Shown: piece by piece, positions 1 to 33,390 of the stretch
Position numbering within the stretch: the stretch's first letter is position 1
How the letters are laid out: each line of letters begins with the position of its first letter
Assembly: GCA_002700465.1 (NCBI GenBank)
Contig: PADT01000013.1
Location: 1-33,390, forward strand
Source: Flavobacteriaceae bacterium
GTDB lineage: Bacteria > Bacteroidota > Bacteroidia > Flavobacteriales > Flavobacteriaceae
Reading direction: 5' to 3'
Length of the DNA stretch: 33,390 nt
Notes under the pieces: generated by a model
The model's database searches: none
What the model saw: only the letters and a program-made list of their open reading frames with translations
Told to the model about the DNA's origin: nothing
Position numbers and translations under genes: made by a program

Positions 1-1
1 T

Positions 2-352
2 CACTTTTGGGCTTTAGGATGGATGCTTCATGAAGATTATCAAAAGGCTGGAATAAACATGTTGCCAACAAAAAAAAGAGACAAATCAACAGCTTTACAA
101 ATAATACTTTATAGTCTTTGGACTATAATTATTTCAGTATTTCCAGTCACTGGGCTTACAGGTGATCTTAAGCTTAGTATTGGGTCTGCAGTAGTTGTAT
201 TATTTTTAGGTCTAGTCATGCTTTTTTATTCGATTAACTTATATAACAAGATGAATATTGCTGCAGCAAAGAAATTATTTACAGTTAGTATTTTATATTT
301 AACGCTTTTACAAATAACCTATTTAATAGATAAAATTTATTTATGGACTTAG
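2..352 (+). CDS. ctaB: Protoheme IX farnesyltransferase (heme O synthase), 3' part only
   Basis: This is the C-terminal part of the UbiA-type prenyltransferase that converts heme B to heme O for the terminal oxidase, in the inner membrane. The reading frame is open from base 2, so the gene enters from outside the window. The first visible residues (HFWALGWMLHEDYQKAGINM then LP) match the family signature of a PHFW-like segment followed by a D-Y-x-x-A-G-I-x-M-L-P loop. After it come three hydrophobic helices and a short tail ending YLWT. The stop overlaps the start of the next COX3-like gene by 10 bp, which fits co-transcription with the oxidase genes. The identification is strong from the motif and context; the N-terminal catalytic Asp-rich motif lies outside the window. 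Confidence 0.93.
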   Translation, partial: HFWALGWMLHEDYQKAGINMLPTKKRDKSTALQIILYSLWTIIISVFPVTGLTGDLKLSIGSAVVVLFLGLVMLFYSINLYNKMNIAAAKKLFTVSILYLTLLQITYLIDKIYLWT

Positions 353-924
353 AAGAACAACAAGAATTTAGAAAAAAACACAGAAGAGCAAGAAAGATGA
401 TGCTTCTTTTTTCTTTGCTTAGTATAACTATGACTTTTGCAGGACTTACTAGCGCATATATTGTGAGTAAATCTAGACCAGATTGGTTGGTTGATTTTCA
501 ATTGCCGGACTACTTCCTTTCTAGTACTCTAATTATAGTTTTAAGTAGTATTAGCATGTGGCTTGCTAAAAAAAACATTAAAAGAGATGAGTTCTCAAAG
601 ACATCATTATGGATTGGAATTACTTTTTTACTGAGTATTTTATTTGTGATTTCTCAATTTTTAGGTTTCCAAGAATTAATTTCTAAAGGCTATTATTTTA
701 CTGGTGCTCAAAGTACAGTGACAACATCTTTTTTATATGTTCTTTCTATGCTTCATTTGGCTCATGTTTTAGCAGGAATAATAGTACTTATTGTAGTATA
801 TTTAAATAATAAAAAAAACAAATACAAAGAAGAAAAGTTAGGCTTTGAACTAGCTGAAACATTTTGGCATTTTTTAGGTTTTTTATGGCTTTATTTGTTT
901 GTGTTTTTATATTTCTTTAGATAG
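343..924 (+). CDS. Cytochrome c oxidase subunit III-like protein (short form)
   Basis: This 193-residue heme-copper oxidase subunit III family protein is probably an integral part of, or partner in, the terminal oxidase. It has a charged N-terminus (EEQQEFRKKHRRARK) and about five hydrophobic helices. Family-like features are the SAYIV segment at the end of helix 1, the SMLHLAHVLAGI helix (counterpart of the TGFHGxHV helix in classical subunit III) and the C-terminal ETFWHFLGFLWLYLFVFLYF helix. It is followed by a second, longer COX3 gene; a pair of COX3-like genes after ctaB is usual in Flavobacteriia. It overlaps the ctaB stop by 10 bp. Which of the two COX3 proteins is the structural subunit cannot be decided from sequence alone. 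Confidence 0.88.
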   Translation: MDLEEQQEFRKKHRRARKMMLLFSLLSITMTFAGLTSAYIVSKSRPDWLVDFQLPDYFLSSTLIIVLSSISMWLAKKNIKRDEFSKTSLWIGITFLLSILFVISQFLGFQELISKGYYFTGAQSTVTTSFLYVLSMLHLAHVLAGIIVLIVVYLNNKKNKYKEEKLGFELAETFWHFLGFLWLYLFVFLYFFR

Positions 925-934
925 TAAAAAAATG

Positions 935-942
935 TAACTTTG
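935..942 (+). promoter_or_regulatory. Possible Bacteroidota -7 box (TAACTTTG) before the second COX3 gene
   Basis: TAACTTTG fits the Bacteroidota -7 consensus TAnnTTTG exactly and ends 22 bp before the ATG at 965. No clear TTG is present at the -33 distance, only a T-rich stretch. An internal promoter in the 40-bp gap between the two COX3 genes is plausible, but read-through from ctaB is equally possible. Confidence 0.4.
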
Positions 943-964
943 TAATCCTAATTTGTATATTTAA

Positions 965-1948
965 ATGAGTTCAACAATAACAACAATAGAAGACGATAAT
1001 ACTGACGTTTGGGGTGGTGGTAATAAGCCTTTAAATTCAAGCTATGGAAAACTAATGATGTGGTTTTTTATAGTTTCCGATGCATTAACATTTTCAGGAT
1101 TTTTAGCAGCATACGGTTTCTCAAGATTTAAAAACATTGATTCTTGGCCAATTGCTGATGAGGTGTTTACACACTTTCCTTTTTTACACGGAGTAGATGC
1201 TCCAATGTATTATGTTGCTCTAATGACTTTTGTATTAATATTTTCATCTGTAACTATGGTTCTGGCTGTTGATGCAGGTCATCATATGCAGAAAGGAAGA
1301 GTAGCTTTCTACATGCTTTTAACTATTATTGGTGGGGCTATTTTTGTTGGGTCCCAAGCTTGGGAGTGGGGTAATTTTATCAGAGGAGAATATGGTGCTG
1401 TCGAAACTAAAGGAGGTCAAATATATCAATTTCAAAGCTCGGAAACAGGAAAACGAATAGCGTTACATGATTTTGCAGTTGAAATTCCCACCGAGAGAGT
1501 TCAGCATGAAAGTAAAAATGGGGTTTGGTATATGGGCGAAAGCACCCTACCTTCCTATACAACTCAAGAGGTTATTTCAGGATTTGTTGCTAACGACGAC
1601 ATTGTAATTAAAACTGAAAAAATTGACGAAAATGGACATAAAATTATTTTATCAAGAGAAGAATCACTTAACAAAATAACTCAAGCCGTTAGTGTTGTTG
1701 AAGGGGCTAATTTGGTTAACAACGAATATGGAAATCGTTTGTTTGCTGATTTCTTCTTTTTTATTACTGGATTTCATGGTTTTCACGTTCTTTCAGGTGT
1801 TGTAATTAATATTATAATTTTCTTCAATGTTCTTGTTGGAACATATGAAAGGCGAGGTCATTACGAAATGGTTGAAAAAGTTGGTTTGTATTGGCATTTT
1901 GTTGATTTAGTTTGGGTTTTTGTATTCACTTTCTTTTATCTGGTATAA
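965..1948 (+). CDS. Cytochrome c oxidase subunit III (long form with soluble insert)
   Basis: This 327-residue heme-copper oxidase subunit III lies in the inner membrane. Helices are visible at about residues 28-52, 80-103, 111-132, 259-290 and 306-327. The classical signatures are SQAWEW near residue 130, FFFITGFHGFHVLSG at about 263-277 and GLYWHFVDLVWVFVFTFFY at the end. Between SQAWEW and the TGFHG helix there is an extra hydrophilic segment of about 100 residues (roughly 140-257) that is absent from textbook subunit III, where these parts are about 20 residues apart. It should lie on one face of the membrane as a soluble domain or loop. The neighbours are the short COX3 gene upstream and subunit IV 9 bp downstream. 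Confidence 0.93.
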   Translation: MSSTITTIEDDNTDVWGGGNKPLNSSYGKLMMWFFIVSDALTFSGFLAAYGFSRFKNIDSWPIADEVFTHFPFLHGVDAPMYYVALMTFVLIFSSVTMVLAVDAGHHMQKGRVAFYMLLTIIGGAIFVGSQAWEWGNFIRGEYGAVETKGGQIYQFQSSETGKRIALHDFAVEIPTERVQHESKNGVWYMGESTLPSYTTQEVISGFVANDDIVIKTEKIDENGHKIILSREESLNKITQAVSVVEGANLVNNEYGNRLFADFFFFITGFHGFHVLSGVVINIIIFFNVLVGTYERRGHYEMVEKVGLYWHFVDLVWVFVFTFFYLV

Positions 1949-1957
1949 TTTATTAAA

Positions 1958-2344
1958 ATGGGAAATAGCACACATAAATTAGAAATTTTTAGAGGACTTG
2001 TAAAGTTCAAGTCTAACCAAAGTAAAATTTGGGCGGTATTGTTTTTTTTATCCGTTGTAACTATCATTGAAGTAGCTCTTGGTATTGTTAAGCCTGAAGT
2101 TTTAATAGTAAATTCCTTTTTAAGCATGAAGCTTATAAACTGGATTTTTATTATTCTAACAATTGTTAAGGCATATTATATAATGTGGGATTTTATGCAC
2201 ATGAGAGACGAACTTAGAGGGCTCCAAGCCTCTGTAATTATAACGCTGTCATTTTTAATAGCCTACCTAGCTTTTATATTACTTGTTGAAGGAAATTATA
2301 TTTTTGACGTTATGTATGAAGGTTTTGTTAGCTGGAATTTTTAA
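1958..2344 (+). CDS. Cytochrome c oxidase subunit IV-type small membrane protein
   Basis: This 128-residue protein has three hydrophobic helices (about residues 25-45, 57-75 and 92-113) and fits the prokaryotic cytochrome c/quinol oxidase subunit IV family (CyoD/COX4-like). The helix 2 to helix 3 region with AYYIMWDFMHMRDELRGLQ is the family-like part: a Y-x-M-x-F-M-H-M stretch followed by a charged loop. It lies 9 bp after the long COX3 gene and 17 bp before the next gene, so it belongs to the oxidase operon. Small accessory subunits of this kind are thought to help assembly or stability of the complex. The function is inferred from family resemblance and position. Confidence 0.85.
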   Translation: MGNSTHKLEIFRGLVKFKSNQSKIWAVLFFLSVVTIIEVALGIVKPEVLIVNSFLSMKLINWIFIILTIVKAYYIMWDFMHMRDELRGLQASVIITLSFLIAYLAFILLVEGNYIFDVMYEGFVSWNF

Positions 2345-2361
2345 CCATTTAATCTTTTAGA

Positions 2362-2997
2362 ATGAGAAAATATGTAGTTCTCACCATTCTTTTTGTTTTA
2401 CCGTTAGTAGTTTATCTTTTTTTTGCGTCCGGAATCAATCATTTTGCTCAACTTCCAGTACTAACAAATAATATTGTTGATGTTTCAGAATATTCAAACG
2501 ATACTTTTAAAAATAAAATCACTATTCTTGGTTTTTTTGGAAATAATGTTCAAGACAAGCATGGTGACGCATTAAATTTAAATCAAAAGATATACAAGAG
2601 ATTTTATCAGTTTAAAGATTTTCAATTTATTATGATTCAGCCTAAAGGCACCAGTGAATTAGCTAAAAATCTTCAAAATGATTTAAAAACAGGTACAGAT
2701 ACAGATCTTGTAAATTGGAAATTTATTTCTCTTGAAGACCAAGCTCTTTCTGAAATTTTTAATAGCCTAAAAACTAATCTCACTTTAGATTCAAATTTAG
2801 GGACACCTTATGTTTTTATTATTGACAGGGATGCCAATTTAAGAGGAAGAGATGATGATGATGGTATTAAATACGGTTACGATTCAAGATCCGTAGCTGA
2901 TATAAATAACACTATGTTAGATGATGTTAAAGTTATTTTAGCTGAATATAGAATGGCTTTGAAAAAAAACAATAGATATAAAGAAAGTTTAGAATGA
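2362..2997 (+). CDS. Membrane-anchored thioredoxin-fold-like protein without cysteines, beside SCO
   Basis: This 211-residue protein starts with one hydrophobic anchor (about residues 5-24) and continues as a soluble, probably periplasmic domain. The domain has thioredoxin-fold features: a central strand ITILGFFGNN where SCO or thioredoxin would carry the Cys motif, a following helix, a second strand QFIMIQPKG, and a late TPYVFIIDRDANLRGR strand resembling the cis-Pro plus VFLIDxxG segment of the fold. The translated protein contains no cysteine, so it cannot be a thiol-disulfide enzyme or a copper site of the SCO type. It lies in the oxidase cluster, and its stop overlaps the SCO start by 4 bp (ATGA). 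I infer a structural or chaperone role in oxidase biogenesis; its exact function is unknown to me. Confidence 0.8.
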   Translation: MRKYVVLTILFVLPLVVYLFFASGINHFAQLPVLTNNIVDVSEYSNDTFKNKITILGFFGNNVQDKHGDALNLNQKIYKRFYQFKDFQFIMIQPKGTSELAKNLQNDLKTGTDTDLVNWKFISLEDQALSEIFNSLKTNLTLDSNLGTPYVFIIDRDANLRGRDDDDGIKYGYDSRSVADINNTMLDDVKVILAEYRMALKKNNRYKESLE

Positions 2998-3692
2998 AAA
3001 AATACTCTTACATAGGTATATCATTCATAGTTTTAATTTTCGGAATTATATTTTTCCCTAGAATAATGGATCGAATCGAAAATCAATCCATAAGTGACAC
3101 TAAACGATTATCAAAATCTGATGAGCTTAGTTTTATAAAATTAAATGGTGAAAAAAGAAAAGTTGCAAACTTTTTATTTTTAAATCAAGACAGTTTATAC
3201 GTGAGTAATGAAGACTATAATGGTAAAGTGTTTGTAGCAGAATTTTTCTTTACAAGATGCCCTTCTATATGTATTGAAATGAATAAAAACATGAAAATTT
3301 TAGATGAGTTATATGGCGATAGAGATGATTTTGGAATAGCTTCTTTTACAATAGATCCTGAAAATGACACCCCAACAACTTTAAAAAAATATTCTGAACT
3401 AATTGAAGTAAAGTCAAAAAATTGGCATTTTTTGACGGGCGATAAAGAAGATATTTATGAGTTGTCTAATAAAGGATTTAACATATTTTCATCTATTAAT
3501 GAAGCAGTTGAAGGTGGGTTTGAACATCAAGGTTTTTTTGCATTAATAGACCAAAATGGATATATTCGATCTAGGGTCAATGAGTATGGCACGCCAATTG
3601 TTTATTATTCTGGAATAACAAATGAAAATGAAAATGTTCAGGGAATTGAAATGATAAAAGAAGATATTGATAAACTATTAAAAACTCAATAA
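2994..3692 (+). CDS. SCO family copper chaperone/thiol reductase for cytochrome oxidase
   Basis: This 232-residue SCO1/SenC/PrrC family protein has an N-terminal membrane anchor (about residues 4-22) and a periplasmic thioredoxin-like domain. The copper-binding elements are complete: the CxxxC motif CPSIC (Cys89 and Cys93) after the FFFTR strand, and the distal His178 in GFEHQGFFALIDQNG. SCO proteins deliver copper to, or keep reduced, the CuA site of oxidase subunit II. It overlaps the upstream cysteine-free paralogue-like gene by 4 bp, and its last base is the first base of the DUF420 gene start, so translation of the three is probably coupled. The assignment is strong; subunit II itself is not in this window. 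Confidence 0.92.
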   Translation: MKKYSYIGISFIVLIFGIIFFPRIMDRIENQSISDTKRLSKSDELSFIKLNGEKRKVANFLFLNQDSLYVSNEDYNGKVFVAEFFFTRCPSICIEMNKNMKILDELYGDRDDFGIASFTIDPENDTPTTLKKYSELIEVKSKNWHFLTGDKEDIYELSNKGFNIFSSINEAVEGGFEHQGFFALIDQNGYIRSRVNEYGTPIVYYSGITNENENVQGIEMIKEDIDKLLKTQ

Positions 3693-4207
3693 TGGAAAAA
3701 AATAAATATGGAATTTGGATTAAAATTGTTTCTGTTTTAATTCCTGTTGTAGTTGCAATTTTATTTACAGTTAGAATTCCAAATGTTGAGCCATTATCTT
3801 TTTTACCACCTATATATGCTTCAATAAATGCGTTAACTGCTGTACTTTTGGTTATTGCACTAAAAGCTATTAAATCTGGCAAGCGACTATTGCATGAAAG
3901 ATTAATGAAAACTTGTATAGCATTGTCTCTAGTTTTTTTAGTTATGTATATTGCTTATCATATGACTTCAGATCCAACTCCTTTTGGTGGAGAAGGAGCT
4001 GTAGCTTACGTTTATTATTTCATACTAATCTCTCACATTTTATTATCAATAATCTTGATTCCTTTAGTATTAACAAGTTACGTAAGAGCAATTCAAGCGC
4101 AGTTTGATCCACACAAAAAGATTTCAAAAATTACTTTTCCAATTTGGCTTTATGTAGCAGTTACTGGCGTTGTAGTTTATTTAATGATTTCACCATATTA
4201 CGTATGA
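3692..4207 (+). CDS. DUF420 membrane protein, probable cytochrome oxidase assembly factor
   Basis: This 171-residue protein has five hydrophobic helices, as expected for the DUF420 family. Histidines are in family-like positions: His68 (LLHERLM), His90 (AYHMTSDPTPFGG), His115 (LISHILLS) and His131 (DPHKKI). DUF420 proteins of Firmicutes (YozB/CtaM) are needed for aa3-type oxidase activity, and the histidines suggest heme or metal contact. In this window the gene directly follows SCO and overlaps the next small gene by 4 bp (ATGA). Both facts support a biogenesis role for the oxidase encoded upstream. Family membership is clear to me by pattern; the molecular role is inferred. Confidence 0.87.
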   Translation: MEKNKYGIWIKIVSVLIPVVVAILFTVRIPNVEPLSFLPPIYASINALTAVLLVIALKAIKSGKRLLHERLMKTCIALSLVFLVMYIAYHMTSDPTPFGGEGAVAYVYYFILISHILLSIILIPLVLTSYVRAIQAQFDPHKKISKITFPIWLYVAVTGVVVYLMISPYYV

Positions 4208-4386
4208 ATTTAATGGTCTATTTATTGGATTTACAATGCGCTATGTGTAGAGCAGTACTAGAGTCTGGTGCTGACCAAAAAACAGCTGAAAGCTTAAATG
4301 ATGGGATAGTTTATTTAATGATTATTCCTTACGTTCTTGGTGGATTAACTCTGTATTTCCTCTACTTAAAGTTTTTTAAAAAGTAA
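4204..4386 (+). CDS. 60-residue CxxC membrane protein at the end of the oxidase cluster
   Basis: I choose the ATG at 4204, which overlaps the DUF420 stop as ATGA and gives 60 residues. The frame is open to an ATG at 4144, but that start would lie 64 bp inside DUF420. The protein begins with a short hydrophobic stretch, then QCAMCRAVLESG with Cys12 and Cys15, a polar middle and one strong helix (about residues 34-56) ending in lysines. Similar small CAMC proteins follow DUF420 genes in other Bacteroidota, as I remember them, usually with a longer signal-like N-terminus. The CxxC pair next to SCO and DUF420 suggests metal or thiol handling in oxidase assembly. That is inference. Confidence 0.75.
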   Translation: MNLMVYLLDLQCAMCRAVLESGADQKTAESLNDGIVYLMIIPYVLGGLTLYFLYLKFFKK

Positions 4387-4387
4387 T

Positions 4388-4417
4388 TTGTGGGTTTGTA
4401 ATTTTTTTTTACTTTTG
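4388..4417 (+). promoter_or_regulatory. Bacteroidota-type promoter of the PadR/PspC operon
   Basis: TTG at 4388-4390 is followed after 19 bp by TACTTTTG at 4410-4417, an exact TAnnTTTG -7 box with correct spacing. It starts 2 bp after the stop of the oxidase-cluster gene and faces the PadR operon. Transcription would begin within the palindromic repeats listed next. Confidence 0.75.
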
Positions 4418-4419
4418 CT

Positions 4420-4453
4420 ACTATGTAATGCATAGTACTATGCAATGTATAAT
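4420..4453 (+). promoter_or_regulatory. Tandem palindromic operator, likely for the PadR regulator
   Basis: Two adjoining 17-bp units, ACTATGTAATGCATAGT (4420-4436) and ACTATGCAATGTATAAT (4437-4453), differ at three positions. Each is an inverted repeat with a 5-bp centre, perfect arms ACTATG/CATAGT in the first and weaker arms in the second. The junction also forms a perfect 16-bp palindrome, TGCATAGTACTATGCA (4429-4444). The repeats start 2 bp after the -7 box, covering the expected transcription start, where a bound repressor would block transcription. PadR proteins are dimers that commonly bind ATG-rich palindromes, and a padR gene is in the operon, so autoregulation is the natural inference. 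Confidence 0.7.
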
Positions 4454-4548
4454 AATAGTTAGCCTTAAGTATCAAATTAAAAATATTCCATATATAGTTT
4501 GATTTAAATTATTTGATGTTTGGGGCTGAATATTTAAAAACTAAAAAA

Positions 4549-4638
4549 ATGGAATTATTATTAGATTGGAGAAATATTTTTATTGTGGCGCTTATGCTTA
4601 TAGTTTTTTTAATTAGCTATAAAACTTTAAAAAAATAA
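4549..4638 (+). CDS. Candidate 29-residue single-helix membrane microprotein
   Basis: An ATG at 4549 opens a 29-codon frame ending with TAA at 4636-4638. The product starts MELLLDWRN, continues with about 15 hydrophobic residues (IFIVALMLIVFLISY) and ends KTLKK. That is a well-formed single transmembrane segment with positive residues at the end. It is the first frame after the PadR promoter and operator, about 95 bp after the repeats and 26 bp before the lipoprotein gene, inside an otherwise unexplained leader. Small membrane partners are common in phage-shock-type systems (known for other bacteria). No homologue comes to mind, so existence as a gene is moderately supported and function is unknown. 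Confidence 0.5.
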   Translation: MELLLDWRNIFIVALMLIVFLISYKTLKK

Positions 4639-4664
4639 AAAATTATTAAATAAAAATTAAAATA

Positions 4665-4883
4665 ATGAAAAAAATACTATTACTATTATTTATTACTTTC
4701 ACATTCATTTCTTGTGGATTAGATGTAAAACCTACTGTTACAGTAAAGAATGACATTAACTTGACCATTGACGGAGAAAATATCGATGGAATTCAAGGTG
4801 AATGGATTATCTCGTCTGAAGAAAAAAAAGAAAAGGGTAAAGAGATTATTGTTATTACTATTGAAAAAAACGAAATCATATAA
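4665..4883 (+). CDS. Small lipoprotein in the PadR/PspC operon
   Basis: This 72-residue protein has a lipoprotein signal peptide: MKK, a hydrophobic stretch and the lipobox-like FISC with the acylated Cys at about residue 17. The mature part is hydrophilic, with GLDVKPTVTVKNDINLTIDGENIDG followed by a Lys/Glu-rich end (EEKKEKGKE). It is probably anchored on the periplasmic side or in the outer membrane. It lies between the candidate microprotein and padR; its stop is 6 bp before the TTG start of padR and in the same frame. I do not recognise a domain. Its place in the operon suggests it belongs to the envelope-stress function of the PspC protein, which is inference. Confidence 0.7.
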   Translation: MKKILLLLFITFTFISCGLDVKPTVTVKNDINLTIDGENIDGIQGEWIISSEEKKEKGKEIIVITIEKNEII

Positions 4884-4889
4884 TTTAAG

Positions 4890-5222
4890 TTGAGTACAGA
4901 GAATTTTAAAATACAAATTAGAAAGGGGCTTTTAGAATTCTGTGTTTTACAGATTATATCTAAAAAAGAAGTTTATGCTTCTGAAATTATTGATGAATTA
5001 AAAGGTTCTAAAATAATTGTAGTAGAGGGTACTGTTTATCCTCTTCTAAGTAGATTAAAAAAATCAGACTACATCAAACACGAATGGAAAGAATCAACTC
5101 AAGGTCCACCAAGAAAGTATTATTCGATTAGTGTTTATGGACTAGAACATTTAAAAGAGCTAATCGTTTCTTGGAGCGATATAAATAGTTCAGTAAAAGA
5201 ACTTCTTAAAACCAAAAAATGA
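4890..5222 (+). CDS. PadR family transcriptional regulator
   Basis: This 110-residue winged-helix regulator belongs to the PadR family. The family pattern is present: RKGLLEFCVLQIISKKEVYASEI for helix 1 and turn, then VEGTVYPLLSRLKKSDYI for the recognition helix, and the wing GPPRKYYSISVYGLEHL. The start is a TTG at 4890, because an in-frame stop lies 6 bp upstream (4881-4883) and the conserved N-terminus begins right after it; no ATG is available without losing helix 1. The gene sits in an operon with a two-PspC-domain membrane protein, an arrangement familiar in Bacteroidota. It probably represses its own promoter through the tandem palindrome at 4420-4453. Confidence in the family is high; the regulon is inferred. 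Confidence 0.93.
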   Translation: MSTENFKIQIRKGLLEFCVLQIISKKEVYASEIIDELKGSKIIVVEGTVYPLLSRLKKSDYIKHEWKESTQGPPRKYYSISVYGLEHLKELIVSWSDINSSVKELLKTKK

Positions 5223-5296
5223 AAAAACTATTTCTTTTATTATTGGAATTTAAGATAAATCTTTTAAAGAAAATTTTAAAATGGTTTAGGGATTAA
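5219..5296 (+). CDS. Candidate 25-residue amphipathic microprotein, coupled to padR
   Basis: An ATG at 5219 overlaps the padR stop (ATGA) and opens 25 codons up to TAA at 5294-5296, leaving only 10 bp to the PspC-protein gene. The product starts MKKLFLLLLEFKINLL and ends in a Lys/Arg/Trp-rich part (KKILKWFRD). It is hydrophobic with basic residues spaced as in a membrane-surface helix. The exact stop-start overlap and the way it fills the 84-bp gap between two operon genes argue for translation. Its short length and AT-rich codons allow chance. Function unknown. Confidence 0.42.
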   Translation: MKKLFLLLLEFKINLLKKILKWFRD

Positions 5297-5306
5297 AAAA
5301 AAAAAA

Positions 5307-6581
5307 ATGAAAAAAACACTTACAATAAACATAGGACACTCCATTTTTAACATTGAAGAAGACGCTTATGAAATATTGAACAAATATTTAGATTCAATTA
5401 AAAATTATTTTAAAAAAATTGATAATGATTCAGAAATAATTAAAGATTTCGAATTAAGAATTGCAGAAAATTTTTCAGCTAAAGTTTCACCGATAAAGCA
5501 ATGTATTGATTTAAGTGATGTTAAAGAAGTCATTAAGATAATGGGATCTTTAGACGATTTTAAAGAGATTTATGATGATACTGAAACAGAAAATGTAAAC
5601 GAAGAGAAAAAAACAAACAATAAACTTTTTAGAGATTCTAGCAATAGAGTTATTGCAGGAGTTTGTTCTGGAATAGCTGAATATTTTAGAATTGATCCAA
5701 TAATTGTAAGGGTTTTATTTTTTATAGCAGTTCCATTGAATTTAATTGTGTACATAATATTTTGGATAGGGATTCCATCAAAAGATTTTGACCCTGACCT
5801 TAGAAAAATACTTTACAGGGATAAAGAGAATGGAGTAATAGGAGGTGTAGCAAAAGGACTATCAAATTATCTTAAAATTGATGCCAATATAATAAGAGTA
5901 ATCTTTATTGTGAGTTTATTTTTTGGTGGCGCAGGATTATTATTCTATTTTTTATTGTGGCTTTTTACTAAAGAGGCTAAAACAATAGGTGAAAAAATGA
6001 ATATGTCGGGCTTTAATGTTAATCTATCTAATGTTGAAGACTTCATTAAAAAAAAAACCAAAAATCTAAACAGTCCTGAAAACACTTTAACTAAGGTTTT
6101 TTTATTTCCCTTCAGACTATTGGCTCCACTGATTAATGCCTTTTTAAAGATTGGAGTTTTCGTTTTTAAAATAATATTCTTTATATTTTCTTCAATATTT
6201 ATTGTTTTTATTTCTATTTTATTAGTTGTTTTTTCAACTATATCATTTAAAGATATAAGTCCAGAACAAGACCCTAAATTTCATGAACTATTAAATGCTA
6301 TCCCTGATTACTTTGCGATATTTTCAGTGGTTTTCTTACTGCTTACAATTATAATTTCTGTTATTATTTCGTTTTATGTATTGTTTAAAAAGAAATCAAA
6401 TTCTTATTTTTTTATGGTATTAATTTTTTTGTGGATAGCCTTTTTAACCCTTATTATGATTTCATTACCAAATATAATTTTAAACATGCAAGATTTAAAT
6501 TTGCTGCCAAACTGGATTGATGGTAACTATTCTTTTATTTGGAAATGGAATGATGGTATAATGCTAAATAAAAATAATTAG
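5307..6581 (+). CDS. Membrane protein with two PspC domains
   Basis: This 424-residue inner-membrane protein has an N-terminal cytoplasmic region (about 1-105, sensor-like, starting TLTINIGHSIFNIEEDAYEIL) and then two consecutive PspC domains. Domain 1 spans about 107-157 (KLFRDSSNRVIAGVCSGIAEYF); domain 2 spans about 170-221 (LYRDKENGVIGGVAKGLSNYL). Each has the R-D-x-x-N-x-V-I-x-G-V motif and a hydrophobic hairpin. Three or more further helices fill residues 265-405. PspC domains act in phage-shock-type envelope stress responses in other bacteria, where they sense or transmit membrane stress. It is the last and largest gene of the PadR operon. Many relatives carry a further C-terminal soluble domain that I do not see here. 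Confidence 0.9.
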   Translation: MKKTLTINIGHSIFNIEEDAYEILNKYLDSIKNYFKKIDNDSEIIKDFELRIAENFSAKVSPIKQCIDLSDVKEVIKIMGSLDDFKEIYDDTETENVNEEKKTNNKLFRDSSNRVIAGVCSGIAEYFRIDPIIVRVLFFIAVPLNLIVYIIFWIGIPSKDFDPDLRKILYRDKENGVIGGVAKGLSNYLKIDANIIRVIFIVSLFFGGAGLLFYFLLWLFTKEAKTIGEKMNMSGFNVNLSNVEDFIKKKTKNLNSPENTLTKVFLFPFRLLAPLINAFLKIGVFVFKIIFFIFSSIFIVFISILLVVFSTISFKDISPEQDPKFHELLNAIPDYFAIFSVVFLLLTIIISVIISFYVLFKKKSNSYFFMVLIFLWIAFLTLIMISLPNIILNMQDLNLLPNWIDGNYSFIWKWNDGIMLNKNN

Positions 6582-6590
6582 GTTTATAAA

Positions 6591-6609
6591 ATAAACTAGT
6601 TTATATTTG
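6591..6609 (+). promoter_or_regulatory. Promoter -7 box with overlapping 14-bp palindrome
   Basis: TATATTTG at 6602-6609 fits the Bacteroidota -7 consensus and is 16 bp before the ATG at 6626. A perfect palindrome, ATAAACTAGTTTAT (6591-6604), overlaps its first three bases, so a bound protein would block the promoter. The winged-helix regulator encoded by the second gene of this pair is a candidate ligand. The -33 region shows only TTT, not TTG. In such AT-rich DNA the palindrome could be chance. Confidence 0.5.
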
Positions 6610-6625
6610 TACTTTAAAAAATATT

Positions 6626-7195
6626 ATGACAAAAGAAGAACAATTAAGTATTATTAATGATACAATTAAGAAGACTAAATATAATTTAAAACCTCTTGGA
6701 TATAATCTTGTCTTTTGGGGTGTTTTGATAATTACAATGAGCTTATTTCATTACTTTTTTCCCCAGATAGTTCAAATCACTTATTACTCCTCTTTAATAT
6801 ATTGGGTAGCTATTCCATTACTTGGAATGGTTTATACAACCTATTATAATATAAATTCAGGAAATAAATTGGGATATGAAACGCAACTAGGAAGAGTCAT
6901 TAGAATTATATGGGCGGTTTTTGGATTGTCTTGGATTTCAATAGTTGTTCTAAATCTATTGCATGATGCCAATCCAGTTCAAGACATATTATTTTTGTTA
7001 AGTACAGTTTTAATTATGTCTGGAGTTATAATAAGATTCAAACCCGTTACTTTCGGTGGTGTAGGATTATTAATTTTTACTATTTACACATATTATGTTC
7101 CTGATATTAATTTTCTTTTAGTAAATGTAGTTGGAATTACTTTTGGAATGTTGATCCCTGGTTTAGCTCTTTATCTTCTGAAAAAAGATGAATAA
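6626..7195 (+). CDS. Multi-pass membrane protein next to a winged-helix regulator
   Basis: This 189-residue protein begins with a cytoplasmic segment (TKEEQLSIINDTIKKTKYNL) followed by about six helices: residues 27-45, 55-72, 89-107, 119-135, 140-157 and 161-184. It ends KKDE. No catalytic motif is visible. It resembles unnamed Bacteroidota membrane proteins paired with small ArsR/MarR-like or HTH_34-type regulators, here the next gene, which it overlaps by 8 bp. The pairing suggests a two-gene unit in which the regulator controls, or is controlled by, the membrane protein. I cannot give a function. It has its own TAnnTTTG promoter, so it need not belong to the PspC operon. Confidence 0.75.
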   Translation: MTKEEQLSIINDTIKKTKYNLKPLGYNLVFWGVLIITMSLFHYFFPQIVQITYYSSLIYWVAIPLLGMVYTTYYNINSGNKLGYETQLGRVIRIIWAVFGLSWISIVVLNLLHDANPVQDILFLLSTVLIMSGVIIRFKPVTFGGVGLLIFTIYTYYVPDINFLLVNVVGITFGMLIPGLALYLLKKDE

Positions 7196-7475
7196 GGAGA
7201 CAGAAAAATTACTGTTTAATCCTATTAGACTTAAAACAATATCTTTTTTGATGACTGTAGAGACGTGTACTTTTAAGGCACTTCTTAATGTTACCGCCTC
7301 TAGTAAAGGAAATTTAAGTGTTCAATTAAAGAAGTTAAATGAGGCAGGATTAATAAATATTGAAAAGTATTTTCAAAAAAGCTATCCTACAACAGATTAC
7401 TCAATAACAAAAAAAGGAAAGGATTCATTTGAAGAGTTTTATAAACAACTAATATCCCTACAAATAAAAAAGTAA
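7188..7475 (+). CDS. Winged-helix transcriptional regulator (HTH_34/MarR-like)
   Basis: This 95-residue single-domain winged-helix protein has helix 1 FNPIRLKTISFLM, a helix-turn-helix with CTFKALLNVTASSKGNLSVQLKKLNEAGLI, and a wing ending in SYPTTDYSITKKGKDSFEEF. This is the layout of small regulators that bind DNA as dimers (PF13601-like). It overlaps the preceding membrane-protein gene by 8 bp, so the two are translated together. The palindrome at 6591-6604 over the promoter of the pair is a candidate operator. The downstream MacB-like cassette, 118 bp away, could also be a target, but nothing in the sequence proves this. Confidence 0.85.
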   Translation: MNKETEKLLFNPIRLKTISFLMTVETCTFKALLNVTASSKGNLSVQLKKLNEAGLINIEKYFQKSYPTTDYSITKKGKDSFEEFYKQLISLQIKK

Positions 7476-7593
7476 AGTAAACATTACATTATGAATAATT
7501 TTTATAAATTTGGATACCCAAAAAATTTAAAATTAAATACCAATTAAACTTTGGGCACATTTATTGATCTAAATATGGTAACAACTAACAATT

Positions 7594-8286
7594 ATGATTA
7601 AAATAAACGACTTACATAAGTCCTATAAAATGGGCTCAAACTCTTTGCACGTTTTAAAAGGAATTAATTTTGATGTTGAAGAGGGTGAACTTGTAGCGAT
7701 TATGGGATCATCAGGATCTGGTAAATCAACCCTTTTAAATATTCTTGGGATGTTGGACTTATTAGATAAAGGTTCGTATGATTTAGATGGGGTACCGATA
7801 AAAGATTTAGATGAAACCAAAGCAGCTAATTATAGAAATAAATTCTTAGGATTTGTATTTCAATCTTTTAATTTGATTAATTATAAAACTGCACTTGAAA
7901 ACGTAACACTTCCTTTATATTATCAGGGAGTCAAAAGAAAAGAAAGAGAAGCATTAGCATTAGAATATTTAGATAATGTCGGTTTAAAAGAATGGGCTAC
8001 TCATTTACCAAGTGAATTATCTGGTGGACAAAAACAAAGAGTTGCAATTGCTCGGGCACTTGTATCTAAACCAAAAGTTTTATTAGCTGATGAGCCAACA
8101 GGTGCTTTAGATTCGACAACTTCCAAGGAGGTTATGGCTTTAATACAAGAAATAAACAAAAATGGTAAAACAATTTTAATTGTAACTCACGAGGAAGATA
8201 TTGCTAAAATGTGTTCTAGAATAGTAAGGTTAAAAGACGGAATTATTGTTGAAGACAAAAAAAATAAAATGCAAAAAGCTATTTAA
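7594..8286 (+). CDS. ABC transporter ATP-binding protein, MacB/LolD type
   Basis: This 230-residue ATPase energises the export cassette. All motifs are intact: Walker A GSSGSGKS (38-45), Q-loop Gln90 (FVFQSFNL), signature LSGGQ (142-146), Walker B KVLLADEPTG (Asp166, Glu167), D-loop ALD and H-loop His199 (VTHEED). The length and the FVFQSFNLI and DEPTGALDS segments place it with MacB/LolD/FtsE-like mechanotransmission ATPases rather than importers. It is the first gene of a five-gene cassette; the first permease begins directly after its stop. The 118 bp upstream hold a weak promoter-like AAACTTTG (7546-7553), one base off TAnnTTTG. Confidence 0.95.
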   Translation: MIKINDLHKSYKMGSNSLHVLKGINFDVEEGELVAIMGSSGSGKSTLLNILGMLDLLDKGSYDLDGVPIKDLDETKAANYRNKFLGFVFQSFNLINYKTALENVTLPLYYQGVKRKEREALALEYLDNVGLKEWATHLPSELSGGQKQRVAIARALVSKPKVLLADEPTGALDSTTSKEVMALIQEINKNGKTILIVTHEEDIAKMCSRIVRLKDGIIVEDKKNKMQKAI

Positions 8287-9519
8287 ATGTTTAGTAGAGA
8301 CCGTTGGCTAGAAATATTTGAAACTATTAGAAAGAATAAGCTTAGAACTTTTCTATCTGGTTTTACTGTGGCTTTAGGAATTTTAATTTTTGTCGTATTG
8401 TTTGGTTTTGGAAATGGTCTTAAAAATACTTTTGACAAATTTTTCAAGGATGATGCTTTAAACACTATGTGGGTAAGACCTAGCAGAACTTCTAAACCAT
8501 ACATGGGCTATGAAGCTAATAGAAGAATAGAATTGATTAATGCTGATCTTGAAGACGTCTCTAAAAGATTTGAATTTTATATCGAAGGAATAACTCCCAG
8601 GATATCCTTTAGCGGGACTGTGGGATACAAGTTAGAATCTAATAATTATCCAATAAGAGGAGTTGGTCCATCTCATAAAAATAATGAGATGACCATTATG
8701 ATGAAAGGAAGATTTATTAATGGGTTAGATGTTGATAATAAAGAGCGAAACGTAGTTATTGGAAGACTAGTTGAACAGGACTTATTCAAAGACGATGATG
8801 CTATTGGTAAATTTATATCAGGTGGAGGAAGATCTTGGAAAGTAGTTGGTGTTTTTCAAGATGATGGTGGAGACAATGAAGAAAGAATTATTTATGCACC
8901 TTACACCACAATTCAAATGATTCAAAAAGGTACCGACGATATTGGTCAAATGATTATTTCGTATAAACCTGAAATTGGATATGCAGGAGCTGTTGCGTTT
9001 GAAAAACAATTAAAAAAATATTTAAAGCAAAAAAAGTTTATTGATCCAACTGATCCAAGAGGCCTTTTTATTAGAAGTGCAGCTTCAGACCTCAAAGAAA
9101 ATGATCAATTTACATCTGTTTTGCAATATATCATATCATTTGTAGGGATTGGAACTCTTTTAGCTGGAATAATAGGGATTTCAAATATTATGGTTTTTGT
9201 TGTTAAAGAAAGAACCAAAGAGCTTGGTGTAAGAAAAGCAATAGGAGCTACTCCAAAATCAATTGTAGGCATGATATTACATGAGGCAATTTTTATTACT
9301 ACTATTTCCGGATACTTTGGTTTATTTGTAGGAATTGCTTTTTTAAATTTTATAGGTGATAAATTAGAAGAAGATTATTTTATAACTAACCCATATATAG
9401 ATTTTTCAACAGGTGTATCAGCTACTATTTTATTAATAGCATTTGGAGCTTTTGCAGGCTATTTACCTGCAAAAAGAGCAGCGAGTATAAAACCCATAGA
9501 AGCCTTAAGAGACGATTGA
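8287..9519 (+). CDS. MacB-like ABC transporter permease, first of two
   Basis: This 410-residue permease of the MacB/FtsX superfamily starts at the base after the ATPase stop. It has a cytoplasmic amphipathic N-terminus (WLEIFETIRKNKLRTFL), helix 1 (about 24-42), a large periplasmic MacB_PCD domain (about 45-275) and three C-terminal helices. Between helices 2 and 3 lies the coupling segment VKERTKELGVRKAIGATP that contacts the ATPase, and the protein ends PAKRAASIKPIEALRDD. Both are family hallmarks. It is paralogous to the next gene, so the transporter is probably a heterodimer of the two permeases with two copies of the ATPase. The cassette likely exports a peptide, lipid or toxic compound; the substrate cannot be read from the sequence. 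Confidence 0.94.
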   Translation: MFSRDRWLEIFETIRKNKLRTFLSGFTVALGILIFVVLFGFGNGLKNTFDKFFKDDALNTMWVRPSRTSKPYMGYEANRRIELINADLEDVSKRFEFYIEGITPRISFSGTVGYKLESNNYPIRGVGPSHKNNEMTIMMKGRFINGLDVDNKERNVVIGRLVEQDLFKDDDAIGKFISGGGRSWKVVGVFQDDGGDNEERIIYAPYTTIQMIQKGTDDIGQMIISYKPEIGYAGAVAFEKQLKKYLKQKKFIDPTDPRGLFIRSAASDLKENDQFTSVLQYIISFVGIGTLLAGIIGISNIMVFVVKERTKELGVRKAIGATPKSIVGMILHEAIFITTISGYFGLFVGIAFLNFIGDKLEEDYFITNPYIDFSTGVSATILLIAFGAFAGYLPAKRAASIKPIEALRDD

Positions 9520-9520
9520 T

Positions 9521-10786
9521 ATGAAAAGATTATTTGATAAAGACACTTGGCAAGAGATTTTTGGTTCAATCCAAAAAAACAAAATAAGAACTATTATCAC
9601 AATGATTGGAGTCTTATGGGGTATCTTTATTTACATTGCTCTTTCTGGTTCTTCAAAGGGACTTGACAATGGTTTTGAAAGACAATTTCAGTCTATAGCT
9701 TCTAATAGTATTTTTGTTTGGGCCCAATCTACAAGTCTTCCTTACGCTGGTTATAAATCTGAGAGAAACATAATACTAAAAATTCAAGACGCAGAAGTTT
9801 TAAAAAAGCAAGTCAAAAACATAAAGTTTATAGCTCCAAGAATTGTCGCTGGTGTTTTTGGTGATCAAGGTGGAAGTATTGTTAGAGGAACAAAAACAGG
9901 AACATATTCAGTCTATGGAGAGTACCCAGAATATATAAAAATTGCTACCTCAAAAATTTATGATGGAGGGAGGTTTATAAACCAATCAGATATTGAAGAT
10001 GATAGGAAAGTTTGTGTTATTGGTGAAAGAACTCAATTAGAACTTTTTGAAGACGACGAGGATCCAATAGGAAAATTTATTAGTATAAATAAAATTAATT
10101 TTAGAGTTGTTGGAGTTCACAAATTTGTTCAAGGTGGAGGTTTTGGTGACGATGGGGATATTTACATACCATTTACAACTTTTAAAAAAATATTTAATAC
10201 AGGTGATAGAGTTGGGTTTTTTATGATTGCTGCTGATGAAGATGCCGATGGAGTTAAAGTTGAAAAGGATATTAAGGCAACATTAAAACAAATTCATAAA
10301 ATTGATCCAAATGATGAAAGAGCTATCGGAGGGTTTAATTTAGGAGAGATATTTAGAAAGACCATGAACTTTGCTAATGGTTTAACATTTTTATCCTTAG
10401 TAGTTGGTATAGCCACAATTTTAGCAGGAATCATAGGTATTGGAAACATATTACTTATTTCAGTAAAAGAAAGAACTAAAGAAATTGGAATTAGAAGAGC
10501 ATTAGGAGCTACACCTGCTGAAGTAAGGTCTCAAATCATTTTAGAATCTGTTTTTTTGACAATACTGGCTGGAGTGATTGGAATAATTTTAGGAGCATTA
10601 GTTTTATATGGAATTAATGCAGCTACTATGGATCAAACTGATTTTCCATATACCAATCCTACCGTTCCAATACCATATGTTCTTGGAGCTTTAGCTTTAA
10701 TGGTATTGCTTGGAACACTAATAGGAATCATACCAGCTCAAAGAGCTGTTAGCATAAAACCAATTGACGCATTAAGAGAAGAATAA
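9521..10786 (+). CDS. MacB-like ABC transporter permease, second of two
   Basis: This 421-residue paralogue of the preceding permease has the same layout: N-terminal DTWQEIFGSIQKNKIRTII, helix 1 (about 25-43), a periplasmic MacB_PCD domain, then three helices with the coupling segment VKERTKEIGIRRALGATPAE and the end PAQRAVSIKPIDALREE. It lies 1 bp after the first permease. The periplasmic domains of the two differ considerably, while the coupling loop and C-terminal ends are nearly alike, as expected for two permeases working with one ATPase. The adaptor gene follows after 25 bp. Confidence 0.94.
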   Translation: MKRLFDKDTWQEIFGSIQKNKIRTIITMIGVLWGIFIYIALSGSSKGLDNGFERQFQSIASNSIFVWAQSTSLPYAGYKSERNIILKIQDAEVLKKQVKNIKFIAPRIVAGVFGDQGGSIVRGTKTGTYSVYGEYPEYIKIATSKIYDGGRFINQSDIEDDRKVCVIGERTQLELFEDDEDPIGKFISINKINFRVVGVHKFVQGGGFGDDGDIYIPFTTFKKIFNTGDRVGFFMIAADEDADGVKVEKDIKATLKQIHKIDPNDERAIGGFNLGEIFRKTMNFANGLTFLSLVVGIATILAGIIGIGNILLISVKERTKEIGIRRALGATPAEVRSQIILESVFLTILAGVIGIILGALVLYGINAATMDQTDFPYTNPTVPIPYVLGALALMVLLGTLIGIIPAQRAVSIKPIDALREE

Positions 10787-10811
10787 ACAGAATAACAATT
10801 AATTATATAAC

Positions 10812-11939
10812 ATGAAATATTTAAAATACATAGGAATTGCTGCCCTTATTGGGGGAGTTTTATTTGCAACTGCTTTTTTTATTAAATCCAATAGCACGTC
10901 ATCTATTGTCTACGATACTCAGACTTTAATTACAGCTACAATTGAAGATAAAATTGTTGCAACTGGAAAAGTTTTGCCAGAAGATGAGGTAAATATAGTT
11001 CCACAAATTGCAGGAATAATTCAAGAGATTTTAGTTGAAGAAGGTGATGAACTTTCTGCTGGAGATTTAATTGCAAGAATTAAAGTAGTTCCTAACGAAC
11101 AGACACTTAATAGTGCAGAAGGTAGAGTGAAGAGCGCACAAATAGTATTAAAAAATTCTAAAATTGAGTTTGAAAGAAATAAAGCACTATTTTCTAAAGA
11201 AATTATTTCTGAGCAAGATTTTAATTCCGTAACACTTAGGTATAATCAAGACATGCAAAATTTGTCTAATGCTAAAAGTGATTTACAAATAATTAAATTA
11301 GGATCATCTGGAGGATCTACAATTACAAATACAAATGTTAGAGCTACTGTTTCAGGAACAATTTTAGAAATTCCTGTAAAGGAAGGAGATCAAGTAATTC
11401 AAGCCAATACATTTAATGCAGGTACTACAATAGCTACTATAGCTGATCTAGATAAAATGATTTTTGAAGGTCAGGTTGATGAAGGTGAGGTCGGAAAACT
11501 TTCAGTTGATATGCCACTAATAATAACATTAGGAGCAATTGAGGGAAAGGAGTATGAGGCTAAGCTTAAATTAATATCACCAAAAGGTACTGAAGTAGGA
11601 GGAGCAATTCAATTTAAAATTGAAGGAGAAGTTTACTTAGATGATGAGTATGTAATAAGAGCTGGCTACAGTGCAAATGCTTCGATAGTTTCGGAAAGAA
11701 AAGTCGACGTAATTGCAATTAGCGAGGCCTTACTGCAATATGATTCAAAAACTAAAAAACCATATGTAGAAATTGAAACTTCCAATCAAAAATTTAAAAG
11801 ACAAGATGTTAAATTAGGTATTTCTGATGGAGTTAATGCAGAGTTAATTTCGGGAGTTTCAAAAACTGATAAAATTAAAGTTTGGAATAAAACTGAACCA
11901 GATAAAAGAGGTGAGGTAGAAGACAATGGATGGAATTAG
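10812..11939 (+). CDS. Periplasmic adaptor (HlyD/RND membrane fusion family) of the MacB-like pump
   Basis: This 375-residue adaptor links the inner-membrane permeases to the outer-membrane channel. It has an N-terminal anchor (about residues 4-24). The first lipoyl half-motif is near residues 52-95 (GKVLPEDEVNIVPQIAGIIQ, then VEEGDELSAGDLIARI). A helical hairpin with coiled-coil character follows at about 98-165 (LNSAEGRVKSAQIVLKNSKIE). The second lipoyl half is near 175-215 (RATVSGTILEIPVKEGDQVI), then beta-barrel and membrane-proximal domains. This order is typical of MacA-like proteins. It follows the permeases and overlaps the longest possible TolC frame by 14 bp, although the preferred TolC start lies 22 bp downstream of its stop. 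Confidence 0.94.
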   Translation: MKYLKYIGIAALIGGVLFATAFFIKSNSTSSIVYDTQTLITATIEDKIVATGKVLPEDEVNIVPQIAGIIQEILVEEGDELSAGDLIARIKVVPNEQTLNSAEGRVKSAQIVLKNSKIEFERNKALFSKEIISEQDFNSVTLRYNQDMQNLSNAKSDLQIIKLGSSGGSTITNTNVRATVSGTILEIPVKEGDQVIQANTFNAGTTIATIADLDKMIFEGQVDEGEVGKLSVDMPLIITLGAIEGKEYEAKLKLISPKGTEVGGAIQFKIEGEVYLDDEYVIRAGYSANASIVSERKVDVIAISEALLQYDSKTKKPYVEIETSNQKFKRQDVKLGISDGVNAELISGVSKTDKIKVWNKTEPDKRGEVEDNGWN

Positions 11940-11961
11940 ACAATTAAAATCTAAAATAATT

Positions 11962-13380
11962 ATGAAAAAATTTGTAATAATATTTTTGGCTGTATTGTAT
12001 TCTGGGAATCAATATTCACAAGAACCATGGACTTTAGAAGCATGCGTGAATAGAGCTTTAGAAATGAATATTTCAATTAAACAATCTCAATTAGAATATG
12101 CAGGTTCAGAAATAGATAAAAAAGGTGCTATTGGAAACTTTCTTCCAAACATTAATATTGGAAGTAGTCATTCTTGGAATGTTGGCTTAAATCAAAATAT
12201 CACAACTGGTCTTTTAGAAAATTTTACAACTCAATTTTCTTCAATGAATCTAAATTTAAATGTTAATTTATATAATGGGTTACAAAATGTAAAAAGATTA
12301 CACAGGGCTAATCTAGCTATTCTAGCAAGTCAATATCAACTAGAGGATATGACAGAAAATGTTGCTCTTAGAGTGGCAAATTCATATTTACAGATACTGT
12401 TTAGTAAAGAGTCTTTAGCTGTGCAAAAGTTACAATTGGAAATAACTAAAAAAGAGTTAACCAGAGTAAAAGAATTAGTAGATGGCGGAGTTGTTCCAAA
12501 AGGAGATGTATATGAAATTGAAGCCAATTTAGCTTCTCAAGAAAAAAATGTTGTTGATGCTCAAAATGCATATTTTCTTTCAAAAATTGCTCTTGCTCAG
12601 CTCATACTAATTGACGATTATGAAAACTTTGAAATTGCCAATGAGTCCTATGATATTCCCATTGCCAATATTTTAAATAAAACAGCGACTGAAATATTTA
12701 ATTATGCAGTTGGAAATAAAAAGGATATAAAGATTAGCGAAACAAATGTAGAGATTGCTAAAAAAGATCTAGAGCTTTCTAAGTCGTTATTACAACCAAG
12801 ACTATCCGCATTTTATTCTTACAGTACAAGAATCGGTTATAGTGATAGAGTAGTTCCAACTGGCGAATTTGGAACAAGTACTATTGGTTTTGTTGAGAGC
12901 ACAAACGAAAAAGTTATTGCACCCTTTCCAATTTATAAAAGTGAAAAACCATTATCTTTTTCTGAACAATTTGATTTGAATGCTGGTCAAAACTTTGGAC
13001 TTAGTCTTTCTATTCCAATTTTAAATAATTTATCTAATAGAACAAACGTCGATAGAACTAAAGTAAATATTTTAAGAAGTATTAATTCTTTAGAGCAAAA
13101 AAAATTAGATTTAGAAAACACAGTAAATCAATCTTATAATGATGCTAAAGGCGCTTATAAAGCTTATGTGGCTTCTCAGAAATTAGTTAAAGCTAGAAAT
13201 TCAGCTTTTGAGTATGCACAAAGCAAATTCGAAGTTGGAGCTATGAACTCATTTGATTTTACTCAGGCAAAACAGAGATTTGAATTAGCACAGTCTGAAC
13301 TCATTAGAACTAAATACGATTATATTTTTAAGCTTAAAGTATTAGAATTTTATTTTGGAGTTCCAATTTCGGTAAATTAA
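11962..13380 (+). CDS. TolC-like outer membrane efflux protein
   Basis: This outer-membrane channel of the MacB-like pump has 472 residues from the ATG at 11962. I prefer this start because it gives a clean signal peptide (MKKFVIIFLAVLYSGNQYSQ). The in-frame ATG at 11926 would add 12 charged residues before it and overlap the adaptor gene. Two OEP repeats are visible: the first starts WTLEACVNRALEMNISIKQS and has a GGVVPKGDVYEIEANLASQ segment; the second starts near NYAVGNKKDIKISETNVEIA and has a FEVGAMNSFDFTQAKQRFELA segment. Each repeat is two long helices plus barrel strands. The stop is immediately followed by the tsaB start with no spacer (TAAATG). Confidence 0.93.
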   Translation: MKKFVIIFLAVLYSGNQYSQEPWTLEACVNRALEMNISIKQSQLEYAGSEIDKKGAIGNFLPNINIGSSHSWNVGLNQNITTGLLENFTTQFSSMNLNLNVNLYNGLQNVKRLHRANLAILASQYQLEDMTENVALRVANSYLQILFSKESLAVQKLQLEITKKELTRVKELVDGGVVPKGDVYEIEANLASQEKNVVDAQNAYFLSKIALAQLILIDDYENFEIANESYDIPIANILNKTATEIFNYAVGNKKDIKISETNVEIAKKDLELSKSLLQPRLSAFYSYSTRIGYSDRVVPTGEFGTSTIGFVESTNEKVIAPFPIYKSEKPLSFSEQFDLNAGQNFGLSLSIPILNNLSNRTNVDRTKVNILRSINSLEQKKLDLENTVNQSYNDAKGAYKAYVASQKLVKARNSAFEYAQSKFEVGAMNSFDFTQAKQRFELAQSELIRTKYDYIFKLKVLEFYFGVPISVN

Positions 13381-14058
13381 ATGTCATTTATTCTAAATAT
13401 AGAATCCTCTTCAACTAACTGTTCTGTTTCATTAACAAAAAATGGTGATTTAATTTCTATAAAGGAAAACAATGATGAAAAATATTCTCATTCAACAAAA
13501 CTTCATTCTTTTATAAATGAAGTTATTAGCGATTCAAAAATAACTATTAACGAACTATCAGCGATAGCAGTAAGTAAGGGCCCTGGATCTTATACTGGAT
13601 TGAGAATAGGTGTAGCTGCTGCTAAAGGATTATGTTTTTCATTAGACATTCCATTAATATCAGTTTCAACTCTTCTTATTTTATCAAAACAAATTAAAAT
13701 TAGTTCAGGATTAATACTACCAGTTTTAGACGCAAGAAGAAATGAAGTTTATTCAGCTATTTATGATGCCAATTACAAATTAGTTAAGAAAGAATCCCCT
13801 AAACTAATTGACTCTAAGTCATTTGAGAATTTTTCGAATGATAATCAGTTATATTTTATAGGAAGTGGTCAGCAAAAATGCAGAGAGCTAATAAAATCTA
13901 ACAATAATCTGATTTTTCATAATAATGAATCCTTACCTTCATCAAAAGAAATGGCAGACATTTCTTATCAAAAGTTTATAAGTTCTGATTTTGAAGATCT
14001 TGCTTATTTTGAACCAGCTTATTTAAAGAATTTTATTTTAGATAGCGTTAACCGTTAA
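13381..14058 (+). CDS. tsaB: TsaB, tRNA threonylcarbamoyladenosine (t6A37) complex dimerisation subunit
   Basis: This 225-residue ASKHA-fold protein (YeaZ/TsaB) works with TsaD and TsaE to put threonylcarbamoyl on A37 of ANN-decoding tRNAs. Seen in the sequence are the N-terminal phosphate-1 loop IESSSTNCSVSL and the TsaB hallmark SKGPGSYTGLRIGVAAAKGLCF (residues about 64-85), followed by PVLDARRNEVYSAIY. The length is usual for the family. The start abuts the TolC stop, so it is likely read from the same transcript. The 3' end overlaps the convergent nfu gene by 11 bp. Confidence 0.95.
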   Translation: MSFILNIESSSTNCSVSLTKNGDLISIKENNDEKYSHSTKLHSFINEVISDSKITINELSAIAVSKGPGSYTGLRIGVAAAKGLCFSLDIPLISVSTLLILSKQIKISSGLILPVLDARRNEVYSAIYDANYKLVKKESPKLIDSKSFENFSNDNQLYFIGSGQQKCRELIKSNNNLIFHNNESLPSSKEMADISYQKFISSDFEDLAYFEPAYLKNFILDSVNR

Positions 14059-14929
14059 CAGCATTAACCTCAGATATTTTTCCAGGTAACATGTCTTTTA
14101 ACATAGTTTCAATACCACTCTTTAATGTAACTGTCGAGGAAGGACATCCACTACACGCACCTTGAAGAATTACATTAACTTTTTGAGTATTAGCATCATA
14201 AGATTCGAACAGAATATTACCACCATCGGATGCAACAGCCGGTTTAATATTTTCATCGATAATTTTAATGATTTCTTTTGAAACGTCATCAAACTCAATA
14301 TTTGAATTTGTTTTTACATTATTTTTAACTCTGTCCTCAAAAACGATAGTATTATTATCTTGGATAAATGATCGAATAAATTCTCTAACATCCATTACAT
14401 TTTCGTCCCAATTGTTTCCTGGGTTTTGAATTAATGAAACAAAATTGAAATCAAAGAAAACTTCTTTTACAAACTCAAAACCAAATAAAGATTTAGCAAG
14501 TGGAGAGTCTTTAGTTTCATCAATTGATTTAAATTCAAATACATCCTCTACAATTTTTTTATTTACTACAAATTTCATGGCATTTGGGTTGGGAGTACTT
14601 TCAGCATATACAGTAACAGGCGAAACTGTTTTTATTTCATTTTTACTCACTAAGCCCCCTTTGTTCAAAAATTCTTCTAATTGTGAACAAAGCTCTTCTT
14701 GGACATCTTCCCATTTTAATATATTTAGCTTTTCTATATAAACTGAATGTTTATTTAGGGTAACCTTTTTTATGAATGGCAAGTAAAATATTTGCTGTAT
14801 TAATGGAAATTCTATAGTCTCTTCAATTTTATTAAATTCAATTCTCTTTTCAGATAAAAATATGTTTGAATAAAATTCAAGTTCTTCTTCTCTACTGGTT
14901 TCCTTAAATTTAATTATATGTTTTTCCAT
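14048..14929 (-). CDS. Nfu-type iron-sulfur cluster carrier protein
   Basis: This 293-residue protein carries or delivers Fe-S clusters. The C-terminal NifU domain (about 215-290) has DGGNILFESYD and the cluster-binding CxxC, Cys259 and Cys262, in QGACSGCPSSTVTLKSGIE. A Nfu N-terminal domain at about 107-195 starts AESTPNPNAMKFVVNK and is typical of Nfu1-like proteins. Ahead of it, residues 1-95 (HIIKFKETSREEELEFYSN through FIKKVTLNKHSVYIEK) look like a second, degenerate copy of that N-domain: a region ending in a hydrophobic pair plus a V-x-x-x-x-x-S-V-x-I strand, as in the intact copy. It starts 1 bp after the murI stop and is co-transcribed with it. Confidence 0.92.
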   Translation of the reverse strand: MEKHIIKFKETSREEELEFYSNIFLSEKRIEFNKIEETIEFPLIQQIFYLPFIKKVTLNKHSVYIEKLNILKWEDVQEELCSQLEEFLNKGGLVSKNEIKTVSPVTVYAESTPNPNAMKFVVNKKIVEDVFEFKSIDETKDSPLAKSLFGFEFVKEVFFDFNFVSLIQNPGNNWDENVMDVREFIRSFIQDNNTIVFEDRVKNNVKTNSNIEFDDVSKEIIKIIDENIKPAVASDGGNILFESYDANTQKVNVILQGACSGCPSSTVTLKSGIETMLKDMLPGKISEVNAVNG

Positions 14930-14930
14930 T

Positions 14931-15701
14931 TTATATGGTGTTTATTTTAAAATTATTTGGTAATATTTTTTTTAATGAATTGTCAATTCCGTTACAATAA
15001 AAATTATAAGTAGGATTTGTATTGTTTCCGATTATATTATTGTCCATTATTATTTTTTTAGTTTGCTTAGCAACAGCTCCACCGCTTTCTAAAACCTTAA
15101 CACTATCTGGTAATATTTTTTTAATACTTTCAATAATTAATGGATAATGGGTGCATCCTAAAACTAAATGGTCAATATTTGACTTTATCATTGGACTTAA
15201 AAATTTTACAAGTAACATTTCAATTTCTATGCCATTTAAAATTCCATTTTCAATCATCTCAACCAATCCGTCGCCATTTTTTTCAATTATATTAATTTTC
15301 GAACAGAAATCGTTAGATGTGATACTAAACAAATTACTATTAAGAGTACCTTTTGTTGCTAGGACTCCAATATTTCCAGTTTTGGTATTAATGGCTGCCG
15401 GTTTTATTGCGGGTTCAACACCTATAAAAGGTTGTTTAAAAGACTTTCTAAGCAAAGAAATACAATTTGTTGTAGCGGTATTGCAGGCCACTACGATTAT
15501 TTTACATCCTTTATCTAATAACCAATTGCTGTTTTTTAAACTTAAATCTTGAATTTCTTTTTTTGACTTATTTCCATAAGGAGAATTAAGATTATCGGAA
15601 TAGTATAGAATATTTTCTTTGGGTAATAATTCTTGAACCGATTTAAAAATTGTAATCCCACCAATTCCAGAATCAAAAATACCAATTGGTGCATTATTCA
15701 T
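14931..15701 (-). CDS. murI: Glutamate racemase
   Basis: This 256-residue enzyme makes D-glutamate for peptidoglycan. The active-site pieces are present: Asp10-Ser11 in GIFDSGIGG, Tyr42-Gly43 in NSPYGNKS, the first catalytic cysteine Cys73 in VACNTATT, and the second Cys183 followed by Thr-His in LGCTHYPL. The length is normal. The gene is downstream of the ompH terminator and upstream of nfu, with 1 bp between murI and nfu. I see no clear TAnnTTTG box in the 70 bp between the ompH stop and the murI start, so its promoter is uncertain; some read-through from the envelope operon is possible. Confidence 0.96.
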   Translation of the reverse strand: MNNAPIGIFDSGIGGITIFKSVQELLPKENILYYSDNLNSPYGNKSKKEIQDLSLKNSNWLLDKGCKIIVVACNTATTNCISLLRKSFKQPFIGVEPAIKPAAINTKTGNIGVLATKGTLNSNLFSITSNDFCSKINIIEKNGDGLVEMIENGILNGIEIEMLLVKFLSPMIKSNIDHLVLGCTHYPLIIESIKKILPDSVKVLESGGAVAKQTKKIIMDNNIIGNNTNPTYNFYCNGIDNSLKKILPNNFKINTI

Positions 15702-15714
15702 AATATAAAAATAA

Positions 15715-15749
15715 AAAAAAACTACCTAATGTAATTAGATAGTTTTTTT
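15715..15749 (-). terminator. Rho-independent-like terminator after ompH
   Basis: An inverted repeat lies between ompH and murI: CTAAT/ATTAG with a 3-nt loop, then ACTA/TAGT, then an A-run paired with a T-run. In the - strand transcript the single odd pair in the stem is G-U, whereas in the + orientation it is C-A. The hairpin is therefore better formed on the - strand, in the direction of ompH transcription, and is followed there by a U-run. The stem is AT-rich and moderate in strength. Confidence 0.65.
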
Positions 15750-15770
15750 GGAATAAATTATTATATTTTA

Positions 15771-16277
15771 TTAAAATCCTAACTCTTTTTTAACGTCTTC
15801 AATTAAGTCTTTTCCGTCAGATAGGATTAAACTTCCACCCTGAGTACCGTCAATAACATAATCATAACCTTGAGCTCTAGCTACTTTTTGAATTGCAGCT
15901 CTAGCTTTTTCGATTAATGGCTTTAATAAATCTGCTTGTTTCTTTTGAATATCCTGAGAAGCAGTTTGCTGATATTGCTGAATATTTTGCTCCATTCCAG
16001 CTAATTCTTTTTGACGTGCTTGATTTGTCACATCTGTTTGATTTTGTGCATCAGCCGAATAAGTTTGTAATTTAGTTTGATATTCTTTCATGGAAGCATC
16101 AATTTCAGTAGCATAAGTTTTTTGAAGCTTTTCAAGTTGAGCTTGAGCTTCTTTAACTTCCGGCATTTCGCTAATTAGTGATTGACTGTCAATGTGAGCA
16201 ATTTTACTTTGTGCATTTACAGTTACTGTAAATAATAATAATAATAAAACTGCTGTTAATTTTTTAAAAGTTTTCAT
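15771..16277 (-). CDS. OmpH/Skp family periplasmic chaperone (second copy of the pair)
   Basis: This 168-residue Skp-like protein has a signal peptide (FKKLTAVLLLLLFTVTVNAQ) and then the family start SKIAHIDSQSLISEMPEVKEA. Long Gln/Lys/Glu-rich coiled-coil arms follow (about 40-115), then the return strand GYDYVIDGTQGGSLILSDGKD. Skp chaperones hold unfolded outer-membrane proteins for the BAM complex, as a trimer with tentacle-like arms. It follows a second ompH gene by 22 bp and is the last gene before the terminator. Context with bamA supports the role. Confidence 0.93.
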   Translation of the reverse strand: MKTFKKLTAVLLLLLFTVTVNAQSKIAHIDSQSLISEMPEVKEAQAQLEKLQKTYATEIDASMKEYQTKLQTYSADAQNQTDVTNQARQKELAGMEQNIQQYQQTASQDIQKKQADLLKPLIEKARAAIQKVARAQGYDYVIDGTQGGSLILSDGKDLIEDVKKELGF

Positions 16278-16299
16278 TTTTTTGAACTTTAATTTAGGG

Positions 16300-17031
16300 T
16301 TATTTTCTTTTTCTTAACTCTAAAAGACTATCTCTTTTTCTTTGATAGGCTTTTCTTTTTTCTTCTTTTTGTTTTAAAAGTAATTCTCTTCTAGTTTTAA
16401 TTTCTTCTGCTTTTTGTAACTTTTTTTCTTCTAATTCTTTCTTTTTTTCTTCTAGTTCTGGGTTAAAACTTTCATCACTTAATTCGAGATTTAACTTTTC
16501 TAATTTCTCGGATCTTAAAATACTTTTTAAAACCAGGTCGCTAATATCGTATTTTTTTTCGGAATATAGAACAATTGCATCAGCAGATTGATCAAATATT
16601 TTATCAAATTTTTTTTGTTTTGCTATAGTTTGAACAACATTTAAAACTTGATCTTGAATAGGTTTAATCAATAATAGCTCTTGTGCCACCCAATCTCCAT
16701 TGACTCCAAACCGTTTTTGCTTGTAATCATTCATTTGTTTAATCTCAAAATCAATTTCTGATTCCCTGTCTTCAATTAAGTCTTTTGTCAATAATGGCCT
16801 TTCAATTTCTAAACTATCTTTAAGGTTATTTATATAATTTGATTTTAAATCAATTTCTTTTTTCCATTCCTCAATTTTTTCTTCTAATTGTTCGCTAGCT
16901 TTCGTATAATCTTCCATTTTTGACAAAATATATTCCATGTCAATTATTCCTATTCTTTCACTTTTTTGTGAAAAAGTTGATTGAAGTGTAACTGTAAAAA
17001 TTAGAAAAAAATATAATAATTTACTTTTCAT
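16300..17031 (-). CDS. OmpH/Skp family protein with long basic-acidic C-terminal tail (first copy)
   Basis: I start this gene at the ATG at 17031 (243 residues), because it gives a proper signal peptide (SKLLYFFLIFTVTLQSTFSQ). The open frame extends to 17100, but that would overlap the bamA 3' end. The mature protein starts SERIGIIDMEYILSKMEDYTKA, as in Skp/OmpH, followed by coiled-coil arms and a KKFDKIFDQSADAIVLYSEKK return segment (KYDISD-like end). Unlike the next copy it continues for about 70 residues as an almost pure Lys/Glu/Arg helix (NPELEEKKKELEEKKLQKAE and on to RKRK). Periplasmic chaperone function is inferred from family and from its place between bamA and the second ompH. Confidence 0.88.
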   Translation of the reverse strand: MKSKLLYFFLIFTVTLQSTFSQKSERIGIIDMEYILSKMEDYTKASEQLEEKIEEWKKEIDLKSNYINNLKDSLEIERPLLTKDLIEDRESEIDFEIKQMNDYKQKRFGVNGDWVAQELLLIKPIQDQVLNVVQTIAKQKKFDKIFDQSADAIVLYSEKKYDISDLVLKSILRSEKLEKLNLELSDESFNPELEEKKKELEEKKLQKAEEIKTRRELLLKQKEEKRKAYQRKRDSLLELRKRK

Positions 17032-17063
17032 TATGCTAATCAATATCTTAAATATAAGGATTT

Positions 17064-19649
17064 CTAAAAGTTTTGTCCGATTACAAAATGTGTTTCCCAC
17101 CCGTGAGCATTAAGATCTCCAGCAAATTGACTATCAAATCCGTATCCAAAGTCAATACCTAGAAGTCCAAATGCCGGCATGAAAATACGTATTCCTAGAC
17201 CTGCAGATCTTTTAGCGTTGAAGGGATTAAATTCTCTAAAACTATTATACCCATTCCCAGATTCAAGAAATGTTAATGCAAATATGGAAGCACTTGGTTT
17301 TAAAGTTATTGGATATCTTAATTCTAATGAAAATTTATTATAAATAGTAGATCCGTCTTGACTTGATAGCGATTGGTTTGTGTATCCTCTTAATGCAACT
17401 GTTTCTCTACCGTCCATAGCGTATTGTGACATTCCATCTCCTCCAAGATAAAACCTGTCAAATGGAATAATTCCTCTTTTATTGTTGTAAGCTCCTAAAA
17501 ATCCAAATTCAGCATGAGTTTTTAAAACAAATTTGTCAATTAATCTAGTATACCAAGTTCCGTTAAATTTTACTTTATAAAACTCTAACCACTTAAATTT
17601 TTCTTGATCAATTTTAGCTTGGTCAGGTTCACCATCTTCATTTTGATATTCTGCCTGATTTTCTAAATCGTCATAATCAATGTCATTAAACAATGAATAC
17701 GGTAATGAAAGTTTTGCACTTATTGCAAATTGAGATCCACCCAGTGGAAAAACTGGATTTACGAAAGTATTATCTCTTGCTAGAATGACTTGATAAAAAA
17801 TATTATTTGACTTCCCATCACCAAAAGTAAATAAACCTGTGTAATAATTACTCAAATTATAGTATTGATAACCAATAGATTGACTGAGCTGAAAATAATC
17901 ATCAGGAACTCTTAATTTTTTAGCAAGCCCAATTTGTGCGCCGGTTATTTCAAAAAATTGATTCTTATTTGCTTGACCAGTGAAGTAGTCGTATCTATAT
18001 TGTTTAGTTCTAGAAATAGAGGTTGAAAATGAAACAGGTTGTCTTCCTCCAAGCCATGGTTCTGAAAAAGAAAAACTGGCAGTATTATAAAACCTATTAG
18101 CTTGAAGTCTTACAGAAAGAGCCTGTCCATCTCCCATTGGAAGAGGTTTGTATGCTGATTTATCTTTTAGACCTCTTACAGAAAAATTATTAAATGACAA
18201 ACCTAAAGTTCCAATAAAGCCACCTCCACCGTATCCTCCTTGAAGCTCCACTTGACTTGCACCTTTTTCTACAAGGCCGTATTCAATATCTACAGTTCCA
18301 GCATTTGGATCAACATTTTTAAAATCTGGACTAATTTGTTCAGGATCAAAAAATCCCATTTGGCCAAGTTCTCGTACTGTTCTAACAATTTGAGATTTAC
18401 TGTAGATGTTTCCAGGCTTAGTTCTTAATTCACGATAGATAACGTGATCATTAGTTCTTGTATTTCCAACAACAGTTATCTTATTAAAATAAGCAGGCTT
18501 TCCTTCAACAACTCTAATTTCAAAATTTATAGTATCATTTTCAACAGAAACTTCGACTGGATTTATATTAGAAAATAAATATCCGTTGTTTTGGTATAAA
18601 TTTGATAAATCTTCACCATCAGGTTTTGTGTTGTCAGATATTCTTTTCTTTAATAAAACACCATTGTAAGTGTCTCCCTTGAAAAGACCTAAAGCTCTAG
18701 AAAGCTGTGCATCTGAATAGACTGAGTTACCAAGAAATGAAATATCTCCAAAATAATACTTATTACCTTCTTGTAAATCTATATTAATTGTTATTTTATT
18801 TTTATCTGTAATAACAGAATCTGTAATTATTCTAGCGTCACGATAACCTTTTTCTTTGTAAAAATCTAAGATTGATTTTAAATCTTCTTTATATTCTTTT
18901 TCTATGAATTTTGACTTTTTCCAAAACCTTCCTAACAGTTTTGTTTTTGTCTTTTTCATCTTCTTTTTTAATTTGGAAGATTTAGTGACTTCATTTCCAG
19001 TAAAATTAATCTGGTCAATTTTAACTCTGTCCCCAAGATCAACTTTAATTAACATTTTACTAAAATTAACTTCGCTTGAATCTGGTAATATGTTTATTGA
19101 GACTTTAGTATTTAAAAAACCATCTTTTTTATATTTATTTATAATATAATTTTTAGTAGTTTTTATAAAATTTTCAGTTATTTTCTTTCCTTTCTTAAGT
19201 TCAGTTTCTGAAACTATAGTTTCAATTTTTGATTTTTTTAATCCGGTAATTTTAAATTCTGAAAGAGTAGGTAACTCAATAATATCAATTTGTATACTAG
19301 CTTCTCCATTTTGAACGTTAGTTAAGTAAAAATTTATATCACTAAATAAGTCTAGTTTCCAAAGTTTACTTATTATCGCACTTATTTCTTCACCTGGAAT
19401 TCTAATTTTCTGCCCTTCCTTAAGTCCAGTATAAGTAATTACCGTTTGTTCATTAAAGTTTTTTAGACCTGAAACGGAAACCTCTTTTAAAATGTATTCA
19501 TTTCCTTTAATATAGGCAGTTTCTTGGGCTACAGAATTAAAACTAAATAATGCAGTAAAAAATATTAATAAATAATTAATACTGCTAGCAAGGCTTTTTT
19601 TATTACTAATTAATTTTTCCAAATCTTCTTTCTCTTTTTTGATAATCAT
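17064..19649 (-). CDS. bamA: BamA, outer membrane protein assembly factor (Omp85)
   Basis: This 861-residue Omp85 protein is the core of the BAM complex that inserts beta-barrels into the outer membrane. After a signal peptide (about residues 18-41, ending SVAQ) there are tandem POTRA domains, for example LKEVSVSGLKNFNEQTV near 53 and FNKITVVGNTRTNDHVIYRE near 390, and then a barrel from about 465. The barrel contains the L6-type motif ALRGY (VRGF/Y equivalent) and ends in aromatic F (IGQNF), the usual insertion signal. The only ATG gives a 44-bp overlap with uppS and charged residues before the signal peptide. A TTG at 19622 (codon 10) is a plausible alternative start. Confidence 0.95.
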   Translation of the reverse strand: MIIKKEKEDLEKLISNKKSLASSINYLLIFFTALFSFNSVAQETAYIKGNEYILKEVSVSGLKNFNEQTVITYTGLKEGQKIRIPGEEISAIISKLWKLDLFSDINFYLTNVQNGEASIQIDIIELPTLSEFKITGLKKSKIETIVSETELKKGKKITENFIKTTKNYIINKYKKDGFLNTKVSINILPDSSEVNFSKMLIKVDLGDRVKIDQINFTGNEVTKSSKLKKKMKKTKTKLLGRFWKKSKFIEKEYKEDLKSILDFYKEKGYRDARIITDSVITDKNKITINIDLQEGNKYYFGDISFLGNSVYSDAQLSRALGLFKGDTYNGVLLKKRISDNTKPDGEDLSNLYQNNGYLFSNINPVEVSVENDTINFEIRVVEGKPAYFNKITVVGNTRTNDHVIYRELRTKPGNIYSKSQIVRTVRELGQMGFFDPEQISPDFKNVDPNAGTVDIEYGLVEKGASQVELQGGYGGGGFIGTLGLSFNNFSVRGLKDKSAYKPLPMGDGQALSVRLQANRFYNTASFSFSEPWLGGRQPVSFSTSISRTKQYRYDYFTGQANKNQFFEITGAQIGLAKKLRVPDDYFQLSQSIGYQYYNLSNYYTGLFTFGDGKSNNIFYQVILARDNTFVNPVFPLGGSQFAISAKLSLPYSLFNDIDYDDLENQAEYQNEDGEPDQAKIDQEKFKWLEFYKVKFNGTWYTRLIDKFVLKTHAEFGFLGAYNNKRGIIPFDRFYLGGDGMSQYAMDGRETVALRGYTNQSLSSQDGSTIYNKFSLELRYPITLKPSASIFALTFLESGNGYNSFREFNPFNAKRSAGLGIRIFMPAFGLLGIDFGYGFDSQFAGDLNAHGWETHFVIGQNF

Positions 19650-20325
19650 CTAAAGCTTTCATAAAATCTTCTCTTTTAAAATCAGGCCAGAGTACGTCAG
19701 TAAAATACATTTCAGCGTAGGCTATTTGCCAAAGCAAAAAATTACTAACCCTCTTTTCACCACCTGTTCTAATCAAAAGATCTACATTAGGTAAATTTCG
19801 GGTGTAAAGATGCTCATTTATTATGTTTTCATCAATATTTTTTGAAGAAATTATGTTATTTTTAACTTTATTAGAAACTTCTCTGATAGCATTTACTATT
19901 TCTTGTTTGGATCCATAGCTAATCGCTAAATTCAAATTCAGTTTTTTATTGTTTTTTGTTTCTGAAATTATACTTTTTAGTTTTGATTTTGGTTTATCAT
20001 TTAACGCTTCAATATCTCCAATAACATTTAATTTAATACCATTATCAATTAAATTTATTCTTTCCTTTTCTAACGAATAAACTAATAAATCCATAAGTGC
20101 TTTAACTTCATATTTAGGTCTATTCCAGTTTTCAGTTGAAAAAACATAGAGAGTAAGGTTTTTAATTCCTAGTTTAATTGATTGATCTATACACTCTCTT
20201 ACTGATTTAGTTCCATTTTCATGACCAAAAGCTCTTTTTCTTCCGATTTTTTTTGCCCACCTTCCGTTACCGTCCATAATTATGGCTACGTGATTAGGTA
20301 AATGAGTAAAATTTTCTTTTTTCAT
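19606..20325 (-). CDS. uppS: Isoprenyl (undecaprenyl) diphosphate synthase
   Basis: This 239-residue cis-prenyltransferase makes the C55 lipid carrier for peptidoglycan and surface glycans. The catalytic Asp18 lies in IIMDGNGRWAKK, followed by the substrate-binding RKRAFGHENGTKSVRE segment. The late motif DLLIRTGGEKRVSNFLLWQIAYAEMYFT includes the conserved Arg/Ser positions for isopentenyl diphosphate, then WPDF. Cytoplasmic, acting at the membrane. It is 6 bp downstream of the DUF6089 gene and overlaps bamA by 44 bp at the longest bamA start. The grouping of uppS with bamA and ompH is typical of Bacteroidota. Confidence 0.96.
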   Translation of the reverse strand: MKKENFTHLPNHVAIIMDGNGRWAKKIGRKRAFGHENGTKSVRECIDQSIKLGIKNLTLYVFSTENWNRPKYEVKALMDLLVYSLEKERINLIDNGIKLNVIGDIEALNDKPKSKLKSIISETKNNKKLNLNLAISYGSKQEIVNAIREVSNKVKNNIISSKNIDENIINEHLYTRNLPNVDLLIRTGGEKRVSNFLLWQIAYAEMYFTDVLWPDFKREDFMKALDDYQKRERRFGKIN

Positions 20326-20331
20326 AATAAT

Positions 20332-21045
20332 TTAATTAGGACAGTAGCATTTTTTATTTCCAAAAAGATAAGTTAGTGTAATTCCGCTAAAAACATACCA
20401 GTCTTTACTAAGTGTTGAACCAAAGTAATCTGATGATGCCTTTTGTTTTAAATCTGGGTAACTTCCATCTAAATTATCAGAATTGCTGTAGTTTGCATTT
20501 ATTTCAAATGCAATAATAAAACTATTTAATGGTTTAATTTTATATCCAATGGTTATCGGAAATGACAAATCTGTTGCATCACCGTATTTAATTGCTTTAG
20601 CAATGCCAGATTCGTATCTCAAAAGATTGTATCTGAACAAAGAAATTCCGGAACTCACATATGGTGTCATTTCTAATGATGAACTGTAAATATCAAAATC
20701 TAGGAAATTAAAATCAACTCCTAAATTCAGTTCATTGATTGAGTTTTTGAAATATTTTCCTCTTTGTTTTCGGTATTCTGCAGTTTTTGGCCAATTATCA
20801 GAACTTCCAATTTTAGCGTAATTAAATTTTGCTCTTAATGCAATTCTTTCATTTAAATTTTTTCTAAATATAATTCCAGCAACTGCATTAGTTGAAATAT
20901 TATATGAAAAAGGATGTATATATGTAGTTGGACCTACATCTCCAATATAATTTGCTCCTCCAACAAAAACACCTATTTCATTATTTTGTGAAAACACGGT
21001 CAATGTTGTAAAAAAAATTATGAGACAAATTGTAATTTTTTTCAT
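20332..21045 (-). CDS. DUF6089-type outer membrane beta-barrel protein
   Basis: This 237-residue protein has a signal peptide (KKITICLIIFFTTLTVFSQ) and then alternating amphipathic strands typical of a small outer-membrane barrel. The start of the mature part, NEIGVFVGGANYIGDVGPTT, is characteristic of the unnamed Bacteroidota family DUF6089 that stands before uppS-bamA in many genomes. A YRKQRGKYFKNSINELNLG segment and the C-terminal GITLTYLFGNKKCYCPN follow. It ends with two cysteines (CYC), unusual for an outer-membrane protein. The role is unknown; its position suggests a link to outer-membrane biogenesis. It begins 5-10 bp after a -7 box on the - strand. Confidence 0.85.
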   Translation of the reverse strand: MKKITICLIIFFTTLTVFSQNNEIGVFVGGANYIGDVGPTTYIHPFSYNISTNAVAGIIFRKNLNERIALRAKFNYAKIGSSDNWPKTAEYRKQRGKYFKNSINELNLGVDFNFLDFDIYSSSLEMTPYVSSGISLFRYNLLRYESGIAKAIKYGDATDLSFPITIGYKIKPLNSFIIAFEINANYSNSDNLDGSYPDLKQKASSDYFGSTLSKDWYVFSGITLTYLFGNKKCYCPN

Positions 21046-21055
21046 AATATGGTGG

Positions 21056-21063
21056 CAAATATA
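21056..21063 (-). promoter_or_regulatory. -7 box (TATATTTG) of the DUF6089-uppS-bamA-ompH operon
   Basis: On the - strand TATATTTG is followed by GCCACC and then the ATG at 21045, only 10 bp away. This is an exact TAnnTTTG box with the TTTGC-type edge often seen in flavobacterial promoters. No TTG stands at the -33 distance. The expected leader is only a few nucleotides long. Confidence 0.6.
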
Positions 21064-21086
21064 GACAAAATCAATTTCTGGAAAAT

Positions 21087-21971
21087 CTATATATTTCTTC
21101 TGTCTTCACCCCAAAGTAATTTACTTCTCAATGTTTGGTAAAAACTATTATTTTTAAAAGAAGCTAATTTGATTTTATAACTAGCTTTTTTGATTTTAAT
21201 TTTTATATTATTTTTCAAAGAATTAATTCGAGAATCAAGTGAAAGTAAATGTGATTCTTCTCTACCCTCAACTGAAAGTTCGATTTTAATTTCATCTGAA
21301 ATAACTAAGGGTCTTGCATTTAAATTGTGTGGAGCTATTGGGGTTATAGAAAACGTTTGACTAGAGGGGGTCATTATTGGTCCTCCACAACTTAAAGAAT
21401 ATCCGGTTGAGCCCGTAGGTGTTGAAACTATTAAGCCATCAGCCCAATATGTGTTTAAGTACTCTCCGTTTAATGTAGTTTTGATTTCTATCATTGACGT
21501 AGTGTTTTTTCTTCCAACACTAACTTCATTAAGAGCGAAGTTAAAATCAGAAAAATTATCATTGTTATCAATATTTACTTCTAATAAACTTCTTTCCTCC
21601 ACATTAAATTCCCCTTTTAATACTTTCTTTAATTCAATATTTAACAGTTCTTGATTTAATGTTGCTAAGAAACCTAATCTACCTGTGTTTATTCCAATTA
21701 TTGGAATTCCTAAATCTCTAACAAAAGTAATAGAGCGTAAAAGTGTACCATCTCCTCCAATTGTTATCATTAAATTAACTTCACTATCAAGATCTTCATA
21801 TGATGAAAATAATTTATGATTATGACTTACTTTTGATTTTTGTAAAAGAATTGAATTGTATTTTTCTTCAATTAACAAGATTATATTTTCACTTTTACTT
21901 ATAGATAGCAGTTCTAAAAAAATATTTTTAGATATTTTATCCGCAGATTGACCGTATACAGCAATTTTCAT
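21087..21971 (-). CDS. nadK: NAD kinase
   Basis: This 294-residue NAD kinase (PpnK family) phosphorylates NAD to NADP using ATP or polyphosphate in the cytoplasm. The nucleotide motif GGDGTLLRS (residues 72-80) and the following GIPIIGINTGRLGFLA are present. So are NEVSVGRKNT and the glycine-rich, Tyr-containing DGLIVSTPTGSTGYSLSCGGPIM, then PHNLNARPLV. All are family signatures and the length is usual. It is transcribed away from pdxJ; the 66 bp between them must hold both promoters. On its strand a TTAATTTG (21991-21998), one base off the -7 consensus, lies 19 bp before the ATG. Confidence 0.96.
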   Translation of the reverse strand: MKIAVYGQSADKISKNIFLELLSISKSENIILLIEEKYNSILLQKSKVSHNHKLFSSYEDLDSEVNLMITIGGDGTLLRSITFVRDLGIPIIGINTGRLGFLATLNQELLNIELKKVLKGEFNVEERSLLEVNIDNNDNFSDFNFALNEVSVGRKNTTSMIEIKTTLNGEYLNTYWADGLIVSTPTGSTGYSLSCGGPIMTPSSQTFSITPIAPHNLNARPLVISDEIKIELSVEGREESHLLSLDSRINSLKNNIKIKIKKASYKIKLASFKNNSFYQTLRSKLLWGEDRRNI

Positions 21972-22022
21972 TTAAGTAAAGATTTTAATGCAAATTAATT
22001 AAAATAACAAACAACAAATCTT

Positions 22023-22030
22023 TAATTTTG
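22023..22030 (+). promoter_or_regulatory. -7 box (TAATTTTG) immediately before pdxJ
   Basis: TAATTTTG is an exact TAnnTTTG box that ends 7 bp before the pdxJ ATG at 22038. Transcription would begin at or within a few bases of the start codon, giving a leaderless or almost leaderless mRNA. No TTG lies 19-21 bp upstream. Confidence 0.5.
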
Positions 22031-22037
22031 AATTATT

Positions 22038-22766
22038 ATGACAAAATTAAGTGTTAATATTAATAAGATAGCTACAATTAGAAATGCAAGAGGTGGAAAT
22101 AACCCTAATTTGTTAAAGATGGCTAGAGATATTCAGTCATATGGTGCTCAAGGAATTACTATTCACCCTAGACCTGATCAAAGACACATTACTTATAACG
22201 ACGCAATAGATTTACCAAAAGTAATATCTACTGAATTTAATATTGAGGGAAATCCAATTGAAAAATTCATTGACTTAGTTTGCAAAATTAAACCTGATCA
22301 AGTGACATTAGTTCCAGACAGTGTAGATGCTATAACCTCTAATTCTGGATGGGATACAATTAAGAATAAATCATTTTTAAAAGAAGTGGTCTCCGAATTT
22401 AAAAATAATGGAATAAGAACGTCAATTTTTATAGATACTGATCTTAAATTAATTGAAGGCGCAAAAAATACAGGTGCTGATAGAATTGAACTTTACACAG
22501 AATCATTTGCTGTTAATTTTCAAAAAGGTAATAAAGAGGAAATTAAAAAATACATTAATGCCTCAATTTTGGCTAATGATTTAGGGATGGGAGTTAATGC
22601 AGGACATGATTTAAATCTTGAAAATATTCATTTTTTTGTTGATAAAATTCCATATTTAGATGAGGTTTCTATTGGTCACGCTATAATTTGTGAATCCTTG
22701 TACTTAGGAATTGAAAATGTGGTTAATATGTACTTACAAAAAATAAATAATGCTTCTGAAAAGTAA
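22038..22766 (+). CDS. pdxJ: Pyridoxine 5'-phosphate synthase
   Basis: This 242-residue TIM-barrel enzyme condenses 3-amino-2-oxopropyl phosphate with deoxyxylulose 5-phosphate to pyridoxine 5'-phosphate. Seen are the N-terminal LSVNINKIATIRNARGG strand and loop, GITIHPRPDQRHI with catalytic His/Arg residues, CKIKPDQVTLVPDS, and the late VNAGHDLNLENI with YLDEVSIGHAIICESLYLG phosphate site. The length is normal. It overlaps the following alpha/beta hydrolase by 17 bp, so the two are co-translated. The presence of pdxJ implies the DXP-dependent vitamin B6 route. Confidence 0.96.
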   Translation: MTKLSVNINKIATIRNARGGNNPNLLKMARDIQSYGAQGITIHPRPDQRHITYNDAIDLPKVISTEFNIEGNPIEKFIDLVCKIKPDQVTLVPDSVDAITSNSGWDTIKNKSFLKEVVSEFKNNGIRTSIFIDTDLKLIEGAKNTGADRIELYTESFAVNFQKGNKEEIKKYINASILANDLGMGVNAGHDLNLENIHFFVDKIPYLDEVSIGHAIICESLYLGIENVVNMYLQKINNASEK

Positions 22767-23520
22767 AATTATTGGAGAAGGAAGTGATGTATTAGTTGTT
22801 CTTCATGGGTTTTTAGGAATGTCGGATAATTGGAATTCATTTGCTAAAAAAATTGATAATCAAGGCTTTCAAATTCATTTATTAGACCAAAGAAATCACG
22901 GCGACAGTTTTCATAGTAAAGAGTTTGATTATGAACTGTTAGCAAATGATTTGAAATATTATATTGACCATTATCAAATAAAAAACTTTTCTTTAATTGG
23001 TCATTCAATGGGAGGAAAGACTGCTATGATGTTTTCAGGCTATTTCCCTAATGCTGTCAATAAATTAATTGTAGTAGACATATTGCCCATCTATTATAAG
23101 AACGATTATCAAAATATTTTAAAATTTCTAAAATCAATAAATTTAAATTCCATAAGATCCAGGTTAGAAGCAGATAATGCTTTGTCAAGTTCAATTAAGT
23201 CTCCTTCTTTTAGAGCATTTTTATTAAAAAATTTGAAAAGAATCGGAAAGAGTGAATTCACTTTTAAAATCGATTTAAATATTATATTAGATAAACTAAA
23301 TGAAATTGAAAAGGCGTTGCCTATTGATCTTTACTTTGGTGGTGAAACTTTATTTATAAAAGGGAAAAATTCAGATTATATAAATAATCAAAACTTTAAA
23401 ACAATTCACAAAAACTTTCCAAAACATCGACTGGTTGAAGTGTCAAATGCTGGTCATTGGGTACATGCTGAAAACCTTGATGATTTTGTTAAAGAGACAT
23501 TACTTTTTTTAAAATCCTAA
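22750..23520 (+). CDS. Alpha/beta hydrolase (YbfF-like esterase)
   Basis: This 256-residue alpha/beta hydrolase has the oxyanion loop HGFLGMSDNW near residue 19, LLDQRNHGDS, the nucleophile elbow GHSMGG with Ser86, a probable acid in the KGKNSDYI region and the catalytic His in NAGHWVHAENLDDF. The order and the RNHGDS segment resemble small bacterial esterases of the YbfF/ABHD11 type. The true substrate is unknown. It overlaps pdxJ by 17 bp at its start, which may only reflect compaction. Cytoplasmic; no signal peptide. Confidence 0.9.
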   Translation: MLLKSKIIGEGSDVLVVLHGFLGMSDNWNSFAKKIDNQGFQIHLLDQRNHGDSFHSKEFDYELLANDLKYYIDHYQIKNFSLIGHSMGGKTAMMFSGYFPNAVNKLIVVDILPIYYKNDYQNILKFLKSINLNSIRSRLEADNALSSSIKSPSFRAFLLKNLKRIGKSEFTFKIDLNIILDKLNEIEKALPIDLYFGGETLFIKGKNSDYINNQNFKTIHKNFPKHRLVEVSNAGHWVHAENLDDFVKETLLFLKS

Positions 23521-23523
23521 AAG

Positions 23524-23554
23524 TTGGTCACCTTTGTAAAAAGACCTATTTTTG
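23524..23554 (+). promoter_or_regulatory. Bacteroidota-type promoter of tig
   Basis: TTG at 23524-23526, 20 bp spacing and TATTTTTG at 23547-23554 form a full -33/-7 promoter of the Bacteroidota type, followed by GCGACC. The ATG of tig is 18 bp downstream. This is the best-formed promoter in the window apart from the padR one, and it separates tig-clpP-clpX from pdxJ-hydrolase. Confidence 0.8.
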
Positions 23555-23572
23555 CGACCAAATTTGTAAAAT

Positions 23573-24898
23573 ATGAAGGTTTCAAAAAATGATATCGATA
23601 AGTTGAATTCAGTTTTATCTATAGTTATAGAAAAGACTGATTACGAATCAAAGGTTGAAGAAGTTCTTAAGGATTATAAAAAGAGAGCGAATATTCCTGG
23701 CTTTAGAAAAGGTCATACACCAATTGGACTAATAAAAAAACAATATGGAATATCTGTAAAAGTTGATGAAATCAACAAATTAATGCAAAAAGGATTAGGA
23801 GATTATTTAGGTGAAAAAAAATTAGATATTTTAGGTAATCCCATCCCCGTTGAAAAAAATGATATTGATTGGAGTGCTGATAAACTAACTTTTGATTTTG
23901 AAATTGGATTATCGCCTGAATTTGAAGTTTCATTAAAAAATAAAAAAGCGATTGCTTCTTATGAAATTGTAGTAGATAAAAAAATGATTGATGATCAAAT
24001 TAAAAATATTCAAAACCAGTATGGGAAATTAATTGCACAAACTAAAGTAGAAGACGGTTTTGAAATAAACGGAAAATTTTTAAATGAAGAATTTGAAGTT
24101 GATAATACATCAAATTTAAAATTGAAGGACATAAAAGGTAAGGGAAATAAAGACAGTTTTAAAAAACTTAGTATCGGAGAATCTATTGAACTTAAAACTA
24201 AAGGTTTATTCAACAAGGATTCTGATTTATCATTTCATTTAAAAACTAATGATGATAATAAAGATAAAGTTAAAACTGTAACTTTCACACTTAATGAGAT
24301 CAATAAAAGAGAACCTTCTGATCTTGATCAAGAATTATTTGATAAGTTGTTTGGTAAAGACACTATTAAGACGGTAACAGAACTTAAAAATAAATTGAAA
24401 TTAGATGCTGAATCAAATTTCGTTAATCAGACTGATCAAAAATTATTAAATGATGTAACTGAGTATTTAATTGAAAACACAAAATTTGACTTACCAGATA
24501 ATTTTTTAAAAAAATGGATGCAGACTGCAGGAGAAAATAAATTAGATGAAACCGAAGCATCTTTGGAGTATGAAAAATCTGAAAAAGGACTTAGATATCA
24601 ATTAATAGAATCTAAATTAGTTGCTCAAAATGATATTAAAATTGATCACAATCAAATAAAAGATTTTTCAAAGAATTTGATTAAAACTCAAATGAAACAG
24701 TATGGTCAAAACAATCCTGAAGAAAAAGAGTTAGAATCAATTTCTCAAAGAATTCTGTCTAATAAAGATGAAGTTAAAAGAATATCTGATCAATTGTTAA
24801 GTAAAAAGTTAATTGATTTATTTAAATCAAACCTTAAGTTTAAAAACAATAAAGTTTCCTACGAAAAGTTTATTGAAATGGCTTATGCTAAAAAATAA
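23573..24898 (+). CDS. tig: Trigger factor
   Basis: This 441-residue ribosome-associated chaperone has the N-terminal ribosome-binding domain (about 1-115) with the signature NIPGFRKGHTPIGLIKKQYG near residue 38. The middle part is where a peptidyl-prolyl isomerase domain would sit (about 150-240), but it is divergent and Lys/Asp-rich, as in other Bacteroidota, so isomerase activity is doubtful. The C-terminal helical arms occupy about 250-441 (SDLDQELFDKLFGKDTIKTV onwards). It stands directly before clpP and clpX, the classical tig-clpP-clpX order, 32 bp from clpP. It has its own strong promoter. Confidence 0.94.
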   Translation: MKVSKNDIDKLNSVLSIVIEKTDYESKVEEVLKDYKKRANIPGFRKGHTPIGLIKKQYGISVKVDEINKLMQKGLGDYLGEKKLDILGNPIPVEKNDIDWSADKLTFDFEIGLSPEFEVSLKNKKAIASYEIVVDKKMIDDQIKNIQNQYGKLIAQTKVEDGFEINGKFLNEEFEVDNTSNLKLKDIKGKGNKDSFKKLSIGESIELKTKGLFNKDSDLSFHLKTNDDNKDKVKTVTFTLNEINKREPSDLDQELFDKLFGKDTIKTVTELKNKLKLDAESNFVNQTDQKLLNDVTEYLIENTKFDLPDNFLKKWMQTAGENKLDETEASLEYEKSEKGLRYQLIESKLVAQNDIKIDHNQIKDFSKNLIKTQMKQYGQNNPEEKELESISQRILSNKDEVKRISDQLLSKKLIDLFKSNLKFKNNKVSYEKFIEMAYAKK

Positions 24899-24930
24899 TT
24901 AACTTTAGTTTATTATAAATATTAATTTTT

Positions 24931-25590
24931 ATGGATTACTCAAAAGAATTTAAAGAATATTCAATTAAACATCATGGTATTAACTCACTTTATTATGATA
25001 AGTTGGTCAGCAGTATGACTCCTTATATAATTGAAGAAAGACAGCTAAATGTTGCTCAAATGGATGTTTTTTCCAGACTTATGATGGATAGAATAATTTT
25101 TTTAGGCACGGGAATAAATGATTCTATTGCCAATATAATTCAAGCTCAACTTCTTTTTTTAGAGAGTACAGATAAAGACAAGGATATTCAGATTTATATT
25201 AATTCACCAGGAGGTTCAGTTTATGCCGGTTTGGGAATTTATGATACAATGCAATTTATAAATCCTGAAGTTGCAACTATATGTACAGGGATTGCAGCAT
25301 CTATGGCAGCTGTTTTATTATGTGCAGGTCAAAAGGGTAAAAGATCAGGCTTAACTCACTCTAGAGTAATGATTCATCAACCATTAGGTGGAGCACAAGG
25401 TCAAGCTTCAGATATAGAAATTACCGCTAGAGAAATAGGAAAGTTAAAAAAAGAACTTTATGAAATTATAGCTAACCATTCTGGTCAGAAATACGATAAA
25501 GTTTATGATGATAGTGATAGAGACTATTGGATGAAAGCTCAAGAAGCAAAAAAATATGGTATGATTGATGAGGTTTTGTCAAAAAAATAA
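24931..25590 (+). CDS. clpP: ATP-dependent Clp protease proteolytic subunit
   Basis: This 219-residue ClpP serine protease forms the tetradecameric chamber used with ClpX. The triad is complete: Ser124 in TGIAASMAAVLLCAG, His149 in SRVMIHQPLGGAQG and Asp198 in DDSDRDYWMKAQEAKKYG, all at a constant offset of 27 from the mature E. coli numbering. The N-terminus, with about 25 residues before the first conserved segment, includes a propeptide-like stretch. A weak TAACTTTA at 24900-24907 is one base off the -7 consensus. The stop abuts the first codon of the clpX frame. Confidence 0.97.
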   Translation: MDYSKEFKEYSIKHHGINSLYYDKLVSSMTPYIIEERQLNVAQMDVFSRLMMDRIIFLGTGINDSIANIIQAQLLFLESTDKDKDIQIYINSPGGSVYAGLGIYDTMQFINPEVATICTGIAASMAAVLLCAGQKGKRSGLTHSRVMIHQPLGGAQGQASDIEITAREIGKLKKELYEIIANHSGQKYDKVYDDSDRDYWMKAQEAKKYGMIDEVLSKK

Positions 25591-25593
25591 TTG

Positions 25594-26823
25594 ATGTCAG
25601 ATAAAGATTTAATATGTTCATTTTGCAGTTTAAGCAAAGCTCAAACTAATCTGCTTGTTGCAGGTCAAGATGCTCATATTTGTGATAGCTGTATAGAACA
25701 AGCGTATGGAATAATCATTGAAGAATCTAAAAGAAATGACAATTTAAAAGAAGACAACGAGCTTATAATTGCTAAGCCAAAAGAAATTAAACTTTTTTTA
25801 GATGATTACGTAATTGGACAAGATCATACAAAAAAAATTCTTTCTGTAGCTGTTTATAATCATTACAAAAGATTAAATCATAAATCCTCAAAAAATGATG
25901 TTGAAATAGATAAAAGTAATATTTTAATTGTTGGAGAAACTGGTACTGGAAAAACTTTAATAGCTAAAACAATTGCAAGAATGCTTGATGTTCCATTAGC
26001 TATTGTTGATGCTACTGTGTTAACCGAGGCTGGATATGTTGGTGAAGATGTTGAGACTATTTTAACCAGATTATTGCAAGCTTCTGATTATGATCAAGAA
26101 AAAGCTGAAAGAGGAATAGTCTTTATTGATGAAATAGATAAAATTGCTAGAAAAAGTGATAATCCGTCTATAACAAGAGACGTTTCTGGCGAAGGTGTTC
26201 AACAAGCTTTATTAAAATTATTGGAAGGAACAATCGTTAATGTCCCCCCTAAAGGAGGAAGAAAACATCCTGATCAAAAATTTATAGAATTAGATACCCA
26301 AAATATTCTTTTCATTGCTGGAGGCGCTTTTGATGGTATTGAAAAAGTTATTTCAAAAAGACTAAATATGCAGGTTGTTGGATATAAAAATCCTACTGCT
26401 ACCAAAATCAATCAACAAAATTTACTTTCATTTATATCCCCAAAAGATTTAAAAGATTTTGGATTAATTCCAGAAATTTTAGGTAGACTACCAGTACTGT
26501 CTTATATGAATTCTTTGGATAAAAAAACATTAAGGTCAATATTAACTGAACCCAAAAATTCTCTAATTAAACAATATGAAAAGTTATTCGAACTAGATGG
26601 AATAAAAATAACTTTTACAGAAGATGGTCTCAATTATATTGTTGAAAAAGCACTTGAGTTCAAGCTGGGCGCTAGAGGACTTAGATCTATATGTGAATTG
26701 ATTTTGAATGATGCAATGTTTGAGCTCCCTAGTTCAAAGAGAAAAAAACTGCATATCGATAAAAACTATATTTCTAAAAAATTATCAAGTTCGAGCTTAA
26801 GTATTTTAAAGGTAGCTTCTTAA
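25594..26823 (+). CDS. clpX: ATP-dependent Clp protease ATP-binding subunit ClpX
   Basis: This 409-residue AAA+ unfoldase starts at the ATG at 25594; the preceding in-frame TTG at 25591 would add only one residue. It has the N-terminal C4 zinc domain (Cys8, Cys11, Cys30, Cys33), Walker A GETGTGKT, Walker [14 protein letters not shown], the GYVGEDVE pore segment, the [18 protein letters not shown] box II region and the [10 protein letters not shown] sensor 2. The loop that in E. coli carries IGF for ClpP docking reads VVGYKNP here, a common Bacteroidota variant as far as I recall. The stop codon overlaps the stop of the convergent GH3 gene in a shared TTAA. Confidence 0.97.
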
Positions 26824-28319
26824 TTAAGTTCAATCAGTTCTTCAATTAGAATTCTATCATTACAAAGTCTTGGTATTTTATTTTGTCCACCCAATTTGTT
26901 TTTAAATTTTAACCAATCTAAAAACAGTTTTTCTTTAGCGATAATAATTTCTAACCTTTTCATTGTTATATTTTTGAAACGTTTTGATTTATAATCAGAA
27001 TTTGAATTCTGAAGATTTTTATCAAGATCTTCAGAAAACTTTGAGATACTGGAAGGTCTCTTCTCAAACTCAATCATCCACTGATGAAATCCTGAATTTT
27101 TTTCACTAATAAATGATGGCGCAACGGTATATTCAATTATACTAGAATTATGCTTTAATAGTGTTTTGTTTAAAGCATTTTCAGCATTTTCTATTATAAG
27201 TTCTTCTCCAAAGGCATTTATAAAACTTTTTGTTCTTCCCGTAATTTTAATTCTAAAAGGATTTAATGACGTGAATTTAACAGTGTCTCCAATTTTATAT
27301 CTCCAAAGCCCAGCATTTGTAGAAATGATTATAGCATAATTTGTATCTAATTTAACTTTAGATAAATTTATTATTTCTGGATTTAGTTTGTCAACAACTT
27401 GAAATTCAAAGTAAATTCCATAATCAAGCATTAGCAACATATCGTTATGATCATTTCTATCTTGAATGGCAAAAAATCCCTCTGATGCATTATATGTTTC
27501 ATAAAAACGAACATCATTTCCCAATATAGATTTAAATTGATTGATGTAAGGGTTAAAATTTACACCTCCATGAAAATATACCTCTAAATTTTTCCAAATT
27601 CCCTTAATTTTCGTTTCATTTCTCTCTTCCAAAATTTTATTTAATAGAATTAACATCCATGAAGGTACTCCAGCTAAACTTGTGATATTCTCATTTAAGG
27701 TACTATCAATTATGGCTTCTAACTTTTCATCCCATTTGTCCATTAAAGAGATCTCATTATTTGGAGCACTTAACATCTCCGCCCAGAGAGGTAAATTATC
27801 AATTAATATCGCAGATAAGTCACCAAAATAATTGTTATTACTCTCGTAAAGTTTTTTACTTCCACCAAGTCTTAACGATTTGCCTGAGAATAAGTTTGAG
27901 TTTTTATTATTATTAACATATAAACATAAAACATCTTTACCCGCTTTATAATGACATTCTTCAAGAGATTCTTTGCTAACAGGAATAAATTTACTTTTAG
28001 AATTAGTTGTTCCACTGGATTGTGCATACCATTTGATTGCAGAATTCCAAAAAATATTTGATTCTCCTTTGATAGATCTTTCTATGTACTTAAAAAAGGT
28101 CTCATAATCTGTTAAAGGAATTTTTTTAGAAAATAACGAATAGTTTTTTATTGAACTAAAATTATATTTTTTTCCAAATTCAGTCTTTTCTGCATTTTTT
28201 AAAAGATTAAGTAAAACCTCGTTTTGAACTTCTAATGGATATTTTTTAAATAATTCGATTTGATGCATTCTTTTTTTTAGGAACCAAGTCGTTACGGTAT
28301 TTAAAAAAGAGAAAGGCAT
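26820..28319 (-). CDS. GH3 family acyl-acid amido synthetase-like protein
   Basis: This 499-residue protein belongs to the GH3 (auxin-responsive promoter) superfamily, ANL-type adenylating enzymes that in plants join hormones to amino acids. Seen are [20 protein letters not shown] at the N-terminus, [16 protein letters not shown], the nucleotide motif [43 protein letters not shown] and [11 protein letters not shown], with a small C-terminal domain from about 380. Bacterial members are frequent in Bacteroidota, and their substrate is mostly unknown. The gene converges on clpX and diverges from the DUF2797 gene, so it is a single-gene unit. No signal peptide. Confidence 0.92.
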
Positions 28320-28364
28320 TTTAACTATATTTAATATTTAATAATACAAATAAATTTTTTATAA

Positions 28365-29165
28365 ATGTTTAATGGAGTATTAAATAAAATGAAAACTGAA
28401 ATTGATGATAATTTGAATTATTTTCTTGAATTAGGTGATGACTTTATTAATGTAAACCAACTATTAGGCTCAAAAATAAAATTATCATTTAGCGGTTACG
28501 AATGCTTAAATTGTAAATCTGACTTACAATTATATAGACAAGGACATTGTAAAAAATGTTTTTTTGAATTACCAAGTACAGCAGATTGGATTATGAAACC
28601 TGAGCTGAGTAAAGCACACCTTAATATTGAAGATAGAGATTTAGAATTTGAAAAAAGAGTTCAATTAAAACCCCATATTTTATACTTAGCTTTTTCAAGT
28701 AATGTTAAAGTAGGAGTAACCAGAAAATCTCAAGTGCCCTATAGATGGATTGATCAAGGTGCCATACAAGCTATTCAAATAGCTGAATTTCCCAACAGAT
28801 ACCTAGCTGGAATCTCAGAAGTTCAGCTTAAGAATTTTTATGCCGATAAAACAAATTGGAGAGAAATGTTGAAGACAAGTAATTCAAATGTAGATCTTGA
28901 GTTAGAAAGTAATAAAGCTTTAGAAAAATTACCAAAAGAAGCTTTAGATTCGATTCAAACCAAAAAATATTCAACTTTTAACATTAACTATCCCGTTAAT
29001 AAATATCCTGAAAAACCTAAAAGCCTTAATTTAACTAAAGAAAAATCTTTTTCAAGTGAATTAGTTGGAGTTAAAGGACAGTATTTAATATTTAGTGACG
29101 GAACTGTTTTTAATGTTAGGTCTAACGAAGGTATTGTTATCGATTTAGAAATTATTAAATCTTAA
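28365..29165 (+). CDS. DUF2797 family protein, probable zinc-binding
   Basis: This 266-residue protein is of the DUF2797 type. The N-terminus FNGVLNKMKTEID matches the family start, which supports the ATG at 28365. A zinc-ribbon-like pair follows: CLNC near residue 43 and CKKC near 62. Then the central part, HILYLAFSSNVKVGVTRKSQ with VPYRWIDQGAIQAIQIAEF, recalls a GIY-YIG-like beginning (a Y-L strand and a K-V-G-V-T-R strand). It is followed by NRYLAGISEVQLKNFYADKTNWR. A nucleic-acid role is conceivable, but I know of no defined function. It diverges from GH3 and its end overlaps the convergent transporter gene by 11 bp. Confidence 0.85.
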   Translation: MFNGVLNKMKTEIDDNLNYFLELGDDFINVNQLLGSKIKLSFSGYECLNCKSDLQLYRQGHCKKCFFELPSTADWIMKPELSKAHLNIEDRDLEFEKRVQLKPHILYLAFSSNVKVGVTRKSQVPYRWIDQGAIQAIQIAEFPNRYLAGISEVQLKNFYADKTNWREMLKTSNSNVDLELESNKALEKLPKEALDSIQTKKYSTFNINYPVNKYPEKPKSLNLTKEKSFSSELVGVKGQYLIFSDGTVFNVRSNEGIVIDLEIIKS

Positions 29166-29856
29166 TTTCTTCACCAATTTTCAAATTAAATTTCTTTCTA
29201 AATAAATAAACAAATAGGTATAATAGTGGAGTATCTAAAAATGCTATTAAAATTTTAAAAACTATTCCCGAAACAACAAGACCTAAAAAACTATCCCAGC
29301 TTAGTACTTCAAAAAGACATAAAAGTGAAATGACAGTGACAGTATCAATTATCTGAGAGCTAAATGTTGAAAAATTATTTCTTAACCATAGCATTTTTCC
29401 TTTGGTCAAGTTTTTCCAAAAATGATAAATTTTAATATCAATAAATTGAGCAAATAGATATGCTAACATAGATGCCAAAACTGCTAATCCGGAAAGTGAA
29501 AAAACATTAGAAAATGTTTCATCATTAATCGGAGACGATTCTAGCGCTGGTACATAATTAGAAATTAAAATTATGCTTAATGAAAAAAAAGATGCAAAAA
29601 TTCCAGCTATTACAACTTGATTAGCTTTTTTCTGACCATATATTTCAGAAATTAGATCAGTTACTAAAAAAGTTATTGGGTAAGGAAGAATGCCAACAGA
29701 AAGTTCAAATAATTTTATACCACCAATAGTCATGTCAAATGGATACCAATAAAAAAATTTTTGAAAAATTAAATTTGATACAACTAAAGATGTGATAAAA
29801 AGAGCAGCTAAATACAAGTATATTTTTCTAGCTAAATTTTGTTTTTGTTCAGACAT
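29155..29856 (-). CDS. Queuosine precursor transporter (YhhQ/VUT family)
   Basis: This 233-residue inner-membrane protein has about six helices and the YhhQ/QPTR family motifs: SNLIFQKFFYWYPFDMTIGG at helix 1, the FLVTDLISEIYGQKKANQVV segment between helices 2 and 3, LFAQFIDIKIYHFWKNLTKG, and LWLRNNFSTFSSQIIDTVTV. Family members import preQ0/preQ1 for queuosine in tRNA. I see no preQ1 riboswitch in the 77 bp upstream, where a TTAATTTG (29863-29870, - strand), one base off the -7 consensus, lies 6 bp before the ATG. The 3' end overlaps DUF2797 by 11 bp. Confidence 0.93.
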   Translation of the reverse strand: MSEQKQNLARKIYLYLAALFITSLVVSNLIFQKFFYWYPFDMTIGGIKLFELSVGILPYPITFLVTDLISEIYGQKKANQVVIAGIFASFFSLSIILISNYVPALESSPINDETFSNVFSLSGLAVLASMLAYLFAQFIDIKIYHFWKNLTKGKMLWLRNNFSTFSSQIIDTVTVISLLCLFEVLSWDSFLGLVVSGIVFKILIAFLDTPLLYLFVYLFRKKFNLKIGEEIKI

Positions 29857-29933
29857 TTATTTCAAATTAATAATATCAGTATTACTTTAATAAAGATACT
29901 TAAATAAAGATTCTTTTTATTTAATTTGCTAAA

Positions 29934-31061
29934 GTGAATTTAAATAAAGTATATCTTTCTTTAGGAAGTAATTTAGGAGATAAAATCAAGAATCTTCAAA
30001 GTGCAATAAACTTAATTGATACTAACATTGGAGATGTTTTATCAATTTCAAATGTTTATCAAACAAAATCTGAGGGTTTTAAGGGAGATGATTTTTTTAA
30101 TTGTTGTATTTGTATTGTCACAAACCATAGTCCTAATTTCTTATTAGATAAGTTGTTAAAAATTGAGTTAATTGAAGGGAGAATTAGATCAAGTTCAAAT
30201 GAATATGAGTCAAGATTGATTGATATCGATATTTTATTATATGAGGACAGGATAATTAATGAAAATAACTTAACAATTCCTCATCCAAGAATGCATCTAA
30301 GGAATTTTGTTTTGTCTCCTCTATCTGATATTGCAAAAAGTAAAATACATCCAAAATGTAATGATACGATTGTTAACCTCTTAAATAAGTTAAAATCTAA
30401 AGAAATATTAAAATGTGATAAAGAACTATTATTACCAGTTTTATCAAGATTACAATTATTTAAAAATATTGTAATTGAAGGGAATATTGGAGTTGGCAAA
30501 ACATCACTTTCAAAAAAACTTTCTAATGACTTGAACAAAGAATTAATAATTGAGAGTTTTATGGACAACCCATTTCTTGAAAAATATTATAAAAATCCTG
30601 AGAGATATGCTTTAAATGTTGAGCTTACTTTTTTAACTGATCGTTGTCGTCAACTTAATAATTTCAATAATCAGATGAATTTTTTTAGTTCTGGAATAAT
30701 TGCAGATTATGATATTTTTAAATCTCTTGTTTTTGCAGGTGTTTCTTTAAATGAGGTTGATTTTAATCTGTTTAGAAATATTTTTTACTTTATGACTAAA
30801 GATTTATTCAAGTCTGATTTGGTAATTTATCTAATGCAATCTTCTGATCAGCTATTAAAAAATATTAGCAAAAGAGGAAGAGGTTTTGAAAAAACTATAA
30901 GTAGAAATTATTTAGATAAAATAAATACGGCTTATTTAAAACATATTAAAACTAGTTCTGATTTAAATGTCGTATTTATAGATGTATCTGATTTAGATTT
31001 TATTGAATCTGATGAAGATTACATGAAATTATTATTCAGAATTAAGAATACTTTAACTTAG
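29934..31061 (+). CDS. folK: Fusion of HPPK (FolK) and deoxynucleoside kinase
   Basis: This 375-residue bifunctional protein starts at a GTG, since the conserved strand NKVYLSLGSNLGDK begins at once. Residues 1-160 are HPPK, which pyrophosphorylates 6-hydroxymethyl-dihydropterin in folate synthesis: LGSNLGDK, then RLIDIDILLYED with metal-binding Asp97 and Asp99, and PHPRMHLRNFVLSPL. Residues 175-375 are a deoxynucleoside kinase: P-loop GNIGVGKT (183-190), ESFMDNPFLEKYYKNPERYA, TDRCRQ, IADYDIFKSLVFA and the lid KRGRGFEKTI. The two are joined without a linker of note. This fusion occurs in aquatic flavobacteria, as I remember, with deoxyadenosine as likely substrate. Its end overlaps the convergent methyltransferase by 9 bp. 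Confidence 0.93.
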   Translation: MNLNKVYLSLGSNLGDKIKNLQSAINLIDTNIGDVLSISNVYQTKSEGFKGDDFFNCCICIVTNHSPNFLLDKLLKIELIEGRIRSSSNEYESRLIDIDILLYEDRIINENNLTIPHPRMHLRNFVLSPLSDIAKSKIHPKCNDTIVNLLNKLKSKEILKCDKELLLPVLSRLQLFKNIVIEGNIGVGKTSLSKKLSNDLNKELIIESFMDNPFLEKYYKNPERYALNVELTFLTDRCRQLNNFNNQMNFFSSGIIADYDIFKSLVFAGVSLNEVDFNLFRNIFYFMTKDLFKSDLVIYLMQSSDQLLKNISKRGRGFEKTISRNYLDKINTAYLKHIKTSSDLNVVFIDVSDLDFIESDEDYMKLLFRIKNTLT

Positions 31062-31580
31062 TCTTTTAAAGAATTCCCATATTAAAATACCTGAGCATAC
31101 GGAAATATTTAAAGAGTGTTTTGTGCCAAACTGAGGAATTTCAATTACTTCATCTGATAAATTAATTGCATCTTCAGAGACTCCTTTAACTTCATTTCCA
31201 AAAATTAAAGCATGTTTTAAGTTTTTATCTAATTTAAAGGAAGTTAGTTTTTTTGATTTATCAGCTTGTTCAACACTCCAAATAAAAAATTTATCTTTTT
31301 TTAGTTTAATCAAAAGATCAGAAATATCTTCATGGTATTCCCAGTCTACACTTTCAGTTGAGCCTAAAGCGGTTTTATGGATATCCTTGTGAGGAGGACT
31401 TGCAGTAATTCCGCACAAATAAATTTTTTCAATCAAAAATGCATCACTTGTTCTAAACACTGATCCAATATTATTTAAACTTCTTACATCATCAAGAATA
31501 ATAGTTAATTTAGTCTTTACTGATTTTTTAAATTCATCAATATTTTTTCTATTTAGCTCAATGTTTTTTAATTTTCTCAT
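31053..31580 (-). CDS. TrmH/SpoU family RNA 2'-O-methyltransferase
   Basis: This 175-residue SPOUT methyltransferase without an N-terminal extension has all three motifs. Motif 1 has the likely catalytic Arg43 in NNIGSVFRTSDAF, motif 2 is LIFGNEVKGVSEDAI with Glu130, and motif 3 is IPQFGTKHSLNISVCSGILIW, where the SAM-binding knot forms. The likely target is a tRNA or rRNA ribose; the exact site cannot be told from sequence. Cytoplasmic dimer expected. On its strand a TTACTTTG (31611-31618), one base off the -7 consensus, lies 30 bp before the ATG, facing away from mutS. The 3' end overlaps the folK fusion by 9 bp. Confidence 0.92.
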   Translation of the reverse strand: MRKLKNIELNRKNIDEFKKSVKTKLTIILDDVRSLNNIGSVFRTSDAFLIEKIYLCGITASPPHKDIHKTALGSTESVDWEYHEDISDLLIKLKKDKFFIWSVEQADKSKKLTSFKLDKNLKHALIFGNEVKGVSEDAINLSDEVIEIPQFGTKHSLNISVCSGILIWEFFKRLS

Positions 31581-31666
31581 AAATTAATTATTGTATTTAT
31601 TAAGATTTTACAAAGTAATAGATTAAAAAATTAATTAATGCTATTTTAGCTTTAATTCATGTTAAT

Positions 31667-33390
31667 TTGGAAAAAAAAGTAACTCCCTTAATGCGTCAGT
31701 ACTATAAAGTAAAGGATAAATATCCTGATGCCTTACTACTGTTTAGAGTTGGCGATTTTTATGAAACATTTCATGATGATGCAGTTAAGGCTTCTGCTAT
31801 TTTAGGAATAATTTTAACTAAACGTGGAGCTGGAAGTAACAGCGAAACAAAACTGGCAGGATTTCCACATCATTCACTAAACACTTATTTACATAAATTA
31901 GTTAAAGCTGGAGAGCGTGTCGCTATATGTGAGCAATTAGAAGATCCAAAAAAAACTAAAACTATTGTTAAAAGAGGAGTTACTGAACTAATCACACCTG
32001 GGGTTGCGTTAAATGACGGTATTTTAGATCAAAAATCTAATAATTTTTTAGCATCGGTTTTTAATTTAAAAAATAATTATGGAATATCTTTTTTGGATAT
32101 TTCAACTGGAGAACTATTAGTAGCTGAGGGAAATATAGAATATATTAAAAACCTTCTTTCTAGTTACGATGCTAAAGAGATTTTAGTTTGTAAAAAAAAT
32201 AAATCCGCTTTTATAAATGAATTTGGAAATTACAGCTCTGTATTTTATTTTGATGATTGGGTTTTTAAGAAAGACTTTGCTTTAGAAAAAATTAAAAATC
32301 ATTTCAATATTTCTAGTTTAAAAGGATTTGGAATTAGTGAAAATAACATAGGACTTTTAGCCTGTGGATCAATTTTACATTATTTAGATGAAACCCAACA
32401 TAATAAATTAGAACATATTACTAAAATAAATCAGATAATCGACAGTAGTCATGTTTGGATGGATCAATTTACGGTTTCTAATTTAGAATTGATACATAGT
32501 AATTCTAATGATGGTAAATCACTTATTGACGTAATTGATTATACATCAAGCCCAATGGGTGCAAGGATGTTAAAAAGATGGCTTATTCATCCCTTACTTG
32601 ATTTGAAAAAATTAAATTTTAGACATAGTTCAGTTGATGAAATAATAAAAAATAAAGACTTGTTATTTAGTCTTCAATCGGAATTACGATCACTTTCAGA
32701 TTTAGAAAGAATAATTGCTAAAGTCGTTACTTTTAAAATTTCACCCAGAGAATTAGTTCAACTAAAAGAATCTTTAATTAAAGTCAAATCTATAAAAGAT
32801 CTCTTGTCAGAAAAGTCCTTAATAAATTTATTCAAAATTAATTCTTCTCTTGATTGCTGTGAATCTATAATAAAGTTGTTAGAACAAACTTTAAATAATG
32901 AAGCTCCGGTAAATATTAAAAAAGGAAATGTTATCAAAGAATACTTTAATTCAGAATTAGATGAATTGAGAAGTTTGTCTATTTCAGGGAAAGACTATTT
33001 AAACAAAATTTTAGAAAGAGAAAAAAACAATACTGGAATAACATCACTAAAAATAAGTTTTAATAACGTTTTTGGATATTTTATTGAGGTTAGAAACATA
33101 CATAAAGATAAAGTACCTGAGGATTGGATTCGTAAACAAACTTTAGTAAATGCTGAAAGATATATAACAAGTGAACTGAAAGATTATGAAGCTAAAATTT
33201 TAGGAGCTGAAGAAAAAATTTCAGTTCTAGAATCAAAGCTTTTTGAGGAGCTAATTATTAAATTAATTAAAGATGTAGAGGTGATTCAAAACAATTCTTT
33301 TTGGTTAGCTAATTTGGACTGTCTTGTCGGATTTGCAAATTTAGCTTTGAAAGCTAATTATACTAAGCCGACACTTAATAACTCCAAAGA
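31667..33390 (+). CDS. mutS: DNA mismatch repair protein MutS, 5' part (cut by window end)
   Basis: The first 574 codons of MutS run to the window end without a stop. I start at TTG 31667, which gives MEKKVTPLMRQYYKVKDKYP, the expected N-terminus for this family. An in-frame ATG exists only at 31691 (codon 9), and a stop lies upstream at 31619. The mismatch-reading Phe-x-Glu is Phe31 and Glu33 in GDFYETFHDDA; then LGIILTKRGAG, AGFPHHSLNTYLHKLVKAG, and RVAICEQLEDP with KRGVTELITPGV. The connector, core and clamp regions follow (SSPMGARMLKRWLIHPLLD; NVFGYFIEVRN). The ATPase domain lies outside the window. MutS finds base mismatches and recruits MutL. Confidence 0.96.
   Translation, partial: MEKKVTPLMRQYYKVKDKYPDALLLFRVGDFYETFHDDAVKASAILGIILTKRGAGSNSETKLAGFPHHSLNTYLHKLVKAGERVAICEQLEDPKKTKTIVKRGVTELITPGVALNDGILDQKSNNFLASVFNLKNNYGISFLDISTGELLVAEGNIEYIKNLLSSYDAKEILVCKKNKSAFINEFGNYSSVFYFDDWVFKKDFALEKIKNHFNISSLKGFGISENNIGLLACGSILHYLDETQHNKLEHITKINQIIDSSHVWMDQFTVSNLELIHSNSNDGKSLIDVIDYTSSPMGARMLKRWLIHPLLDLKKLNFRHSSVDEIIKNKDLLFSLQSELRSLSDLERIIAKVVTFKISPRELVQLKESLIKVKSIKDLLSEKSLINLFKINSSLDCCESIIKLLEQTLNNEAPVNIKKGNVIKEYFNSELDELRSLSISGKDYLNKILEREKNNTGITSLKISFNNVFGYFIEVRNIHKDKVPEDWIRKQTLVNAERYITSELKDYEAKILGAEEKISVLESKLFEELIIKLIKDVEVIQNNSFWLANLDCLVGFANLALKANYTKPTLNNSK

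Follow-up and report, generated by a model that had tools for sequence, protein, structure and literature searches.

cdPadR1, a short PadR protein (PadR-s2) of C. difficile R20291 (PDB 5DYM), binds inverted repeats of the form TACT(N11-12)AGTA in its own promoter in EMSA, and fragments without such repeats are not bound (PMC5050560). That paper describes two separate repeats in the cdPadR1 promoter, predicts about 200 further motif matches in the genome, and proposes autoregulation. The relatives 5DYM and LftR are reported to be dimers that bind inverted-repeat DNA (PMC5050560, PMC6457526). HAAS-PadR-like wHTH systems, which are linked to PspC, have been suggested to provide, in membrane stress, an alternative to two-component signalling (PMC11237479). 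In Listeria, the PadR protein LstR represses an operon for which the ECF sigma factor SigC is needed as well, with the genes for both proteins located in one operon (PMC6624303).

The window analysed here is the whole stretch of 33,390 nucleotides from a member of the Flavobacteriaceae (contig PADT01000013.1). It carries a padR gene with the following promoter, repeat and gene features.

4387-4390, forward strand: -33 promoter element TTTG, read directly, with a 19-bp spacer to the -7 box
4410-4417, forward strand: -7 promoter element TACTTTTG, read directly
4419-4437, no strand: O1, the main predicted PadR operator, TACTATGTAATGCATAGTA, TACT-N11-AGTA, 27.7 bits; motif conserved upstream of padR
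4429-4444, no strand: junction palindrome TGCATAGTACTATGCA, perfect, 16 bp
4436-4454, no strand: O2, an overlapping weaker operator copy, TACTATGCAATGTATAATA, 16.9 bits; left half kept in congeners
4549-4638, forward strand: possible small membrane-peptide ORF of 29 aa, the first ORF of the transcript, from translation only
4665-4883, forward strand: small lipoprotein-like ORF of 72 aa, with a lipobox-like ISCG seen by eye
4890-5222, forward strand: padR (TTG start), encoding a short winged-helix repressor of 110 aa that is proposed to bind O1; Pfam PadR scores 63.9 bits against a cut-off of 27
5307-6581, forward strand: membrane protein with two PspC stretches (PspC 1.5e-38) and an N-terminal domain resembling HAAS; a proposed sensor partner of PadR
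6626-7195, forward strand: membrane protein of no family (no Pfam match at E ≤ 1)
7188-7475, forward strand: second winged-helix regulator, HTH_34, overlapping the previous gene (Pfam HTH_34 70.1 bits, cut-off 27)

Judged by its sequence, the encoded regulator is a short PadR (PadR-s2 or PadR-2). The family profile matches PDB 5h20 over residues 1-106 (1.5e-48), an entry that we take to be BF2549, the PadR-like factor of Bacteroides fragilis, and that is probably an ortholog of the window PadR with a solved structure. The match of the profile to cdPadR1 (5dym) is weaker, 1.1e-15, and the relation between these two sequences is distant. Residues Y29 and Y50 are invariant in a 19-row PadR alignment and are taken as the two signature tyrosines, counterparts of Y28 and Y48 of LftR (PMC6457526).

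As in the HAAS-PadR systems, a stand-alone padR lies beside the gene for a PspC membrane protein (PMC11237479). The N-terminus of this protein resembles HAAS below threshold. Pfam HAAS reaches 13.8 bits in it against a cut-off of 27, and another family scores better; in relatives, HAAS scores 17.0-22.8 bits in three of four, against the same cut-off, and gives no match in the fourth. An AlphaFold model of the domain (pLDDT 85) has no PDB fold match at E ≤ 0.001. The 72-aa ORF has no Pfam match at E ≤ 1, and a protein that resembles it by eye precedes padR in two related loci (L162 and L260). The gene at 6626-7195 probably belongs to the same transcript, and no terminator-like site was found in 4000-7600. 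The HTH_34 gene follows the PspC cluster and precedes an ABC-transporter/HlyD gene cluster at 7594-13380.

Promoter and repeats at 4387-4454

An earlier note on this DNA had placed a full -33/-7 promoter before two near-identical 17-bp tandem units, with a perfect 16-bp palindrome across their junction, and direct reading confirms each of these features. The two units, TACTATGTAATGCATAG at 4419-4435 and TACTATGCAATGTATAA at 4436-4452, lie head to tail and are identical at 14 of 17 positions, and the palindrome occupies 4429-4444. The gap after the -7 box is a single base, C4418, and not the 2 bp originally stated. In near congeners, TTTG or TTG is found by eye at or near the same distance, though the spacer varies. 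The -7 box TACTTTTG is presumably of the Bacteroidota TAnnTTTG type.

While the repeats are real, the conserved unit is a 19-bp operator (O1) overlapping a weaker copy (O2), and not two equal 17-bp sites; the junction palindrome is a by-product of the 2-bp overlap between O1 and O2. O1, located in the padR operon promoter directly after the -7 box, fits the TACT(N11-12)AGTA class that a PadR protein binds in vitro (PMC5050560), and the motif was defined from Bacteroidota alone before it was compared with this class. The window and the cdPadR1 system have in common a short PadR, TACT/AGTA repeats, an AT-rich core and a proposed autoregulation (PMC5050560). In contrast to the two separate repeats and many predicted matches of cdPadR1, the window possesses a single strong operator that a partial copy overlaps, and its partial genome contains no other exact match.

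The repeats were compared with 2000 dinucleotide-preserving shuffles of 4387-4549. A 17-bp tandem with at least 14/17 identity was obtained in 5 shuffles, a perfect palindrome of at least 16 bp in 57, and the two together in none. Because a tandem of any period from 12 to 25 at 82% or more arose in 107 shuffles, the tandem alone, without prior knowledge, is modest evidence; the features are unlikely but not overwhelmingly so, and it is conservation that makes the case. With the operator matrix from relatives, the two top sites of the window are those at 4419 and 4436, with the scores listed above; the third reaches 2.8 bits, and the best score in 20 shuffled windows was 9.4 bits. The window contains five perfect palindromes of at least 14 bp, among them one other of 16 bp, TGAAACTATAGTTTCA at 19209-19224.

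The genome-wide scan for further copies, suggested in the earlier note, was run on the genome of the window itself (1.18 Mb in 75 contigs, 67% complete). No exact match to TACTATGYAATGYATA was found in this partial genome besides the two units, so that no second target is visible there; three further places match at 2 mismatches. A search of viral contigs for relatives found none.

Conservation and position of the operator

The window padR is matched in 114 of 120 Flavobacteriaceae genomes, in one of them (G022) at paralog level. Upstream regions were read at 110 loci, 30 from the search and 80 fetched, with G059, G082 and G112 left out; in G059 and G082, an operator lies about 630-650 bp upstream of padR among the matches listed by a pattern search. 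A symmetric matrix was built from 29 of the first 30 loci, and the maximum of a control of 110 shuffles of two-base blocks, 10.6 bits, served as its mark. The matrix was later rebuilt from 108 sites, keeping marks of 10.6 bits for loci of the genus and 9.4 bits for named phylum loci.

An operator above 10.6 bits, with the 19-bp consensus TACTATGYnnnRCATARTA, is present upstream of padR at 108 of the 110 family loci, and it was found at 79 of the 80 loci held out of matrix building. Its right arm often reads AATA. The misses are L017, with 85 bp of upstream sequence, and L119, in which a one-mismatch site lies 2039 bp upstream, past the stretch read. Comparison of padR upstream regions across relatives therefore revealed conservation of the operator, whereas the earlier note had named a lack of it as evidence against its reading. 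A simple pattern test gave matches in 108 of 113 family genomes with an ortholog and 1 of 7 without, but the reversed control matches many genomes and this test is not relied on.

The recognition region of PadR reads VVEGT in 192 of 194 rows, some genomes being represented twice. The exceptions, VAEGT in L259 and AVEGT in L260, both come from congeners with a degraded operator in the same place, and the padR genes of these genomes (G275 and G286) are intact, with TAA as the stop at residue 108-109. This covariation is compatible with co-evolution of recognition region and operator but, with two genomes, may be drift; best sites below 10 bits also occur with 13 VVEGT rows, in some owing to short upstream DNA.

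At 105 of the 108 family loci with an operator, a TAnnTTTG box follows a single strong operator by 12-14 bp (exactly 14 bp in 97), so the operator would cover the -33 region and not the start. The -7 box directly precedes the operator only at the two loci of the window's genus, and one further locus has neither layout. The layout in this genus is thus unusual: the operator immediately follows the -7 box, and an additional half-site stands 17 bp further on. The placing of the site over the transcription start, as originally noted, agrees with the predicted start for O1 of the window but does not extend to the family. At 89 of the 108 loci, for example L033, an 11-bp direct repeat of the TGTTAA-N5-TGTTAA type starts 23-24 bp before the operator; it resembles what we take to be an OmpR/PhoB-type response-regulator site, and it is absent at the two loci of the window's genus.

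Among 22 genomes of the genus, 19 possess padR. The operator exceeds 10.6 bits in 16 of these 19 (9.3 in L258, and -1.7 and -2.0 in two others), and TAnnTTTG directly precedes it in 16. The full left half-site TACTATG (7/7) recurs at +17 in 15 of the 19, and the right half of the second unit is kept at 5/7 or better in 6, with the L259 values entered as 0 in the second-unit counts. In the family, TACTATG at +17 is confined to 2 of the 108 loci, both from this genus; the loci L147-L162 and those of the genus overlap in species and were counted apart. The -7 box also precedes the operator in L167 and L169, whose PadRs are about 60% identical to that of the window. In L162/L262, a single genome whose PadR is 75% identical to that of the window, the -7 box precedes a weak first unit (9.8 bits), after which come three others of 23.2, 23.2 and 12.6 bits at 17-, 21- and 21-bp steps. 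This array of four operator-like units spans 1500-1577 of L262, which corresponds to the start of L162. The first codons of a long ORF (MQNKISTMQNKIRIMQNKIK...) share their reading frame with the 21-bp repeats of L262, so that its initial residues would be encoded by the operator copies as well.

Beyond the family, 51 of 67 named loci fall outside L147-L162. The best upstream site exceeds 9.4 bits at 43 of the 51, including records from Flavobacteriales, Cytophagales and Bacteroidales, and is at or below this mark at 8, one of which has 138 bp of upstream sequence. The -7 box follows the operator by 10-14 bp at 18 of the 51 (exactly 14 at 12) and directly precedes it at 2, and TAnnTTTG is found at neither place at 23. 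In many Cytophagales and Bacteroidales records, no more than about 110 bp separate the operator from the padR start. In the marine MED-G11 and related records L163, L165, L166 and L168, it occupies -30 to -12 relative to the start of padR and could also cover the ribosome-binding site.

The co-occurrence of operator and gene was examined in 158 genomes of the phylum, including that of the window, with a padR ortholog defined as a match at E 2.3e-43 or better and an extended operator allowed up to 1 mismatch. The extended operator is present in 31 of 38 genomes with the ortholog and in 6 of 120 without it (Fisher 2.8e-20), and a reversed control pattern in 4 of the 158. For 28 of the 38, the distance from the site to the padR gene downstream of it is 25-1178 bp. 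In G152, G172 and G187 the listed match lies elsewhere than upstream of padR, and no extended operator was found in 7 of the 38.

Probable autorepression and competing explanations

Based on this evidence, 4419-4454 is very probably the operator of the PadR protein encoded about 440 bp downstream, which would repress its own padR-PspC membrane-stress operon. Autorepression by the PadR of the same operon, as the earlier note had proposed, is well supported both by conservation of the site upstream of padR orthologs and by the in vitro binding of this motif class by cdPadR1 (PMC5050560). The site belongs to a known kind, the autoregulatory PadR operator; new within the literature searched are its reach across the phylum, its shifted position and the second operon described below. 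No description of this operator in Bacteroidota was recognised in that literature, outside which most subscription papers fall. To the HAAS-PadR systems, for which the main text of the comparative-genomics paper names no operator, the present analysis adds a predicted DNA site, its reach and its position (PMC11237479).

A PadR dimer on O1, after the -7 box and over the predicted start, would turn the padR-PspC operon off by blocking open-complex formation or promoter escape, while in relatives a dimer over the -33 region would exclude sigma. Both positions fit repression better than activation; a site shifted in this way would be hard to reconcile with the continued function of an activator. 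O2, as a half-site or weak copy, may raise occupancy, perhaps via a second dimer. The 17 bp between O1 and O2 amount to 1.6 turns with 2 bp shared, which would place two dimers on roughly opposite faces of the DNA. O2 is read as an aid to occupancy and not as a second full site because mainly its left half is kept. By analogy with the HAAS-PadR pair, the PspC/HAAS-like membrane protein might lift PadR off the site under membrane stress (PMC11237479).

The earlier note had envisaged two near-identical 17-bp units occupied by two adjacent regulator dimers, or a single dimer that shifts to the junction; as a model, this would mean two equal sites and graded repression. Such a model seems rather unlikely, though parts of it agree with the sequence: both units are present in the window, as is the perfect 16-bp palindrome at their junction, the score of O2 is above the 9.4 bits of the best shuffled window, and the four units in L262 indicate that expansion of arrays occurs in this clade. 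Two dimers might occupy O1 and O2. That the two sites are equal, however, is unsupported, since the right half of O2 is kept in so few congeners (6 of 19) and the TACTATG at +17 is almost absent from the family. The shift to the junction is the weak part of this explanation and was rejected: the half-sites of the palindrome are everted (CATAGTA..TACTATG, as opposed to TACTATG..CATAGTA in the operator), and the palindrome is perfect at only 7 of 16 clade loci.

Another regulator, such as the HTH_34 protein encoded at 7188-7475 or a global factor, could bind the palindrome, with padR in the operon by chance. A second winged-helix gene does end the same cluster, and in relatives the operator also precedes other genes. 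However, the operator tracks the padR ortholog across the phylum (31/38 against 6/120 genomes), lies close to the padR start in many Cytophagales and Bacteroidales, and has the arms bound by another PadR (PMC5050560), which makes this explanation improbable. Least probable is that the palindromes act as a hairpin at the 5' end of the mRNA, in stability or attenuation, and this candidate was rejected. A stem of 6 bp closed by a 4-base loop can be drawn from GCAUAGUACUAUGC at the predicted mRNA 5' end, but folding of the 60-nt RNA was not more stable than that of shuffled sequences (z 0.43), 129 of 200 of which folded equally well or better. At 9 of 16 clade loci the junction stem has imperfections although the operator is conserved, and at 105 of 108 family loci the operator precedes the -7 box and hence falls outside the predicted transcript. 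No Rfam family reached its gathering score in 4100-5400; one match, at E 0.35, is at chance level.

A possible second target in relatives

Autorepression by PadR may not be the only use of this operator. In relatives, the same operator is also found before a different promoter type, characterised by GTAAC and CGTC elements, which is followed by between one and three genes, often in tandem, for a 28-residue protein, MRTLNxNQLT...WNxKRRYR (L037-L047, L049-L052, L056, L214-L243). The GTAAC and CGTC elements presumably constitute an ECF-sigma-type promoter. An operator is present within 600 bp upstream at 27 of 30 loci of the 28-residue protein, the exceptions being L225, L229 and L242. Matches to the protein at E ≤ 0.01, several of them weak, occur in 53 of 120 family genomes, with none in G000 or G004; the one copy that was compared with NCBIfam gave no hit at E ≤ 0.1. 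LstR and SigC provide a precedent for such a second target, although in Listeria the PadR and sigma genes share one operon while in the relatives described here the ECF-like promoter belongs to the separate operon of the 28-residue protein (PMC6624303).

We tentatively suggest, as a reading with somewhat less than an even claim, that these elements form an ancient envelope-stress regulon of the Bacteroidota. One PadR, through one strongly conserved 19-bp operator, would act on its own PspC operon and, in many Flavobacteriaceae, on a tandem operon for the 28-residue protein; this second operon would additionally require an ECF sigma factor and an activator of the OmpR type. In the marine genus of the window, the operator would have left the -33 region for the start site and afterwards been multiplied (1.5 to 4 copies) with the circuit kept. 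A repressor site that moved across the -7 box with the rest of its circuit unchanged would amount to a natural experiment on promoter evolution. The shared operator also points to an apparently undescribed family of 28-residue proteins in the same response. In addition, the analysis supplies a predicted operator, kept over much of the phylum, for a PadR-PspC system for which the comparative-genomics paper names none (PMC11237479). In L048 and L053, at about position 1500, the operator also precedes large ORFs with N-termini that resemble signal peptides by eye, and these perhaps encode outer-membrane proteins.
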